From assembly GCF_023277925.1 (NCBI RefSeq), contig NZ_CP063832.1, positions 4,639,001 to 4,703,000 of the forward strand: a stretch of 64,000 nucleotides of DNA, read 5' to 3'. Source of the DNA: Pseudomonas entomophila. Lineage in GTDB: Bacteria > Pseudomonadota > Gammaproteobacteria > Pseudomonadales > Pseudomonadaceae. The notes below the pieces were generated by a model. The model saw only the letters and a list, made by a program, of their open reading frames with translations. It did not search any database and was not told where the DNA came from. Within the stretch, counting starts at the first letter, position 1. Every line of letters begins with the position of its first letter. A program made the translations under genes and the position numbers. Of the stretch, positions 1 to 64,000 are shown one piece after another.

Positions 1-755
1 TCATCGAGGAACAGGGTGCCGCCGTTGGCAAATTCGAACTTGCCGATGCGGCGTTTCTGCGCACCGGTGAAGGCACCGGGCTCATGGCCGAACAACTCGC
101 TCTCGACCACCGACTCAGCCAGGGCGCCAGCGTTGATCGCCACGAACGGCCCGTCACGACGGCTCGAAAGATCATGCAAAGCGCGAGCTACCACCTCTTT
201 ACCGGCGCCGGTCTCGCCGAGGATCAGTACATCGGCCCGGGTCCCGGCGAGGGCGCCGATCTGCTCGCGCAGGCGTTGCATGCCCGGCGACTGGCCCACC
301 AGGCGCGTGGCCAGTTGCTGGCGGTCGCTCAGGGCCAGGCGCAGGCTGCGGTTGTCCAGCACCAGGCGGCGCAGGGCCAGGGCGCGGCGCACGCTGTCGA
401 GCAGGGCGTCGGTGGCGAAGGGTTTCTCGAGAAAGTCATAGGCGCCGGCGCGCATGGCCTGCACGGCCAGGGGCACGTCGCCGTGGCCGGTGATCAGCAG
501 CACCGGCAGCTCGCTGTCGCGAGCGTGCAGTTGTTCCAGCAATTGCAGGCCATCGATGCCAGGCATGCGGATATCGCTGACCACCACGCCCGGCCAGTCG
601 GCCTCGATGCGCGCGGCCAGGCCCTGGGCATCGGCCAATGGCACGACCTTGAGCCCGGCCAGGTCGAGGGTCTGGCTCAGGGCCTGGCGCAGGTGTGGGT
701 CGTCATCGACCAGGATCACCTGGGCACGGCTGTCGATCAGTGTCTCGGTGGTCAT
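1..755 (-). CDS. dctD: Sigma-54-dependent response regulator, DctD-like (3' end outside window)
   Basis: Response regulator and enhancer-binding activator paired with the downstream-listed sensor DctB; the family switches on C4-dicarboxylate uptake with sigma-54 RNA polymerase. About 251 N-terminal residues are in the window. The receiver domain covers roughly residues 10-125 with the phosphoacceptor aspartate at D61 (in [10 protein letters not shown]). The AAA+ domain starts near residue 150: Walker A GETGAGKE at 180-187 and the sigma-54-contacting loop GAFTGA at 227-232. The C-terminal helix-turn-helix lies beyond the window edge. Its ATG (755-753) overlaps the dctB stop as ATGA, so the two are translationally coupled. 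The family is certain; the C4-dicarboxylate assignment rests on the partner kinase, and no dctA transporter lies in the window. Confidence 0.85.
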
Positions 756-2575
756 GCCGAGGTGTCCTCCGAAGATTGCAGGTTGGCGCCGGGCTGGGCC
801 ATGCGCAGTTGCAGGGTCAGCAGGGCGCCGCCTTCCGGGTGGTTGGCCAGCAGCAGTTCGCCGCCCAGGGCGCGCATCAGGCTTTCGCAGATGGCCAGGC
901 CCAGGCCCAGGCCCTGGGTGCGGGTCTTGGTGGTGAAGAACGGCTCCTTGGCGTGCTCCAGCGCCTGGCGGCTGAAACCGGGGCCGTTGTCGCGGATGTA
1001 CAGGTAGACGCAGTCGTCCTGCCGTTCGGCACTCAGCCAGAGCTTGCGTGGGTTGGCTTTCTCGGTCAGGGCGTCGAGGGCGTTGGCCAGCAGGTTGCCC
1101 AGTACCTGGCGCAGGCGTGTTTCGCCCGCCTGCACCCACAGGGTGGCTTCTGGCAGGTCACGCACCAGCTCCACGGCCATGGCCCGGCGGCGCTTGGCCA
1201 GCAGCGCCAGGGCGTCGTCCAGCGCCGGTTGCAGGGCCACGCTTTCCGGGGCGTGGCGGTCGCGGCGGGCAAAGGCGCGCAGGTGGGCGATGATCGAGGC
1301 CATGCGCCCGGTCAGTTCACCGATCAGCTTGAGGTTGCCGCGCACGTCCTCGGTGCGCTGGTGGTCGAGCAGGATCTCGGCGTTCTCGGCGTAGCTGCGG
1401 ATCGCCGCCAACGGCTGGTTGAGTTCGTGGCTGATGCTCGCCGACATGGTGCCTAGCACCGACAGTTTGCCGGCCTGAACCAGCTCGTCCTGGGCGCGCA
1501 CCAGCTCCTGCTGGGTGTTCTCGCGCTCCAGCACCGCGCTTTTCAGCCGGGTGTTGAGGCCTTCGAGGTCGGCGGTGCGTTCTATCACGCGCTTTTCCAG
1601 CTCCTGGCGGGCACGGGCCTCGAAGTCGATGCGGTCGATGTAGTGACGGCGGCGTTGCATCACCAGGCCGGCCAGGAGCATGGCCACCAGCAGCGCGGCG
1701 CCGCCGATGGCCATGACGGTCTGCACCGAGCGGTCGACCAGCGTACGCGGCGCGAGGATGCTGACCTGCCAGCCGGTTTCCTTGATGTCGCGGGTCTGGA
1801 TCAGCCAGGCAGCCTGGTCGAGGGTCAATGGCTGCGGGGCCTGGGTCGGGTAGGGCTGGATGGCGATGATCGCCTGGCGCTCGGTTTCGGTCAGCTCGCG
1901 GGTGGCGCGGAAGCGCCAGTCCGGGCGCGAGGTGAGCACCACCACGCCGTTCTGGTCGGTCAGCAGCAACTGCTCGGGGGTGCGGCCCCAGAGGGTTTCG
2001 GTATGGTCGAGGTCGACCTTGACCACCAGCACGCCAATCACCCGCTCGCGGTCGCGCACCGCCGCGGCGAAAAAGTAGCCGCGCTTGGCCGAGGTGGTGC
2101 CCTGGCCGAAGAAGCGCCCCAGGTGGCCTTCCATTGCCTCGATGAAGTAGGGGCGGAAGGAGAAGTTGCGGCCGAGGAAGCTGTCTGGCTTGTCCCAGTT
2201 GGAGGCGGCCAGGGTGTTGCCGCTGACGTCCATCAGGTACATCACTTCGGCACCGGTCTGGTGGGTGATGTCCTTGAGCAGGCGGTTGGCGTTGGTCACC
2301 GCCTCGAGCTTGAACGGGTCGGCCAGCACACCACGCAGGGCCGGCAGGTCGCCGAGGATCTGTGGCAGGGTCTCGTAGCGGTGCAGGGTGCCGAGCAGGT
2401 TGGCCACGTAAAGGTCGAGGGTCTGGCGGTTCTGCGAGGCCAGTTCGTCCTGGTAGTAGCGTTCGGCGAGGTGGTGCAGCGGCCACAGCAGTGGCGCCAG
2501 GCACAGGGCCAGCAGCGCCAGGCTGCGCCAGCGGGGGCGGCGTGGAGGCGTGGGTCTTGGAATCATCGCGATCAT
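752..2575 (-). CDS. dctB: Sensor histidine kinase, DctB-like
   Basis: Membrane sensor kinase of 607 residues, the usual DctB length, expected to sense C4-dicarboxylates in the periplasm and phosphorylate DctD. An N-terminal membrane helix lies at about residues 16-33. A periplasmic PDC/Cache-type sensor region follows, then a second helix at about 285-305 and a coiled-coil linker. The HisKA box holds the phosphoacceptor H383 in [13 protein letters not shown]; the HATPase domain has an N box ([12 protein letters not shown]) and G boxes ([14 protein letters not shown]). The start is uncertain: ATG 2575 forms the base of a 10-bp hairpin and has no Shine-Dalgarno sequence. A second in-frame ATG lies three codons downstream. 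rfbD ends 30 bases upstream on the same strand, so read-through from the sugar operon is possible. Confidence 0.85.
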
Positions 2576-2598
2576 TGCGCCAGAAAAGTCTGGCGCAA
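2575..2598. repeat. Perfect 10-bp inverted repeat between rfbD and dctB
   Basis: Arms TTGCGCCAGA (2575-2584) and TCTGGCGCAA (2589-2598) flank a 4-base loop. The palindrome sits just after the rfbD stop and ends on the first base of the annotated dctB start codon. There is no T-run after it on the minus strand, so it is not a typical intrinsic terminator. It could be an operator, or an RNA hairpin that limits dctB translation or stabilises the rfb mRNA end. Confidence 0.7.
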
Positions 2599-2605
2599 TT
2601 ATGCG

Positions 2606-3466
2606 CTACTTCAGGCAGTCGATCAGCGCTTCATGCCAATGTGGTTGGCTGACCTGCCATTCCCGGGCGAGGCGCGAGCAGTCCAGGCGTGAATTGAGCG
2701 GGCGCCGGGCCGGCGTCGGGTACTCGCTGGACGGGATCGGCAGCAGCTCGGCGCAGGGCAGGCCCCGTGCCTTGAGCTGCTCGCCGATCGCCTGGGCGAA
2801 GCCGAACCAGGAGGTCTCGCCTTGGGCGGTCAGGTGGTAGGTGCCCCAGGCACCGGCCTGGTCTTGCTGCCAACGCTCGACCAGCGCGCGGGTGCTGGCG
2901 GCGATGGTGGCGGCCCAGGTGGGCGCGCCGATCTGGTCGTCCACCACCTTCAGCTGTGGCCGCTCCTGCAACAGCTTCTGCATGGTCAGCAGGAAGTTGC
3001 GCCCATGCCGCGAATACACCCAGCTGGTGCGCAGGATCAGGTGCTGTCCGCCGACCGCGGCGATCACCTGCTCCCCTGCCAGCTTGCTGCTGCCATAGAC
3101 ACCCAGGGGGTTGGTCGCGTCATCTTCGGTGTAAGGCGTGGCCTTGCCGCCGTCAAACACATAGTCGGTGGAATAGTGGATCAGCGGCACGCCAAGACGC
3201 GCGGCTTCTTCAGCGAGCACGCGCGGGGCTTGGGCGTTGATGGCGAAGGCCAGCTCCGGTTCGCTTTCGGCCTGGTCGACCGCCGTGTGGGCGGCGGCGT
3301 TGATGATCAGGTCGGGTTTCAGCTGGCGCAGCGGTTCGCGCAAGGCTTCCGGCCGGGCGAGGTCGAGCCGGTCGCGGCCAAGCGCCAGCACCTCGCCCAG
3401 GCCGTCCAGCGCGCCTTGCAGGGCTTGGGCGACCTGGCCATTTTGGCCACAGACGAGCATCTTCAT
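2606..3466 (-). CDS. rfbD: dTDP-4-dehydrorhamnose reductase
   Basis: Last step of dTDP-L-rhamnose synthesis: NAD(P)H-dependent reduction of dTDP-4-dehydro-L-rhamnose. 286 residues, normal for RmlD. The N-terminal Rossmann motif is CGQNGQVAQAL. The short-chain dehydrogenase catalytic pair is in YGSSKLAGE, and THYSTDYVF-like text (IHYSTDYVFDG) is typical of the family. I chose ATG 3466 because it overlaps the rfbC stop as ATGA; an in-frame extension to 3544 would run into rfbC. It is the last gene of the sugar operon, 30 bases before dctB. Confidence 0.95.
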   Translation of the reverse strand: MKMLVCGQNGQVAQALQGALDGLGEVLALGRDRLDLARPEALREPLRQLKPDLIINAAAHTAVDQAESEPELAFAINAQAPRVLAEEAARLGVPLIHYSTDYVFDGGKATPYTEDDATNPLGVYGSSKLAGEQVIAAVGGQHLILRTSWVYSRHGRNFLLTMQKLLQERPQLKVVDDQIGAPTWAATIAASTRALVERWQQDQAGAWGTYHLTAQGETSWFGFAQAIGEQLKARGLPCAELLPIPSSEYPTPARRPLNSRLDCSRLAREWQVSQPHWHEALIDCLK

Positions 3467-4008
3467 GGGAACAGCTCGGCATCGCGCAACAATGCGCCGG
3501 CCTGGTCCTTGGTCGACAGGATCGGCGCGGCCTCGAGCCCCCATTCGATGGCAAGCTCAGGGTCGTCCCAGCGGATGCAGCGCTCGGCCTTGGGGTTGTA
3601 GTAGTCGGTCGTCTTGTAGAGGAAGTCGGCCGTTTCACTCAGCACCAGGAAACCATGGGCAAACCCCGGCGGGATCCAGAACTGCGTATGATCCTTGGCG
3701 CTGAGGCGCGTGGCGACCCACTTGCCGAAGGTCTTCGAGCTGCGCCGGATGTCCACGGCCACGTCGAGCACTTCGCCCTGGACAACCCGCACCAGTTTCC
3801 CCTGCGGGTTGTCGATCTGGTAGTGCAGGCCTCGCAGCACGCCGCGTTGCGAGCGGGAGTGGTTGTCCTGCACGAAGGCTGCCTCGAAGCCGGCTTTTTC
3901 AGCGAACTCGCGGGCGTTGAAGCTTTCGAAGAAGAAGCCGCGGTCATCACCGAACACTTTCGGCTCGATGATCAGGACTTCGGGTATGGCGGTCTTGACG
4001 ATATTCAT
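3463..4008 (-). CDS. rfbC: dTDP-4-dehydrorhamnose 3,5-epimerase
   Basis: Double epimerisation of dTDP-4-keto-6-deoxy-D-glucose at C3 and C5 to the L-lyxo sugar on the way to dTDP-L-rhamnose. 181 residues, the full RmlC cupin length. Typical motifs are [10 protein letters not shown] near the N-terminus, [18 protein letters not shown] carrying the catalytic histidine, and [14 protein letters not shown]. The start overlaps the rfbA stop and the stop overlaps the rfbD start, both as ATGA. Confidence 0.96.
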
Positions 4009-4880
4009 GGGGTCTCTTCAGCCAACTTTTGCAAGTACTGGCCATATCCTGTCTTTTTCAACTCCGCGGCCTTGGCCAGAAGGCTGTCGCGGCCGATCCA
4101 TCCTTTCTGGAAGGCGATCTCCTCAAGGCAGGCCACTTTCAGGCCTTGGCGATTCTCGATGGTCTGCACGTACTGCGCCGCTTCCAGCAGGCTTTCGTGG
4201 GTCCCGGTGTCGAGCCAGGCGAAGCCGCGGCCGAAGCGCTCGACACGCAGGTCGCCACGCTTGAGGTAGGCATTGTTGACGTCGGTGATCTCCAGCTCGC
4301 CACGGGCGGAGGGACGAATATCCTTGGCGATCTTCACCACATCGTTGTCGTAGAAATACAGGCCGGTCACGGCGTAGCTGGATTTCGGCTGCGCGGGCTT
4401 CTCCTCGATCGACAACGCGCGGCCCTGCGCGTCGTACTCGACCACGCCGAAACGCTCCGGGTCCTTGACCCAGTAGCCGAACACGGTGGCGCCCGAGGGG
4501 TGCTTGACCGCTCGCTGCAGTTGTTCGCCGAAACCTTGGCCATGGAAGATGTTGTCGCCGAGGATCAGGCACACCGAATCGTCGCCGATGAACTGCTCGC
4601 CGATCAGGAACGCCTGAGCCAGGCCATCAGGTGAGGGCTGCTCGGCGTAGCTGATATTGATGCCGAACTGGCTGCCGTCGCCGAACAGCTGGCGGTACTG
4701 CGGCAGGTCACGGGGCGTCGAGATCAGCAGGATGTCGCGGATCCCGGCCAGCATCAGCACCGAGATCGGGTAGTAGATCATCGGTTTGTCGTAGATCGGC
4801 AGCAGTTGCTTCGATACACCGAGGGTGATCGGGTGCAGGCGGGTGCCGGATCCACCGGCCAGGACAATACCTTTAGTCAT
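4005..4880 (-). CDS. rfbA: Glucose-1-phosphate thymidylyltransferase
   Basis: Makes dTDP-glucose from dTTP and glucose-1-phosphate, the entry step for every dTDP-sugar in this operon. 291 residues, as in RmlA. The nucleotide-binding signature [13 protein letters not shown] is at residues 6-18, followed by [30 protein letters not shown] and [13 protein letters not shown] are also family text. Start ATG 4880 is chosen over an upstream in-frame ATG (4952) because it overlaps the rfbB stop as ATGA and begins at the conserved [10 protein letters not shown]. Confidence 0.96.
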
Positions 4881-5962
4881 GCGATCAGGTCCTTGAAGTC
4901 GGAGTTGCCCAGACGCTCGCCCTGGTAGCTGCCATCCTGAACATGTTTGCACCAGTCTAGGTTAGCGAGGTACCACTGGACGGTCTTGCGCAGCCCTGTG
5001 AAGAAAGTTTCATCCGGTTTCCAGCCTAGCTCGTGTTCGATCTTGCTGGCATCGATGGCGTAGCGCTGGTCGTGGCCGGGGCGGTCCTGGACGAAGGTGA
5101 TCAGGTCGACGTAGCGGGCCACGCCGGCCGGGCGGCGGTCGGGGGCGAGCTCTTCGAGCAAGTCGCAGAGGGTGTGCACCACGTCGAGGTTCTTCTGCTC
5201 GTTGTGGCCGCCGATGTTGTAGGTTTCGCCGACCTTGCCGGTGGTCACCACTGTCAGCAGGGCGCGGGCGTGGTCCTCGACGTACAGCCAGTCGCGTACC
5301 TGCTGGCCGTTGCCGTAGACAGGCAGCGGTTTGCCGGCCAGGGCGTTGAGGATCATCAGCGGGATCAGCTTCTCGGGGAAGTGATACGGGCCGTAGTTGT
5401 TCGAGCAGTTGGTGATCAGCACCGGCAGGCCGTAGGTGCGATGCCAGGCGCGGACCAGATGGTCCGAGGCCGCCTTGCTGGCCGAGTAGGGTGAGCTCGG
5501 TGCGTAGGGGGTGGTCTCGGTGAACAGGTCGTCGACGCCGTGCAGGTCGCCGTAGACCTCGTCGGTGGAGATGTGGTGGAAGCGGAACGCCGCGCGAGCG
5601 TCGGTGGGCAGGCCGTTCCACCAGGCACGGGTGGCCTCCAGCAGGGCATAGGTGCCGACGATGTTGGTGTGGATGAACGCGGCCGGGCCGTCGATGGAGC
5701 GGTCGACGTGGGACTCGGCGGCCAGGTGCATGATGGCCTGTGGCTGGAAGCGTTCGAGCAGGGCGCTGACCGTGGGCTGGTCGGCGATGTCGGCCTGGAC
5801 GAACTCATAGCGGCTGTTGCTGGCGATGCCTTGCAGCGACTCCAGGTTGCCCGCGTAGGTCAGCTTGTCGAGGTTGAGGACTTCGTGCTCGGTGTTGTCG
5901 ATCAGGTGGCGGACCAGTGCCGACCCGATGAAGCCGGCGCCGCCAGTGACGAGAATGCGCAT
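4877..5962 (-). CDS. rfbB: dTDP-glucose 4,6-dehydratase
   Basis: NAD-dependent extended SDR that converts dTDP-glucose to dTDP-4-keto-6-deoxyglucose, the branch point between the rhamnose genes downstream and the aminotransferase upstream. 361 residues. Rossmann motif [14 protein letters not shown] at 7-20; substrate and catalytic text [11 protein letters not shown] and [15 protein letters not shown] (YxxxK); [17 protein letters not shown] is diagnostic of RmlB. ATG 5962 is preceded by an AGGGA ribosome-binding site. A 62-base gap separates it from wecE, the only sizeable gap between the first and last gene of the operon. Confidence 0.96.
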
Positions 5963-6024
5963 GTGTTGTGTCCCTGCAGCTAGTCGATTTAAGAGGTGTG
6001 GCGTGGTGCTGCCGTCGGCCAGGC

Positions 6025-7170
6025 TCAACGGCGCGTCAGCGCCCGGCCAAGGGTGTCGACCACGCGGTCCTGCTGGGCAGGCTTGAGCCCGCACCACAAG
6101 GGCAGGCGCACCAGGCGCTCGGACAGGCTGTCGGTCTGCTGCATCGAACCATGCACACGGCCGTAGCGCTCGCCTGCTGGCGACGAGTGTAGCGGCACGT
6201 AGTGGAACACGGCGTAGATCTCTTCGGCGCGCAGGGCCTTGATCACCGCCTGGCGGTCCACGCCTGGCGCCAGCAGCACATGGTACATGTGCGCGTTGTG
6301 CTGGCAGTCGGCGGGCACGATCGGGCGTCGCAGCAGGCCTTGGGCCTCGAGCTCGGCCAGGGTGTCGTGATAGTGGTCCCAGCTGGCCAGGCGCTGGTCG
6401 GTGATGGTACGGGCTTCCTGCAACTGGGCCCAGAGGAAGGCGGCGATCAGTTCGCCCGGCAGGAACGACGAGCCCACTTCCTGCCAGGTGTACTTGTCCA
6501 CCTGGCCTCGGAAGAAGCGGCTGCGGTCGGTACCTTTCTCACGGATGATCTCGGCGCGCAGCACCAGCTCCGGGTCGTTGACCAGCAACGCGCCACCTTC
6601 GCCGGAGATCACATTCTTGGTTTCATGGAAGCTGAACGCCCCCAGGTCGCCGATGCTGCCCAGGGCACGGCCCTTGTAGCTCGACATCACGCCTTGGGCG
6701 GCGTCTTCGACGACCCGCAGGCCATGTTTGCGGGCGATGGCCATGATGGTGTCCATCTCGCAAGCAACGCCGGCGTAGTGGACCACCGCGATGGCCTTGG
6801 TGCGCGGGGTGATCGCCGCCTCGATGAGTGTTTCGTCGAGGTTGAGGGTGTCCTCGCGGATATCGACGAACACCGGTATCGCGCCGCGCAGGACAAAGGC
6901 GTTGGCGGTGGAGACGAAGGTGTAGGACGGCATGATCACTTCATCGCCCGGCTGCAGGTCGAGCAGCAGCGCGGACATCTCCAGCGCGGCGGTGCAGGAG
7001 TGGGTCAGCAGGGCCTTGCCGCAACCGGTGCGCTCTTCCAGCCAGGCATGGCAGCGCTTGGTGAAGGGGCCGTCACCGGCGAGCATGTGGCCGAAGTTGG
7101 CCTCGGCGATGTAGTGGAACTCCTTGCCGGTCATGTGCGGGCGATTGAAGGGGATCTGGTCGTGGCTCAT
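6025..7170 (-). CDS. wecE: dTDP-4-amino-4,6-dideoxygalactose transaminase (WecE/RffA type)
   Basis: PLP enzyme of the DegT/DnrJ/EryC1 sugar aminotransferase family. WecE transfers an amino group from glutamate to dTDP-4-keto-6-deoxyglucose, giving dTDP-Fuc4N. 381 residues, close to WecE. N-terminal [12 protein letters not shown] and [16 protein letters not shown] match WecE text; the PLP lysine is K185 in [16 protein letters not shown]. The RfbA and RfbB products encoded downstream supply its substrate. No acetyltransferase (WecD) or Fuc4NAc transferase (WecF) is nearby, so the fate of the amino sugar is unclear. The start overlaps the phosphoesterase stop as ATGA. Confidence 0.88.
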
Positions 7171-7886
7171 GGGCGGTTACCTGCGGGAGCGAGGGGCGCC
7201 TGGTCGCTGCGGATCGCACTGATGCGGCCGCCGATCTGGGTGCCCTTGGCAAGGTTGTCGTAGAAGTAGTCGGTGAAGCCGGCCTGGGCCATGGCGCGCT
7301 GGGCGGCTGCAATGTCGTAGGCGATGCGATGCAGGGTGAAGGCCTGGCCGTCCCAGGTGGCGAACGCCGCGCGCGGGTCGCCGTCGCGCGGTTGGCCCAC
7401 GGAGCCGGGGTTGCACCAGGTCTTGCCGTTGCCGTGCCAGAGGTACTGCACATGGCTGTGGCCAGAGGCGAAGAAGCGCCCCGGGCGTTCGGCGAAATAA
7501 GCGTCGGAGGGCTCCAGGTATTCATCGAGCGGGTCGTTCCAGCCGCCGTGGATCAACGCCAGGCCATGCAGGTTGGCGCGCTCGGGCAGGCTTTCGAGCC
7601 AGGCGCGGTTCGCCGCGCTGATCACCTTGTGCTGGTAGTCGAGGCAGGCGTTGGCGCTGTTCGAGCGGGGGCAGGGCTCGCGGCGGGCGATGTAGGCATC
7701 GTGGTTGCCCAGCAGCGAGAAGATGCCACGCGCGCGCAGGGCGTCGCAGCAGGCGTTGATCTCGCTGTAGTAGCCGGCGGTGTCACCCAGGCAGACGATC
7801 TCGTCCACGCCCAGCCGGTCGAGCTCGGCGAGCACGGCGGACAGCGCGGCATAGTTGCCGTGGATATCAGAAATGATCCCGATCAT
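7167..7886 (-). CDS. Calcineurin-like metallophosphoesterase
   Basis: Small cytoplasmic metallophosphoesterase of 239 residues in the YfcE/MJ0936-like group. The dimetal motifs are complete: SDIHGN (D7, H9), CLGD (D35), LLGNHD (N61-D63), ALIHGG and SGHSHVQ. There is no signal peptide. Members hydrolyse phosphodiesters or phosphomonoesters, but substrates vary and cannot be read from sequence. Its place inside a sugar-nucleotide operon, overlapping the ATP-grasp gene by 20 bases and wecE by 4, suggests it removes a phosphate or splits a diester during glycan or metabolite assembly; that is inference. Confidence 0.85.
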   Translation of the reverse strand: MIGIISDIHGNYAALSAVLAELDRLGVDEIVCLGDTAGYYSEINACCDALRARGIFSLLGNHDAYIARREPCPRSNSANACLDYQHKVISAANRAWLESLPERANLHGLALIHGGWNDPLDEYLEPSDAYFAERPGRFFASGHSHVQYLWHGNGKTWCNPGSVGQPRDGDPRAAFATWDGQAFTLHRIAYDIAAAQRAMAQAGFTDYFYDNLAKGTQIGGRISAIRSDQAPLAPAGNRP

Positions 7887-8844
7887 GAACCACGTAGTCC
7901 TCGATGTAGCGCACGGCGAAGCCCGGGCGGATAGCCGGCTGCGTTGGCGTCTCGCCCTTCAGGTACCAGGCCAGGCACATGGCCGCCTCGTTGTAGCCGA
8001 ACGCAGTGCGGATGGAACTGGTGGAGGAAATACGTGGGTTGATCTCCAACAGCTTCCAGGTACCGTCCGCCGCGCGCCGGAACTGCAGGTTGGTCGGGCC
8101 GACCGGCTTGAAGTGGCGGCACAGACGGGCGACCACGGCGTCCAGGGTCGGCTCGTGGCGCACCCAGGCCTTGGCGGTGGAACCGTCCGAGGCCAGGCTG
8201 CGCTGGAAAGTGATCGAGGCACAGGCCGCGCCACGGCCATCGCCGAACACCGCTACGGTGTATTCCTGGTTGGCGCTGCCGATGATCGGCTGGGCCATCA
8301 GCACCTCGCCCAGCAGTGGCGCCCAGGGGGTGAAATCAGCTTCCTCGCGCACCCAGACCAGGCCTTTGGAGGCGTAGCTGCGGCGAGGCTTGAGCAGGAA
8401 CGGCAGGCCGAGCTCGGCGCTCAGCGAGGCAAAGTCACCGGCCAGGTGGCTGGGGATGCGACTGTCGTCCTTGACGGCCAGCAAGGCCTGGTCCATGGCG
8501 TACTTGTCGCGGGTCAGCGCGATCAGACGAGTGTCGTTGAGCACGACGCGGCAGCGGCTGCCAGCGAGCAGGTCGCGGTGTGCGTCGAGCCAGTGCACAT
8601 CCTGTTCGATGCCGGGAATCAGCAGGTCGACCTGAAAACGTTCGATCACATCCAGCAGCCAGGTTGCATATTCCGGTGCGGCGGTCAGTGGGGCTTGCAG
8701 GAAGTGATCGCTCCAGGCCTGGCCGACCGCGTCGGCGTAGATGTCGGTGCCCACCAATGTCGCGCCGGGGGCGACGGCGCGCAGCGACTTGAGCAGCCCG
8801 TAGCCCATGATCGCGCCGACGCCGGTGACCAGAATGGTGCTCAT
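7867..8844 (-). CDS. ATP-grasp family ligase (carbamoyl-phosphate-synthase-like fold)
   Basis: 325 residues. The N-terminal Rossmann-like preATP-grasp region begins ILVTGVGAIMGYGLLKSL. The ATP-grasp core has LLKPRRSYASKGLVWV as the nucleotide-binding loop and LEINPRISSTSSIRTA as the metal-binding E-x-N-x-R motif. Such stand-alone proteins join a carboxylate to an amine through an acyl-phosphate. In this operon an obvious candidate amine is the dTDP-amino sugar from WecE, which would yield an aminoacyl or acyl sugar, but nothing in the sequence fixes the substrates. The start overlaps the epimerase stop (ATGA) and the end overlaps the phosphoesterase start by 20 bases. Confidence 0.8.
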   Translation of the reverse strand: MSTILVTGVGAIMGYGLLKSLRAVAPGATLVGTDIYADAVGQAWSDHFLQAPLTAAPEYATWLLDVIERFQVDLLIPGIEQDVHWLDAHRDLLAGSRCRVVLNDTRLIALTRDKYAMDQALLAVKDDSRIPSHLAGDFASLSAELGLPFLLKPRRSYASKGLVWVREEADFTPWAPLLGEVLMAQPIIGSANQEYTVAVFGDGRGAACASITFQRSLASDGSTAKAWVRHEPTLDAVVARLCRHFKPVGPTNLQFRRAADGTWKLLEINPRISSTSSIRTAFGYNEAAMCLAWYLKGETPTQPAIRPGFAVRYIEDYVVHDRDHF

Positions 8845-9692
8845 TGGTGGTTCTCCTGGTGCTGCTTGAGCCGGGTCAGGCCCGTGTGCAGGTCGATGGC
8901 CGGCCAGTAGCCGATACGTTGGTAGAGGGCCTCGCAGCCACTGGCCATGGGCAGGTCCGGCAGGTCCGGCTTGCTGGCGTCGAAGCTGATTCGCTCTGGC
9001 GTGGCGAACACCTCGAACGCCGTCCGGGCGATCTGCGACAGGCGAAGGTCCTCGGGGTGGGCGCAGGTGAAGGTGCCGGTGACGCGCTGGGCGGCGATGC
9101 GGGTGCAGATTTCACCCAGGTCGTCGAGGTGCAGGTAGTTGCGCCGGGCGTCGAGCGTGCCGTGGAACGGCTGGGGCCGGCCCGCGCGGGCGTTGTCGGC
9201 AATGGCGTACAGCAGCGGTTGGTGGCGTCGGCAACGGGCCTGGCTGTCATACACCTGCGACAAGCGCAGCACGGTCAGTTCCAGGCCTTGCTGGGCACAG
9301 AACAGCGCCGCGACTTCCTCGGCGTGGCGTTTGGACAGGCTGTAGGCGCCGTAGTAGCGGTCGCCGGGTTGGTACAGCACCGACAACGACGACAGCAGGA
9401 TCACCTGGCGTGCGCCACAGTGCTGGGCCAGGCGGCAGGCGGCGAGGGTGCCGACGCTGTTGACCCGTTCAGCGCGCACCAGGTCGTCCGCGCTCGGGCC
9501 ACCGAAATCGGCGGCGGCCAGCACGACCAGGTCGAAGCGTTCGTCGACTTGCACAGGCGTTTGCCAATCGCTCAGGTCGAACGCAATGTCCGCCTCGCGG
9601 CGCCCGGCGAAGCGCACCTCGCCCAGCTGCGCCAAGGCCTGGCCCAGGGCTCGGCCAAGGGTCGAGGTGCTGCCGATCACCAGGCTGCGCAT
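8841..9692 (-). CDS. NAD(P)-dependent sugar epimerase/reductase
   Basis: 283-residue extended SDR. N-terminal dinucleotide-binding text VIGSTSTLGRALGQAL; catalytic YxxxK in YGAYSLSKRHAEEV; later RNYLHLDDLGEICTRI, typical of nucleotide-sugar epimerases and reductases. It is shorter than RfbB or GalE and may be a 4-keto reductase or epimerase; the substrate is not identifiable. A longer in-frame reading to 10307 overlaps the methyltransferase in another frame and is not real. I used ATG 9692, whose A is shared with the TGA of the gene before it (TGATG). Confidence 0.82.
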   Translation of the reverse strand: MRSLVIGSTSTLGRALGQALAQLGEVRFAGRREADIAFDLSDWQTPVQVDERFDLVVLAAADFGGPSADDLVRAERVNSVGTLAACRLAQHCGARQVILLSSLSVLYQPGDRYYGAYSLSKRHAEEVAALFCAQQGLELTVLRLSQVYDSQARCRRHQPLLYAIADNARAGRPQPFHGTLDARRNYLHLDDLGEICTRIAAQRVTGTFTCAHPEDLRLSQIARTAFEVFATPERISFDASKPDLPDLPMASGCEALYQRIGYWPAIDLHTGLTRLKQHQENHQ

Positions 9693-10414
9693 CAGTTGGC
9701 CGTCGCTTCGAGCATTAGCGCGCAGCTGAGCTCGGGGTAGTCGATGCCGACGGTGCACATGGCGCCGGTGATCTGCTCGCTGAGTTCGAGCTTGAGCAGT
9801 TGCGAGGTCATGAATGGCTTGAGGAACACGCCCTCCTTGCGGGTGACCTGGTAGCCGGCGTCGGTCAGCTCGCGGGTCAGGCTGTCCAGCGAATACACAC
9901 GCTGGTGGCCCAGCTCCAGGTCGCCCTGGCCGAGGTTCATCATGTTCCCTAGCAGGCCGGCGGCGTGGCCGAAGCGGCGGTGCAGCGACTCGCCGTTGGG
10001 CACCAGCACGAACAGGCGCCCACCGGGCGCGAGGAAGCGGCGGAAGCGCTGCAGCACGGTCTGCGGGTCGTCCACGTGCTCGAGGACGAAGCCCATGACG
10101 ATCAGGTCGAAGGTGCGCGGGCTGTCGAAGTTTTCGAAATAGCCCTCGACGATGTCCACGGGGCTTTCGGGGAACTGCTCGCGAAACTGCGCGATGACCG
10201 AGGCCGAGCCGTCGATGACGGTATGCGAGGCGAAGAACTGCGAGAAGCGATTGGTGGAGAAGCCATGGCCGACGCCCAGTTCGAGGATCGAGTCCTGCGG
10301 CTGGCACAGCTGCATGATCCGCTGGGGGTACCAGTTAAGGATGATGTCGTTGTCGAAGGCGTAGCCGAAGCGATCGCTGTAGGCGCCGATGTAGCTATCA
10401 AGCGTGTTGGTCAT
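9692..10414 (-). CDS. Class I SAM-dependent methyltransferase
   Basis: 240 residues. Motif I for S-adenosylmethionine binding is [12 protein letters not shown] near residue 43; [19 protein letters not shown] is motif II with the usual aspartate and [17 protein letters not shown] is motif III. The Methyltransf_11/23 fold is clear. It could methylate the sugar, its amino group or an attached acyl chain, but this is not shown by sequence. It overlaps the WbqC gene by 17 bases and the epimerase gene by one, so it is part of the same transcript. Confidence 0.85.
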
Positions 10415-11156
10415 GGTGGGCTCGCAGGTCGGTTTCGGCGCGCTCTGGCGCGGTGGATGCAGAGGCGGACGGGAGCACGTGCTTCATGAAGCGCGGGGCT
10501 TCACGGCCGCAGTTGAACAGCAGGTCGAGGATGCTCACACCATGGGCGAATGCGCCCCACAGCTGTGGATACTCGGGGTAGCCGCGGTAGTCGAACCAGG
10601 TGACGGCGATGCCTTCGGCGTCGAACTGGCGTTCATCGAGGTAGTCACGCGCGGCAGGGCCCGACAGGTATTCGCTGGCGCCGGCCTGCCGGCACAGGTC
10701 GACCAGGCGCTCGGTCTTGCCTTCGCCGAGCTGGTAGTCCCAGGAGCGGCTGATGCGGGTGGTGATGCCAAGATAGTCGCAGACCGCTTGCAGCAAGGCA
10801 TGGTTGAGCGCGCTGAGGTTGCCATGCGCCTGCTCCAGGTACAGGGGCTTGAGCCAGCGGGCGATTTCGGCGAAGCAGGGGGCCTTGGCGTAGTTGGCTT
10901 CCAGGGACTTCCAGTGCTTGACCTGCCAGCGGCTGTCGCGCAGCTCGACATCGCGGATACGCCGGTCGATGTCCTGGCCGGCGGGCACCGTCAGCCACTC
11001 GACACCCTTGGGCGTCTTGATCTGGTTGCGGTTGCGCCAGTCGTTCTTGGTGTACTGCATGTCGTCGTAGAGGATGAACTCGTCCACGGCGGCGATCAGG
11101 TCGAAATAGCCCTTCCAGGGGATGTAGTTCGACTGCAGGATGGCGACCCGCTTCAT
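10398..11156 (-). CDS. WbqC family protein
   Basis: First gene of the minus-strand sugar operon. 252 residues with the WbqC signature from the start: [20 protein letters not shown], then [20 protein letters not shown] and WLTVPAG. Family members occur in O-antigen and other glycan or secondary-metabolite clusters; their reaction is not firmly established as far as I know. A GGAG ribosome-binding site lies just before ATG 11156. The 266-base gap to the divergent 966-residue gene should hold the operon promoter. Confidence 0.88.
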
Positions 11157-11422
11157 GGGCGCACTCCCATGCTGGCGCGACGTAGTTCTGACGCGAGCGG
11201 CAGCTTTGGCCTGGAATCGGCGTCAAGGCGCCGGGGAATAGCCAGCTGATCGTCGGGCATGTCGGGTTGGTTCCTGTTGGCCTGGGGGCGATGCGGAGCG
11301 CTCTGCGCCGTGGTTTTGCTGGGCGATACCGGTGTCTGGTCGCCTGGCGGGCCGGATCGTCCCTCTTGCTTCCGGGCAGCGGTAATGGCGATATAAGCAA
11401 AAAAGAGGCCGAGGTTCACACC
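11157..11422. other. Divergent intergenic region between the sugar operon and the kinase-aminotransferase gene
   Basis: 266 bases that must hold the promoters for both directions. I found no convincing -35/-10 pair. An AT-rich patch GATATAAGCAAAAAAGAGG (11390-11408) just before the plus-strand gene contains its ribosome-binding site. No palindrome longer than 6 bp stood out. Confidence 0.5.
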
Positions 11423-14323
11423 ATGCCGTTGCACACCCTGCTCCACCGCTCCAGCCAGTCCCGTCCCGTGGTTTCCGAAGCGCAGGCCCAGCAGGCTGTG
11501 CAGGCCTATTACGGCCTGCATGGCGCGTTGGTGCCCCTCGGTAGCCAGCAGGACGTGAACTTCTGGCTGGACAGTGATCAGGGCCGCTTCGTGTTCAAGG
11601 CCTGCCATGGTAGCTATGCCGAGTCGGAGTTGCAGGCGCAGCACGCGGCGCTGGCTTTCCTGCATCGACAGGGCATCGCCGTGCCGGCTGTGCGTCCGGC
11701 GGTTTCCGGCGAAACGCTGCTGGCGCTGGAGATCGAGGGCCAACCCTTGCGCGCCCGGATGCTCGACTACATCGAAGGTGAACCGTTGACTCGCCTCACG
11801 CACCTGCCGGCACGGCTGGTGGCCGAACTGGGCAGGCTCTGTGCCCAGGTTGACCAGGCCCTGGCCGGTTTCGACCATCCGGGCCTGGAGCGCACCTTGC
11901 AGTGGGACCCTCAGCATGCCCAGGCCCTGATCGAACACCTGTTGCCGACCCTTGAAGCAGGTGCGCGGCGCCAGCAAGTCGAGCGGGTCACCCGTCAGGC
12001 TGCCGAGCGCCTACAGCCGCTGGTCGACCTGTTGCCTGTTCAGGCCGTGCACCTGGACATCACCGATGACAACACGGTCTGGCGTCGCGACGACGCGCGG
12101 CAATGGCAATTGCAGGGGGTCATCGATTTCGGCGACCTCTGCCGCACCTGGCGCATCGCCGACCTGTCGGTCACCTGCGCGGCCCTGCTGCACCACGCCG
12201 AAGGCGACCCGTTGCGGATCCTTCCGGCGATTTCCGCCTACCAGGCGCTGAACCCGCTTGAGGAGGCCGAGCTGCGTGCACTGTGGCCCCTGGTGCTCAA
12301 TCGCGCAGCGGTGCTGGTGCTCAGCAGCGAGCAGCAACTAGCCGTCGACCCCGGCAACCAGTACGTGCTCGACAACATCGGCCATGAGTGGGAAATCTTC
12401 GATACCGCTTGCTCTGTACCGGTGGCGCTGATGGAGGCTGCGATCCTGCAAGCAGCGGGCAGGGTGCCCGAGGCACCTGATTTCAGTGGCAGCCTGGCGC
12501 TGTTGCCCGCATTGGTGGGGCAGGTGATCGGCCGTGTCGATCTCGGGGTCCTCAGCCCGCACTGCGAGTTCGGCAACTGGGAGCAGCCGGGGTTCGACCA
12601 GCGCCTGCTGGTCGCGCAGCCGGCGCCTTCCAGCAGCCTGCACGGTCAGTACCGACTCTCGCAGACCCATATTGATCGACCCGATGAGCCTGCCACTTGT
12701 GCATTGGGGGTGGAACTCAACCTGTTCCCCGGCACCGTGCTGCAGGCCCCCGAGGCGGGCGTCTGGCAGCGCGGCGGCGATAACCGCGGCTGCTTGCGAA
12801 CCGCGCAGTGGCAACTGTGGCTCAACGGCCTGGAGGAGGCGCCGGCGGATGGCCAGGTGCTGGAGAAGGGCCAGGTGCTAGGTGCCACCTGCGGTTTCCT
12901 CAGTGTGCAGTTGTGCCTGGAGGGGGAGGCGCAGCCGCCGTTCTTTGCCAAACCCTCCCACGCCGAGGCCTGGCTGGCCCTGTGCCCCTCGCCACGCGCG
13001 CTGCTGGGCTTCGACTGCGACGCCGAGCCACTGGCCGACCCGCTGGCGCTGCTGGCCCGGCGTGACGCCAGCTTCGCTCGTTCGCAGAAGCACTACTACG
13101 CCCAGCCGCCGCATATCGAGCGTGGCTGGCGCAACTACCTGATCGACATGCAGGGCCGCTCGTACCTGGACATGCTCAACAACGTCGCCGTGCTGGGCCA
13201 TGGTCATCCGCGCATGGTCGCCGAGTCGGCGCGCCAGTGGTCGCTGGTCAATACCAACTCGCGCTTCCACTACGCCGCCATCGCCGAGTTTTCCGAGCGC
13301 TTGCTGGAAGTAGCGCCGGAAGGCTTCGACCGGGTGTTCCTGGTCAACAGCGGCACCGAGGCCAACGACCTGGCGATCCGCCTGGCCTGGGCCTACAGCG
13401 GCGGGCGCGACCTGCTCAGTGTGCTGGAGGCCTATCACGGCTGGTCGGTGGCCACCGACGCCATCTCCACCTCTATCGCCGACAACCCCCAGGCCCTGGA
13501 AACCCGGCCGGACTGGGTACACCCGGTGGAAGCGCCGAATACCTTCCGTGGTCGCTTCCGCGGGGCCGACAGCGCCGCCGACTACCTGCGCGATGTCGAT
13601 GCGAAGCTGGCCGACCTGGATGCCCGTGGTCGCCAGCTGGCGGGCATGATCTGCGAGCCAGTGTATGGCAACGCCGGGGGCATTTCGCTGCCGGCGGGCT
13701 ACCTGCGCGAGGCCTACGCCAAGGTGCGTCAGCGCGGCGGGGTGTGCATCGCCGACGAGGTTCAGGTTGGCTATGGGCGCCTGGGCGAGTACTTCTGGGG
13801 CTTCGAGGAGCAGGGCGTGGTGCCGGACATCATCACCATGGCCAAGGGCATGGGCAACGGCCAGCCGCTGGGGGCGGTGATTACCCGTCGGGAGATCGCC
13901 GAGGCGCTGGAGGCCGAGGGCTACTTTTTCTCGTCTGCGGGGGGCAGCCCGGTCAGTTGCCGTATCGGCATGGCGGTGCTGGATGTGATGCGTGACGAAG
14001 GGCTGTGGGACAACGCCCGTGACGTGGGGCGCCATTTCAAGGCGCGCCTGGAGGCCTTGGTCGACAAGTATCCGCTTGCCGGCGCCGCCCATGGCTCGGG
14101 CTTCTACCTGGGGCTGGAGCTGGTGCGCGATCGCCAGACCCTGGAACCGGCCACCGAAGAGACCATGATCCTGTGCGACCGCCTGCGCGAGCTGGGGATC
14201 TTCATGCAGCCGACCGGCGACTACCTGAACATTCTCAAGATCAAGCCGCCGATGTGCACCACGCGGGCGAGCGTGGACTACTTTGTCGACAGTGTGGAGC
14301 GAATCCTCGCCGAAGGGCTCTGA
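11423..14323 (+). CDS. Trifunctional-looking fusion: APH-family kinase, degenerate M23-like domain, class-III aminotransferase/phospholyase
   Basis: 966 residues in three parts. Residues 1-350 are an aminoglycoside/choline-kinase-like domain with HLDITDDN (H210, D212, N217) as the catalytic Brenner motif and IDFGDL (D235) as the metal-binding DFG. Residues about 400-560 resemble a peptidase M23/LytM beta domain (LGVELNLFPGTVLQAP), but the zinc ligands H, D and HxH are replaced, so it looks inactive. Residues about 565-966 are a class-III aminotransferase with the PLP lysine K808 in TMAKGMGNGQPLG. The combination recalls kinase plus ammoniophospholyase pairs (phosphoethanolamine and phosphohydroxylysine phospholyases): phosphorylate an amino alcohol, then eliminate phosphate and ammonia. 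The start is ATG 11423 with GAGG upstream; 52 codons of in-frame extension lack family text. Confidence 0.85.
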   Translation: MPLHTLLHRSSQSRPVVSEAQAQQAVQAYYGLHGALVPLGSQQDVNFWLDSDQGRFVFKACHGSYAESELQAQHAALAFLHRQGIAVPAVRPAVSGETLLALEIEGQPLRARMLDYIEGEPLTRLTHLPARLVAELGRLCAQVDQALAGFDHPGLERTLQWDPQHAQALIEHLLPTLEAGARRQQVERVTRQAAERLQPLVDLLPVQAVHLDITDDNTVWRRDDARQWQLQGVIDFGDLCRTWRIADLSVTCAALLHHAEGDPLRILPAISAYQALNPLEEAELRALWPLVLNRAAVLVLSSEQQLAVDPGNQYVLDNIGHEWEIFDTACSVPVALMEAAILQAAGRVPEAPDFSGSLALLPALVGQVIGRVDLGVLSPHCEFGNWEQPGFDQRLLVAQPAPSSSLHGQYRLSQTHIDRPDEPATCALGVELNLFPGTVLQAPEAGVWQRGGDNRGCLRTAQWQLWLNGLEEAPADGQVLEKGQVLGATCGFLSVQLCLEGEAQPPFFAKPSHAEAWLALCPSPRALLGFDCDAEPLADPLALLARRDASFARSQKHYYAQPPHIERGWRNYLIDMQGRSYLDMLNNVAVLGHGHPRMVAESARQWSLVNTNSRFHYAAIAEFSERLLEVAPEGFDRVFLVNSGTEANDLAIRLAWAYSGGRDLLSVLEAYHGWSVATDAISTSIADNPQALETRPDWVHPVEAPNTFRGRFRGADSAADYLRDVDAKLADLDARGRQLAGMICEPVYGNAGGISLPAGYLREAYAKVRQRGGVCIADEVQVGYGRLGEYFWGFEEQGVVPDIITMAKGMGNGQPLGAVITRREIAEALEAEGYFFSSAGGSPVSCRIGMAVLDVMRDEGLWDNARDVGRHFKARLEALVDKYPLAGAAHGSGFYLGLELVRDRQTLEPATEETMILCDRLRELGIFMQPTGDYLNILKIKPPMCTTRASVDYFVDSVERILAEGL

Positions 14324-14337
14324 GGCGCTGCTTGCGA

Positions 14338-14377
14338 GCCGGGCAAGTCGATTGTTATCGGTTTGCCTGGCTTTTTT
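14338..14377 (+). terminator. Intrinsic terminator of the kinase-aminotransferase gene
   Basis: Stem GCCGGGCAAGTCGAT (14338-14352) pairs with ATCGGTTTGCCTGGC (14357-14371), 15 bp including G-U pairs, around a TGTT loop, followed by six Ts (14372-14377). It begins 15 bases after the stop codon. Confidence 0.85.
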
Positions 14378-14409
14378 ATGCCTAAATAATTTGTATTTTT
14401 CTATTTAAA

Positions 14410-14459
14410 GTCGATATTTATCGGTTGTAATATCGACGCATTGCCATGCTGCCTATACT
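14410..14459 (+). promoter_or_regulatory. Inverted repeat and -10-like box upstream of aguA (operator/promoter candidate)
   Basis: GTCGATATT (14410-14418) and AATATCGAC (14429-14437) form a perfect 9-bp inverted repeat with a 10-base spacer. A -10-like TATACT lies at 14454-14459, 69 bases before the aguA ATG. The repeat would overlap the -35 area, as expected for a repressor site. No clear -35 hexamer is visible. Confidence 0.5.
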
Positions 14460-14527
14460 GGCGAGCCTGCACCTTTTTTGATCACCGACCTGGCGCCCCT
14501 GGCACCGGGCCTTCGCAGAGGTTACCC

Positions 14528-15634
14528 ATGAAGACCCTCAACTCGACCCCACGCGCCGACGGCTTCCACATGCCCGCCGAATGGGCCCCGCAGACCCAGG
14601 TATGGATGGTCTGGCCAGAGCGCCCGGACAACTGGCGCCTGGGTGGCAAGCCGGCGCAGGCGGCGCACGTGACCTTGGCCAAGGCCATCGCCCGCTTCGA
14701 GCCGGTGACCGTGGCGGTGTCTGCCGCTCAGTACGAGAACGCCCGCCGCCAGCTCGACCTGCCCAATATCCGTGTGGTCGAGATCAGCAACGATGATGCC
14801 TGGGTGCGCGACACCGGCCCGACCTTCGTCATTAACGATCATGGCGAGGTGCGGGGCGTGGACTGGGGCTTCAACGCCTGGGGCGGCTTCGACGGCGGCC
14901 TGTACGCGCCGTGGAACCGTGACGAGGAACTGGCCGCCAAGGTCATGGAGATGGAGCGCGTGCAGCGCTACCACACCGAAGGCTTCGTGCTCGAGGGCGG
15001 TTCGATCCACGTCGACGGCGAAGGCACCCTGATCACCACCGAAGAATGCCTGCTCAACCGCAATCGCAACCCGCACCTGAACCGTGAGCAGATCGAGGAC
15101 ATCCTGCGCGAGCACCTGGCGGTGGATACCATCGTCTGGCTGCCGGACGGTCTGTACAACGACGAGACCGACGGCCACGTCGACAACTTCTGCTGTTACG
15201 TCAGCCCAGGTGAAGTGTTACTGGCCTGGACCGATGATTCCAATGACCCCAACTACGCACGCTGCCACGCCGCCTACGAGGTGCTGAAAAACACCCGTGA
15301 CGCCAAAGGGCGCGAGTTCGTGGTGCACAAGATGCCGATTCCGGGGCCGCTTTACGCCACCCAGGCAGAGTGCGACGGTGTCGATCACGTGGTCGGCAGC
15401 CAGGAGCGCGACCCTTCGGTGCGCCTGGCCGGTTCCTACGTGAACTTCCTGATCGTCAACGGCGGCATCATCGCCCCGAGCTTCGACGACCCGGCCGATG
15501 CGCAGGCCAGAGCGATCCTGGCCAAGGTCTTCCCGGACCACGAAGTGGTGATGATTCCAGGCCGTGAGCTGCTGCTCGGGGGCGGCAACATCCACTGCCT
15601 GACCCAGCAACAGCCGGCGCCGGCCAAGCGCTGA
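14528..15634 (+). CDS. aguA: Agmatine deiminase
   Basis: Hydrolyses agmatine to N-carbamoylputrescine and ammonia in the arginine decarboxylase route to putrescine. 368 residues, the normal length. Guanidino-modifying fold motifs are visible: [50 protein letters not shown], and the nucleophile C357 in [14 protein letters not shown] 14528 has GAGG upstream and starts the conserved N-terminus; the in-frame extension to 14441 is in the promoter region. The partner aguB (N-carbamoylputrescine amidohydrolase) and regulator aguR are not adjacent. Confidence 0.97.
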
Positions 15635-15652
15635 CTGCCAGGTCAATGAAAG

Positions 15653-15677
15653 AGCCCGTCGCATGACGGGCTTTTTT
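15653..15677 (+). terminator. Intrinsic terminator after aguA
   Basis: AGCCCGTC (15653-15660), loop GCAT, GACGGGCT (15665-15672), then a T-run to 15677; 18 bases after the aguA stop. Confidence 0.93.
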
Positions 15678-15774
15678 GTGGGCGGCGACGGTCGGGGCGC
15701 GCAGATGGCACACCTCTTGTATTGTTTTTCCATTGTGTTTCAGACAGATAGGGCTACGCCGTTCTGTAACAAAC

Positions 15775-15784
15775 CTTACGTAAG
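15775..15784. promoter_or_regulatory. Perfect palindrome CTTACGTAAG
   Basis: A 10-bp palindrome 28 bases before the start of the small ORF at 15813. It resembles the core of sites bound by TetR-type or other dimeric regulators, but the binding protein is unknown. Confidence 0.4.
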
Positions 15785-15812
15785 TTAGTCGCTCACGGGC
15801 CCAGGAGTGCGT

Positions 15813-16016
15813 GTGGAAATGAATGCAGCAAGTGAGTCGGCTTTGCCCCCATCGGCCGTGAATCACGAATCGCTCAAGCTATTGGCGCAGTGGTTGAAAC
15901 ACCATGGAAGCAACCGGGTCAGGAAGACCGACCCACGACGTCTGCTGGACGGGCGATACCCTCAGGGACTGATCAGCGATGCGGAGCTCGACGCTCTGAT
16001 GGCGGTCTGGCACTGA
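15813..16016 (+). CDS. Small protein of unknown function
   Basis: About 67 residues, not recognised. It has an AGGAG ribosome-binding site at 15803-15807. GTG 15813 is five bases after it; ATG 15819 is eleven bases after it and would remove two residues; GTG 15807 overlaps the site. The product is charged and helical in character, with NHESLKLLAQWLKHHG followed by KTDPRRLLDGRYPQG and an acidic C-terminal helix ISDAELDALMAVW. No signal peptide, membrane segment or cysteine is visible. The ribosome-binding site, upstream palindrome and downstream terminator argue for a real, separately transcribed gene. Confidence 0.55.
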   Translation: MEMNAASESALPPSAVNHESLKLLAQWLKHHGSNRVRKTDPRRLLDGRYPQGLISDAELDALMAVWH

Positions 16017-16043
16017 CCGGGAAGGATCCCGTTGCAATGAAAA

Positions 16044-16073
16044 AACGCCACCGCATTGCGGTGGCGTTTTCGT
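16044..16073 (+). terminator. Intrinsic terminator after the small ORF
   Basis: AACGCCACCGC (16044-16054), loop ATT, GCGGTGGCGTT (16058-16068), followed by more Ts. A-run before and T-run after make it able to act in both directions. Confidence 0.9.
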
Positions 16074-16089
16074 TTTGACCGTGGTTTGT

Positions 16090-16171
16090 GTAGCGGCTTT
16101 AGCCGCGATGCAGACGACGCTGTGCCTGGTACCCGCTTTGCGGGTAATCGCGGCTGAAGCCGCCTCTACAG
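16090..16171. repeat. REP/BIME palindrome, GCGGCTTTAGCCGC type
   Basis: Outer arms GTAGCGGCTTTAGCCGCGAT and ATCGCGGCTGAAGCCGC surround an inner hairpin CCCGCTTTGCGGGT. Same type as at 26037. It lies between the small ORF and the 3' end of the siderophore receptor gene. Confidence 0.88.
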
Positions 16172-16190
16172 GGGGGCGCAAGGCTCGGGG

Positions 16191-18293
16191 TCAGAAGCTG
16201 TAGCTGCCGGTCACCACCAGGCTGCGCGGGTCGCCGACCTGGATCTGTGCGGCGCTGGTCGCCGAGCTGTAGTAGGTCTTGTCGGTAATGTTGCTCAGCG
16301 CCGCGCGTACGTCCCAGTCATGGGTGCGGTAGCCGGCCAGCGCGTCCCAGCGGCCGTAGCCTGGCAGCACCACGGTGTTCTGGTTGTCGGCGTAGCGGTC
16401 ACCGACCAGGGTCAGGCCGGTCTCGGCGTACCAGCCCAACTCCGGTTTCCAGGTCACGAACAGGCTGGCGTTGCGCTTGGCTACGTCGTTGATGCGGTTG
16501 CCTTCCTGGCCATTGTTGTCCTTGGCGATGGTCGCGTCCTGCAGGCCGATGCCGCCGCGCACATACCAGTTGCCAACGACGTTGCCGGTGGCGGTCAGCT
16601 CGATGCCGCGCGAACGCTGCAGGCCGGTCATCAGGGTGATGTTCGGGTCGAGCGGGTCGCGGGTGCGGCGGTTGTACAGTTCGAGCTCGTAGACCGCCAG
16701 GGTGGTGCTCAGGCGTTCGTCGAACCACTCGCTCTTGACCCCGATCTCCTTCTGCCGGGTCAGCTCCGGTTCGGTTTCGTTGGTGTTGCCCGCCGCGCCG
16801 GGGGTGATGCCGATCAGGCCGCCGCCGACCGGCGAGTAGGTTTTGCTCCAGGAGGCATAGAACGAATGGTCGCGCCACGGCGTGTAGACCACGCCCAGGC
16901 GTGGGCTGAAGCTGTTGTCCTTCTGCTTCTCGGCGATATTGCGCAGCTTGTTGGTGGTTTCCACCTCGAACTGGTCGAAGCGCACGCCGGCGAGGATCTG
17001 CCACTGGTCGTTGAGACGGATCTGGTCCTGCAGGTAGACGCCACGGCTGTCGACCACGGTGTGGTTGTTGCTCGACACCACCATCGGGCCGTTGTGCTGC
17101 AGCGCGCGGTTGGGATTGTTCAGGTCCAGGGACGGCACCGCCGTGCCGCCGGCGCTGACTGCCTTGGCGGTATACAGTAGCGGGTCGCGTCGCTGGTTGC
17201 CGAATTCCAGGCCCACCAGCACCTTGTGCTCCAGGCCCCAGGTGCTGACATCGCCCTCGGCCTCGAGGTTGTTGAACAGGTTGCGGGTGCTCAGGTCCTG
17301 CTGCCAACGCTGGCGGCTGACCAGGTTGGTGCGCGGGTCGTAGCCGGTCTGGTAGGTGTTGTCGAAGTCGCTGTCGAGCTTGAACAGGCCCAGAGTGTGG
17401 CGCAGCTGCCAGTTGTCGCTGAGCTGGTAGTTCAGGCGCGAGCGCAGCGACTGGGCCTTGTCGTCGATGTAGTCGCGCTGGGTGTCGCCGTAGGTGGTGC
17501 TGCGGCTGACGTCCGCCGGGCGGCCGTTGGCACCGGGGATGCCACGGTCCGGGGTGCGGTTGTAGCGGCTGTATTCGTACTGCACCAGCCAGTTGAGGTC
17601 GGGGGTCAGCTGCCAGCTCATCGACGGCGCGAACAGCTGGCGGTTGCCATCGATGCCTTTGCGGAAGCTGTTGCTGTCCTCGTTGCCCAGGTTCAGGCGC
17701 AGGCTGATGTTCTCGCTCGGGTCGGCGCTGAGGTCGGCGTACAGGCTGCGCAGGTCCTGGCTGCCGCCCTGGGCTTCGAGGGTCGAGCGGCGGCCGTGCT
17801 CCGGCGCTTTGCTCACCCGGTTGACGATGCCGCCCTGGCTGCCACGGCCGTACAGCACCGCCGCCGGGCCCTTGAGCACTTCGACCCGCTCGATGTTGTG
17901 CAGGTCGCGGGTGTACTGGCTGTCGTCGCGGATGCCGTCCAGGTAGAAGTCGTTACTGGCGTCGAAGCCGCGGATGCGCAGGCTGTCGAAGCGGGTGTCG
18001 CCGCCGGCGCTGACGTTGGGGATGCCCTCCAGCGCCTTGCCCAGGTTGCTGCTGCCGTAGTCCAGCACGTTGCTGGCCTTCACCGAATCGATGGCTTGAG
18101 GAACGTAGCGCGCCGGTGTCGAGGTCCGGGTCGCGGTGGTCACGTCCCGGACCCGCGGGTTGTCCTCTTCGCGCTCGTTGTCGGCGGTGATCGAGGTTTC
18201 CGGCAGGGTGGTGGTGGCGGCATTGACCAGCCCTGCGCTGAACAACAGCGACAGGCCCAGGGTCAGGGGCGAAAGGCGGCAGGGAGCAAGCAT
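16191..18293 (-). CDS. TonB-dependent siderophore receptor
   Basis: Outer-membrane receptor of 700 residues, catecholate/Fiu-like in general character. A signal peptide ends near residue 25 (VNAATTT). A TonB-box-like stretch (LPETSITADNE) follows, then the plug domain with LRIRGFDASNDFYLDGIRD and VEVLKGPAAVLYGRGSQGG at about 110-160. The rest is a 22-strand barrel ending in a terminal phenylalanine (VVTGSYSF), the outer-membrane insertion signature. The actual ligand is not identifiable. A Fur-box candidate lies 42 bases upstream, which fits iron control. No linked sigma/anti-sigma pair and no extra N-terminal signalling domain are seen. Confidence 0.92.
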   Translation of the reverse strand: MLAPCRLSPLTLGLSLLFSAGLVNAATTTLPETSITADNEREEDNPRVRDVTTATRTSTPARYVPQAIDSVKASNVLDYGSSNLGKALEGIPNVSAGGDTRFDSLRIRGFDASNDFYLDGIRDDSQYTRDLHNIERVEVLKGPAAVLYGRGSQGGIVNRVSKAPEHGRRSTLEAQGGSQDLRSLYADLSADPSENISLRLNLGNEDSNSFRKGIDGNRQLFAPSMSWQLTPDLNWLVQYEYSRYNRTPDRGIPGANGRPADVSRSTTYGDTQRDYIDDKAQSLRSRLNYQLSDNWQLRHTLGLFKLDSDFDNTYQTGYDPRTNLVSRQRWQQDLSTRNLFNNLEAEGDVSTWGLEHKVLVGLEFGNQRRDPLLYTAKAVSAGGTAVPSLDLNNPNRALQHNGPMVVSSNNHTVVDSRGVYLQDQIRLNDQWQILAGVRFDQFEVETTNKLRNIAEKQKDNSFSPRLGVVYTPWRDHSFYASWSKTYSPVGGGLIGITPGAAGNTNETEPELTRQKEIGVKSEWFDERLSTTLAVYELELYNRRTRDPLDPNITLMTGLQRSRGIELTATGNVVGNWYVRGGIGLQDATIAKDNNGQEGNRINDVAKRNASLFVTWKPELGWYAETGLTLVGDRYADNQNTVVLPGYGRWDALAGYRTHDWDVRAALSNITDKTYYSSATSAAQIQVGDPRSLVVTGSYSF

Positions 18294-18334
18294 CGCGGGC
18301 GTCCGTAGGGGTAGGTGAGAAACTGGGCGCGAAT

Positions 18335-18353
18335 GGTAATGCTTGCTATTTGC
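18335..18353 (-). promoter_or_regulatory. Fur-box candidate for the siderophore receptor
   Basis: Read on the minus strand, GCAAATAGCAAGCATTACC matches the 19-base Fur consensus at 12 of 19 positions by hand count. It covers a possible -10 (AATAGC) placed 18 bases after a -35-like TTTACA, so Fur binding would block the promoter. Confidence 0.55.
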
Positions 18354-18368
18354 TGTTGCATGCCTATT

Positions 18369-18388
18369 TGTAAAGGCTTGTCTTTACA
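18369..18388. promoter_or_regulatory. Inverted repeat TGTAAAG-N6-CTTTACA
   Basis: A perfect 7-bp inverted repeat with a 6-base spacer. It covers the putative -35 of the receptor promoter. It could be an operator for a second regulator; the protein is unknown. Confidence 0.4.
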
Positions 18389-18586
18389 TATGTATCAAAT
18401 TGTTACTATCCCTTTGGGTGTATATTGGTATTGCATATGCGCGTATGGGTGATAAATGACAATTGTGCGGTTGTCACCGCGTTTGCATAAAAGAGACAAA
18501 TTTGCGCTGACACACGGCAGATATGCATGGAAATGCACCGCCGCTGACCTTGTTTTTGGTTATATCAACCTGCATTTCACGTTTTT

Positions 18587-18616
18587 TTGACATGTATGAA
18601 CAGGCAAGGCTAGGAT
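18587..18616 (+). promoter_or_regulatory. Sigma-70-type promoter candidate for the porin
   Basis: Perfect -35 TTGACA (18587-18592), 18-base spacer, -10 TAGGAT (18611-18616). It implies a 5' leader of about 160 bases before the porin ATG. Confidence 0.55.
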
Positions 18617-18785
18617 TCGGCCTCTACGCCTGCTGGCCATGACATGGCCATGGGGCTGTAAGGGCCGTTGCAGACTCTCTGCAGGCCTTTCGGCCGGGAT
18701 CCGCATAGCGTCGAACCTACGAAGGGGCGTTGGTTCTGGGCGTTCTAATGCAGCGCGTTTTTGAATACGAAATAAGGAAAATAAG

Positions 18786-20105
18786 ATGTTGAAAACCAGG
18801 ATCAGCCTGGTCGCTCTGGCGATGATCGCCGCGACCCAGGCACAGGCCAACGACCAGGCCGACAGCAAGGGCTTCATCGAGGACAGCCACGCCAACGTCC
18901 TTCTGCGCAACGCCTTCATCAACCGTGACAAGAAGCACGACGTCAACGACCAGTCCCAATGGGGCCAAGGCGTCATCGCCAACTTCTCCTCCGGCTTCAC
19001 CCAGGGCACCGTCGGTGTAGGTGTCGACGCCTTCGGCCTGTACGCCTTGCGCCTGGACGGCGGCAAAGGCCGCAACGGCGGTGGTGGCATCGACTTCTTC
19101 AAGCGTGAGAACACCCTCAACGAGCGTGAGCGTAGCGACGCTGCGAACGACCTGGCCCGCGCCGGTGGCGCGATCAAGTTCCGCATCTCCAACACTGTGC
19201 TCAAGTACGGTGACCAGATGCCAGCCTTGCCGGTACTCCAGTACGACGACTCGCGCCTGCTGCCGGAAAGCTTCAGCGGCACCCTGATCACTTCCAAGGA
19301 GATCAAGGGCCTGGAACTGAATGCCGGTCGCTTCACCAGCGAAGTGCGCAAGAGCGCCCAGGGCCATGACAGTGGCGGCCTGAAGTCGATCAATGTCTTC
19401 GGTGGCAGCTATAAGTTCACCGACAACTTCACCGCGTCGCTGTACACCGCAGACAACGAAGACGTGATGAAGAAGCATTACCTGGGCCTGAACTACGTCC
19501 ACCCGATCGCGGCCGACCAGTCTCTGACCCTGGACTTCAACGGCTACAAGTCGGACATCGACAAGAAGTTCGCCGAAGGCCGTCTGACCGGTGATTCCAA
19601 CACCATCTGGAGCCTGGCAGCCACCTACGCCTACGGTCCGCACTCGTTCACCCTGGCGTACCAGCGCAGCACGGGTGACACCGGTTACAACTACGGTGGC
19701 TACCAGAATGATGGTGGTTTCAGTGACGGTGGCTCGACCATCTACCTGGCCAACTCCTACTGGTCCGACTTCAACGCCGAAGACGAGCGTTCCTGGCAGC
19801 TGGGCTATGGCCTGGACTTCGGTGCCTTCGGCGTGCCGGGCCTGACCTACAAGCTGGCCTACGTCGTGGGTGACAACATCAACACCCGTACCCTTGGCAA
19901 GCCGGAAGGCTACGGTGAAGGTAAAGAGCGCGAGATCTTCAGCCAGATCCGCTACGTTGTTCAGGAAGGTCCGGCCAAAGACCTGTCGGTCAAGCTGCGT
20001 GGTTCGTTCCTGCGTACCAACAATGCTGTCCAGCAGAACGGCAACTACACCGACGATGGCAACGAAGTCCGTGTATTCGTCGAGTACCCGATCAGCATCT
20101 TCTGA
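18786..20105 (+). CDS. oprQ: OprD-family outer-membrane porin, OprQ/OprE type
   Basis: 439-residue porin with a signal peptide ending at about residue 21 (ATQAQAND). Mature text is typical of the OprD family: GFIEDSHANVLLRNAFINRD, QGVIANFSSGFTQGTVGVGV, VLKYGDQMPALPVL and a C-terminal EYPISIF ending in phenylalanine for barrel insertion. OprE/OprQ members admit small nutrients and are often up under low oxygen, iron limitation or stationary phase; I see no perfect Anr box. Proximity to aguA matches what I recall of oprE in P. aeruginosa. OprE and OprQ are close relatives and the choice is not firm. Confidence 0.85.
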   Translation: MLKTRISLVALAMIAATQAQANDQADSKGFIEDSHANVLLRNAFINRDKKHDVNDQSQWGQGVIANFSSGFTQGTVGVGVDAFGLYALRLDGGKGRNGGGGIDFFKRENTLNERERSDAANDLARAGGAIKFRISNTVLKYGDQMPALPVLQYDDSRLLPESFSGTLITSKEIKGLELNAGRFTSEVRKSAQGHDSGGLKSINVFGGSYKFTDNFTASLYTADNEDVMKKHYLGLNYVHPIAADQSLTLDFNGYKSDIDKKFAEGRLTGDSNTIWSLAATYAYGPHSFTLAYQRSTGDTGYNYGGYQNDGGFSDGGSTIYLANSYWSDFNAEDERSWQLGYGLDFGAFGVPGLTYKLAYVVGDNINTRTLGKPEGYGEGKEREIFSQIRYVVQEGPAKDLSVKLRGSFLRTNNAVQQNGNYTDDGNEVRVFVEYPISIF

Positions 20106-20122
20106 TCCCGGTCCCGCGTCGC

Positions 20123-20152
20123 CAACAGCCCCGGCCTATGCCGGGGTTGTTG
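20123..20152. terminator. Bidirectional terminator hairpin overlapping a stop codon
   Basis: CAACAGCCCCGGC (20123-20135), loop CTAT, GCCGGGGTTGTTG (20140-20152), 13 bp with one G-U pair. It follows the porin stop and also covers the last codons and stop of the convergent glutamate-synthase-like gene. Confidence 0.8.
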
Positions 20153-21806
20153 CTTTCCGGGGCTTGGCAATCACTGCCGGCGCCACTTCGATCTCGCCCG
20201 TCTCCGGCGCAAAGCTGTCACTGCGCGCCATTCGCCACATCCGTGCGTAGAACTCACTGTCGATCGCGCCGCTGAGCAGTTCCCCCGGTTTGAGGAAAGT
20301 GTGCAACTGCGAGAACAGGCTGATCTCGCTGGCGCTGATGCGCCGCGCCAGGTGCTTGGGCTTGAGTTCGGACGGGTGGGCAAGGCCGGCGGCGGCGAGC
20401 ATCTCGGCCAGGGCGTGCAGGGTGTTGCGGTGGAAACTGGCCACCCGCTCGGCCTTCTCCGGCACCACTAGCGCCCGCTGGCGTAGCGGGTCTTGGGTGG
20501 CCACGCCGGTCGGGCACTTGTTGGTGTGGCAGCTTTGCGACTGGATGCAGCCGATGGCGAACATGAAGCCGCGTGCCGAGTTGACCCAGTCGGCACCGAT
20601 GGCCAGCACGCTGGCGATGTCGAAGGCACTGACCAACTTGCCTGCCGCGCCGATACGGATGCGTTCGCGCAGGTTCAAACCCACCAGGGTGTTGTGCACG
20701 AACATCAGCCCGTCGCGCAGCGGCACGCCCATGTTGTCGGAGAACTCCCGGGGCGCTGCGCCGGTGCCGCCTTCCTTGCCGTCGACGACGATGAAGTCCG
20801 GGGTGATGCCGGTGGCCAGCATGGCCTTGGCGATGCCCATGAATTCCCACGGGTGGCCCAGGCAGAACTTGAAGCCCACCGGCTTGCCGCCGGACAGCTC
20901 GCGCAGCCGGGCGACGAAGCGCAGCAGTTCCACGGGGGTACGGAAGGCGCTGTGGGCGGCTGGTGAGATGCAGTCCTCGCCTTCACGCACGCCCCGCGTG
21001 GCGGCGATTTCTGCACTGACCTTGTGCCCTGGCAGGATGCCGCCATGGCCAGGCTTGGCGCCCTGGCTGAGCTTGATCTCGATCATCTTCACCTGGCCGT
21101 CGCGGGCCTGCACGGCGAAGCGTTCGGGGTCGAAGTGGCCATGCTCGGTGCGGCAGCCGAAGTAGCCGCTGCCGATTTCCCAGATCAGGTCCCCGCCGTG
21201 CTCGCGGTGATAGGGGCTGATGCTGCCCTCGCCGGTGTCATGGGCGAAACGGCCCAGGCGCGCACCTTTGTTCAGCGCGGCGATAGCGTTGGCGCTGAGG
21301 GCGCCGAAGCTCATCGCCGAGATGTTGAAGATCGAAGCCGAATACGGCTGGGTGCACTGCGGCCCGCCGATACGGATGCGGAACGAGGCCGGGTTGGCCA
21401 TCGGTACCGGCAGCATCGAATGGCTGATGAATTCGAAACCCGGCTTGTAGGCATCGTTGAGCGTGCCGAAGGCCTTCTCGGCGCTTTCGTTCTTGGCCCG
21501 GGCATACACCAGCGAGCGCTGGGCGCGAGAGAACGGCAGCTTGTCGTCGTCGCCTTCGATCAGGTACTGGCGGATTTCCGGGCGGATGGTCTCGATCAGG
21601 TAGCGGATATTGCCCAGGATCGGGTAGTTGCGCCGCACCGCGTGGTGGCTTTGGCGCAGGTCGTTGAGGCCGACCAGGCTGAGCAGGGCGCTGACCAGGG
21701 TGAATGGCCAGAGCCAGGTGTGCACGGGCAGGAAGGGCGCGCTGGCGGCGGTGAAGATGAGGCATGCGGCCAGGCAGGCGTAGCGGCTGGGGAGCGAGTC
21801 TTTCAT
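20136..21806 (-). CDS. FMN-binding glutamate synthase family protein
   Basis: 556 residues. One or two membrane helices lie at about residues 8-45, then a soluble alpha/beta barrel like the synthase domain of GltB: SAMSFGALSANAIAALNKGA, GEGSISPYHREHGGDLIWEIGSG-type text, KLSQGAKPGHGG, and a C-terminal iron-sulfur cysteine set in CIQSQSCHTNKCPTGVA. It lacks the glutaminase and GXGXG domains of GltB, so it is not a complete glutamate synthase. It probably uses FMN and an Fe-S cluster in an uncharacterised redox reaction. Monocistronic; its last codons lie in the terminator shared with the porin gene. Confidence 0.9.
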   Translation of the reverse strand: MKDSLPSRYACLAACLIFTAASAPFLPVHTWLWPFTLVSALLSLVGLNDLRQSHHAVRRNYPILGNIRYLIETIRPEIRQYLIEGDDDKLPFSRAQRSLVYARAKNESAEKAFGTLNDAYKPGFEFISHSMLPVPMANPASFRIRIGGPQCTQPYSASIFNISAMSFGALSANAIAALNKGARLGRFAHDTGEGSISPYHREHGGDLIWEIGSGYFGCRTEHGHFDPERFAVQARDGQVKMIEIKLSQGAKPGHGGILPGHKVSAEIAATRGVREGEDCISPAAHSAFRTPVELLRFVARLRELSGGKPVGFKFCLGHPWEFMGIAKAMLATGITPDFIVVDGKEGGTGAAPREFSDNMGVPLRDGLMFVHNTLVGLNLRERIRIGAAGKLVSAFDIASVLAIGADWVNSARGFMFAIGCIQSQSCHTNKCPTGVATQDPLRQRALVVPEKAERVASFHRNTLHALAEMLAAAGLAHPSELKPKHLARRISASEISLFSQLHTFLKPGELLSGAIDSEFYARMWRMARSDSFAPETGEIEVAPAVIAKPRKATTPA

Positions 21807-22183
21807 GGGTCCATCGCAGGCGAAATGACCTGCGTAGGATAGGTAAAGCCATGGCCTGGAAAACCTGGGGAATCGGTAAAAGACTATTACGGGTTAGGCG
21901 GGAGAGGCGCAGCGCCTGTGAGACCGAGCGTCCATCGCGGATGAATCTGCTCCTACGTTCGTTGCACCGGATAGGCCACGGTTGTCCGCCGGGTTTGCAC
22001 GACGCGATTTTTCGGCTGCCTGTAGGAGCGGATTCATCCGCGATGCGCCGCACGGCGGCGCTCAATGGCATGAGCGCCACTACAAAATCTGCCTATACCA
22101 CTATCACCCGCTTTTGCCTCAGCGCCACAGAACCTTCGCATACCCTTCCTAGCATGGTCCCATCGCTTCGATGAGGACCTGCC
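21807..22183. other. Divergent intergenic region with a REP pair
   Basis: 377 bases between the glutamate-synthase-like gene and the phosphonate transporter. The REP pair takes up 21933-22045. The remaining 138 bases before the transporter should carry its promoter, but I could not choose a convincing -35/-10 pair. GAGG just before 22184 is the ribosome-binding site. Confidence 0.5.
21933..22045. repeat. REP pair (BIME) with 24-base arms
   Basis: CATCGCGGATGAATCTGCTC... (21933-21956) and its inverse ...GAGCGGATTCATCCGCGATG (22022-22045) match at 23 of 24 positions around a 65-base spacer. Variant of the GCGGCTTTAGCCGC class. Confidence 0.9.
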
Positions 22184-23242
22184 ATGAACAACGCCACCCC
22201 GGGCGCGCAGATGAAAGTGCGCGGCATCCACAAGCGCTTCGGTGCCTTCACCGCGCTCAACGACGTGTCCCTGGACATCGCCGCCGGCGAGTTGGTGTGC
22301 CTGCTCGGCCCGTCGGGCTGCGGCAAGACCACCCTGCTGCGCTGCATCGCCGGCCTCGAGCGCCAGGACCACGGCACCCTGTACATCGGCGAGCGCGACA
22401 TCTCCGAACTGCCACCCCAGGCCCGTGACTACGGCATCCTGTTCCAGTCCTACGCGCTATTCCCCAACCTCACCGTCGAAGCCAACATTGCCTACGGCCT
22501 GACCGGCGCCAGCCGCGAGGCGTCGCGCCAGCGGGTCGGCGAGATGCTCGAACTGGTAGGCCTTTCGGGCAGCGAGAAGAAATACCCCGGCCAACTCTCC
22601 GGCGGCCAGCAACAGCGTGTGGCCCTGGCCCGCGCCCTGGCGCCGTCGCCTTCGCTGCTGTTGCTGGATGAACCGATGTCGGCGCTCGATGCGCGGGTCC
22701 GCGAGCACCTGTGCACCGAGCTGCGCCAGTTGCAACGCCAGCTGGGCATCACCACGCTGATGGTCACCCACAACCAGGACGAGGCCATGCTGATGGCCGA
22801 CCGCATCGCCGTGATGAACAACGGCCAGGTCGAGCAGTACGCCACGCCTCAGGAAATCTACGACCAGCCGGCCACGCCGTTCGTCGCCGAGTTCGTCGGC
22901 CAGGGCAACTGGTTGCCGTTCCAGCGCCGCGGCGACAGCCTCGCCCAGGTCGGTGGCATGAACATGCGCCTGGCGCCAAACGCCGGCAATGCCAGCAGTG
23001 GCCGGCTGTTCTGCCGCCCCGAGGCGATCACCGTCAACCCGATGGTGCATGAAGAAAACCTGTTCCCGGCCAAGGTTCGCGAAATCACCTTCCTTGGTAA
23101 CCGCTGCCGCATGAGTTTCGAGTTCAAGGCGTTGCCGGGCCACGCGCTGCTCGCCGAGCTGGCGCCGGAAGCCATGCCGCGCCTGGGCTCACAGGACATC
23201 TGGGTGGCCCTGCCGCCGCAGAGCCTTCAGGTGTTCGCCTGA
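22184..23242 (+). CDS. ABC transporter ATP-binding protein, 2-aminoethylphosphonate type (PhnT-like)
   Basis: Energy-coupling subunit of 352 residues. Walker A GPSGCGKTT near residue 42, Q-loop LFQSYALFPNLTV, signature LSGGQQQRVALARALA, Walker B LLLLDEPMSALD and H-loop VTHNQDEAM are all present. A C-terminal TOBE-like domain (FCRPEAITVNP onward) follows. It starts a three-gene unit with the permease (one base after the stop) and binding protein. The 2-aminoethylphosphonate assignment comes from the whole gene set, including the HD oxygenase gene, rather than this subunit, which resembles Pot/Fbp-type ATPases. Confidence 0.85.
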   Translation: MNNATPGAQMKVRGIHKRFGAFTALNDVSLDIAAGELVCLLGPSGCGKTTLLRCIAGLERQDHGTLYIGERDISELPPQARDYGILFQSYALFPNLTVEANIAYGLTGASREASRQRVGEMLELVGLSGSEKKYPGQLSGGQQQRVALARALAPSPSLLLLDEPMSALDARVREHLCTELRQLQRQLGITTLMVTHNQDEAMLMADRIAVMNNGQVEQYATPQEIYDQPATPFVAEFVGQGNWLPFQRRGDSLAQVGGMNMRLAPNAGNASSGRLFCRPEAITVNPMVHEENLFPAKVREITFLGNRCRMSFEFKALPGHALLAELAPEAMPRLGSQDIWVALPPQSLQVFA

Positions 23243-23243
23243 G

Positions 23244-24968
23244 ATGGCCGCGCCCATGACCCTGCCGCTGGCCCACACCAAGGCCGCGCCGCAACGGGGT
23301 GTCGCCCTGGGTGACCGTGTGTTCGTCGTCGGTGGCAAGAGCCTGCTGCTGATCCTGTTGATGCTGGCAGTACTGATGCCGTTGCTGGCGATCTTCTGGC
23401 GTGGCCTGAGCGGCGATGCCGGGCAGGGCGGTGGCCTGGAGGCTGCCCGTGAGCTGTTCGCCAGCGCCAACTTCCACTGGTTGCTGGGCAACAGCCTGTC
23501 GGTGGCGTTCACCGTCGCCGCCATCGTGGTGCCGCTGGCCTACCTGTTCGCCTACGCCTTGCAGCGCACGCTGATCCCGGCCAAGGGCCTGTGGCGGGGG
23601 ATCTCGCTGCTGCCGCTGCTGGCGCCGTCGATGTTGCCGGCCATCGCGCTGGTGTACCTGTTCGGCAACCAGGGCCTGCTGCGCGGGCTGCTCAGCGACA
23701 ATATCTACGGCTTCTGGGGCATCGTGCTCGGCGAGGTCATCTACACCTTTCCCCATGCATTGATGATCCTGCTCTCGGCGTTGTCGCTGGCCGACGCACG
23801 GCTGTTCGACGCGGCGTCGAGCATGGGCGCCGGCCCCGCCCGGGCTTTCTGCAGCATCACCTGGCCGGCCACGCGCCAGGCAGTATTCGCTGCGTTCTGC
23901 CTGGTGTTCACCCTGACCATCACCGACTTCGGCGTGCCCGTGGTGGTGGGTGGCGATTACCAGGTACTGGCGCTGGAAGCCTACAAGGCGGTGGTCGGCC
24001 AGCAGCAGTTTGGCCGTGGCGCGCTGATCGGCATGGTGCTGCTGGTGCCGGCGCTGCTGAGCTTCGCCGTCGACGCCTGGCTGCGCCGCCGCCAGGGCGA
24101 GGCCATGAGCGGCCGCGCCCAGGTGTTCGAACCCAAGCCTTCGCGTCTGCGCGACGGATGCTACCTGATGATCGTCCTGCTGGTGTGCGCGGCCCTGCTG
24201 GGGGTGATTGGCATGGCGGTGTACTCGTCGCTGGTTACCTTCTGGCCGTACAACTTGTCGCTGTCGTTGAAGCACTACCTGTTCGACGACACCGCCGGTG
24301 GCGGCTGGCTGGCCTACCGCAACAGCGTGAGCATGGCCGTCGGTACCGCGCTGATCGGCAGCGTGGTGATCTTCAGCGGCGCCTACCTGATGGAGAAGAC
24401 CCAGGGCCACCGCCTGCTCAACCAGCTGCTGCGCCTGCTCAGCTTCATTCCCATGGCAGTCCCCGGCCTGGTGCTGGGCTTGGGCTACGTGTTCTTCTTC
24501 AACCTCAACGGCAACCCGCTGCACGTGTTCTACGGCAGCATGACGCTGCTGGTGGTGTGCACTATCGCCCACTACCTGACCACCGCGCAGATGACCGCCA
24601 CCACCGCGCTGCGCCAGCTCGACGGCGAGTTCGAGGCCGCCGCGCTGTCGCTCAAGGCGCCGCTGTACAAGCATTTCATGCGGGTCACCGTGCCGATCTG
24701 CCTGCCGGCGCTGCTGGACATCATCCGCTACCTGTTCGTCTCGGCGATGACCACCGTGTCGGCGGCGATCTTCCTGTACAGCCCCGACACCATCCTCGCC
24801 GCCGTCGCCGTACTGAACATGGACGATGCCGGCAATGTCGGCGGCGCCGCTGCCATGTCCACCCTGATCCTGCTGACCAGCGCCGCCGCCTCGTTGCTGC
24901 TGGCCGGTGCTTCACGCGGCCTGCTGCGCCGCTCCCAGGCCTGGCGCCAGCGCGCTCCCGGCCATTGA
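23244..24968 (+). CDS. ABC transporter permease, fused two-domain (PhnU-like)
   Basis: 574 residues with two permease halves in one chain. A first helix LLLILLMLAVLMPLLAIFWR is at about 32-52. Each half ends with an EAA-type coupling loop: DAASSMGAGPARAFCSITWP (about 190-210) and the EAAALSLKAPLYKHF stretch (about 465-480). Around twelve membrane helices are expected. Fused permeases of this layout occur in 2-aminoethylphosphonate and iron(III) importers. The ATG is one base after the ATPase stop, indicating coupled translation. Confidence 0.85.
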   Translation: MAAPMTLPLAHTKAAPQRGVALGDRVFVVGGKSLLLILLMLAVLMPLLAIFWRGLSGDAGQGGGLEAARELFASANFHWLLGNSLSVAFTVAAIVVPLAYLFAYALQRTLIPAKGLWRGISLLPLLAPSMLPAIALVYLFGNQGLLRGLLSDNIYGFWGIVLGEVIYTFPHALMILLSALSLADARLFDAASSMGAGPARAFCSITWPATRQAVFAAFCLVFTLTITDFGVPVVVGGDYQVLALEAYKAVVGQQQFGRGALIGMVLLVPALLSFAVDAWLRRRQGEAMSGRAQVFEPKPSRLRDGCYLMIVLLVCAALLGVIGMAVYSSLVTFWPYNLSLSLKHYLFDDTAGGGWLAYRNSVSMAVGTALIGSVVIFSGAYLMEKTQGHRLLNQLLRLLSFIPMAVPGLVLGLGYVFFFNLNGNPLHVFYGSMTLLVVCTIAHYLTTAQMTATTALRQLDGEFEAAALSLKAPLYKHFMRVTVPICLPALLDIIRYLFVSAMTTVSAAIFLYSPDTILAAVAVLNMDDAGNVGGAAAMSTLILLTSAAASLLLAGASRGLLRRSQAWRQRAPGH

Positions 24969-24998
24969 CCGACTGCCCACACAGATAGGAACCGCATC

Positions 24999-26021
24999 AT
25001 GTTCAAGCCCCTCGCACTGGCCGCTGCCGTCTCCGCCGTCTTCAGCCTGCAGGCCTCGGCCGCGACCCAGCTGACTGTCTACACCGCTCTTGAGGCCGAG
25101 CAGCTCAAGCGCTACAAGCAGGCCTTCGAACAGGCCAACCCCGACATCGAGATCAAGTGGGTGCGCGACTCCACCGGCATCATCACCGCCAAGCTGCTAG
25201 CCGAGAAAGACCGTCCCCAGGCCGATGCGGTATGGGGCCTGGCGGCCTCCAGCCTGGCCATCCTCGACCAGAACGGCATGCTGGAAGCCTATGCGCCGAA
25301 GGACTTGGGCAAGATTTCCGCCAACTACCGCGACGCCGCCAACCCGCCAGCCTGGGTGGGCATGGACGTGTGGGCCGCGACCCTCTGCTTCAACACCGTC
25401 GAGGCCGAAAAGCAGGGCCTGAGCAAGCCGCTGAGCTGGCAGGACCTGACCAAGCCCGAGTACAAGGGCAAGATCGTCATGCCCAACCCGGCGTCGTCCG
25501 GCACCGGCTTCCTCGACGTCAGCGCCTGGCTGCAGACCTTTGGTGAGCCCCAGGGCTGGGCCTACATGGATGCCCTGCACCAGAACATCGGGCAGTACGT
25601 CCATTCCGGTTCCAAACCCTGCAAGCTGGCGGCGGCCGGTGAGTTCCCGATCGGTATCTCGTTCGAATACCCGGCCGTGCAGCTAAAGCGCCAGGGCGCG
25701 CCGTTGGACATCGTGCTGCCGAAGGAGGGGCTAGGCTGGGAGATCGAGGCCACCGCCGTGATCAAGGGTTCGCCGAAGGCCGATGCGGCCAAGCGCCTGG
25801 CCGATTTTTCCGCCAGCCCGGCGGCCATGGAGCTGTACAAGGAGAACTTCGCCGTGCTGGCTGCGCCGGGGATCGCCAAGCCGCAGACCGAATTGCCGGC
25901 TGACTACGAGCAGCGCCTGATCAAGAACGACTTTGCCTGGGCCTCGAAGAACCGCGACGCGATCCTCAGCGAGTGGCGCAAGCGCTATGACGGCAAGTCG
26001 GAGAAGGTTGCGCAGCAGTAA
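24999..26021 (+). CDS. Periplasmic substrate-binding protein, 2-aminoethylphosphonate type (PhnS-like)
   Basis: 340 residues with a Sec signal peptide (cleavage about residue 22, LQASA-AT) and the extracellular solute-binding family 1/6 fold: LTVYTALEAEQLKRYKQAF, IKWVRDSTGIITAKLLAEK, ADAVWGLAASSLAIL, KGKIVMPNPASSGTGFLDV. The WVRDSTG stretch is typical of phosphonate-type members as I remember them. Iron-binding homologues usually carry a C-terminal YY pair, which I do not see. It follows the permease by 30 bases with AGGAA before the ATG. Confidence 0.82.
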   Translation: MFKPLALAAAVSAVFSLQASAATQLTVYTALEAEQLKRYKQAFEQANPDIEIKWVRDSTGIITAKLLAEKDRPQADAVWGLAASSLAILDQNGMLEAYAPKDLGKISANYRDAANPPAWVGMDVWAATLCFNTVEAEKQGLSKPLSWQDLTKPEYKGKIVMPNPASSGTGFLDVSAWLQTFGEPQGWAYMDALHQNIGQYVHSGSKPCKLAAAGEFPIGISFEYPAVQLKRQGAPLDIVLPKEGLGWEIEATAVIKGSPKADAAKRLADFSASPAAMELYKENFAVLAAPGIAKPQTELPADYEQRLIKNDFAWASKNRDAILSEWRKRYDGKSEKVAQQ

Positions 26022-26036
26022 GACCGGCGAGGCAAT

Positions 26037-26110
26037 TGTAGGAGCGGCGTTAGCCGCGATGCGGCTGGCACCCGCTTCGCGGGTGATCGCGGCTGAAGCC
26101 GCTCCTACAG
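26037..26110. repeat. REP/BIME palindrome, GCGGCGTTAGCCGC type
   Basis: GTAGGAGCGGCGTTAGCCGC on the left and GCGGCTGAAGCCGCTCCTAC on the right flank an inner CCCGCTTCGCGGGT hairpin. It separates the transporter genes from the HD oxygenase and may act as a 3' mRNA stabiliser or terminator. Confidence 0.9.
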
Positions 26111-26142
26111 GCGAACATCCCGTGCACATCAGGAGCATGCCA

Positions 26143-26688
26143 GTGGCTACAACCGAGCAGATCATCCAGACCACCTTCGCCCTCTACGAGCGCCACGGCA
26201 GCGCCGACTACATCGGCGAGGCCATCACCCAGCTCGAGCACATGTCCCAGGCCGCGCAACTGGCAATGGCCGAGGGCTACGACGATGAAGTGGTCCTCGC
26301 CGCCTTCTTCCACGACATCGGCCACCTCTGCGAAGGCGAGGACATGGGCGGCTATGGCGTGGTCAGCCACGAACGCATCGGCGCCGAGTACCTGCGTCGC
26401 TGTGGCTTTGGCGAGCGCGTGGCGCGGCTGGTGCAGTACCACGTCGAAGCCAAGCGCTACCTGACCTTGCGTCAGCCGGGGTACTTCGAGCGGTTGAGCG
26501 AAGCGAGCCGGCGTACGTTGGCGTACCAGGGCGGGGTGATGAGCGACGCCGAGGCCGATGCGTTTGAAGGGGATCCGTTATTTACCGTCAGCCTGCGCAT
26601 GCGTGAGTGGGACGAGATGGCCAAGGAAACAGGGGTGCCGGTGATGGACCTGAACATGCTCAAGATCAAGGCCCGCGCACTCCTGTAG
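26143..26688 (+). CDS. HD-domain oxygenase associated with phosphonate degradation (PhnZ-like)
   Basis: About 181 residues of the phosphonate-operon HD family, mixed-valent di-iron proteins of which PhnZ cleaves a hydroxylated aminoethylphosphonate. The metal set H33, H57-D58 (AAFFHDIGH) is visible, with further histidines in VVSHERIG and VQYHVEAKRYL. Y23 and E26 in YIGE match the Tyr/Glu pair used by PhnZ near its iron and substrate. Start: AGGAG (26131-26135) is too close to ATG 26137 but seven bases from GTG 26143, which I prefer; the ATG would add two residues. The stop TAG is formed by the REP that follows. No PhnY-like dioxygenase is adjacent. Confidence 0.82.
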   Translation: MATTEQIIQTTFALYERHGSADYIGEAITQLEHMSQAAQLAMAEGYDDEVVLAAFFHDIGHLCEGEDMGGYGVVSHERIGAEYLRRCGFGERVARLVQYHVEAKRYLTLRQPGYFERLSEASRRTLAYQGGVMSDAEADAFEGDPLFTVSLRMREWDEMAKETGVPVMDLNMLKIKARALL

Positions 26689-26760
26689 GAGCCAGCCTTG
26701 CTGGCGAACAGCGTATTCGGAGTTGCCCGCAGGATTCGCCAGCAAAGCTGGCTCCTACAG
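26684..26760. repeat. REP palindrome overlapping two convergent stop codons
   Basis: CTGTAGGAGCCAGC (26684-26697) and GCTGGCTCCTACAG (26747-26760) are outer arms. The HD-oxygenase stop (26686-26688) and the GTPase stop (26755-26757) both fall inside the arms. Confidence 0.93.
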
Positions 26761-28125
26761 CTCAGCTACCAGCGTCTCCAGTTGTTCCTGTCGTTCGGTT
26801 TGGTTCACTCGCGCTCCGGGATTGAGCGTCGACCACTGCGGATGCGCCCGTGCCTTGCCCAGCGCCTCCGGCAGCTTGCCTTCCCGCCAAGCTTTCTCAT
26901 CCGGCGCTGCCAGGCGAATGCTGTCTTGCGCCGCATGCCCTCGATTTTCCAGTGCCGTCATCAACTGCTGCTGACGCAGTGCCAGCAGGCGCAGCACCGT
27001 GTCGTCCACCGTCAACTCACGCTGCCCCTTGAGCTTGCCCATCAAGCGCGAGCCATAGTTGCGCGCGGTTTGCAGCGCACCCCCGGCGATAGCGCCGGCC
27101 AAGGCCGCGGCACCCAGCGTCAGGCCGCCAACCAGCAGGTCCACCCCGGCGCCAGCCGCCGCCCCGGCCGCTACACCACTGCCCAGGCGCACCCCCAGCA
27201 GCTTCAACGTTTCCGGGTTGAACAGGTCATCGCCCCAGCGCCCATCCAGCAGCGGCAGGTCACCGGCCTGGGCGTCCTCCCGGCGGAAGGCATAGAGCTT
27301 GAGCAGCGCCTCGACGCAGCGCTGCTCGCGTTGGCGTACATCTTGGCGCAGGGCCTCGATGGCGCGCGCCTCGGCGGCAGGCTCGGCTTCGACGCTGCGC
27401 CGGCAGGCGGCGCAGTCCAGCAACAGCTCGGCGACCAGGCGCTTGCCGCTGTGCTGGCGGGCCAGGCGCTGGGCCTGCTGGTCGTCGATCAGCCGTTGCA
27501 GGGCCGGGCGGGCATCTTCCAGCAGCAGGGCGAGGCTTTCGTACAGGCGGCGCTCACCGTCTTCGGGTGGGGCCACGCTGTCGAAGCGCACCAGCGCGTG
27601 CAGGCCCAGGCGCGCCAGGGCCTCGCGCCACTCCGGCTCGCGGTGCTGGCTGCTGGCGACGAAGTTGAGCACCGGCAACAGGGGCTTGCCGCAGCCGGCC
27701 AGCACTTCCAGTTCGTCGCGGTACTTGGCCAGCACCGGTTCGCGGGCGTCGATCACATATAACCCGGCATTGCTTGCCAGCAACTGGCGCAGCACCTTGG
27801 CTTCCTGTTCGAAGCGTTGGCGCGCCTCGCTACCCTGGAGGAAGCGCTCCAGGCGGGCCGGGCCGTCCAGGCGTTCACCGGGGCGCTCCAGACGCTCCAG
27901 GTAGTCGAGCAGGGCGATGGCGTCTTCCAGGCCAGGGGTGTCGTACAGCTCCAGCAACGGCTCGCCATCGACCGAAAGCCGAGCACCCTCGACATGGCGG
28001 GTGGTGCTGGGGCGGTGGGAGACTTCGCCGAAGCCCACATCGCGGGTCAGGGTGCGCAGCAGCGAGGTCTTGCCGACATTGGTGTGGCCGACCACGGCCA
28101 GTTTCAGCGGCTCAGTCATGGCCAT
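26755..28125 (-). CDS. GTPase with C-terminal DUF3482
   Basis: 456 residues. An Era/TrmE-like G domain occupies about residues 8-185: G1 VVGHTNVGKTSLLRTL, G3 LYDTPGLEDA, and VLNFVASSQHR in the position of G4 without a clear NKxD. After a helical segment, a glycine/alanine-rich stretch (GSGVAAGAAAGAGVDLLVGG and beyond, about 310-350) could insert into or contact membrane. This is the DUF3482 layout; function is unknown. It overlaps the upstream DUF2868 membrane-protein gene by 14 bases, so the two probably act together. The terminal codons lie in a REP element. Confidence 0.88.
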   Translation of the reverse strand: MAMTEPLKLAVVGHTNVGKTSLLRTLTRDVGFGEVSHRPSTTRHVEGARLSVDGEPLLELYDTPGLEDAIALLDYLERLERPGERLDGPARLERFLQGSEARQRFEQEAKVLRQLLASNAGLYVIDAREPVLAKYRDELEVLAGCGKPLLPVLNFVASSQHREPEWREALARLGLHALVRFDSVAPPEDGERRLYESLALLLEDARPALQRLIDDQQAQRLARQHSGKRLVAELLLDCAACRRSVEAEPAAEARAIEALRQDVRQREQRCVEALLKLYAFRREDAQAGDLPLLDGRWGDDLFNPETLKLLGVRLGSGVAAGAAAGAGVDLLVGGLTLGAAALAGAIAGGALQTARNYGSRLMGKLKGQRELTVDDTVLRLLALRQQQLMTALENRGHAAQDSIRLAAPDEKAWREGKLPEALGKARAHPQWSTLNPGARVNQTERQEQLETLVAEL

Positions 28126-29503
28126 GCTCCAGCCAGGTCAGCGGTGAGGTGTCGGCATGGGGCAGGCCGAGGCGGTCGAGGGCTTCGTGCCAGTCGCCCA
28201 GCCGTGCGGCGTCCAGCGCCTGGCCGGGTTGCGCCTGGAGCAGCCAGATGCGCGTGGCGCCGGCATTGCGCGCCAGTTCGGCGAGCAGCGCCAGGCTGCC
28301 ACGGTCCGGCGAGCGGCGTGGGTCGCAGGCGATGGCCAGGCGGGCGGGGGGGAAGCGGCTGAGCTGTTCGAGCAGCTTGTTGCGTGATTCGCGGCTGTCG
28401 AGCACGCCGGCATCGGTCACCGCCTTGGGTAGTGTCGGTGGCCAGGGGCGCTGATCGTCCAGCTCCAGGCCAACCAGCAAGGCGCCGCTGCTGCCGCTTT
28501 CCAGCTGGCCGGCCTCGAAGCGCGGCAACGCATCGGGTGCGGCATCCTGCACGCCGATGCGCTCGCTGCGGGGCATCAGGGCGTCGCGCAGTTGGGCGTA
28601 ACCGGGCAGGTTGAGGTCCAGTGACAGGCGCCCGCGGCCCTGGCGCCAGCGCCACAGGCATAGCGCAGCCAAAGTCAGGCGTGGCAGCAGGCCGTAGACC
28701 AGCACCACGCCAAGCAGCCAGCTGGCCCAGGCTTGGCGAGCCAGGTCCAGGCTCGGCAGGGGGGCGCCGCTGGCGCGAATCATCGCTTCATCCGGCACGG
28801 CGAAGCCGAACAGCGAAGGCAGGGCACCCAAGGCCTGGGTGAGGGTGATGAAGGGCTCGGCGGCGAGCAGCGTGGTTTCCCAGACGAAGCCGTAGCGCCG
28901 GGTCGCCAGCAAGGCCAGCAACATCCCCAACGCCGCGACCATCGCCAGCAGCCACAAGCCATGCACCAGCAGGCCGAGCAGCCAGCGGTTCAGGCGTTGG
29001 CGCTGCAACAGCACCAACAGTGCCGGGGCCAGTTGCGCGGCCTTGGCGTCGCGGGCCAAGCGTTCACTGAGCCACAGCCACAACCGCCCCAAGGCGGCAC
29101 CGTGTTCGCCACCGAAGAAGAATCCCAGGGCCCAGCCGAGCAGCAGCAAAAGGTTGAGCCCGAGCAGGCTGCCCAAGGCCCAGAACACGTTCACCGGGCG
29201 CTGGCCATCGCCCAGGGCCGCCAGGCCCAGCCCAGCGCCGCTCAACACGGCCAGCAGCATCAACGCCAGCAGGGCCAGGCGCGCGCCCTGTTTCCAGTGC
29301 CGCAGTGCGCTGGCCATGCCGTCGCGGTCGGCCAGGCACAGGGCGCGGGTCTCGATGCGTGCCGCCAGGTCGCCGCCCTGCTGGCGGGCGCGGCGGTTGG
29401 CTTCCTGGTCCTCCAGGGGGCCGGCGTGCTCTTCGCGCAGGCGCACCGCTTCGGTGAGCCAGCGTTTGTCGAGGGGAGTCGGTGCAGTCACGAGGTCTTC
29501 CAT
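28112..29503 (-). CDS. DUF2868 membrane protein
   Basis: 463 residues. About four membrane helices are visible: LALLALMLLAVLSGAGLGLA and FWALGSLLGLNLLLLLGWAL in the first half, then LLGLLVHGLWLLAMVAALGM with more hydrophobic text, and SWLLGVVLVYGLLPRLTLAAL near the middle. The soluble C-terminal part (about 300-463) includes LLVGLELDDQRPWPP and a P-loop-free alpha/beta region. DUF2868 proteins are usually next to DUF3482 GTPases; function unknown. ATG 29503 (MEDLVTAPTP) is preferred over an upstream in-frame ATG at 29533; no strong ribosome-binding site supports either. Confidence 0.82.
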   Translation of the reverse strand: MEDLVTAPTPLDKRWLTEAVRLREEHAGPLEDQEANRRARQQGGDLAARIETRALCLADRDGMASALRHWKQGARLALLALMLLAVLSGAGLGLAALGDGQRPVNVFWALGSLLGLNLLLLLGWALGFFFGGEHGAALGRLWLWLSERLARDAKAAQLAPALLVLLQRQRLNRWLLGLLVHGLWLLAMVAALGMLLALLATRRYGFVWETTLLAAEPFITLTQALGALPSLFGFAVPDEAMIRASGAPLPSLDLARQAWASWLLGVVLVYGLLPRLTLAALCLWRWRQGRGRLSLDLNLPGYAQLRDALMPRSERIGVQDAAPDALPRFEAGQLESGSSGALLVGLELDDQRPWPPTLPKAVTDAGVLDSRESRNKLLEQLSRFPPARLAIACDPRRSPDRGSLALLAELARNAGATRIWLLQAQPGQALDAARLGDWHEALDRLGLPHADTSPLTWLEHGHD

Positions 29504-29557
29504 TGCACAGGTCAGGGCAGAAGCATAACCCACGTGCCCGGTGCTATCCTCGCCGGC

Positions 29558-30073
29558 ATGAATACATCACTCCCCCTCAGCCTGATCGCGGCGCTCGCCG
29601 AGAACCGTGTGATCGGCATCGACAACTCCATGCCCTGGCACCTGCCGGGGGACTTCAAGTACTTCAAGGCCACCACCCTGGGCAAGCCGATCATCATGGG
29701 GCGCAAGACCTGGGACTCGCTGGGGCGGCCGCTGCCAGGGCGGTTGAACATCGTCGTCAGCCGCCAGCCTGGCCTGGAACTGGCCGGCGCCGAGGTGTTC
29801 GCTTCGCTGGAAGCGGCGCTGGTGCGCGCCGAGCAGTGGGCGCGGGAGCAGGGTGTGGGTGAGCTGATGCTGATCGGTGGGGCGCAGCTGTATGGGCAGG
29901 CGTTGGAGAAAGAGCTGGTGAGCCGGATGTACCTGACCCGGGTCGAGCTGTCGCCGCCGGGGGATGCGTGGTTCCCCGCGTTCGACAAGGGCCAGTGGCA
30001 ATTGGCGTCGAGCGAACCTCAGGCTGAAGAGGGCAAGCCGGTCTATCACTTCGAGGTCTGGGACAAGGTCTGA
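29558..30073 (+). CDS. folA: Dihydrofolate reductase
   Basis: NADPH-dependent reduction of dihydrofolate to tetrahydrofolate. 171 residues, normal. Motifs: LIAALAENRVIGIDNSMPWH, the proton-donating acid D32 in HLPGDFKYF, IMGRKTWDSLGRPLPGR and the late IGGAQLYGQAL loop. Start ATG 29558 gives the usual N-terminus. It is divergent from the DUF2868 gene (54 bases apart) and followed by a small hairpin and a REP. Confidence 0.97.
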   Translation: MNTSLPLSLIAALAENRVIGIDNSMPWHLPGDFKYFKATTLGKPIIMGRKTWDSLGRPLPGRLNIVVSRQPGLELAGAEVFASLEAALVRAEQWAREQGVGELMLIGGAQLYGQALEKELVSRMYLTRVELSPPGDAWFPAFDKGQWQLASSEPQAEEGKPVYHFEVWDKV

Positions 30074-30080
30074 GGTGGCC

Positions 30081-30100
30081 GGGCTGCTTTGCAGCCCTTT
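30081..30100 (+). terminator. Short hairpin after folA (possible terminator)
   Basis: GGGCTGC (30081-30087), loop TTT, GCAGCCC (30091-30097), then only three Ts. Weak as an intrinsic terminator; it may act together with the adjoining REP. Confidence 0.45.
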
Positions 30101-30147
30101 CGCCGGCAAGGCCGGCTCCTACTGTAGGAGCCGGCCTTGCCGGCGAA
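30099..30147. repeat. REP palindrome with nearly no spacer
   Basis: Arms TTCGCCGGCAAGGCCGGCTC... (30099-30122) and ...GAGCCGGCCTTGCCGGCGAA (30124-30147) are 24-base perfect inverse copies separated by one base. Confidence 0.95.
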
Positions 30148-30154
30148 TACGGCT

Positions 30155-31546
30155 TCAGGAATGACTCAGTTCGGCATGCTCATCCCCACCCAGCACCTGC
30201 TGGTCGGTCTGCTTGAGCAGCTGGCTGGTGACCACGCCCGCGGTCATCGAGCCGTTCACGTTCAACGCCGTGCGGCCCATGTCGATCAGTGGCTCCACCG
30301 AGATCAGCAAGGCCACCAGCTCGACCGGCAGGCCCATGGCCGGCAACACGATCAGTGCGGCGAAGGTCGCGCCGCCGCCCACCCCGGCCACACCGGCCGA
30401 GCTCAGGGTGACGATGGCCACCAGCGTGGCAATCCACAGTGGGTCGAAGGTATCGATGCCCACCGCCGGGGCCACCATCACCGCAAGCATGGCCGGGTAC
30501 AGGCCGGCGCAGCCGTTCTGGCCGATGGTGGCGCCGAACGAGGCGCTGAAGCTGGCGATCGACTGCGGCACGCCCAGGCGCAGGGTCTGCGCCTCGATGT
30601 TCAACGGGATGCTGGCAGCGCTGGAGCGGCTGGTGAAGGCGAAGGTCAGCACCGGCCACACCTTGCGGAAGAAGCGCAGCGGGCTGACGCCGGTCAGCGC
30701 CAGGATCACCCCGTGGACCACGAACATCAGACCCAGGCCGATGTATGACACCACCACGAAGCTACCCAGCTTGAGGATGTCCTCGAGGTTGGAACTGGCG
30801 ACCACCTTGGTCATCAATGCCAGCACGCCATAGGGGGTGAGCTTCATCACCAGGCGCACCAGGCGCATCACCCAGGCTTGTAGCACGTCGATGGCCGATA
30901 GCGCGCGCTCGCCCTTGTCCTTGTCGTCCTTGATCAGTTGCAGCGCCGCCAGGCCCAGGAACACGGCGAAGATCACCACGCTGATGATCGAGGTCGGCTT
31001 GGCCCGGGCCAGGTCGCCCACCGGGTTGGTCGGGATGAACGACAGCAGCAACTGCGGGATGTTGAGGTCGGCGACCTTGCCCGCGTAGTCGCTGTTGATG
31101 GCGTGCAGGCGGGCGCTTTCCTGGGCGCCGGCCACCAGCCCCTCGGCGCTCAGGCCGAACAGGTTGGTCAGGGCGATACCGATCAGCGCAGCGATGGCGG
31201 TGGTCAGCAGCAGGATGCCGATGCTCAGCACGCTGATGCGGCCCAGCGAGGAGGCGTTGTGCAGGCGGGCCACGGCGCTGAGGATCGAAGCGAAGATCAG
31301 CGGCATGACGATCATCTGCAGCAGGCCGACATAACCGTTGCCGACCAGGTCGAGCCAGGCCAGGGTGGCTTTCAGTACCGGATGGCCGGCGCCGTAGACC
31401 GTGTGCAGGGCCAGGCCGAAAACCACGCCCAGCACCAGGCCCAACAGCACTTTCTTGGCCAGGCTCCAGTCGGTGCGACGGGTTTGCGCCAGGCCCAGCA
31501 GCAGGGCCAGGAACGCCAGCAGGTTGAGTGACAGCGGCAGGTTCAT
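30155..31546 (-). CDS. tcyP: L-cystine/dicarboxylate:cation symporter, TcyP-like
   Basis: Sodium-coupled secondary carrier of the DAACS family, 463 residues, the usual TcyP (YdjN) length. About eight membrane helices plus re-entrant hairpins; conserved [37 protein letters not shown] (serine-rich hairpin), [18 protein letters not shown] and the late [17 protein letters not shown]. The [11 protein letters not shown] text is what points to cystine carriers instead of glutamate or dicarboxylate ones. GGAG precedes ATG 31546; an upstream in-frame ATG at 31576 is less likely. A hairpin AGAGGC-ATC-GCCTCT (31569-31583) lies in the leader. Confidence 0.85.
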
Positions 31547-31790
31547 TGAAGCTCCAGGAAAAGGCGGAAGAGGCATCGCCTCTGTGAGCGATTACGAACG
31601 GAAATGCTAACAGCCTGAAAACAAACGAATTTATACCTAAAAGTAATTTGCATAGTCGCTTATGGAATAACGCCTTGTCGCAATTGGCAATGAACGTGGC
31701 GTTTGCGGTTGCCTCAACGTCGGTCGCGAGTGCCTGCCTGTCACAAATCAGGCATAGGGTTGAGCGGCCACGTCTTTGGGAGAACCGCAC

Positions 31791-32849
31791 ATGATGTCTG
31801 CTCCGAGAATCCTTGCCGGCGGCCTGGCCCTGTTGCTGAGTGCCAGCAGCTGGGCGGCCACCGAGCTCAAGCACTGGCCGGCCGAAGCCGCGCAGAAGCT
31901 CGACGCGATGATTGCCGCCAACGCCAACAAGGGTAACTACGCAGTGTTCGACATGGACAACACCAGCTACCGCTTCGACCTCGAGGAAGCGCTGCTGCCG
32001 TTCATGGAGAACAAGGGCCTGTTGACCCGCGACAAGCTCGACCCCTCGCTCAAGCTGATCCCGTTCAAGGATACCGCCGAGCACAAGGAGAGCCTGTTCA
32101 GCTACTACTACCGCCTGTGCGAGATCGACGACATGGTCTGCTACCCCTGGGTGGCCCAGGTGTTCTCGGGGTTCACCCTCAAGGAGCTCAAGCAGCAGGT
32201 CGACGAACTGATGGCCTCGGGCAAGCCGATCCCCAGCACCTATTTCGAGGGCGACCAGGTCAAGCCCATCGAAGTGCAGCCACCCAAGGTGTTCACCGGC
32301 CAGGCCGAGCTGTACAACAAGCTGATGGAGAACGGCATCGAGGTGTACGTGATTTCCGCCGCTTCGGAAGAACTGGTGCGCATGGTCGCCGCCGATCCGA
32401 AGTACGGCTACAACGTCAAACCCGAGAATGTGATCGGCGTGAGCCTGTTGCTCAAGGACCGCGCCAATGGCCAGCTGACCACCGCGCGCAAGCAGATCAC
32501 CGCCGGGCACTACGACCCCAAGGCCAACGAAGGCCTGGAACTGACCCCTTACCTGTGGACACCGGCAACCTGGATGGCCGGCAAGCAGGCGGCGATCCTG
32601 ACCTATATCGATGAGTGGAAGAAGCCGGTACTGGTGGGTGGCGACACCCCGACCAGCGATGGCTATATGCAGTTCCACAGCGTCGATGTGGGCAAGGGCG
32701 GCATCCACCTGTGGATAAACCGCAAGGCCAAGTATATGGACCAGCTGAATGGCATGATCGCCAAGCATGCGGCGGCCCAGGCCAAGGAAGGGTTGCCGGT
32801 GACGGCGGACAAGAACTGGGTGATCGTGACGCCGGAGCAGATTCAGTAA
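31791..32849 (+). CDS. pchP: Phosphorylcholine phosphatase
   Basis: Periplasmic HAD-superfamily phosphatase that releases choline from phosphorylcholine, letting pseudomonads use host or plant phospholipid head groups. 352 residues. Signal peptide to about residue 23 (SSWA-ATE); HAD motif I FDMDNT with D54 and D56; motif II VISAAS; motif III region [30 protein letters not shown]. The choline-site text [17 protein letters not shown] matches PchP as I recall it. GGGAG precedes ATG 31791; ATG 31794 is an alternative. No GbdR site was identified. Confidence 0.88.
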
Positions 32850-32863
32850 TCGGTGTTGCTCCC

Positions 32864-32927
32864 TTCGCCGGCAAGCCGGCTCCAACAGGTAATGTGCCGC
32901 CCCTGTAGGCGCCGGCTTGCCGGCGAA
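32864..32927. repeat. REP palindrome after pchP
   Basis: TTCGCCGGCAAGCCGGCTCC (from 32864) and GGCGCCGGCTTGCCGGCGAA (to 32927) are inverted arms around a short unique spacer. Confidence 0.93.
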
Positions 32928-32940
32928 GAGGCCGGTACAG

Positions 32941-32982
32941 GCAATAAAAAAACCGGCGCACCAGGCGCCGGTTTTTTATTGC
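32941..32982. terminator. Bidirectional intrinsic terminator between pchP and ilvD
   Basis: ACCGGCGC, loop ACCAG, GCGCCGGT with an A-run before and a T-run after, and paired GCAATA/TATTGC at the base. It serves convergent pchP and ilvD. Confidence 0.93.
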
Positions 32983-32992
32983 CCTCAGAGCC

Positions 32993-34834
32993 TCACAGCC
33001 CGTCGAGCATCGCCTTGTTGCGCACCGCGCCCTTGTCGGCGCTGGTGGCCAGCAGGGCATAGGCTTTCAGCGCGGTGGTCACCTTGCGTGGGCGCACTTC
33101 AGCCGGCTTCCAGCCCTTTTTGTCCTGCTCGACGCGACGCGCGGCCAGCTCGTCATCGCTGACCAGCAGGTTGATCGAGCGGTTGGGGATGTCGATCAGC
33201 ACCTTGTCGCCATCACGCACCAGGCCGATCGCGCCGCCTGCCGCTGCTTCCGGCGAAGCGTGGCCGATCGACAAGCCCGAGGTGCCGCCGGAGAAGCGGC
33301 CGTCGGTGAGCAGGGCGCAAGCCTTGCCCAGGCCTTTCGACTTCAGGTACGAGGTCGGGTACAGCATCTCCTGCATGCCCGGGCCGCCTTTCGGGCCTTC
33401 GTAGCGGATGATGACGATGTCACCGGCTTTCACTTCATCGGCGAGGATGCCGCGCACGGCGCTGTCCTGGCTTTCGAAGATCTTCGCGTTGCCTTCGAAC
33501 ACCAGGATGGAGTCATCCACGCCGGCGGTCTTCACCACGCAGCCGTCCTGGGCGATGTTGCCGTACAGCACGGCCAGGCCGCCTTCTTGCGAGTAGGCGT
33601 GCTCGACGCTGCGGATGCAGCCTTCGGCGCGGTCGTCGTCCAGCGTCTCCCAACGGGTCGACTGGCTGAACGCGGTCTGCGTCGGGATGCCGGCCGGACC
33701 TGCCTTGAAGAAGGTGTGCACGGCTTCGTCATCGGTCTGGGTGATGTCCCACTTGGCGATGGCTTCTTCCATGCTGCGGCTGTGCACGGTGGGGAGGTCG
33801 GTGTGCAGCAGGCCGCCACGGGCCAGCGAGCCGAGGATGCTGAAGATGCCGCCGGCGCGGTGCACGTCTTCCATGTGGTACTTCTGGATGTTCGGCGCCA
33901 CCTTGCACAGCTGCGGCACCTTGCGCGACAGGCGATCGATGTCGCGCAGGTCGAAGTCCACTTCCGCCTCCTGGGCCGCGGCCAGCAGGTGCAGGATGGT
34001 GTTGGTCGAGCCGCCCATGGCGATGTCGAGCATCATGGCGTTCTCGAACGCCTTGAAGTTGGCGATGCTGCGCGGCAGTACCGACTCATCGTTCTCGCCG
34101 TAGTAGCGCTTGCACAGCTCGACGATGGTGCGCCCGGCAGTGAGGAACAGTTGTTCGCGGTCGGAGTGGGTGGCGAGCGTGGAGCCGTTGCCCGGCAACG
34201 CCAGGCCCAGGGCTTCGGTCAGGCAGTTCATCGAGTTGGCGGTGAACATGCCTGAGCACGAACCGCAGGTTGGGCAGGCGCTGCGCTCGTACTCGGCGAC
34301 CTTCTCATCGGAGGCGCTGGAGTCGGCGGCGATGACCATGGCGTCGACCAGGTCAAGGCCGTGGCTGGCCAGCTTGGTCTTGCCGGCTTCCATCGGGCCG
34401 CCGGAGACGAAGATCACCGGGATGTTCAGGCGCAGCGCGGCCATCAACATGCCGGGGGTGATCTTGTCGCAGTTGGAGATGCAGACGATGGCGTCGGCGC
34501 AGTGGGCGTTGACCATGTACTCGACGGCGTCGGCGATGATCTCGCGGCTGGGCAGCGAGTACAGCATGCCGTCGTGGCCCATGGCGATACCGTCGTCCAC
34601 GGCGATGGTGTTGAACTCTTTCGCCACGCCACCGGCGCGTTCGATTTCGCGGGCGACCAGCTGGCCCAGGTCCTTCAAGTGCACGTGGCCCGGGACGAAC
34701 TGGGTGAACGAGTTGGCGATGGCGATGATCGGTTTCTTGAAGTCTTCGTCCTTCATCCCGGTGGCGCGCCACAGGGCACGGGCGCCGGCCATGTTGCGGC
34801 CTTGGGTGGAAGTCTTGGAACGATAATCAGGCAT
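32993..34834 (-). CDS. ilvD: Dihydroxy-acid dehydratase
   Basis: Fe-S dehydratase of branched-chain amino acid synthesis, converting 2,3-dihydroxy-isovalerate and -methylvalerate to the 2-oxo acids. 613 residues, as in E. coli-type IlvD. N-terminal [20 protein letters not shown]; cluster cysteines in [16 protein letters not shown] and [19 protein letters not shown]; late [25 protein letters not shown] precedes ATG 34834. The palindromic element at 34866-35020 begins 31 bases upstream and would be in the leader if the promoter lies beyond it. Confidence 0.97.
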
Positions 34835-35305
34835 ATAGCGCTCCTGGCGGCTTAATCAGGTCACTGGGTTTGCGCGAAAAGTGCCTGCGCGACGATCATG
34901 CTGCGTTGAAAACAGGCTCGGAATGCTCATTTGCAACCAGCAAAGTCGAACGCGACTCCGACCGTTCCTCGCCTGTTTCGCCTTGCCTGATCGCCGCTCG
35001 GCGACTTTTCGCGCAAACCCAAATAAGGGAGTGAGCTTCTCTTGTCCTGAACGCCTGGGCCGGTTGCCGCTGGCACGGATGGGGGTCGAAAGACCGCGCG
35101 GGATCGCCGCAGGCTCGACCAGAGCTCATAAACCCGCCGGGGATGTCTGGCGATGAATGGCTCGATTCTACACCGCCGCGCCCGCGAGGGAATGGCGTTG
35201 TGATAATTGGCTGACGCCAGCCCGCAAGGTAAAGGCCTTGGCGTGGTTAGAGCCGGTTTCGGTAGACTTGCGCGCCTCCTACCTCACTGGCCAAAAGGAT
35301 TTGCA
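34835..35305. other. Long intergenic region upstream of ilvD and the DUF4153 gene
   Basis: 471 bases between divergent genes. 34866-35020 is the long inverted-repeat element. 35021-35160 is GC-rich with a GGTC-GAAA-GACC tetraloop hairpin (35084-35095) and no convincing ORF. 35161-35305 should hold the DUF4153 promoter; AAGGAT is its ribosome-binding site. A minus-strand ORF across 34896-35129 has no family text and looks spurious. Confidence 0.5.
34866..35020. repeat. 155-bp palindromic element with 17-bp perfect terminal inverted repeats
   Basis: Ends GGGTTTGCGCGAAAAGT (34866-34882) and ACTTTTCGCGCAAACCC (35004-35020) are exact inverse copies. Nested pairs follow inward: CGATCA/TGATCG (34893-34898, 34988-34993), AAACAGGC/GCCTGTTT (34910-34917, 34971-34978), and a central TTTGC-AACCA-GCAAA (34930-34944). 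No target-site duplication or ORF with family text is seen. MITE-like element or structured leader RNA. Confidence 0.85.
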
Positions 35306-36979
35306 ATGCCAGCGCCAAGTCGCTCTTTACTGTTCTACGTCATCATCGGTCTGATCCAGGGCTTGGTGGTACTCACCACCGTGAAAGGAGAGGGTGAACT
35401 GCTGGGGTTCAGCCTGTCGGTGGCCCTGTGTGTCGCGGTGGCGGTGGCCGGCCTGAACCTGCAATTGCTGGGCAGCGCGGTGCTGCAACGTGGCACAGGC
35501 TGGCTGGTACTGGGCCTGACCGTGCTGATCAGCGGTATCAGTGGCTGGCTCTCCCGTTTCGAGCACCTGGGGTGGCTGCAGCAGACCTGGTGCCTGGCCG
35601 CCATCGTGCTGGGTTATATCGGCACTGCGTTCATTCTTGCCTGGCCCACCCGCGAAGGGTTGCGGCCACGCTATGAGGACCTGTTCAGGCACGCCTGGAA
35701 CAACGTGTTCATCCTGTTCCTGGCGCAGTTGCTGATGGGCCTGTTCTGGCAGCTGCTTTGGCTGTGCGCACTGTTGTTCGCCATGCTGGGCATCCCGCAG
35801 GTCAAGCATGTGGTGGAGGCCCCCGAGTTCCTCTGTCTGCTGCTGCCGGTGGTGTTCTCCCTGGGGATGCGCATGGGCCGGGAAAACGAAAAGGTCATCG
35901 GGCTGCTGCGCGGTATCCTGCTGACACTGTGCCGTTTCCTGTTGCCATTGAGTGCGGTGATTGCCGTGGTGTTCACCCTGGCACTGCCTTTCAGCGGCCT
36001 GCAACCGGTGTGGGACACGGGTTATTCGACCGCGCTGCTGTTGGTGCTGGCAGGCATCAACCTGTTCCTGACCAATGGTGTGTTCCAGGACGGTCATCAA
36101 GGCAACGCCTATCCCGCGCCGCTCAAGCGCCTGGTCGAGGCCAGCCTGTTGTGCCTGCCGGTGCTGGTGGGCCTGGCGGCCTATGCCAGTTGGTTGCGCA
36201 TCGACCAGTACGGCCTGACCCCGTCGCGCATCATGGCCATGCTGTTGGTGGGCGTGATGGTGGCGCACAGCCTGGCGGCGGTGTGGGCAGTGGTGAGTTC
36301 ACGGCAGGCCTGGCTGAACAGCCTGAGGCTGAGCAACCCGTGGATCGCCTTGCTCAGCGCGGTGCTGGTGGTGCTGTTCTATACACCGCTGCTGGACCCG
36401 CTGGCGCTGAGCGCGAAGAACCAGGTCGAACGCCTGGTCAGCGGGCGCACGCCTATCGATGAGTTCGATGCCAGCCACTTGTACTACCGCCTGGGCGACC
36501 CAGGGCGTGCGGCATTCAATGAGTTGCAGGCGCAGTTGCAAGGCCCGGCGTTGTTCGACCAGGCCGACCGCGAACGGCTTCTGCTCAACATGGCCAAGGT
36601 GCATGAGCCGCTGGTCGAAGAGCCCCGTGGCCCGCAGCTCGAGTGGCTGGGCGCTGCGGTACGCAACAGCCAGGCATTCGATACGTTGGTCATGACCGAG
36701 AGCCAGTGCGGCGGCAAAGGCTGTTTCCTGTGGGCGGTGGACATGGACGGCGATGGGCGCGACGAAGTGTTGATGATCCCGCGTCATGTCTATGCGTCCA
36801 ACGTGTTCGTCTTCGCCAGTGAAGGGGGGTGGCACCAGATTGGCACCCTGTACGGTGATTTCGAGAACACCGAAGAGTTGGTCAGGCAGATACGCCAAGG
36901 GGCGATGACACCGGTCACGCCGAAGTACAAGACCCTGAGCCTCAATGGCGAGGAACTGTCCCTGCGGTTGGAAAAGTAG
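35306..36979 (+). CDS. DUF4153 membrane protein with a C-terminal DxDGDG segment
   Basis: 557 residues, function unknown. The first 370 residues carry about ten membrane helices (for example SLSVALCVAVAVAGLNLQLL, LVLGLTVLISGISGWL, LLPVVFSLGMRMGRENEKV, ALLSAVLVVLFYTPLLDPLAL), the DUF4153 layout. The C-terminal 170 residues are soluble and probably periplasmic, with TESQCGGKGCFLWAVDMDGD followed by GRDEVLMIP. That DxDxDGxxE arrangement resembles calcium-binding EF-hand-like or FG-GAP loops. Start ATG 35306 follows AAGGAT; the 33-codon in-frame extension has no family text. It ends in a bidirectional terminator. Confidence 0.8.
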   Translation: MPAPSRSLLFYVIIGLIQGLVVLTTVKGEGELLGFSLSVALCVAVAVAGLNLQLLGSAVLQRGTGWLVLGLTVLISGISGWLSRFEHLGWLQQTWCLAAIVLGYIGTAFILAWPTREGLRPRYEDLFRHAWNNVFILFLAQLLMGLFWQLLWLCALLFAMLGIPQVKHVVEAPEFLCLLLPVVFSLGMRMGRENEKVIGLLRGILLTLCRFLLPLSAVIAVVFTLALPFSGLQPVWDTGYSTALLLVLAGINLFLTNGVFQDGHQGNAYPAPLKRLVEASLLCLPVLVGLAAYASWLRIDQYGLTPSRIMAMLLVGVMVAHSLAAVWAVVSSRQAWLNSLRLSNPWIALLSAVLVVLFYTPLLDPLALSAKNQVERLVSGRTPIDEFDASHLYYRLGDPGRAAFNELQAQLQGPALFDQADRERLLLNMAKVHEPLVEEPRGPQLEWLGAAVRNSQAFDTLVMTESQCGGKGCFLWAVDMDGDGRDEVLMIPRHVYASNVFVFASEGGWHQIGTLYGDFENTEELVRQIRQGAMTPVTPKYKTLSLNGEELSLRLEK

Positions 36980-36995
36980 CCTTTCACAGGCATGA

Positions 36996-37022
36996 AAAAT
37001 CCCGGCGCCCGGCCGGGATTTT
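36996..37022. terminator. Bidirectional intrinsic terminator
   Basis: AAAATCCCGGC (36996-37006), loop GCCCG, GCCGGGATTTT (37012-37022), between the convergent DUF4153 and rlmI genes. Confidence 0.9.
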
Positions 37023-37037
37023 CTTGTAGCGGGTGCC

Positions 37038-38234
37038 TTAGCTGTTGGGCAGCAAGCGGCAGGTGATGCTCTTGATGTAGCGGGTCTCGGCGATCGCCGG
37101 GTGCACCGGGTGGTCCGGGCCCTGGCCGCCGCGCTCAAGCAGCTGCAGGTTGCGGTCCAGGTGGCGGGCGCTGGTCAGCAGGATGTTGTGCAGGTCATCT
37201 TCCGGCAGGTGCATCGAGCACGAGGCGCTGACCAGGATGCCGTCTTTGCTGAGCATGCGCATGGCCTGTTCGTTGAGACGGCGGTAGGCGGCCTCGCCGT
37301 TCTTCAGGTCCTTCTTGCGTTTGATGAAGGCGGGCGGGTCGGCGATGATCACGTCGAAGCGCTCTTCGGCGGCTTTCAGTTCACGCAGCGCCTCGAACAC
37401 ATCACCTTCGATGCAGGTCAGCTTCTCGCTGATGCCGTTCAGCGCGGCGTTGCGCTCCACGCCATCGAGGGCGAAGCCAGAGGCGTCCACGCAGAACACT
37501 TCGCTGGCGCCGAACGCGCCGGCCTGCACGCCCCAGCCACCGATGTAGCTGAACAGGTCGAGCACGCGCTTGCCCTTGACGTAGGGCGCCAGGCGCGCGC
37601 GGTTCATGCGGTGGTCGTAGAACCAACCGGTCTTCTGCCCTTCACGCACCGGGGCTTCGAACTTCACGCCGTTCTCTTCCAGCGCCACCCAGTCCGGCAC
37701 TTCGCCGTAGACGGTGTCGACATAACGCTCGAGGCCTTCGGCGTCGCGGGCGGCGGAGTCGTTCTTGAACAGGATGCCGCTGGGTTTGAGCACCTGCACC
37801 AGGGCGGCGATCACGTCGTCCTTGTGGGCTTCCATGGTGGCCGAGGCCAGTTGCACCACCAGAATGTCGAAGAAGCGGTCGACCACCAGGCCTGGGAGCA
37901 GGTCGGAGTCACCGTAGACCAGGCGGTAGCAAGGCTTGTCGAACAGGCGCTCGCGCAGCGACAAGGCCACGTTCAGGCGGTGCACCAGCAGCGACTTGTC
38001 CAGCGGCAGCTTGGCGTCGCGCGACAGCAGGCGGGCGCAGATCAGGTTGCTCGGGCTCATGGCCACCACACCCAGGGGCTTGCCGTTGGCGGCTTCGAGG
38101 ATGGCCTGCTGGCCGGCCTTCAGGCCCTGCAGTGGGGTCGCGGCGACGTCGACTTCATTGCTGTAGACCCACAGGTGGCCGGCGCGCAGGCGGCGGTCGG
38201 CATTGGCTTTGAGGCGAAGGCTGGGCAGGGACAT
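37038..38234 (-). CDS. rlmI: 23S rRNA (cytosine-1962-C5)-methyltransferase
   Basis: 398 residues, the RlmI length. An N-terminal PUA RNA-binding domain (LRAGHLWVYSNEVD and GVVAMSPSNLICARLLS) precedes a Rossmann methyltransferase: VLDLFSYIGGWGVQAG (motif I), FDVIIADPPAFIKRK (motif IV) and LVSASCSMHL with the likely catalytic cysteine. I used ATG 38234 (MSLPSLRLKANAD); 90 codons of in-frame extension run through a REP and are not coding. Confidence 0.93.
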   Translation of the reverse strand: MSLPSLRLKANADRRLRAGHLWVYSNEVDVAATPLQGLKAGQQAILEAANGKPLGVVAMSPSNLICARLLSRDAKLPLDKSLLVHRLNVALSLRERLFDKPCYRLVYGDSDLLPGLVVDRFFDILVVQLASATMEAHKDDVIAALVQVLKPSGILFKNDSAARDAEGLERYVDTVYGEVPDWVALEENGVKFEAPVREGQKTGWFYDHRMNRARLAPYVKGKRVLDLFSYIGGWGVQAGAFGASEVFCVDASGFALDGVERNAALNGISEKLTCIEGDVFEALRELKAAEERFDVIIADPPAFIKRKKDLKNGEAAYRRLNEQAMRMLSKDGILVSASCSMHLPEDDLHNILLTSARHLDRNLQLLERGGQGPDHPVHPAIAETRYIKSITCRLLPNS

Positions 38235-38324
38235 GACGTCGCTCCGGGAAAAAGAGCGGGAGTATACCGTGTTGGCCCCGGATTCGCTGTGGGGCGCGAC
38301 CAAGCGTGGGCATATCGCTTCATC

Positions 38325-38413
38325 CTGTAGGAGCCCGCCTTGCTGGCGAACACCGGCGAAGCCGGTGCCATGCATCGCGGCGTGTGGTTCGCCAGCAAGG
38401 CTGGCTCCTACAG
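38325..38413. repeat. REP palindrome between rlmI and the HDOD gene
   Basis: CTGTAGGAGCCCGCCTTGCT at the left and AGCAAGGCTGGCTCCTACAG at the right, with an inner CACCGGC-GAA-GCCGGTG hairpin (38351-38367). Confidence 0.92.
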
Positions 38414-38506
38414 CGCTAAAGAAATTCCTGGATCCAACGATCCACTGATAGGTTGCCCTGCCGGCGTACAGGGTTAGAATCCCCCGTCCCCCGCGAGTGT
38501 GCACTT

Positions 38507-39379
38507 ATGTCCCAGGAACTTACCGCCGAACAGATCCAGCAAGCCTTGCAAGGCATCACCATCCCGCCGCAGCCGCAGATCATGGTCGACCTGCAGTTCG
38601 AGCAGTACATGCCCGACCCTGATCTTGAGACCATCGCCAAGCTGATCAGCCAGGACCCGGGCCTGTCCGGCGCCCTGCTCAAGCTGGTCAACTCGGCGCA
38701 GTTCGGCCTGGCGAACAAGATCGGCTCGATCCAGCGCGCGGTGAACCTGCTGGGCAGCCGCTCGATCATCAACCTGATCAACGCCCAGTCGATCAAGGGC
38801 GAGATGAGCGACGAGACCATCGTCACCCTCAACCCGTTCTGGGACACCGCCCAGGACGTGGCCATGACCTGCCTGACCCTGGCCAAGCGCACCGGCATCC
38901 AGGCAGTCGACGAGGCCTACACGCTAGGGTTGTTCCACGACTGCGGCGTGCCGCTGATGCACAAGCGTTTCCCCAACTATATGGAAGTGCTGGAAGAGTC
39001 CTACGCCAAGGCCAATGACGAAATCCGCGTGGTGGACACCGAGAACCGTGTGTTCAACACCAACCACTCGGTGGTCGGCTACTTCACCGCCAAGTCCTGG
39101 CGCCTGCCGGAGCACATCAGCGCCGCCATCGCCAACCACCACAACGCCCTGGCGGTGTTCCGCGATGAGTCCTCGCGCAACACCCAGACCCAGCTGAAGA
39201 ACCTGCTGGCGGTGCTGAAGATGTCCGAGCACATCTGCGCGTCCTACCGCGTGCTGGGCAACCAGACCGTTGATCACGAGTGGGAGATGGTCGGGCCGCT
39301 GGTGCTGGACTACATCGGCCTGACCGAATACGACTTCGAGCAGCTCAAGCAGAACATCCGCGAAATGGGTGGGCACTGA
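38507..39379 (+). CDS. HDOD-domain signalling protein
   Basis: 290 residues with one HDOD domain (about 20-220): PPQPQIMVDLQFEQYMPDPD, ISQDPGLSGALLKLVNSAQF, IQRAVNLLGSRSIINLINAQ and LGLFHDCGVPLMHKRFPNY. These are HD-related domains without nuclease or phosphodiesterase activity in most cases; members connect to signalling, cell cycle or stress regulation. It has no receiver, GGDEF or EAL domain. mutM follows after three bases, so the two are co-transcribed. ATG 38507 starts the family text. Confidence 0.88.
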   Translation: MSQELTAEQIQQALQGITIPPQPQIMVDLQFEQYMPDPDLETIAKLISQDPGLSGALLKLVNSAQFGLANKIGSIQRAVNLLGSRSIINLINAQSIKGEMSDETIVTLNPFWDTAQDVAMTCLTLAKRTGIQAVDEAYTLGLFHDCGVPLMHKRFPNYMEVLEESYAKANDEIRVVDTENRVFNTNHSVVGYFTAKSWRLPEHISAAIANHHNALAVFRDESSRNTQTQLKNLLAVLKMSEHICASYRVLGNQTVDHEWEMVGPLVLDYIGLTEYDFEQLKQNIREMGGH

Positions 39380-39382
39380 ACA

Positions 39383-40195
39383 ATGCCGGAATTGCCAGAG
39401 GTCGAGACGACGCGGCGGGGTATTGCCCCGCATCTGGTGGGCCAGCGGGTCAGCCGCGTGGTGGTGCGTGACCGGCGCCTGCGCTGGCCGATCCCGGAAG
39501 ACCTCGATGTACGCCTGTCGGGGCAGTGCATCGTCAGCGTCGAGCGCCGCGCCAAGTACCTGCTGATCAACGCCGAGGTTGGCACCTTGATCAGCCACCT
39601 GGGCATGTCCGGCAACCTGCGCCTGGTCGAGCTGGGGTTGCCGGCGGCCAAGCACGAGCATGTGGACATCGAGCTGGAGTCGGGGTTGATGCTGCGCTAC
39701 ACCGACCCACGGCGTTTCGGGGCCATGCTGTGGAGCCTCGACCCGCTCAACCACGAATTGCTGATCCGCCTGGGGCCGGAGCCGTTGACCGACCTGTTCG
39801 ATGGCGAGCGCCTGTTCCAGCTGTCCCGTGGCCGCTCGATGGCGGTCAAGCCGTTCATCATGGACAACGCCGTGGTGGTGGGCGTGGGCAACATCTACGC
39901 CACCGAGGCATTGTTCGCCGCAGGCATCGACCCGCGCCGCGAGGCGGGGGGAATCTCCCGGGCGCGCTATCTGAAGCTGGCGATCGAGATCAAGCGCGTG
40001 CTCGCGGCGGCCATCGAGCAGGGCGGGACGACATTGCGCGATTTCATCGGTGGCGATGGCCAGCCGGGGTATTTCCAGCAGGAGCTATTCGTCTACGGCC
40101 GCGGCGGGCAGCCGTGCAAGCTCTGTGGCAGCGAGCTGCGAGAGGTGAAGCTGGGGCAGCGGGCGAGCGTGTTCTGCCCGAAATGCCAGCGTTGA
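39383..40195 (+). CDS. mutM: Formamidopyrimidine-DNA glycosylase
   Basis: Base-excision enzyme that removes 8-oxoguanine and formamidopyrimidines and nicks the strand. 270 residues. The catalytic N-terminus [12 protein letters not shown] has the proline P2 and E3; K58-region text is present in the ERRAKYLLI stretch; [12 protein letters not shown] and [18 protein letters not shown] are family motifs. The C-terminal zinc finger is [11 protein letters not shown]...CPKCQ. Three bases downstream of the HDOD gene stop. Confidence 0.97.
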
Positions 40196-40199
40196 GTGG

Positions 40200-40264
40200 T
40201 TCGCCGGCAAGCCGGCTTCTAGGGGGTGGGTGTCGAACCTTGTAGGCGCCGGCTTGCCGGCGAA
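40200..40264. repeat. REP palindrome overlapping the 3' end of ggt
   Basis: TTCGCCGGCAAGCCGGCTTC (from 40200) and GGCGCCGGCTTGCCGGCGAA (to 40264) are inverse arms. The ggt stop (40219-40221) falls inside. Confidence 0.93.
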
Positions 40265-41936
40265 ACGGCCGCCTCGCCAACACCTCGCGGATCACTGGCG
40301 GCCTCCACGGTCCCGCCAGCCTTGTCCCAGTACAGCACCTGCTGGTTCCCGTAGCTGCGCCCTATGTCCTTCAACTGATACCCGCGTGCTTGCAGCTCGG
40401 CTTTCTGCGCGGGACTGAACGCCCCCGGCTCATGCTCGACCACGTCCGGCAGGTACTGATGGTGATAGCGCGCCGTCGCCGGCCATTCGGCCACCGGCCG
40501 GCCTTCCAGGAACCCCATCACCGACAGCAGCACCATGCTGGGTATCCGGCTGCCACCCGGGGTGCCGAAACTGGCGAACTGGCTGGGGCTCTCGATGAAC
40601 GTCGGGCTCATGCTCGACAGCGGCCGCTTGCCCGCCGCCACCGCGTTGGCCTGGCTGCCCGCCAGGCCGTAGCTGTTGCTGCCGCTGGGGTCGGCGGCAA
40701 AATCGTCCATCTCGTTGTTCAACACCACGCCGGTGCCCGGCACGCTAAAAGCCGCGCCGAACGGCAGGTTGACCGACAGCGTGGCGGACACCGCGTTGCC
40801 GTCGGCGTCGATCACCGTGAAGTGGGTGGTGTGGTCGCCCTCGCGCCAAGCCGGCGAGGGCGGCAAAGTGTTGCTGGGTGTGGCTTGATGCACATCGATG
40901 CCGTCGGCCAGCCCCGTGAGGTATTGGCGCGCCAGCAGGCGATTGATCGGGTTGGCGACGTAGTCCGGGTCGCCGAGCAGGCCGCGGTCGCGGTAGGCCC
41001 GGCGCAGCACTTCGATCACGTAGTGGCTGCGCTGCACCGGCTCGGCGCTTTGCCAGGGCAGGCGCTGGAGCATGGCCAGGCTCTGGGCCAGGGCCACGCC
41101 ACCGGCCGACGGCGGCGGGCTGCTGATCAGCTCGTGCTGGTTGGCCAACGAGTAGCGTAGAGGTTCGCGCCAGGCGGTGTGGTAGCCGGCGAGGTCGTCG
41201 AGGGTCCAAACGCCACCGGCTTGGCGTACGCCATCGACCAGGCGCTGGGCCATCGGGCCGCGGTAGAAACCGTCACGGCCGTGTTCGGCCATGCGCTGCA
41301 AGGTGGCGGCCAGTTCCGGCTGGCGGATCAGCGTGCCCAATGCTGGCACGTCGTTGATGCGAAGGAACAGCCGGGCGCTTTCGGGGTCGTCGCGCAGGGC
41401 ACTCAGGCGCATGGTCGCCCGGTCGCGGTAGATGCGGTCGACGGCAAAGCCCTGGTTGGCCAGGCGGATGGCTGGGGCCAGGGTGTCCTTCAAGGGCAGC
41501 TTGCCGTGGGTCGCGGCCAGGTCGGCCAGCGCCTGGGGCAGGCCGGGGATGGCGGCGGCCAACGGGCCGTTGATCGACAGCCCCGGCTGAACCTTGCCAT
41601 CTTTCACGTACATGTCTGCCCGGGCGGCGGCCGGCGCCCGTTCACGGGCATCGAGGAAGGCGTAGCGTGGCGTGTCGGCGCTTTCGCGCAGCAGGAAGAA
41701 ACCGCCACCGCCCAGGCCCGAGCCATAGGGCTCGACCACTGCCAGCGCGGCGCTGATGGCCACGGCGGCGTCGAAGGCGTTGCCGCCCTGGGCGAGAACC
41801 TGCTGGGCTGCTGCGGTGGCTTCGCCGTGCGGGCTGGCGATGGCCGCGCGGCCTGGGCCATCAGCCTGGGCGGCGGTGGCCAGCAGCGCCAGGGCGGCGC
41901 CGAGGAGTGAGCGTCGAACTGCGGCGACGAACGGCA

Positions 41937-41937
<1 letters not shown>
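40219..41937 (-). CDS. ggt: Gamma-glutamyltranspeptidase
   Basis: Periplasmic N-terminal nucleophile hydrolase that cleaves glutathione and other gamma-glutamyl compounds. 572-residue precursor with a signal peptide to about residue 25 (ATAAQA-DG). The self-cleavage site and nucleophile is T370 in GDHTTHFTVID, splitting the chain into large and small subunits. GSGLGGGGFFLL, ISSPPPSAGGVALAQ and LSSMSPTF are conserved; FGTPGGSRIP is late family text. The last 14 or so codons (SRRLQGSTPTP) are encoded by the REP arm and look like an added tail. The start shares one base with the ferredoxin stop (TGATG). Confidence 0.93.
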
Positions 41938-42224
<287 letters not shown>

Positions 42225-42296
42225 TCAAAGCGACAAGCGCAATTGTGCCGGATTCGCGCCCGCAGTGCACGCGGGCGCGACATCCTGACCGCATGG

Positions 42297-42887
<591 letters not shown>

Positions 42888-44486
42888 TCATGCGCCGTTT
42901 GCCAGGCGGCCGATCAGCGCGTCGCTGAGCCGCGCGGCCAGGGCATAGACCGACAGCTGCGGGTTGGCGCCGATGCTGGTGGGGAACAACGAGCCGTCGT
43001 GGATCGACAGGTTCTCCAGCTGGTGATGCCGGCCCAGGCTGTCGCACACCGCCTGGCGCGGGTCTTCGCCCAGGGCGCAGCCGCCCATGACATGGGCACT
43101 GCCCAGGCGCATGCGCAATAGCTCCAGGGGCAGGCTGTCGATCAGTGCCTTGGCCTGGTCCGGCGTTTCGACGTAGCAGGCGTCGCCATGCACCGGCAGC
43201 ACCTGGTGAGCGCCGGCGGCGAACTGGATCTGCGCCATGCTGTGCCAGGCCCGGCGCAGGCCGTCGCGCAGGTAGTCGGTGACGGGGTAGTCGAGCACCG
43301 GCGAACCGTCGCCACGCAGTTCCACCTGCCCGCCCGGGCTGTCGGGGTTGAAGCCATCGCGCAGCAGCGCCAGCATCACGTGGGTGTGGGGCAGCTCGGC
43401 CATGCGCAGGGCATTGTCCTGGCCGTGCCCGCCAAGCAGGGTGCTGGCCAGGGCCGGGTGCAGCGGGGGGACCTCGAGCTTGTAGCCGACCGGGCCGCTG
43501 ACACCGCCCTGCCACTGGAACTGGTCACTGTAGATCGATTGCGGCGCGCCGTAGTACGGGTCGATCCTGTCGGCGAATTGCGCGGCGCTGAAGTTGACCA
43601 GGTGCAGGAAGGTGCGCTTGCCCAGGCGCTGGTGCGGGTCGGGCGCCTGCGAGCGTAGCAGCAGGGCCGGGCTGTTGATGCCGCCACCCGCCAGCACATA
43701 GTGACGGGCGCGTACGCGGACCTGTCGCCCAGTCGGTTGGATACCCTTGGCGTCCAGGGCCTGGCACTGCAGGTGGTCGATGCGCTGGCCGTCATGGCTG
43801 AAGCGCTCGGCACGGGCCAGGTAGAGCAGTTCGCCGCCCTTGTCCAAGGTGGCGGGGATGCTGGTGACCAGCATCGACTGCTTGGCGTTGACCGGGCAGC
43901 CCATGCCGCAGTAACCCAGGTTCCAGCAGCCGCGCACGTTGCGCGGGATGACCGCCCAGCGGTGGCCCAGGGCTTCGCAGCCTCGACGCAGCACGTCGTT
44001 GTTGGCGTTGGGTGGCATTGCCCACGGGGCGATCCCCAGGCGCTGCTCCATGCGTTCGAACCAGGGGCGCAGGGTTTCGCCGTCCAGGCCCTTCACCCCG
44101 TGCTCGCGGGCCCAATGCTCCAGTGTTTGCGGTGGTGTACGGAAGCTGGATGTCCAGTTGACCAGTGTGGTGCCACCCACTGCACGGCCCTGGAGGATGG
44201 TGATGGCGCCCTCCTTGCTCAGGCGCCCCAACCCTTCCTGGTAGAGGTCGGCGTAGGCCTCGTGTTCCAGCAGGTGGAAGTCGCTGCTGGTCTTCAGAGG
44301 GCCTTCCTCGATCAGCAGCACCTTCAGGCCGGCGGCGCTGAGCAGTTCGGCCGTGGTGGCGCCACCGGCACCGCTGCCGATTACGGCGACATCGGCTTCG
44401 AGGGACAGGTCCTGGTCCAGGCGTGAGCCATCGTGGGTGGTCCAGCCTCGTTCAAGGCCTTGGCGAAACGGATCTGGGACGGGCAT
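42888..44486 (-). CDS. GMC-family FAD oxidoreductase
   Basis: 532 residues. FAD-binding AVIGSGAGGATTAELL near residue 35 and LKVLLIEEG; substrate and isoalloxazine region GRAVGGTTLVNWTSSFRTP; C-terminal HVMGGCALGEDP and SIHDGSLFPTSIGANPQLSV with the catalytic His/Asn area. It resembles large subunits of membrane-linked alcohol or gluconate-type dehydrogenases. The substrate is unknown. It is last in the operon with the Tat-signal protein (79 bases upstream) and the aldehyde dehydrogenase. AAGGA before ATG 44486 favours this start over 44507. Confidence 0.88.
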   Translation of the reverse strand: MPVPDPFRQGLERGWTTHDGSRLDQDLSLEADVAVIGSGAGGATTAELLSAAGLKVLLIEEGPLKTSSDFHLLEHEAYADLYQEGLGRLSKEGAITILQGRAVGGTTLVNWTSSFRTPPQTLEHWAREHGVKGLDGETLRPWFERMEQRLGIAPWAMPPNANNDVLRRGCEALGHRWAVIPRNVRGCWNLGYCGMGCPVNAKQSMLVTSIPATLDKGGELLYLARAERFSHDGQRIDHLQCQALDAKGIQPTGRQVRVRARHYVLAGGGINSPALLLRSQAPDPHQRLGKRTFLHLVNFSAAQFADRIDPYYGAPQSIYSDQFQWQGGVSGPVGYKLEVPPLHPALASTLLGGHGQDNALRMAELPHTHVMLALLRDGFNPDSPGGQVELRGDGSPVLDYPVTDYLRDGLRRAWHSMAQIQFAAGAHQVLPVHGDACYVETPDQAKALIDSLPLELLRMRLGSAHVMGGCALGEDPRQAVCDSLGRHHQLENLSIHDGSLFPTSIGANPQLSVYALAARLSDALIGRLANGA

Positions 44487-44565
44487 GAGGCGATTCCTTC
44501 TGGACAAGGCAAGGCGGATCGATCTGCGGGGAACTTGTCACACCAGGCGGTGCATGGGTGGCCGT

Positions 44566-45051
44566 TCAGACCTTCGGCGGCCCCGGATACCCGCAAGCGG
44601 TCCAGGCCTCGGGGCGCTCATACCAGGCCATCAGCAATAGCTGCAGCAGCGAGGCGTGCCCCTGGCGCAACAGGTTCAACGAGCTGGTGCGCCAACGATC
44701 CAGGAACCGCTCCACATCCATGCTCGTGGCGTTGTCCCAGCTGCCCCAGACTCCGGTCAACGGCCCACGGGTCAGGGGCAGGCTGAGCACATCGAACAAC
44801 TGCCGGGTCAGTTTGAGCATGGCCGGGGAGAGCGACGCCAGCTTGTGGTCGAGGCTCGCGAGCACGGTATTGGTGGAGGCCTGGGTTCCCGCCAGCACGA
44901 TCGGGATCAAGGCCTGCAACAGCGGCAGGTCGTCCTCGCGCAGCACCTGATAGCCAGAGGAGGGCGCCTCTTTCGTGCAGCCGATCAGGCTCGCGGCACC
45001 GAGGAACAGGCTGGCGCCCAGGCTGAACCTGAGCAGGTCGCGACGTTGCAT
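44566..45051 (-). CDS. Twin-arginine-signal accessory protein of the GMC dehydrogenase
   Basis: 161 residues. The N-terminus QRRDLLRFSLGASLFLG is a Tat signal, and SLIGC is a possible lipobox, so the product may be a Tat-exported lipoprotein. The rest (DDLPLLQALIPIVLAGT, LTRQLFDVLSLPLTRG, FLDRWRTSSLNLLRQGH) resembles the small gamma subunit of gluconate 2-dehydrogenase-like complexes. Such subunits often help a GMC partner reach the periplasm by piggyback, since the GMC protein has no signal of its own. It lies 12 bases after the aldehyde dehydrogenase gene. Confidence 0.78.
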   Translation of the reverse strand: MQRRDLLRFSLGASLFLGAASLIGCTKEAPSSGYQVLREDDLPLLQALIPIVLAGTQASTNTVLASLDHKLASLSPAMLKLTRQLFDVLSLPLTRGPLTGVWGSWDNATSMDVERFLDRWRTSSLNLLRQGHASLLQLLLMAWYERPEAWTACGYPGPPKV

Positions 45052-45063
45052 GGCCTGCCCCGC

Positions 45064-46494
45064 TCAGCGGATGAACAGCTTGTAGACCAGGCGCTGCAAG
45101 GCCTTGCCATAAGGCGGGTAGATCACCTTGGCAGCGTTTATTCGCTGCTTGGCCAGCACGGCCTTGGCCTTGCTGAAGGTGAGGAAACCTTCGTGGCCAT
45201 GGTAATGCCCCATGCCGGACGGGCCGATGCCGCCGAACGGCAAGTCGTCCTGGGCCACGTGCAGCAGGGTGTCGTTGAGGCACACGCCACCGGAGTGGGT
45301 GTCGCGCAGCACCCGCGCCTGCTCGCTACGGTCGTAGCCGAAGTAGTAGAGCGCCAGAGGCCGTGGCCGCTGGTTGATGTAGGCCAGGGCATCGTCGAGC
45401 CGGTCGTAGGGCACCAGCGGCAGCAGCGGGCCGAAGATTTCGTCCTGCATCACTTGCATGCCGTCGTGAACCTCCAGCAGCAGGTGGGGCGGCAGGCGCC
45501 GGCCCTGGCGCGGCTCATCGGCATACAGGTCGAGCACCTTGGCGCCCTGGGCACGGGCGTCGTCCAGCAGGTGGTTCAGGCGGGCGAGTTGGCGCTCGTT
45601 GATGATCGCGCTGTAGTCGGGATTGTCGGCGAGGCGCGGGTAGGCGCTGCGCACGGCGCGCTGGTAGGCCTCGGCGAAGGCGCCCAGGCGTTCGCGGGGC
45701 ACCAGCACGTAGTCGGGGGCGACACAGGTCTGCCCGGCGTTGAGGGTCTTGCCGAAGGCGATGCGCTCGGCGGCGGTGTCCAGCGGCACATTTGCCGAGA
45801 CAATGGCCGGCGACTTGCCGCCCAGCTCCAGGGTCACCGGGGTGAGGTTCTGCGCGGCCGCCAGCATCACGTGGCGGCCGACGCTGGTGGCGCCGGTGAA
45901 CAACAGGTGGTCGAACGGCAGGCGGGCAAAGGCCTGGCCGACCTCTACCTCACCCAGCACGACGCTGACCAGGTCGCTGGGGAACACCCGCTCCAGTAGG
46001 GCCTTGAGTGCCTGGCCGCTTGCGGGGGTCGATTCGCTGAGCTTGAGCATCACCCGGTTTCCCGCAGCCAGGGCGCCGGTCAGCGGGCCGATGGCGAGGA
46101 ACAGCGGGTAGTTCCACGGCACGATGATCCCCACCACCCCCAATGGCTGGTACTGCACCCGTGCACTGGCGGGCTGGAAGGCCAGGCCGACCTTGCGCCG
46201 CGACGCGCGCATCCAGCGCTGCAGGTGGCGCTCGGCATCGCGCAGGCCCAGCACCGAGGGCATCAGCTCGGCGATCAGGGTTTCATCGCGGCTACGCCCA
46301 CTGAAGTCGGCATCGATGCTGGCGATCAAGGTTTCCTGGTCCGCCAACAGCGCCTCGCGCAGGCTCTTGAGCCACTGCCGGCGCTGGGCGGCCGGGGGCA
46401 TGGGGTTGCTGGCGAACGCCTGGCGCTGGGCGTCGAACGTCGCTTGCAGGTCGAGGTCGGATTGCACGGGAGGGAGAACGGCAGGCGAGGTCAT
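45064..46494 (-). CDS. calB: Coniferyl aldehyde dehydrogenase-like NAD(P)-dependent aldehyde dehydrogenase
   Basis: 476 residues of the aldehyde dehydrogenase family, close to CalB by overall text: VVGIIVPWNYPLFLAIGPL, the general base in LELGGKSPAIV, and the catalytic cysteine in LNAGQTCVAPDYVLVP. CalB oxidises coniferyl aldehyde to ferulate, but related proteins act on many aldehydes. First gene of a calB-Tat protein-GMC operon, so the GMC enzyme may make the aldehyde and this enzyme the acid. The N-terminus is chosen at ATG 46494 (MTSPAVLPP); the in-frame extension crosses the promoter. Divergent from the tetR gene. Confidence 0.85.
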   Translation of the reverse strand: MTSPAVLPPVQSDLDLQATFDAQRQAFASNPMPPAAQRRQWLKSLREALLADQETLIASIDADFSGRSRDETLIAELMPSVLGLRDAERHLQRWMRASRRKVGLAFQPASARVQYQPLGVVGIIVPWNYPLFLAIGPLTGALAAGNRVMLKLSESTPASGQALKALLERVFPSDLVSVVLGEVEVGQAFARLPFDHLLFTGATSVGRHVMLAAAQNLTPVTLELGGKSPAIVSANVPLDTAAERIAFGKTLNAGQTCVAPDYVLVPRERLGAFAEAYQRAVRSAYPRLADNPDYSAIINERQLARLNHLLDDARAQGAKVLDLYADEPRQGRRLPPHLLLEVHDGMQVMQDEIFGPLLPLVPYDRLDDALAYINQRPRPLALYYFGYDRSEQARVLRDTHSGGVCLNDTLLHVAQDDLPFGGIGPSGMGHYHGHEGFLTFSKAKAVLAKQRINAAKVIYPPYGKALQRLVYKLFIR

Positions 46495-46521
46495 GGCGGC
46501 TCCGAGGGGGGGGCGAATGGC

Positions 46522-46537
46522 TAGAGCATATACTCTA
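46522..46537. promoter_or_regulatory. Near-perfect palindrome between calB and tetR (operator candidate)
   Basis: TAGAGCATATACTCTA is symmetric at 14 of 16 positions. A -10-like TATACT (plus strand, 46529-46534) lies within it. Position between divergent promoters of a tetR gene and its likely target suggests the TetR binding site. Confidence 0.6.
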
Positions 46538-46641
46538 ACTGGTACGATGGTGCACCTATTTTCATGACCTTGGCGGTGCACCCGACCGGCTGGAGGCCGT
46601 AAGATGGCCCTGATCATTCACCCTGGAGACCGGAGCTGAGC

Positions 46642-47307
46642 ATGGCCCCGCGCATGAAGACCCGAGAGCGCATCGTGCAGAACAGCCTGGAGCTGTTCAA
46701 CCAGCAGGGCGAGCGTAGCGTCAGCACCAACCACATTGCCGCGCACATGGAAATCTCGCCCGGCAACCTGTACTACCACTTCCCCAACAAGCAGGCGATC
46801 ATCGCCGTGCTGTTCAACCAGTACGAAGAACTGGTCGACAGCTTCCTGCGCGCCCCCCAGGGGCGGGCCGCCACGGTCGAGGACAAACGCTTCTACCTCA
46901 AGGCCTTGCTGGCGGCGATGTGGAACTACCGCTTCCTCCACCGCGACCTGGAGCACCTGCTCGACAGCGACCCGGAGTTGGCCGCGCGCTATCGACGTTT
47001 TTCCCGGCGCTGCCTGCAACATGGCCAGGCCATCTACCGTGGTTTCGTCGACGCCGGGATCCTGGCCATGGATGCGACGCAGATCGAGTCGCTGACCATC
47101 AATGCCTGGATCGTCCTGACGTCCTGGGTACGTTTCCTCAGCACCACCCGCGAGCACACCGCCCACCTGGGTGAAGAAGCCTTCAAGCGTGGCGTCTATC
47201 AGGTGGTGGTGCTGGAACTGGGCTATGTCACCCCGGCCTCGCGGGCTGCCGTGCAGGCGCTGTGCGATGAGTATCACGTTCCGTTCAACCAGGCCCTGGA
47301 GCACTGA
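46642..47307 (+). CDS. TetR-family transcriptional regulator
   Basis: 221 residues. The N-terminal helix-turn-helix covers about residues 6-52: RERIVQNSLELFNQQGERSV, then STNHIAAHMEISPGNLYYHF with the recognition helix. The C-terminal helical ligand-binding part has no known motif that names an inducer. GGAG precedes ATG 46642. Probably represses the divergent calB operon through the palindrome at 46522-46537. A sulfurtransferase gene follows after 35 bases. Confidence 0.9.
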   Translation: MAPRMKTRERIVQNSLELFNQQGERSVSTNHIAAHMEISPGNLYYHFPNKQAIIAVLFNQYEELVDSFLRAPQGRAATVEDKRFYLKALLAAMWNYRFLHRDLEHLLDSDPELAARYRRFSRRCLQHGQAIYRGFVDAGILAMDATQIESLTINAWIVLTSWVRFLSTTREHTAHLGEEAFKRGVYQVVVLELGYVTPASRAAVQALCDEYHVPFNQALEH

Positions 47308-47342
47308 GCTGGGGTTTTCGAGCCATTCAACAGGAGATTGTC

Positions 47343-48197
47343 ATGCCCCTTGCGCAACTGATCACCCCGCAGCGACTGGCCGAGCGCCTGGACTCGCCCG
47401 GGCTGGTGATCCTCGACTGTCGTTTCGCCCTGGAAGATGTCGACTACGGCCAGCGCAGCTATGCCCAGGGGCATATCGCCGGGGCGCGTTTCGCCGACCT
47501 GGAGCGTGACCTGAGCGGGCCGGTGGTCAAGGGGCGTACCGGGCGGCATCCGTTGCCCGATGCGCAGCGCCTGGTCGAGCGCCTGCGTGAATGGGGCCTG
47601 GACGACGACAGCGAGGTGGTGCTCTACGACGACGGCCCTGGCGCGTTTGCCGCCCGTGCCTGGTGGCTGCTGGCCTGGCTGGGCAAGCGCGACGGGGTAT
47701 GGATTCTCGATGGCGGCCTGAAAGCTTGGCACGCGGCACACCTGCCATTGAGCCTGGACCCGCCCGCGCGGCGTGAGGGCAACTTCAGCGGTGACCCGGA
47801 CATGAAGCTGCTGATCGATGCCGGGCACCTGGCCAAGCGCTTGGGCGAGGCGGACCTGACCCTGATCGACGCCCGTGCGTTGCCGCGCTTCCGAGGCGAG
47901 GTCGAGCCGATCGACCCGGTGGCCGGGCACATCCCGGGTGCGCAATGTGCGGCCTTTACCGACAACCTTGGCGCCGACGGGCGTTTCCTGCCTGCCGCGC
48001 AGCTCAAGCAGCGTTTTGCCGAAAAGCTGGGTGGCCGCTCGCCGGAGCACCTGGTGGCCTATTGCGGCTCGGGCGTGACGGCCTGCCACAACCTGTTCGC
48101 CCTGGCGCTGGCGGGGTACCCGCTGGGGCGGTTGTATGCAGGCTCCTGGAGCGAGTGGATCAATGATCCGCAGCACGCAGTGGCGACAGGCGACTGA
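47343..48197 (+). CDS. sseA: Thiosulfate/3-mercaptopyruvate sulfurtransferase
   Basis: 284 residues with two rhodanese domains. The first (about 1-140) is non-catalytic: LDCRFALEDVDYGQRSYAQG. The second carries the active cysteine C241 in YCGSGVTACHN. The CGSGVTA loop is the form found in 3-mercaptopyruvate sulfurtransferases, in contrast to the CRxGx[RT] loop of thiosulfate enzymes. It transfers sulfur to cyanide or other thiophiles and is cytoplasmic. Same strand and close to tetR, so perhaps co-transcribed. Confidence 0.85.
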   Translation: MPLAQLITPQRLAERLDSPGLVILDCRFALEDVDYGQRSYAQGHIAGARFADLERDLSGPVVKGRTGRHPLPDAQRLVERLREWGLDDDSEVVLYDDGPGAFAARAWWLLAWLGKRDGVWILDGGLKAWHAAHLPLSLDPPARREGNFSGDPDMKLLIDAGHLAKRLGEADLTLIDARALPRFRGEVEPIDPVAGHIPGAQCAAFTDNLGADGRFLPAAQLKQRFAEKLGGRSPEHLVAYCGSGVTACHNLFALALAGYPLGRLYAGSWSEWINDPQHAVATGD

Positions 48198-48203
48198 CTT
48201 TTA

Positions 48204-48283
48204 CTGTAGGAGCCAGCCTTGCTGGCGATGCAAGGCGCAGCCTTGCCAGAGAGCCCATTCGCCATTAAGGCTGGCTCCTACAG
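48204..48283. repeat. REP palindrome between sseA and yheT
   Basis: CTGTAGGAGCCAGCCTTGCT (from 48204) and TAAGGCTGGCTCCTACAG (to 48283) are inverted arms, the right arm with a few changes (ATTAAGG for AGCAAGG). Confidence 0.88.
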
Positions 48284-48291
48284 AACTACCG

Positions 48292-49284
48292 CTATCGACC
48301 TTCCAGCAGCCACTGCGGAATCCGCCGCTCCAGGTAATACCCCGGATTACGCAGGCTGCCGTCGACAAACCCCACATGCCCGCCCCGGCTGTGCAACTCG
48401 AAGTGCGTTTGCGCTGCCAGCTCGCTGGCGCTTGGCAGGCTGTGGTCGAACACGAATGGATCGTCGCTGGAGTGGATGATCAGCGTTGGGGTGCGGTTCT
48501 CGCCCAGGTAGTAGCGGCTTGAAGCACGCCGATAATAATCGTGGGCATCACTGAAACCGTTGAGCGGCGCGGTTACCCGGCCATCGAAATCCCAGAAGGT
48601 ACGCAGGTTGCGCAAAGGCCCCAGGCGCTCGATCTCATCCAGCCCTTGTTGATGGCCCTTGTCACGAAAATGCCGCTGCTTGTTCTGCACATAGGCCAGC
48701 ATCTCGCGCATGAAATGCGCTTGGTAGAGCTTCGAGAAGCCCAACCCGATGCGATCGGCGCACTGGTCCAGACGAAACGGCACCGACACCGCCACCGCCG
48801 CTTCCAGCTGGCTGGCCGAACCACTCTCACCCAGGTACTTGAGCAACACGTTGCCTCCGAGCGAATAGCCCACTGCGTACAGCGGTGCCAGCGGCCGCTG
48901 GGCGCGCAGGTGGCGGATGGTCTCGGCCAAGTCTTCGCTCGCCCCGGAGTGGTAGCTGCGCGCCAGCAGGTTGGGCTCGCCCGAGCAACCACGCCAGTTC
49001 ACCGCGACACTGGCCCAGCCACGTGCCTGCAGTGCTTGCTGCAAACCTTTGACGTACGGGGAGTTGGAAGAGCCGGTCAGCCCGTGCAGCACCAGCACCA
49101 GGGGGGCGTCGGGCTGGTGCGGGCCATGCCAGTCGAGGTCGAGGAAGTCGCCGTCGGCCAGCCACAGGCGTTCGCGGTTGCGGGACAGATCGGGAAGCTT
49201 GCGCCAGAGAGGGCCCCACAGCGTCTGCAGGTGCGGGTTGGACAGGCCGGTGGCCGGGCGGAACGTGGCGGTGAGGCTGGGCAT
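48292..49284 (-). CDS. yheT: Alpha/beta hydrolase, YheT family
   Basis: 330 residues. N-terminal LSNPHLQTLWGPLWRK is a YheT signature; LVLVLHGLTGSSNSPYVKGL holds the oxyanion region; nucleophile serine in AVGYSLGGNVLLKYLGE; late LIIHSSDDPFVFDHSLP and SRGGHVGFVDG supply Asp and His of the triad. Physiological substrate unknown; some members act as esterases. Monocistronic, 60 bases downstream of rsmD on the same strand. Confidence 0.9.
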   Translation of the reverse strand: MPSLTATFRPATGLSNPHLQTLWGPLWRKLPDLSRNRERLWLADGDFLDLDWHGPHQPDAPLVLVLHGLTGSSNSPYVKGLQQALQARGWASVAVNWRGCSGEPNLLARSYHSGASEDLAETIRHLRAQRPLAPLYAVGYSLGGNVLLKYLGESGSASQLEAAVAVSVPFRLDQCADRIGLGFSKLYQAHFMREMLAYVQNKQRHFRDKGHQQGLDEIERLGPLRNLRTFWDFDGRVTAPLNGFSDAHDYYRRASSRYYLGENRTPTLIIHSSDDPFVFDHSLPSASELAAQTHFELHSRGGHVGFVDGSLRNPGYYLERRIPQWLLEGR

Positions 49285-49344
49285 GCTGGGCGACTCGTGA
49301 TGTGCCCGCCTAGAGTGCCATGAAACACCGCCACTGTATCTGCG

Positions 49345-49959
49345 CTATTGGTCGGCTGCCACGCGCTGCCACAGCGCATAGTGCACCTGGCCGGTCTTCT
49401 TCTCGCGGTGCAGGCGCCAGTTGCCTGGCATGGGTAGTGAGGACGGTGCCGCCTCGCTCTCGGTGTAGACCCACGCCTGTTCGCGCAGCCACTGGCCTTG
49501 TTCCAGCAGGTTGCAGGTGTTGGCCAGCAGGTCTTGGTGGAAGGGCGGGTCGAGGAACACCAGGTCGAACTGCTGCTTGGTCGGGCCTTGCAGGTAACGC
49601 AGAGCGTCGGTCTGCAGGATCTGCCCACGGGGGCAGCGCAGCAGTTCGAGATTGTGCTTGAGGTTTGCGATGGCGGTCGGGTTGCTGTCCAGCGCCACTG
49701 CGTTCTCGGCACCACGGGACAGCGCCTCGAGTACCAGGGCGCCGCTGCCGGTGAAAGCATCCAGCACATGGGCGCCCTCGATGTAGGGTGCCAGCCAGTT
49801 GAACAGGGTTTCGCGCACGCGGTCAGGCGTGGGGCGCAGGCCCTCGCCTTCCGGCACTGCCAGGCGGCGGCTGCGCCACTCGCCGGCGATGATGCGCAGT
49901 TGGCCGGGGCCCTTGCTGGCGCCCGGTGCCGGGCGCGCTGGGGAGGTGGGTCTTGCCAT
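49345..49959 (-). CDS. rsmD: 16S rRNA (guanine-966-N2)-methyltransferase
   Basis: 204 residues. RsmD motifs: LRIIAGEWRSRRLAVP, LRPTPDRVRETLFNWL, VLDAFTGSGALVLEALSRGA (SAM motif I) and FDLVFLDPPFHQDLL with the catalytic DPPF. The start shares one base with the stop of the upstream peptidase-like gene (TAATG). Genes for the M16 pair and rsmD form one minus-strand unit. Confidence 0.95.
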   Translation of the reverse strand: MARPTSPARPAPGASKGPGQLRIIAGEWRSRRLAVPEGEGLRPTPDRVRETLFNWLAPYIEGAHVLDAFTGSGALVLEALSRGAENAVALDSNPTAIANLKHNLELLRCPRGQILQTDALRYLQGPTKQQFDLVFLDPPFHQDLLANTCNLLEQGQWLREQAWVYTESEAAPSSLPMPGNWRLHREKKTGQVHYALWQRVAADQ

Positions 49960-51452
49960 TAATGCTCCGGTACGCCGAGCGGCTGCTCGGCGGGTTTGTC
50001 AGTGGGGGCCGGCAGTGGCTTCTGTGGCACCTTGGGGCCGGCGGTGACGATCACCAGCCGGTCGGCGGCCAGGTGCTTGGCCATGGCGGCCTTGACCTGC
50101 TCGACCGTCAGTGCCTGGGACTGCTGCATGAAGTCCTCCAGCCAGCTCAGCGGCAGGTCGTAGAAGCCGATCGCGCCCAGTTGGCCGACGATGCTCGCGT
50201 TACTGGCGTTGGACAGCGGGAAGCTGCCGGCCAGTTCACGCTTGGCGTCGTCCAGCTCTTGCTGGGTCGGGCCATTCTTCAGGTAGTCGGCGAGGATGTC
50301 CTGGACCAGCTTGAGCGTGCCTTCGCTAAGCTCGGCGCGGGTTTGCAGGTTGATCATGAACGGGCCGCGCACCTGCATCGGGCTGAACACCGAGTACACG
50401 CCATAGGTGAGGCCGCGTTTTTCGCGAACTTCACTCATCAGGCGGGTACCGAACGCACCACCGCCGAGGATCTGGTTGCCCAGCGACAGGGCGGGCCAGT
50501 CCGGGTCGTTACGGTCGATACCGAGTTCGGCCAGCATCAGGTGGGTCTGCTTGGACGGGAAGTCGATATGGGTCACGCCCGGCTTGGGTTCGTTCGGTTG
50601 CTCGGGCTTGGCCAGTGCCGGCCCTTTGGGTAGGCCGGCGGACACCTGGGCGGCGATGGCCGCGGCTTCGCCACGGTCGAGGTCGCCGACCAGGGCGATC
50701 ACCGCATTGCCAGCGCTGTAGGCCTTCTTGTGGAAGTCGCGCAGTTGCTCCAGGGTGATGCCGGGGATGGTCTCGGCGGTGCCGTCGCTGGGGTGAGCGT
50801 AGGGGTGGTTACCGTACAGGTTGGCGAACAGTGCCTTGCCTGCAAGCTTGCCGGGGTTCTGTTTCTCATACTCGAAGCCGGCAAGTATCTGGTTCTTGAT
50901 GCGCTTGAGAGCGTCCTCGGGGAAGGTCGGCTTGCCAACCACCTCGGTGAACAGCTGCAGGGCCGGTTCACGCTTGTCCGCGGCGCTCAGGCTACGCAGG
51001 GAGGCCACAGCCATGTCGCGATAGGAACCGTTGCCGAAGTCCGCGCCCAGGCCTTCGAAGCCTTGAGCGATGGCGGTCACATCCTTACCGGCTACGCCCT
51101 CGTTGAGCATGGCGTTGGCCAGTGCGGCCAGGCCGGGGGTGCCGCCGTCCTGGCTGCTGCCGGCGGCGAAGGTGACGCGCAGGTCGAACATTGGCAGTTC
51201 GCGGGCCTCGACGAACAGTACCCGGGCGCCTTCGGCGGTGGTCCAGTTCTGGATGTTCAACTGGCGGCGGCTCGGGGCCTTGCCGTCCAGCTCGGCCAGC
51301 GACTGCAGTGCATGGGCCGGGCGGGCGGCGGTGGCGGGCTTGCCGGCATTGTCTGATTGGGCCGGGCGCGCCAGCAGCAGGGCGATGGCCACCACCAGCA
51401 CGATGATCGCCAGGCCGAACAGGGTGTAGCGGGGTGCGCTGCGATCACTCAT
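49959..51452 (-). CDS. M16-family peptidase-like protein lacking the zinc motif
   Basis: 497 residues. A single membrane helix at about 10-27 anchors it to the inner membrane, facing the periplasm. The peptidase M16 fold is seen in QNWTTAEGARVLFVEARELP, FAAGSSQDGGTPGLAALANAM and REKRGLTYGVYSVFSP (the R/Y pair of the C-terminal M16 domain), but HxxEH is replaced by LAALAN, so no zinc is bound. Such proteins form a heterodimer with an active partner, here the gene overlapping upstream by eight bases. C-terminal region is proline-rich. Confidence 0.88.
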   Translation of the reverse strand: MSDRSAPRYTLFGLAIIVLVVAIALLLARPAQSDNAGKPATAARPAHALQSLAELDGKAPSRRQLNIQNWTTAEGARVLFVEARELPMFDLRVTFAAGSSQDGGTPGLAALANAMLNEGVAGKDVTAIAQGFEGLGADFGNGSYRDMAVASLRSLSAADKREPALQLFTEVVGKPTFPEDALKRIKNQILAGFEYEKQNPGKLAGKALFANLYGNHPYAHPSDGTAETIPGITLEQLRDFHKKAYSAGNAVIALVGDLDRGEAAAIAAQVSAGLPKGPALAKPEQPNEPKPGVTHIDFPSKQTHLMLAELGIDRNDPDWPALSLGNQILGGGAFGTRLMSEVREKRGLTYGVYSVFSPMQVRGPFMINLQTRAELSEGTLKLVQDILADYLKNGPTQQELDDAKRELAGSFPLSNASNASIVGQLGAIGFYDLPLSWLEDFMQQSQALTVEQVKAAMAKHLAADRLVIVTAGPKVPQKPLPAPTDKPAEQPLGVPEH

Positions 51453-52800
51453 GAGCGGACTCCTCGGGCAGTACATGGGCAACGCTCAGGCGTTCGCGGG
51501 TGAAGTAAGTGCGGGCGGCGTCCTGGATGTCCTGAGGCGTCACGCGCTTGAGGTCGTCCAGCTCGCTGTCGATCAACTTCCACGACAGGCCGACGGTCTC
51601 CAGCATGCCGATGGTGGTGGCCTGGCTGCTGATCGAGTCGCGGTCGTAGACCAGGCCGGCGATCACCTGGGCGCGCACGCGCTCGAGCTCTTCAGCGGTC
51701 GGTGGGGTGGTCTTGAGCTCGTCGAGCAGTTGCCAGACGCCTTTCTCGACGTCGGCGAGGGTCTTGTGCTTCTGCACGTTGGGCGTGGCCGAAACCAGGA
51801 ACAGGCTGTCACCCCGGGTGAAGGCGTTGTAGCTGGACGAGGCGCCGGCCACCAGCTCCTGGCCGCGCTCCAGGCGTGCCGGCAGGCGCGCGCTGTAGCC
51901 GCCGTCGAGCAGGGCGGAGATCAGGCGCAGGGCGTTGACGGTGCGCGGCTCTTTGCTGGTGGCCAGGCTTGGGACATTGAACCCGTAGATCAGGCTGGGC
52001 AGTTGCGTGCGTACATGCAGGGTCAGTTGGCGCTGGCCCGGCTCGGCCAGTTCCAGCGGCAGCTTGCTCGGTGGCACGGCGCGCTTGGGGATCGGGCCGA
52101 AGTATTTCTGTGCGAGGTTCTTCACCTCGTCAGGGGTGACGTCGCCGACCACCACCAGGGTGGCGTTGTTCGGTGCGTACCAGGATTCGTACCAGTGGCG
52201 CAGTTCCTCGACCTTCATGCGTTCGAGGTCGGCCATCCAGCCGATGGTCGGGGTGTGGTAGCCGCTGGCCGGGTAGGCCATGGCGCGGAACAGCTCGAAG
52301 GCCTTCGCGTTGGGCTGGTCGTCGGTGCGCAGCCGGCGCTCTTCCTTGATCACCTCGATCTCACGGCGGAATTCGTCGGCCGGCAGGCGCAGGCTGGCCA
52401 GGCGGTCGGCCTCCAGCTCGAAGGCTACCGGCAGGCGGTCGCGGGCCAGCTCTTGATAGTAGGCGGTGTAGTCGTCGCTGGTGAAGGCGTTCTCTTCGGC
52501 GCCGATGTCACGCAGGATGCGTGAGGCTTCGCCTGGGCCAACCTTGGCGCTGCCCTTGAACATCATGTGCTCCAGGGCATGCGAAAGACCGGTCTGGCCT
52601 GGCGTTTCGTAGCTGGAACCGACCTTGTACCAGATCTGCGATACCACCACTGGCGCGCGGTGGTCCTCGCGCACGACAACCTTCAGGCCGTTGTCGAGGA
52701 TGAATTCGTGAGTGGGTTGCACATCGGCGGCGAAGGCCACCAGCGGCAGGCACAGCGTGCCGAGCAACAGGCCAGCGGCACGGCGGGCTAGAGCATTCAT
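51445..52800 (-). CDS. Zinc-dependent M16-family peptidase
   Basis: 451 residues with a signal peptide to about residue 25 (VAFAADV). The inverted zinc motif HALEH (HxxEH) is in GLSHALEHMMFKG near residue 80, with the downstream glutamate in EVIKEERRLRTDD. Probably acts in the periplasm with the overlapping second M16 protein on short peptides or signal fragments; the substrate is unknown. ATG 52800 (MNALARRAAG) gives a proper signal peptide; the extension to 52890 does not. Divergent from ftsY. Confidence 0.9.
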   Translation of the reverse strand: MNALARRAAGLLLGTLCLPLVAFAADVQPTHEFILDNGLKVVVREDHRAPVVVSQIWYKVGSSYETPGQTGLSHALEHMMFKGSAKVGPGEASRILRDIGAEENAFTSDDYTAYYQELARDRLPVAFELEADRLASLRLPADEFRREIEVIKEERRLRTDDQPNAKAFELFRAMAYPASGYHTPTIGWMADLERMKVEELRHWYESWYAPNNATLVVVGDVTPDEVKNLAQKYFGPIPKRAVPPSKLPLELAEPGQRQLTLHVRTQLPSLIYGFNVPSLATSKEPRTVNALRLISALLDGGYSARLPARLERGQELVAGASSSYNAFTRGDSLFLVSATPNVQKHKTLADVEKGVWQLLDELKTTPPTAEELERVRAQVIAGLVYDRDSISSQATTIGMLETVGLSWKLIDSELDDLKRVTPQDIQDAARTYFTRERLSVAHVLPEESAHE

Positions 52801-53033
52801 ACGGTGTTCAACCTGTTCGGCGGCCCGCTTGGGTTTAGCGTCGGCGGGCCAGGAGGTGCTAGGATACTGATCCGGTTGCCTGGCGACCATGCCTGTCGCC
52901 GTTCTGGCCCGCAGGCCCTTACGTCAAAACGTTGCGCATGAACCCGCTGGCTTCACAGTAGTCTGTTCTGCGTGAGTAAGAATTCCCGATGCGCCATTGC
53001 TGGCCCATCGCTACCCTGAGATAGCCGTCCTCC

Positions 53034-54599
53034 ATGTTTGGTTCCAACGACGACAAAAAAGCGCCGGCCGCGGCTGGCGAGAAGAAAGGCCTGTTCAGCT
53101 GGTTCCGCAAGAAGCCGGAGCAACCTGTCGCCGAACAGCCGCAAGCCCCACAGCCGCCGGTCGAGGCGCAAGCGGTGCCGCAGCCACCCGTCGAGCAGCC
53201 CGCTCCGGTGGCCGAGGCACCCCAGCCTGCACCGGTAACCGAACCGGTCGAGCCTGAACCTGCCGTCGCCCCTGAGGTTGCGCAACCCGTTTTGGTGGCC
53301 GAGGCGCCCCAACCGGCACCGGTAGCCGCGCCGGTCTCGCCTGAGCCTGCTGTTCCTCAGGCACCGCAGCCTGTTGAGCTGGTCGAAGCACCCCGGCCCG
53401 AGCCGGTGCACGTTCCGTTCGAGCCGGCCCCGCGGCCCCAGCCCCCTGCGCCAGTGAGCAACCTGGTGCTGCCGGTCGCCGAAGAGCCGGTTGCGCTGGT
53501 GCCTGATCTCGAACCCATGGCCCCGCCTGCCATCCCGGAGCGCACGGCCCCTGAGGTGGTGGTTCCCGAAGCCGCCCCCGTGGTTGTCGTTCCGGTGGTC
53601 GAGCCCGAGTCTGTCGCTTCCACTCAGGTTGCCGCAGAGCCCGTGCCTGCAGCCGCCGAACCCGCCAAACCAGGCTTTTTCGCCCGGCTCAAGCAGGGCC
53701 TGTCGAAGACCAGCGCCAGCATCGGCGAAGGCATGGCGAGCCTGTTCCTGGGCAAGAAGGTCATCGACGACGACTTGCTGGACGAAATCGAAACCCGCCT
53801 GCTGACCGCCGACGTCGGCGTCGAGGCCACCTCGACCATCGTCCAGAACCTGACACAGAAGGTCGCCCGCAAGCAGCTGGCCGACGCCGACGCCCTGTAC
53901 AAGTCGCTGCAGGAAGAGCTGGCCGCCCTGCTGCGCCCGGTCGAGCAGCCGCTCAAGATCGAAGCGCAGAACAAGCCCTACGTGATCCTGGTTGTGGGCG
54001 TGAACGGCGCCGGCAAGACCACCACCATTGGCAAACTGGCGAAAAAGCTCCAGCTCGAAGGCAAGAAGGTCATGCTCGCCGCCGGCGACACCTTCCGCGC
54101 CGCGGCGGTGGAGCAATTGCAGGTGTGGGGCGAGCGCAACCAGATCCCGGTCATCGCCCAGCACACCGGCGCCGACTCGGCCTCGGTGATCTTCGACGCC
54201 GTGCAGGCCGCCAAGGCCCGTGGCGTCGATGTGCTGATCGCCGATACCGCAGGGCGCCTGCACACCAAGGACAACCTGATGGAAGAGCTGAAGAAGGTCC
54301 GTCGGGTGATCGGCAAGCTCGACGCCGACGCGCCCCACGAGGTACTGCTGGTGCTCGACGCCGGCACCGGCCAGAACGCCATCAGCCAGGCCAAGTACTT
54401 CAACCAGAGCGTCGAGCTGACCGGCCTGGCTCTGACCAAGCTCGACGGCACCGCCAAGGGCGGCGTCATCTTCGCCCTGGCCAAGCAGTTCAACATTCCG
54501 ATCCGCTTCATCGGTGTGGGCGAGGGTATCGACGACCTGCGCACCTTCGAAGCCGAACCTTTCGTCAAGGCGCTGTTTGCCGAGCGGGAACCTTCATGA
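53034..54599 (+). CDS. ftsY: Signal recognition particle receptor FtsY
   Basis: GTPase that docks SRP-bound ribosomes at the membrane. 521 residues. An amphipathic start (KKGLFSWFRKKPEQ) fits membrane contact. Residues about 40-205 are a Pro/Ala/Glu/Val-rich acidic A domain that includes a 29-residue imperfect duplication (59-87 and 88-116, each starting VAEAPQPAPV). The NG domain follows: helical N part with SKTSASIGEGMASLFLGKK, P-loop GVNGAGKT at 322-329, DTFRAAAVEQL, DTAGRLHTKDNLMEEL and LTKLDGTAKGG. Its stop overlaps ftsE as ATGA. Confidence 0.97.
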   Translation: MFGSNDDKKAPAAAGEKKGLFSWFRKKPEQPVAEQPQAPQPPVEAQAVPQPPVEQPAPVAEAPQPAPVTEPVEPEPAVAPEVAQPVLVAEAPQPAPVAAPVSPEPAVPQAPQPVELVEAPRPEPVHVPFEPAPRPQPPAPVSNLVLPVAEEPVALVPDLEPMAPPAIPERTAPEVVVPEAAPVVVVPVVEPESVASTQVAAEPVPAAAEPAKPGFFARLKQGLSKTSASIGEGMASLFLGKKVIDDDLLDEIETRLLTADVGVEATSTIVQNLTQKVARKQLADADALYKSLQEELAALLRPVEQPLKIEAQNKPYVILVVGVNGAGKTTTIGKLAKKLQLEGKKVMLAAGDTFRAAAVEQLQVWGERNQIPVIAQHTGADSASVIFDAVQAAKARGVDVLIADTAGRLHTKDNLMEELKKVRRVIGKLDADAPHEVLLVLDAGTGQNAISQAKYFNQSVELTGLALTKLDGTAKGGVIFALAKQFNIPIRFIGVGEGIDDLRTFEAEPFVKALFAEREPS

Positions 54600-55267
54600 T
54601 CCGATTCGAACAGGTTGCCAAGCGCTACCCCAATGGCCACGTTGGCCTGCACGAGCTGAGCTTCCGGGCGCGCCGTGGCGAGTTCCTGTTCGTCACCGGC
54701 CACTCCGGCGCCGGCAAGAGCACCTTGTTGCGCCTGCTGCTGGCGATGGAGCGCCCGACCAGCGGCAAGCTATTGCTGGCCGGGCAGGACCTGGGCCAGA
54801 TCAGCAACGCGCAGATCCCGTTCCTGCGCCGACAAATCGGCGTGGTGTTCCAGAACCACCAGTTGCTGTTCGACCGCACCGTGTTCAACAACATCGCCCT
54901 GCCGCTGCAGATCCTCGGGTTGTCGAAGGCTGAGATCGCCAAGCGTGTGGACTCGGCGCTGGAGCGCGTGTCGTTGAGCGACAAGGGCGAACTGTTCCCG
55001 GCCGACCTGTCTACCGGTCAGCAACAGCGGGTCGGCATCGCCCGCGCCATCGTTCACCAGCCGGCCCTGCTGCTGGCGGACGAGCCCACCGGTAACCTCG
55101 ACCCGCGCCTGGCCGCGGAGATCATGGGCGTGTTCGAGGACATCAACCGCCTGGGTACCACGGTATTGATCGCCAGCCACGACCTGGCGCTGATCGCGCG
55201 CATGCGCCACCGCATGCTGACGCTGCAACGCGGCCGCTTGATCGGCGATGGGGAGGCCGGGCAATGA
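54596..55267 (+). CDS. ftsE: Cell-division ATP-binding protein FtsE
   Basis: 223 residues. ABC ATPase that works with FtsX to control peptidoglycan hydrolysis at the septum. Walker A GHSGAGKSTLLRLL near residue 36, Q-loop VFQNHQLLFDRTVF, signature LSTGQQQRVGIARAI, Walker B LLLADEPTGNLDP, H-loop IASHDLALI. The signature has T where many ABC proteins have G. It overlaps ftsY and ftsX by four bases each. Confidence 0.97.
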   Translation: MIRFEQVAKRYPNGHVGLHELSFRARRGEFLFVTGHSGAGKSTLLRLLLAMERPTSGKLLLAGQDLGQISNAQIPFLRRQIGVVFQNHQLLFDRTVFNNIALPLQILGLSKAEIAKRVDSALERVSLSDKGELFPADLSTGQQQRVGIARAIVHQPALLLADEPTGNLDPRLAAEIMGVFEDINRLGTTVLIASHDLALIARMRHRMLTLQRGRLIGDGEAGQ

Positions 55268-56292
55268 GCACCACACGTACACCAAAAGTTTCCGAGCGCG
55301 TCGCGCCCAAGGCCGCCGACCCGCAACCGGCGAAGAACAAGCGCGGCGATCACGACGACGATGGCCCGGATTTCCGCACCCTGCTGCACGCCTGGCTGGA
55401 AAGCCACCGTGCCAGCCTGGCCGACAGCCTGCGCCGTTTGGGCAAGCAGCCGATCGGCAGCTTCTTCACCTGCCTGGTGATGGCGGTGGCGCTGAGCATG
55501 CCCATGGGCCTCTCGCTGCTGCTCAAGAACGTCGAGAAGCTCGGTGGTTCATGGCAGCGTGCGGCCCAGATTTCGCTGTACCTCAAGCTTGACGCCAGCA
55601 GCCGCGATGGCGAGGCGCTGCGCGATGAGATCAAGGGCATGCCAGGTGTCGCCGAGGCCCAGTACGTCAGCCGCGAACAGGCGCTGGAAGAGTTCCAGCA
55701 GCAGTCGGGCCTGGGCGAAGCACTGCGCGAGTTGCCGGACAACCCGCTGCCCGGCGTCGTAGTGGTGACCCCGACCGAGGTCGACAAACCCGCCCTGGAG
55801 GCCTTGCGCCAGCGCCTGTCCGAGTTGCCTCGCGTGGAAACGGCACAACTGGACCTGGTGTGGGTGGAGCGCCTGGCGGCCATCCTCAAGCTGGGCGACC
55901 GCTTTGTGTTCGGCCTGGCGGTGATGCTTATTTCCGCTTTGCTGTTAGTAATCGGTAACACAATTCGTCTACACATTGAAAACCGTCGGGTGGAGATCGA
56001 AGTGATCAAGCTCGTCGGTGGTACCGACAGCTACGTGCGCCGGCCTTTCCTGTACATGGGCGCCTTGTATGGCCTGGGCGCGGGCGTGCTGGCCTGGGGC
56101 ATCCTGGCGTTCGGCCTGAATTGGCTCAACGATGCGGTGGTCGGGCTTTCCGGCCTGTACGGCAGTGATTTCGCCTTGGGCGGCGTGCCGGCCTCGGATG
56201 GTCTTTCACTCTTGATTGGGGCGGTACTGTTGGGGTATATCGGTGCATGGATCGCCGTCGCTCGTCACCTGAACGAGCTGGCACCGCGATAA
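55264..56292 (+). CDS. ftsX: Cell-division protein FtsX
   Basis: 342 residues. Permease-like partner of FtsE; no transported substrate is known. A cytoplasmic N-terminus (to about 75) precedes helix 1 at about 78-98, the periplasmic loop (about 100-215, LDASSRDGEALRDEIKGMPG and beyond) that binds EnvC-like activators in relatives, and three C-terminal helices (LAVMLISALLLVIGNTIRL, ALYGLGAGVLAWGILAFGLN, LLIGAVLLGYIGAWIAV). Overlaps ftsE as ATGA. Confidence 0.96.
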   Translation: MSTTRTPKVSERVAPKAADPQPAKNKRGDHDDDGPDFRTLLHAWLESHRASLADSLRRLGKQPIGSFFTCLVMAVALSMPMGLSLLLKNVEKLGGSWQRAAQISLYLKLDASSRDGEALRDEIKGMPGVAEAQYVSREQALEEFQQQSGLGEALRELPDNPLPGVVVVTPTEVDKPALEALRQRLSELPRVETAQLDLVWVERLAAILKLGDRFVFGLAVMLISALLLVIGNTIRLHIENRRVEIEVIKLVGGTDSYVRRPFLYMGALYGLGAGVLAWGILAFGLNWLNDAVVGLSGLYGSDFALGGVPASDGLSLLIGAVLLGYIGAWIAVARHLNELAPR

Positions 56293-56328
56293 ATGTTTCA
56301 TGGCCAGTATTGACAAATTTTTCATTCT

Positions 56329-56356
56329 GGAACTTGTACAAGGGTTCCTTGTCTAT
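56329..56356 (+). promoter_or_regulatory. Sigma-E/AlgU-type promoter candidate for rpoH
   Basis: -35 GGAACTT (56329-56335), 16-base spacer, -10 TCTAT (56352-56356), close to the RpoE/AlgU consensus GAACTT-N16/17-TCTGA. A perfect TTGACA (56310-56315) upstream lacks a good sigma-70 -10 partner. Confidence 0.65.
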
Positions 56357-56403
56357 GCTGGCAGTGCCCACAAGGCACGAGTCTGTAAGCCGGAGGTACT
56401 TGA

Positions 56404-57258
56404 ATGACCACATCGTTGCAACCTGCCTATGCCCTGGTTCCCGGTGCAAACCTGGAAGCCTACGTGCACACGGTGAACAGCATTCCCTTGCTGACGCCGG
56501 AGCAGGAGCGTGATCTGGGCGAGCGTCTCTACTATGAGCAGGATCTCGAGGCCGCTCGTCAAATGGTGATGGCCCACCTGCGTTTCGTTGTACACATCGC
56601 CCGCAGCTATGCTGGCTATGGGTTGGCCCAGGCTGACCTGATCCAGGAAGGCAATGTCGGCCTGATGAAGGCGGTAAAGCGCTTCAACCCGGAAATGGGC
56701 GTGCGCCTGGTATCCTTTGCGGTGCACTGGATCAAGGCCGAGATCCACGAGTTCATCCTGCGCAACTGGCGTATCGTCAAGGTGGCCACCACCAAGGCCC
56801 AGCGCAAGCTGTTCTTCAACCTGCGCAGCCAGAAGAAACGCCTGGCCTGGTTGAACAACGACGAAGTGCATCGCGTGGCGGAAAGCCTCGGTGTCGAGCC
56901 CCGTGAAGTACGCGAGATGGAAAGCCGCCTGAGCGGCCAGGACATGGCCTTCGACCCGGCGGCAGAAGCCGATGACGACAGCGCCTTCCAGTCGCCCGCG
57001 CATTACTTGGAAGACCACCGCTACGACCCGGCCCTGCAGCTTGAGGACGCCGACTGGAGCGACAACTCCAGCAGCAACCTGCACGAAGCCCTGCAAGGCC
57101 TGGACGACCGCAGCCGCGACATCCTTTACCAGCGCTGGCTGGCCGAGGAAAAGGCCACATTGCATGAGCTGGCGGAGAAGTACAGTGTTTCGGCCGAGCG
57201 GATTCGTCAGCTCGAGAAGAACGCGATGAATAAGGTCAAGGCACTGATTACCATCTGA
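56404..57258 (+). CDS. rpoH: RNA polymerase heat-shock sigma factor RpoH (sigma-32)
   Basis: 284 residues. Region 1.2/2: [60 protein letters not shown] and [20 protein letters not shown]. The RpoH box [14 protein letters not shown] identifies sigma-32 over other group 3 factors. Region 4 ends with [20 protein letters not shown]. Known to direct chaperone and protease genes. It lies 111 bases after ftsX with its own promoter candidate, and AGGTA precedes the ATG. Confidence 0.97.
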
Positions 57259-57278
57259 TCGGCGCCTGGCTGGATCGA

Positions 57279-57316
57279 AAAAGCCGCTTCCCTTCCCGGG
57301 GGTAAGCGGCTTTTTT
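57279..57316 (+). terminator. Intrinsic terminator after rpoH
   Basis: AAAAGCCGCTT (57279-57289) pairs with AAGCGGCTTTT (57304-57314); the loop contains CCTTCCCGGGGG. T-run extends to 57316. Confidence 0.88.
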
Positions 57317-57342
57317 CATTTGTGTTGCCTATAACCAGCCTC

Positions 57343-57409
57343 TTCGCCGGCAAAACCGGCTCCTACAGGTATCGTGAAGCTTCTTGTAGGAGCCGGCTTT
57401 GCCGGCGAA
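57343..57409. repeat. REP palindrome between rpoH and mtgA
   Basis: TTCGCCGGCAAAACCGGCTC (from 57343) and GAGCCGGCTTTGCCGGCGAA (to 57409) are inverted arms around a short spacer. Confidence 0.93.
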
Positions 57410-57434
57410 TAGGCCGGTATTGCAGCCACAAAAC

Positions 57435-58145
57435 TCAAAGCTTGCGCGAAGCATCCAGCTGCATCAGGTAGCTCGGTCCACCCAGCTGGCTCATCTGCCG
57501 ACGAATCCACCCTGCCCTGCTGGCCACATAGGCGCTAGGACGGCTGGCGCTCCACTTGATCGGGCTTGGCAGCACCGCCGCAAGCTGCGCGGCCTGTTGG
57601 CGCGAGAGGCGGCTGGCATCGACCCCAAAGTGATAGCGCGCCGCCGCTTGAGCGCCAAACACGCCCTTGCCCCACTCGGCACTGTTCAGATACACCTCAA
57701 GAATCCGTTCTTTCGACCAGAACAGCTCGATCAGCGCCGTGAACCAAGCTTCCAGTCCTTTACGCAACCAGCTGCGTCCGGACCACAGGAACAGATTCTT
57801 GGCCACCTGCTGGGTCAGCGTGCTGGCGCCACGAACCTTGCCGCCACGCTCGTTGTAGGCCAGGGCTGCCTGGATCGCTGGGATGTCGAAGCCCCAGTGG
57901 CTGGCGAACTTCTGGTCCTCACCGGCGATCACCGCCACCTTCAACTCATCGGAGATATCCTCCCATGGCGTCCAGTCGCGCTGCAGGTCGATAGGTTCGC
58001 CGTTGAACCATGACTCCACCTTGCGCTCGACCATCAGCGCCGTGCCGGGCGGTGGCACCCAGCGCAACACCAGGACCACGGCGATGCTGCCAGCAGCGAA
58101 CCAGAGCAGGGCACGGGAAAGGCGGCGGAGGAAGGATGACAGCAT
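57435..58145 (-). CDS. mtgA: Monofunctional biosynthetic peptidoglycan transglycosylase
   Basis: 236 residues, as in other MtgA. An N-terminal membrane helix (ALLWFAAGSIAVVLVLRW, about 12-30) anchors a periplasmic GT51 domain that polymerises lipid II. Catalytic glutamate in VIAGEDQKFASHWGFD; further GT51 motifs GGKVRGASTLTQQVAKNLFL and ERILEVYLNSAEWGKGVFGA. ATG 58145 (MLSSFLRR) is the normal start. Convergent with rpoH, divergent from the DUF423 gene. Confidence 0.95.
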   Translation of the reverse strand: MLSSFLRRLSRALLWFAAGSIAVVLVLRWVPPPGTALMVERKVESWFNGEPIDLQRDWTPWEDISDELKVAVIAGEDQKFASHWGFDIPAIQAALAYNERGGKVRGASTLTQQVAKNLFLWSGRSWLRKGLEAWFTALIELFWSKERILEVYLNSAEWGKGVFGAQAAARYHFGVDASRLSRQQAAQLAAVLPSPIKWSASRPSAYVASRAGWIRRQMSQLGGPSYLMQLDASRKL

Positions 58146-58209
58146 GGTGATGGCTTGGCCGGACCGTTGGAACGGGCCATTATACAGGCCCATTCCGAGG
58201 AGTCGTCCC

Positions 58210-58581
58210 ATGCTTCGCAGCTTCCTGATGCTTGCCGCGTTCTTCGGCTTTACCGGTGTCGCCCTCGGTGCCTTCGCCGCCCATGGCCTGAAAAGCCGCC
58301 TCAGCGCCGACTACCTGGCGATCTTCCATACCGGTGTCACCTACCAGTTGGTGCACGCCCTGGCGATTCTCGGTGTGGCAGTGCTGTCGGTACACCTGCC
58401 GGGGCGCCTGGTCGGCTGGGCCGGTGGTCTGTTCGCGCTGGGTATCCTGCTGTTCTCCGGTAGCCTCTACTTACTGACCCTCAGCGGCCTGGGCAAGCTC
58501 GGCATGATCACCCCGCTGGGCGGTCTGTGCTTCCTCGCTGGCTGGTTGTGCCTGGGGCTGGTCGCCTGGCGCCTGGGCTGA
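58210..58581 (+). CDS. DUF423 small membrane protein
   Basis: 123 residues with four membrane helices and the DUF423 text FGFTGVALGAFAAHGLKSRL near the start and GILLFSGSLYLLTLSG later. Function unknown. GAGGAG precedes ATG 58210. It is followed about 100 bases later by thiS on the same strand. Confidence 0.9.
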   Translation: MLRSFLMLAAFFGFTGVALGAFAAHGLKSRLSADYLAIFHTGVTYQLVHALAILGVAVLSVHLPGRLVGWAGGLFALGILLFSGSLYLLTLSGLGKLGMITPLGGLCFLAGWLCLGLVAWRLG

Positions 58582-58683
58582 CCGAACGGTCCACAATCGC
58601 GACTAATGGCGTGTGCCGCCCTTGGGTTGCAAGGTGGATCGGGGCTAGAATGCGGGCCCCAAAGAACAATGGTGGCCGTGCGC

Positions 58684-58884
58684 ATGCGCATTCAACTGAA
58701 CGGTGAACCTTACGAATTGCCCGCAGGCGAAAGCGTCGCGGCGCTGCTGGGCCGGCTGGAGCTGGCCGGCCGCCGGGTGGCGGTGGAACTGAACCTGGAC
58801 ATCGTGCCGCGCAGCCAGCACGAGAGCACGCTGCTTGCTGAGGGCGATCAGGTTGAAGTGGTCCATGCCATTGGCGGTGGTTGA
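58684..58884 (+). CDS. thiS: Sulfur carrier protein ThiS
   Basis: 66 residues with a ubiquitin-like fold and the functional C-terminal Gly-Gly (VVHAIGGG), which is adenylated and thiocarboxylated to give sulfur to the thiazole ring of thiamine. [20 protein letters not shown] is typical. Start ATG 58684; the in-frame upstream codons are non-coding in look. thiG follows after 53 bases. Confidence 0.95.
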
Positions 58885-58937
58885 GCATCTCCTGGCGATT
58901 CACCCGAAAGCCCCGTAACCTTTCCAGAGGAACATCG

Positions 58938-59750
58938 ATGAGCAACGTTCGAAGCGACAAGCCTTTCGTCCTGGCCGGGCGTACTTTCCAGTCGCGCCTG
59001 CTGGTCGGCACCGGCAAGTACCGTGACATGGAGGAGACCCGCCTGGCCACCGAGGCCTCGGGTGCCGAGATCGTCACCGTAGCCGTGCGTCGCACCAACC
59101 TCGGCCAGAATGCGGGCGAACCGAACCTGCTCGATGTGCTGTCGCCTGACAAGTACACCATCCTGCCGAACACCGCAGGCTGCTTCGACGCAGTCGAAGC
59201 GGTACGTACCTGCCGCCTGGCCCGTGAGCTGCTCGATGGCCACAAGTCCCACGAAAGCCGGACGTTGGTGAAGCTGGAAGTGCTGGCCGACCAGAAGACC
59301 CTGTTCCCCAACGTGATCGAAACCCTCAAGGCCGCCGAAGTGTTGGTCAAGGACGGATTCGATGTGATGGTCTACACCAGCGATGACCCGATCATCGCCC
59401 GCCAGCTGGCCGAAGCCGGCTGCATCGCCGTCATGCCGTTGGCCGGCCTGATTGGCACGGGTCTGGGAATCTGCAACCCGTACAACCTGCAGATCATCCT
59501 GGAAGAATCCAAGGTGCCGGTGCTGGTCGATGCCGGCGTGGGCACTGCTTCCGACGCCACCATCGCCATGGAGATGGGCTGCGAAGCCGTGCTGATGAAC
59601 TCGGCCATCGCCCATGCCCAACAACCGGTACTGATGGCCGAGGCCATGAAGCACGCCATCGTTGCCGGCCGCATGGCGTACCTCGCCGGACGCATGCCGA
59701 AGAAACTCTATGCCAGCGCGTCCTCGCCGCTGGAAGGTCTGATCAAGTAA
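58938..59750 (+). CDS. thiG: Thiazole synthase
   Basis: 270 residues, a TIM-barrel enzyme that builds thiazole phosphate from deoxyxylulose phosphate, dehydroglycine and ThiS thiocarboxylate. Family text: [31 protein letters not shown], the Schiff-base lysine region [34 protein letters not shown] and [16 protein letters not shown] 58938 follows AGAGG. thiO, thiF and thiH are not nearby. Confidence 0.97.
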
Positions 59751-59759
59751 GAGCCCCAG

Positions 59760-60482
59760 ATGACTGAATCGCAAGAAACGCCGATCACCGAAGACGGCGA
59801 AGCGCGCCCGCACCGCCGCATCAAGAGCTTCGTGATGCGCGCCGGGCGCATGACCGAAGGCCAGCAACGCGGCTTGGAGCAGGGGGGGCCGTTGTTCATC
59901 CTGCCGCTGGCCGACAGCCCAGTGGACTACGACCAGGTGTTCGGCCGTTCGGCGCCGCGCACCCTGGAGATCGGCTTCGGCATGGGCCATTCGCTGCTGG
60001 AAATGGCCGCCGCCTCGCCGGAGCTGGATTTCATCGGTGTCGAAGTGCACCGTCCGGGTGTCGGTGCGCTGCTCAACGGCGTGCTCACTCAGGACCTGAA
60101 GAACCTGCGGGTCTACGACTGTGACGCCATTGAGGTGCTCAACCGCTGCGTGGCCGACAACAGCCTTGATCGGCTGATGCTGTTCTTCCCGGATCCGTGG
60201 CACAAGGCGCGTCATCACAAGCGCCGAATCGTCCAGCCGGAGTTCGCCGAGCTGGTGCGCCGCAAGCTTAAGGTGGGCGGGGTGTTCCACATGGCCACCG
60301 ACTGGGAGCCCTATGCCGAGCACATGCTAGATGTGATGAAGGTGGCACCGGGTTATCGCAACCAGGCGGCCGATGGTGCGTATGTGCCGCGCCCGCAGGA
60401 GCGCCCGATCACCAAGTTCGAGCGCCGTGGCGAGCGCCTTGGGCATGGGGTGTGGGACTTGAAGTTCGAGAAGGTGGACTGA
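59760..60482 (+). CDS. trmB: tRNA (guanine-46-N7)-methyltransferase
   Basis: 240 residues. SAM motif [48 protein letters not shown] (diagnostic PDPWxKxRHxKRR) and THFEKR-like end text ([17 protein letters not shown]). The N-terminal 45 residues ([20 protein letters not shown]) are typical too. Nine bases after thiG, so probably in the same transcript. Confidence 0.96.
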
Positions 60483-60533
60483 GCGGCTTCATTGGGTTTC
60501 GCCTTCAATGCCTACGAAACCACAGACCAAAAA

Positions 60534-60561
60534 AAACCGCCCTTCAAGGGCGGTCTTTTTT
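60534..60561 (+). terminator. Intrinsic terminator after trmB
   Basis: ACCGCCC (60536-60542), loop TTCAA, GGGCGGT (60548-60554), then CTTTTTT; a run of As precedes it. Confidence 0.92.
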
Positions 60562-60756
60562 ACGGGCTTTGGGTTACGAAGCCTCAGCCTGCGTGTTTAA
60601 GCTTCACTACGCTGAGCCGCGTCTGGAAGCTGTTTCGGATCCTGTTTGTCTTCAGGACCGCCAGGGGCTTGCTGCGTGATCACTTTGACGATGCCCATCA
60701 AGGGCTAGTTGGGTGAGAAGCCATCCTGGCTTCCCTGGGCGGCTTTGAGCAAGCGC

Positions 60757-61083
60757 TCAGCCCCGCCGATCAGCCACCACGCCAATCAACACCAGCACCA
60801 CCAGTAGCACCGGTGCCAGCGCATAGTTGTTGAACTGCCCCAGCCCTTTCACGATCCACGGTGTCGCATAGATCAGCGCCGCACCGCTGCCGATCATCAC
60901 CAGCAGGGCCATGAACGGCACGCGCAGCGCGCCGGCCAGGCCGCCCAGGCGCCCTTCCACCCAACCCTTGATATCGGTGCCGAACAGCACTAGCAGGCAG
61001 CCCACCAGGGCCAGCGAAATTTCCGACAGGTTGCTGCGGCTCCAGCGGGAAACGGTCGAGAGCAGGTCAAGTACCAGGTCCAT
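60757..61083 (-). CDS. DUF3392 membrane protein
   Basis: 108 residues with three membrane helices (ISLALVGCLLVLFGTDIKGW, VPFMALLVMIGSGAALIYAT, LAPVLLVVLVLIGVVADRR), the DUF3392 layout. Function unknown. Nine bases downstream of hemW on the same strand, so probably the last gene of the metXW-DUF4426-rdgB-hemW unit. The 274-base gap to trmB holds the trmB terminator and a hairpin GAAGCCA-TCC-TGGCTTC near 60717. Confidence 0.85.
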   Translation of the reverse strand: MDLVLDLLSTVSRWSRSNLSEISLALVGCLLVLFGTDIKGWVEGRLGGLAGALRVPFMALLVMIGSGAALIYATPWIVKGLGQFNNYALAPVLLVVLVLIGVVADRRG

Positions 61084-61092
61084 GGGTCATCC

Positions 61093-62271
61093 TTAATTCA
61101 AGAAGTACTGCAGCAGGTCGTTGAGGAACAGCTGGCCACGCGGTGTGGCTGCCAGCCGATCCGGTTCGACCTGCAAAAGGCCCTTTTGTTCGGCTTCGCG
61201 GCGCGCTTCGGCGAGCTGCGCCAGGGGCAGGCCGGTGCGCAGGCTGAACAGCTCGGCCTCCACGCCGTCGGTGAGGCGCAGCGCGTTCATCAGGAACTCG
61301 AAGGGTAGCTCATCGGCCGGCAGCAGTTTCTCGCCTGCCTTGAACGGTTTGGACGGATTCAGGTAATCCTTGGGCAGGCGGGTCTTCCAGGTGCGAAGGA
61401 TGCGCCCCTCGGGGAACGATAGCTTGCCATGGGCGCCTGCACCGATGCCGATGAAGTCGCCGAAACGCCAGTAGTTCAGGTTGTGCCGTGCGGCACGACC
61501 GGCCTGGGCATAGGCCGAGACTTCGTATTGCCGGTAGCCATGCTTGGCCATCAGCGTTTGGCCGGCTTCCTGGATATCCCAGAGGATATCGTCCTCGGGC
61601 AGCTCTGGCGGCTGGCTCCAGAACACTGTGTTCGGTTCCAGTGTCAGCTGGTACCAGGACAAGTGCGTTGGCGCCAGCTCGATGGCCTGGCGCAGGTCAC
61701 TCAGCGCATCGTCCAGCGACTGGTCCGGCAGGCCGTGCATCAGGTCGAGGTTGAAGTTGTCAAAGCCTGCCGCGCGCGCCATACCAGCAGCGCGAACCGC
61801 TTCGTCGCCATTGTGGATGCGCCCCAGTTTCTCCAGCTTGGCCGGCTGGAAGCTCTGCACCCCGATGGACAGGCGGTTGATGCCGGTTTGCCGGTAGGCC
61901 TTGAACTTCTCCTGCTCGAAGGTACCCGGGTTGGCCTCGAGGGTGATCTCGATATCCGTGGCGAACGGGATGCGTTGCTCGACACCTCGCAGCAGTCGGC
62001 CAAGCGCAGCTGCGCTGAACAAGCTGGGCGTACCGCCACCGAAGAAGATTGTGCTGATAGGGCGGCCCTGGACCGCAGGCATTTCCTGCTCCAGGTCGGC
62101 GAGCAGGGCATCGATGTAATCGTCTTCCGGCAACGATGGGCCGGCCTGGTGCGAGTTGAAATCGCAGTAGGGGCACTTACGCACGCACCAGGGAATATGG
62201 ATATACAGCGACAGCGGCGGGAGTTCGGGAAGGATCAGGCCCGCCGGCTGCAAGGACAACGATTCGGTCAT
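61093..62271 (-). CDS. hemW: HemW, haem chaperone-like radical SAM protein
   Basis: 392 residues. The radical-SAM cluster is C29-x3-C33-x2-C36 (CVRKCPYC) followed by [28 protein letters not shown] and [12 protein letters not shown] are family motifs. Often annotated as oxygen-independent coproporphyrinogen III oxidase, but HemW-type proteins lack that activity and carry haem. The ATG overlaps the rdgB stop as ATGA. Confidence 0.93.
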
Positions 62272-62864
62272 GCCAGGCCCAGACGTTGACGCAGCAGGGC
62301 CATGGCGCGGGCGCGGTGGCTGAGCTGGTTCTTGTCGACCGGGGCGAGGTCGGCGCTGGAGCACTTGCGCTCCGGGACCCAGAACAACGGGTCATAGCCA
62401 AAACCATGCTCGCCGCTGGCCTCGAACAGGATGCTGCCGTGCCACAGCCCTTCGCAGAGGATCGGCAGCGGGTCGTCGGCGTGACGCACCAGGGCCAGGA
62501 CGCAGACGAACTGCGCGCCGCGTTGCTCCTGGGGGACATCCTTCAAAGCCTCGAGCAGCTTGGCGTTGTTCGCCGTATCGCCCTTGCCATCGGCGTAGCG
62601 CGCCGAATAAATGCCCGGCGCGCCGCCGAGGAAATCCACGGCCAGGCCGGAGTCGTCAGCCAGGGCCGGCAGGCCGGAGATGCGCGCGGCGTTGCGGGCT
62701 TTCAAGATGGCGTTCTCGACGAACGACAGGCCGGTTTCTTCCGGCTCTACCTGGCTGAATTCACCGATCGAGCGCAGGTGCACGGCCTCGCCGAGCATCG
62801 CTTGCAGTTCCTTGAGCTTGCCGGCGTTGTGGCTGGCCAATACGAGTTGCTGGAAATTCATCAT
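62268..62864 (-). CDS. rdgB: Non-canonical purine NTP pyrophosphatase
   Basis: 198 residues. Removes ITP, dITP and XTP from nucleotide pools. Motifs: [57 protein letters not shown] and [13 protein letters not shown]. Two ATGs in a row (62864, 62861); the first overlaps the stop of the gene before it as ATGA. Confidence 0.96.
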
Positions 62865-63295
62865 TCGCCTGGGAACACTTCCTGGTTGAAGCTGAGTGAA
62901 TGGCTGACGCCGCCGGTTTCGACGCTAAGGTCGAAGGTGAGTGTTTCGGGTTGTTCGATCTTGAACTGGGCGATGTAGTACACCGCGCCCTGGTCGGTGA
63001 TCTGCTTGAACGACAACGGGGCGCTGCGACCGGTGAGATCTTTCACCGTGCCGCTGACCACCGCCGTCGCGGGCTTGCCGGCCTTGAGCACGGCGATGTT
63101 GAGCACGCCCTGGTTCTTGCTGCGGGTCAGGCCCGTGGCGGCGGCGATGTCGGGTTGCAGCATGCTTGAGGTGAAGGCGCTGTAGTGGACCGTCACGTCG
63201 CCGAACACTTCCTTGCGTTCAGGTTTGGCGGCATCGGCAGCCAGTACCGGCAAGGCCAGGCACAGGCAGATCAGAAACAGTGCTAGACGACGCAT
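62861..63295 (-). CDS. DUF4426 periplasmic protein
   Basis: 144 residues with a signal peptide to about residue 20 ([10 protein letters not shown]), then a beta-rich domain: [50 protein letters not shown]. Function unknown. GGAGG precedes ATG 63295. Conserved between metW and rdgB in pseudomonads as I recall; no link to methionine synthesis can be read from the sequence. Confidence 0.88.
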
Positions 63296-63320
63296 GATCC
63301 CATTCCTCCGTTCGCGAGGG

Positions 63321-63941
63321 TCAGACCGCGAGCTGGTGCTCCTGCAGGCCCGGGCTGCTGACCCGATAGATACCGATCTCACCTAGAAGATTAGGCCATA
63401 GCCGGCCGCCTAACCCGTTACGGTGCAGACGGTCGACGGCCAGGCGGTCGAGTACCTTGGCGTGACGCTCGTGGCACAGGTTCTCGAAGTCTTCGAAGGT
63501 GCAGAAGTGGATGTTCGGGGTGTTGTACCAGGTATACGGCATGAAGTCCGAGACCGGCATGCGACCCTTGGTCGCCAGGTACCAGCGGCAGCGCCAGTGG
63601 CCGAAGTTGGGGAAGGTGATGATGCACTGGCGACCCACCCTCAGCATCTCGTCGAGGATGCGGTCGGGGTACTCCACGGCTTGCAGGGCCTGGGTCATGA
63701 CCACCACGTCGAAACTGTTGCTGGCGAAGTTGCCCAGGCCCTTGTCCAGGTCCTGCTCGATGACGTTGACGCCTTTGGCCACGCAGGCGGCGATGTTGTC
63801 GGCGTCGATCTCAAGGCCATAGCCGGTGACGTTCTTGCGCTCGCGCAAGGAGGCCAGCAGTTCGCCGTTGCCACAGCCCAGGTCGAGGACCCTGCTGCCG
63901 GCGGGGATCCAGTCTTGGATGATTTCCAGGTCGGCTCTCAT
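63321..63941 (-). CDS. metW: MetW methyltransferase-like protein
   Basis: 206 residues. SAM-binding-like motif VLDLGCGNGELLASLRERK near residue 18; DVVVMTQALQAVEYPDRILD, ITFPNFGHWRCRWYLATKG and NIHFCTFEDFE are MetW text. Needed with MetX for homoserine acylation in pseudomonads and relatives. Seven bases separate it from the metX stop, so the pair is translationally close. Confidence 0.95.
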   Translation of the reverse strand: MRADLEIIQDWIPAGSRVLDLGCGNGELLASLRERKNVTGYGLEIDADNIAACVAKGVNVIEQDLDKGLGNFASNSFDVVVMTQALQAVEYPDRILDEMLRVGRQCIITFPNFGHWRCRWYLATKGRMPVSDFMPYTWYNTPNIHFCTFEDFENLCHERHAKVLDRLAVDRLHRNGLGGRLWPNLLGEIGIYRVSSPGLQEHQLAV

Positions 63942-63948
63942 GCTGTCC

Positions 63949-64000
63949 TCAGATGACGATGCGGTTCATGTAGTTCGCGAAACCCTGCATGTAGCGAGGC
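63949..64000 (-). CDS. metX: Homoserine O-acyltransferase, C-terminal end only
   Basis: Only the last 16 codons are in the window, reading RYMQGFANYMNRIVI before TGA (63951-63949). Identity rests on position directly upstream of metW and on the C-terminal text, which fits MetX. Acylates homoserine in methionine synthesis. Confidence 0.7.
   Translation of the reverse strand, partial: PRYMQGFANYMNRIVI

Follow-up and report, generated by a model that had tools for sequence, protein, structure and literature searches.

Ten mostly overlapping minus-strand genes encode a dTDP-rhamnose route and a set of amino-sugar enzymes, with no glycosyltransferase among them. Where do their products go? The initial annotation left two answers: transferases elsewhere in the genome, or a soluble decorated nucleotide sugar. 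Analysis of the 64-kb stretch containing the genes (the window) and of related genomes makes it likely that an O-linked flagellin glycan draws both of its sugars from this locus, through transferases encoded between flgL and fliC.

Two units in the ten-gene run

The genes and the adjoining DNA are as follows.

2606..3466, minus strand: RmlD reductase (TIGR01214, 342 bits; cut-off 224)
3463..4008, minus strand: RmlC 3,5-epimerase (TIGR01221, 273 bits; cut-off 156)
4005..4880, minus strand: RmlA glucose-1-phosphate thymidylyltransferase (TIGR01207, 510 bits; cut-off 361)
4877..5962, minus strand: RmlB dTDP-glucose 4,6-dehydratase, maker of the branch-point intermediate (TIGR01181, 512 bits; cut-off 365)
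5963..6024, minus strand: 62-bp gap where the inserted cassette meets the rml operon
6025..7170, minus strand: WecE-type DegT aminotransferase, 381 aa (NF008687, 625 bits; cut-off 375)
7167..7886, minus strand: calcineurin-like metallophosphoesterase, 239 aa (PF12850, E 7e-20)
7867..8844, minus strand: ATP-grasp carboxylate-amine ligase, 325 aa
8841..9692, minus strand: NAD-dependent epimerase/SDR, 283 aa (PF01370, E 1.5e-17)
9692..10414, minus strand: class I SAM methyltransferase, 240 aa (PF13489, E 4e-19)
10398..11156, minus strand: WbqC-family protein, 252 aa, encoded first in the cassette (PF08889, over cut-off)
11165..11596, no strand assigned: other flank of the insertion (blastn against stretch L079 of genome G190, 89% over 445 columns)

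With the starts chosen here, all ten genes have an ATG start and an in-frame stop. The open frame of RmlD extends upstream to 3544, and its ATG at 3466 gives a 4-bp overlap. Read in order of transcription, the first five junctions overlap by 17, 1, 4, 20 and 4 bp, WecE and RmlB are 62 bp apart, and each of the last three junctions overlaps by 4 bp. Overlaps of 1–20 bases are thus present at eight of the nine junctions, in agreement with the initial annotation. The families that it named (the Rml set, WecE, phosphoesterase, ATP-grasp, SDR, methyltransferase and WbqC) are likewise recovered over family models, all four Rml enzymes scoring over curated cut-offs.

Family profile scans of the ten genes detect no glycosyltransferase, as had been claimed from the letters. 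The GT2 family (PF00535) occurs at 15 places genome-wide and at none within the 64-kb window. The scanned flanking genes encode a Cache-domain histidine kinase next to rml, which we take to be DctB, an APH-kinase/class III aminotransferase protein, and a PAD_porph-family protein, presumably an agmatine deiminase. No Wzx, Wzy, ABC exporter or glycosyltransferase was found in the ten genes and these neighbours. An O-antigen cluster just outside the run, which the initial annotation had considered, is not among the flanking genes scanned; the heteropolysaccharide locus L030 lies separately in the genome.

The ten genes are two units, an RmlB-A-C-D operon and a six-gene cassette (WbqC-methyltransferase-SDR-ATP-grasp-phosphoesterase-WecE) upstream of rmlB. 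At all nine rml sites of relatives, our choice among 16 genomes searched, RmlC, RmlD and the kinase are kept with an agmatine-deiminase-like gene close by. RmlB-RmlA is kept at eight of the nine sites and is absent from G134. In the near relative G190 the rml site is almost empty. It retains a remnant of WecE, 63 bp long and 89% identical, and a distance of 224 bp separates the RmlB-side match from the start of the counterpart of the 11165..11596 DNA. In the window the cassette stands before rmlB, and the DNA that once lay upstream of rmlB is now behind the cassette. Since RmlBACD is a separately conserved operon and the six genes were inserted upstream of it, the initial description of one ten-gene operon system was given up.

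The cassette genes have a GC content of 0.638–0.688, near that of the window (0.652), so their composition does not point to a recent foreign source. Neither the DNA upstream of wbqC nor the 62-bp gap between WecE and RmlB contains a FliA or RpoN consensus; three RpoN-like matches all lie within coding sequence. Between 2000 and 11700, no sigma-70-like site was found (0.8 expected by shuffling). The regulatory-site search lends no support to co-regulation of the cassette with flagella. Terminators numbered 3 against 5.4 expected, and no tandem repeats were found.

Cassettes and large transferases across genomes

A search of the genus with the ATP-grasp protein gave a match in 19 of 199 genomes, with at least 72% identity in seven, the window included. 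Genome stretches were read in 17 of the 199 sampled genomes. Among the other six with at least 72% identity, the cassette lies in the flagellar cluster in five, beside KASIII-like, FliC, FlaG, FliD and FleQ genes (G157, G134) or beside FlgF, FlgI and FlgK (G156, G153, G010). In the sixth, G127, the near relative P. entomophila COR5, it lies at the rml site, and all six cassette proteins are 94–99% identical to those of the window.

A search for the same gene order in other genomes, proposed initially, yielded ten Pseudomonas loci in named genomes, three of them in the same genomes as G157, G153 and G134. Their order is WbqC-large glycosyltransferase-methyltransferase-SDR-ATP-grasp-phosphoesterase-WecE, and FliC/FliD or FlgK is also present in each (10/10). 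P. palmensis, P. aegrilactucae and P. fontis have a split arrangement, with WbqC-(methyltransferase)-SDR-ATP-grasp-phosphoesterase at rml and WecE beside the large transferase near fliC.

The slot between WbqC and the methyltransferase contains the large transferase in 10/10 flagellar-locus Pseudomonas loci and a small GT2 protein in eight non-flagellar loci. No gene occupies it at the rml-site loci or at 15 more distant loci (ATP-grasp 39–46% identical); because these 15 share the feature, the empty slot was rejected as a peculiarity of the rml site. Cassettes with a small GT2 and no flagellar genes found near by, for example in Pseudomonas sp. GM80 (L101), Accumulibacter (L099) and Desulfobacteraceae (L103), indicate that the sugar is not flagellin-specific by nature. 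ATP-grasp and phosphoesterase genes occur as a pair in several phyla, in most cases accompanied by WbqC and a sugar aminotransferase. The locus survey covers 53 loci, after L141 (E 8e-5) was dropped from 54, and its denominators are the loci with enough flank (51, 52, 52 and 40).

In the window genome, three large glycosyltransferases (918, 1191 and 1178 aa) are encoded in the flgL-fliC interval, 2 Mb from the cassette. The 1178-aa GT2 protein, beside fliC, is the orthologue of the cassette-linked transferase (~1180 aa), with 64–70% identity. The orthologue and its two companions support the initial suggestion that the operon feeds transferases elsewhere, on flagellin. Orthologues of at least 61% identity are present in all seven genomes with an ATP-grasp match of at least 72%, versus four of the other 192 (Fisher p 1.5e-10, and 2.7e-9 with the window left out; the p values ignore kinship).

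A tree of 21 transferases places all 13 cassette rows on one side with support 97/96. The kinase taken to be DctB is 98.5% identical between G190 and the window, but the transferase only 63%; for G153 the values are 80% but 70%. The tree position of the transferase follows the cassette, not the species. The transferases of the three split genomes are 57–59% identical to that of the window, below those of four genomes with an alternative module (61–63%), so the transferase tracks the ATP-grasp set imperfectly. Loci L089, L091 and L094, from the same genomes as G157, G153 and G134, were not used twice in the trees. L090 was left out of the second tree, and L119 was left out of alignment A3 for a stop in its translated stretch.

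Cassette enzymes and the proposed pathway

Motifs are kept in the four cassette proteins that were checked out of six. Across ten sequences, the window included, the phosphoesterase has complete metal motifs (D7, H9, D35, N61, H62, H113, H143 and H145 invariant), the SDR keeps YxxxK with Y117 and K121 invariant, and the ELGxGHG stretch of the methyltransferase is invariant. The ATP-grasp protein has the ATP-grasp fold with Mg/ATP residues present, and its profile search of the PDB matched the carbamoyl-phosphate-synthase-like 2pn1. Single-sequence PDB searches with WbqC and the ATP-grasp protein gave nothing meaningful. Judged by family, WecE most likely makes dTDP-Fuc4N from dTDP-4-keto-6-deoxyglucose.

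The predicted structure of WbqC aligns with BshC (PDB 4wbd) at a Foldseek E of 7.7e-3 and a TM-score of 0.41 by query length, no Foldseek match reaching E ≤ 0.001. The predicted fold matches the BshC core (HUP). BshC adds cysteine to glucosaminyl-malate in bacillithiol synthesis; in E. coli O121 and Shigella dysenteriae 7, WbqC is associated with glycyl-Qui4N. Because BshC adds an amino acid to an amino sugar, the likeness in fold suggests an aminoacyl decoration, with WbqC as a putative aminoacyl-to-aminosugar ligase. Unlike BshC, WbqC would act on nucleotide sugars. It is half as long, and sequence homology is not detectable. No match to PF10079 (BshC) is listed for 32 WbqC members at E up to 10. 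Profile comparison by hhalign gives 0.6% probability, slices of the BshC profile reach at best 2.4% against WbqC (control slice, 2.1%), and a WbqC profile search of the PDB found nothing. Membership of the BshC family was rejected on these failed sequence tests, and BshC is kept as an enzyme that WbqC may work like. A shared motif spotted by eye, YxxGPAxxxY, has no hhalign support and carries no weight. The WbqC family is large, with at least 8000 candidates at E ≤ 0.001, and the BshC-like fold would give it a testable activity.

In the order of steps that we infer, RmlA and RmlB would form dTDP-4-keto-6-deoxy-D-glucose, part of which RmlC and RmlD would convert to dTDP-L-rhamnose. The remainder would be aminated by WecE, giving a dTDP-4-amino-4,6-dideoxyhexose whose configuration is most likely D-galacto (Fuc4N). 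WbqC would then acylate the 4-amino group, most likely with an amino acid. The ATP-grasp ligase would form a second amide or build the acyl unit, and the methyltransferase, SDR and phosphoesterase would carry out finishing steps on the sugar. The 918-aa and 1191-aa transferases would attach rhamnose to flagellin serines, and the 1178-aa transferase would cap the glycan with the decorated amino sugar. The six-gene cassette, found elsewhere in Pseudomonas with its transferase in the flagellar cluster, would here serve flagellin from its place before rmlB. Capping-sugar genes of flagellin are usually sought in flagellar or neighbouring islands; since the sugar half here lies before rml, 2 Mb from fliC, it would go unnoticed if only the flagellar island were scanned.

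A broader proposal is tentative, and we place it somewhat short of an even chance. WbqC, the ATP-grasp protein, phosphoesterase, SDR and methyltransferase may constitute an undescribed portable module that gives nucleotide sugars an aminoacyl (peptide-like) decoration at their 4-amino group, with WbqC as a BshC-like amino acid-amino sugar ligase. Transfer of the sugar would fall to different transferases, with flagellin as the target in Pseudomonas and other glycans elsewhere. Strains would exchange their decoration modules but retain WbqC, WecE and the capping transferase.

Alternative roles and known systems

Instead of an amino acid, the acyl group of the same flagellin sugar could be a simple fatty or hydroxy acid; the KASIII-like protein encoded beside fliC would then be involved, and WbqC would do something else. 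This is possible but doubtful. The P. syringae sugar mVio bears a 3-hydroxybutanoyl group and has an acp/KASIII/reductase set (PMC3927599), and a KASIII-like gene adjoins fliC in the window genome. However, G096 also has a KASIII-like gene, with no WecE or WbqC in the 20 kb read there. The overlapping cassette genes include no ACP family match, and KASIII is found only in FliC-type loci, whereas WbqC accompanies an aminotransferase in many others. It is unlikely that the cassette serves LPS, in which case the decorated amino sugar would be part of the O-unit and the rml genes would supply rhamnose to LPS. L030 does encode a heteropolysaccharide apparatus: asparagine synthase, Wzz, UDP-sugar dehydrogenase, RmlB, RmlA, a DegT aminotransferase, a second WbqC (30% identical), GNAT, a flippase-family protein, glycosyltransferases and a GT4-type initiating transferase. 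The Accumulibacter cassette also stands with other glycosyltransferases, one having an O-antigen-ligase-like domain below cut-off. Yet with its own RmlA, RmlB, aminotransferase and WbqC, L030 need not depend on the cassette. The small GT2 of non-flagellar cassettes has no close relative in the window genome (best 30%), and most cassettes of near relatives are in flagellar loci. O-antigen use was rejected on these grounds.

It is also quite improbable that the cassette has been decaying or silent since its move to rml, leaving flagellin with rhamnose only. The nearly empty rml site of G190, whose flagellar locus carries a different module, would fit such a loss. All ten frames are open in the window, though, the motifs checked are intact, and G127 keeps the six genes; the frame of the large transferase is open in both genomes. 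Least credible of all is a soluble product that needs no transferase, whether a secondary metabolite or the decorated nucleotide sugar of the initial annotation, which found no support. The transferase-free operon and the slots left empty at rml-site and distant loci speak for it, but the slot is filled at all ten flagellar-locus Pseudomonas loci and at eight non-flagellar loci, and the large transferase is present elsewhere in the window genome.

The preferred reading, a flagellin glycan, follows a logic of a known kind, that of the P. syringae viosamine island (vioA, vioM, vioT, vioS, vioB, vioR, acp; fgt1, fgt2). As described in PMC3927599, an N-acylated, O-methylated dTDP-4-amino-4,6-dideoxy sugar caps flagellin rhamnose there, as proposed here. 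The island likewise has a transferase of ~1,180 residues (VioT, 1,173 aa), and its sugar genes lie apart from the flagellar cluster. In the window genome, genes that would draw on the dTDP-4-keto-6-deoxyglucose pool for a modified 4-amino-4,6-dideoxy sugar are present (RmlA, RmlB and WecE over cut-offs), as is a flagellin-associated transferase of that size, the 1178-aa protein. Going by the published description of the island, the locus differs in having a WecE aminotransferase (galacto by family); in having WbqC, ATP-grasp, phosphoesterase and SDR genes; and in its position before rml. The cassette lacks VioB acetyltransferase, ACP, KAS and ACP reductase, the only KASIII-like gene being the one beside fliC, so it would work like the vio island and not be a member of it.

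The gene set itself seems undescribed, as the initial annotation held. Within the open-licence literature, no paper was found on WbqC with ATP-grasp or with flagellin glycosylation, or on flagellin glycosylation with a metallophosphoesterase, nor was any chemistry for ATP-grasp and phosphoesterase with WbqC and a sugar aminotransferase. Flagellin glycosylation together with ATP-grasp brought up work on Clostridium difficile and Shewanella, and wecE together with flagellin a Vibrio genome comparison and an enterobacterial common antigen review. In Shewanella oneidensis, sfmABCDE also brings a methyltransferase and an ATP-grasp protein to flagellin modification, but by a NeuB-like nonulosonic-acid route, and the available part of that account does not name WbqC or a metallophosphoesterase (PMC3765264). 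The P. aeruginosa PAK a-type (14 genes) and PAO1 b-type islands, likened here by description, are strain-polymorphic and combine flagellin sugar genes with glycosyltransferases, and rhamnose is linked to flagellin there (PMC3958885). Unlike the cassette, they lie upstream of the flagellin gene. Compared with the enterobacterial common antigen system of E. coli, the ten genes contain no WecD acetyltransferase or ECA genes. The aminotransferase resembles E. coli WecE in passing the curated WecE model and in its nearest solved structures, PDB chains 4piw and 6blg at 507–511 bits, the next reaching 174.

Composition of the ten-gene stretch

The locus is composed of a conserved rml operon (RmlB-A-C-D) and of an intact sugar cassette inserted upstream of it; the transferases of the cassette are located at fliC. 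The cassette sequentially encodes WbqC, a methyltransferase, an SDR, an ATP-grasp protein, a phosphoesterase and WecE.

2606-11156, minus strand: ten consecutive genes

The genes overlap by 1-20 bases at eight of the nine junctions, the exception being a 62-bp gap from WecE to RmlB. Family searches confirmed the protein families named in the initial annotation. WecE clears the curated WecE models by a wide margin. The solved structures closest to it, at 507-511 bits against 174 for the next match, carry the name dTDP-4-amino-4,6-dideoxygalactose transaminase. The checked motifs are intact in the ATP-grasp, phosphoesterase, SDR and methyltransferase proteins.

The ten genes had been described as one operon and system. 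They do not form a single unit, as the rml part is conserved without the cassette in relatives. In all nine relatives fetched, RmlC-RmlD adjoins the neighbouring histidine kinase, which we take to be DctB, with a PAD_porph protein, presumably agmatine-deiminase-like, encoded nearby. RmlB-RmlA is present at the site in eight, G134 being without them, and the cassette is absent from the rml site in all nine. An adjoining 1018-aa protein (11267-14323, plus strand), composed of an APH-type kinase domain, a middle part without assignment and a class III aminotransferase, is found beside rml in seven of the nine.

The cassette separates RmlB from the next gene in the window and in G127, which of the compared genomes is the window's closest relative.

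G190 shares 98.5% identity with the window in the kinase and 100% in FliC. The alignment ends at base 5988 on one flank and resumes from 11165 on the other, and only 224 bp separate these flanks in G190. Within those 224 bp, 63 bp match the WecE gene at 89% identity and with the same orientation. Most simply read, the G190 lineage once carried the cassette at rml and then lost it. What lies upstream of wbqC is thus the former upstream DNA of rmlB, and one promoter within it could serve both sugars.

Transferases at the flagellin locus

The genome of the window is a single contig (C1) of 5.76 Mb, in which the window covers bases 4,639,001-4,703,000. Its flagellin gene is followed by a KASIII-like gene, three large GT2 proteins (1178, 918 and 1191 aa), FlgL and FlgK.

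C1:2,606,231-2,607,088: flagellin gene
C1:2,608,591-2,612,124: 1178-aa GT2 protein

The 1178-aa protein (GT) is 64-70% identical to a protein inside the cassette of other Pseudomonas, where it fills a slot flanked by WbqC and the methyltransferase. The missing transferase noticed in the initial annotation corresponds to this slot, which is empty in the window as at other rml-site loci (L088, L097, L098 and L110). The slot has no gene in 15 distant loci (ATP-grasp 39-46%) either, so an empty slot alone is no proof. In eight loci where no flagellar genes were found, a GT2 of about 315 aa fills the slot; five of these compared are 51-81% identical. The window's genome contains no close relative of it, the best match being 30%. 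That match is a GT2 gene at C1:3393098-3394006, and cassette and flagellar queries found nothing in its 16-kb surroundings.

ATP-grasp matches occur in 19 of the 199 genomes sampled, seven of them, window included, at 72% or more. Among the other six, the cassette lies in flagellar clusters in five and at rml in one. The full seven-gene order shares a stretch with FliC/FliD or FlgK in 10 of 10 loci of named genomes, among which L089, L091 and L094 are the same genomes as G157, G153 and G134.

The locus probably works like the P. syringae viosamine island of flagellin capping-sugar genes (PMC3927599), but its cassette shows none of the acetyltransferase, ACP or KASIII families behind the acyl group of that island's sugar.

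The genome also has its own heteropolysaccharide locus, with a gene set that we take to resemble E. coli O121.

C1:214500-234499: asparagine synthase, RmlB, RmlA, DegT aminotransferase, second WbqC, GNAT acetyltransferase, flippase-family protein, GT4-type initiating transferase

Co-inheritance of transferase and cassette

The GT and the cassette are 2 Mb apart in the window's genome, which makes co-inheritance a real test. GT orthologues of at least 61% are present in all seven genomes with ATP-grasp at 72% or more and in four of the 192 others, which include G076 and G028 (ATP-grasp 44-49% identical). Those four (G057, G190, G189 and G102) carry the GT, WbqC (45-53%) and WecE (57-59%), with a different set between the latter two at their flagellar loci (L071-L074). 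In G190, Pfam assigns this set as two methyltransferase-like genes, one under the cut-off, and a DAO-type FAD oxidoreductase; the other three were classed from the size and position of their genes.

A tree of 21 GTs has separate branches that set apart the 13 cassette rows (support 97/96), the four alternative rows (95/93) and three split rows (100/100). This grouping runs counter to species closeness. G190, G102 and G189 are 94-98.5% identical to the window in the kinase but just 61-63% in the GT, whereas G156, G153 and G010 show 80% and 69-70%, respectively.

The cassette is divided in the split genomes (P. palmensis, P. aegrilactucae and P. fontis). Their rml site has WbqC, SDR, ATP-grasp and phosphoesterase, to which P. 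fontis alone adds the methyltransferase; their WecE is flanked by the 918-aa-type and 1178-aa-type GTs of the flagellar locus. With 57-59% identity to the window's, their GTs rank below those of the alternative group, which speaks against a strict GT-cassette rule.

The module in a wider set of genomes

A scan of named species genomes, many metagenome-assembled, gave 54 loci, of which 53 were kept; denominators are loci with enough flank. The ATP-grasp gene is followed by a phosphoesterase in 51/51, immediately preceded by a related SDR in 39/52, and has a related methyltransferase upstream in 45/52. WbqC is present in 39/40, a sugar aminotransferase in 36/40 and both in 35/40; two of the four loci without an aminotransferase are split genomes. 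Among the records are Accumulibacter, Desulfobacteraceae, Rhizobiales, Planctomycetes, Sulfurovum, Leucobacter and Verrucomicrobiales. The module also has flagellin-like neighbours in Cupriavidus and in two MAGs, one of Janthinobacterium and one of Rhodocyclales. The locus is of interest for what the module and WbqC may do chemically.

The same ATP-grasp/phosphoesterase/WbqC set also occurs upstream of fliC in Pseudomonas and Stutzerimonas flagellar loci (L029, L121, L124 and L127, with L029 and L124 from one genome). It is accompanied there by different nucleotide-sugar genes, a C-methyltransferase and a GT of about 1730 aa, as assigned by Pfam on L029 alone.
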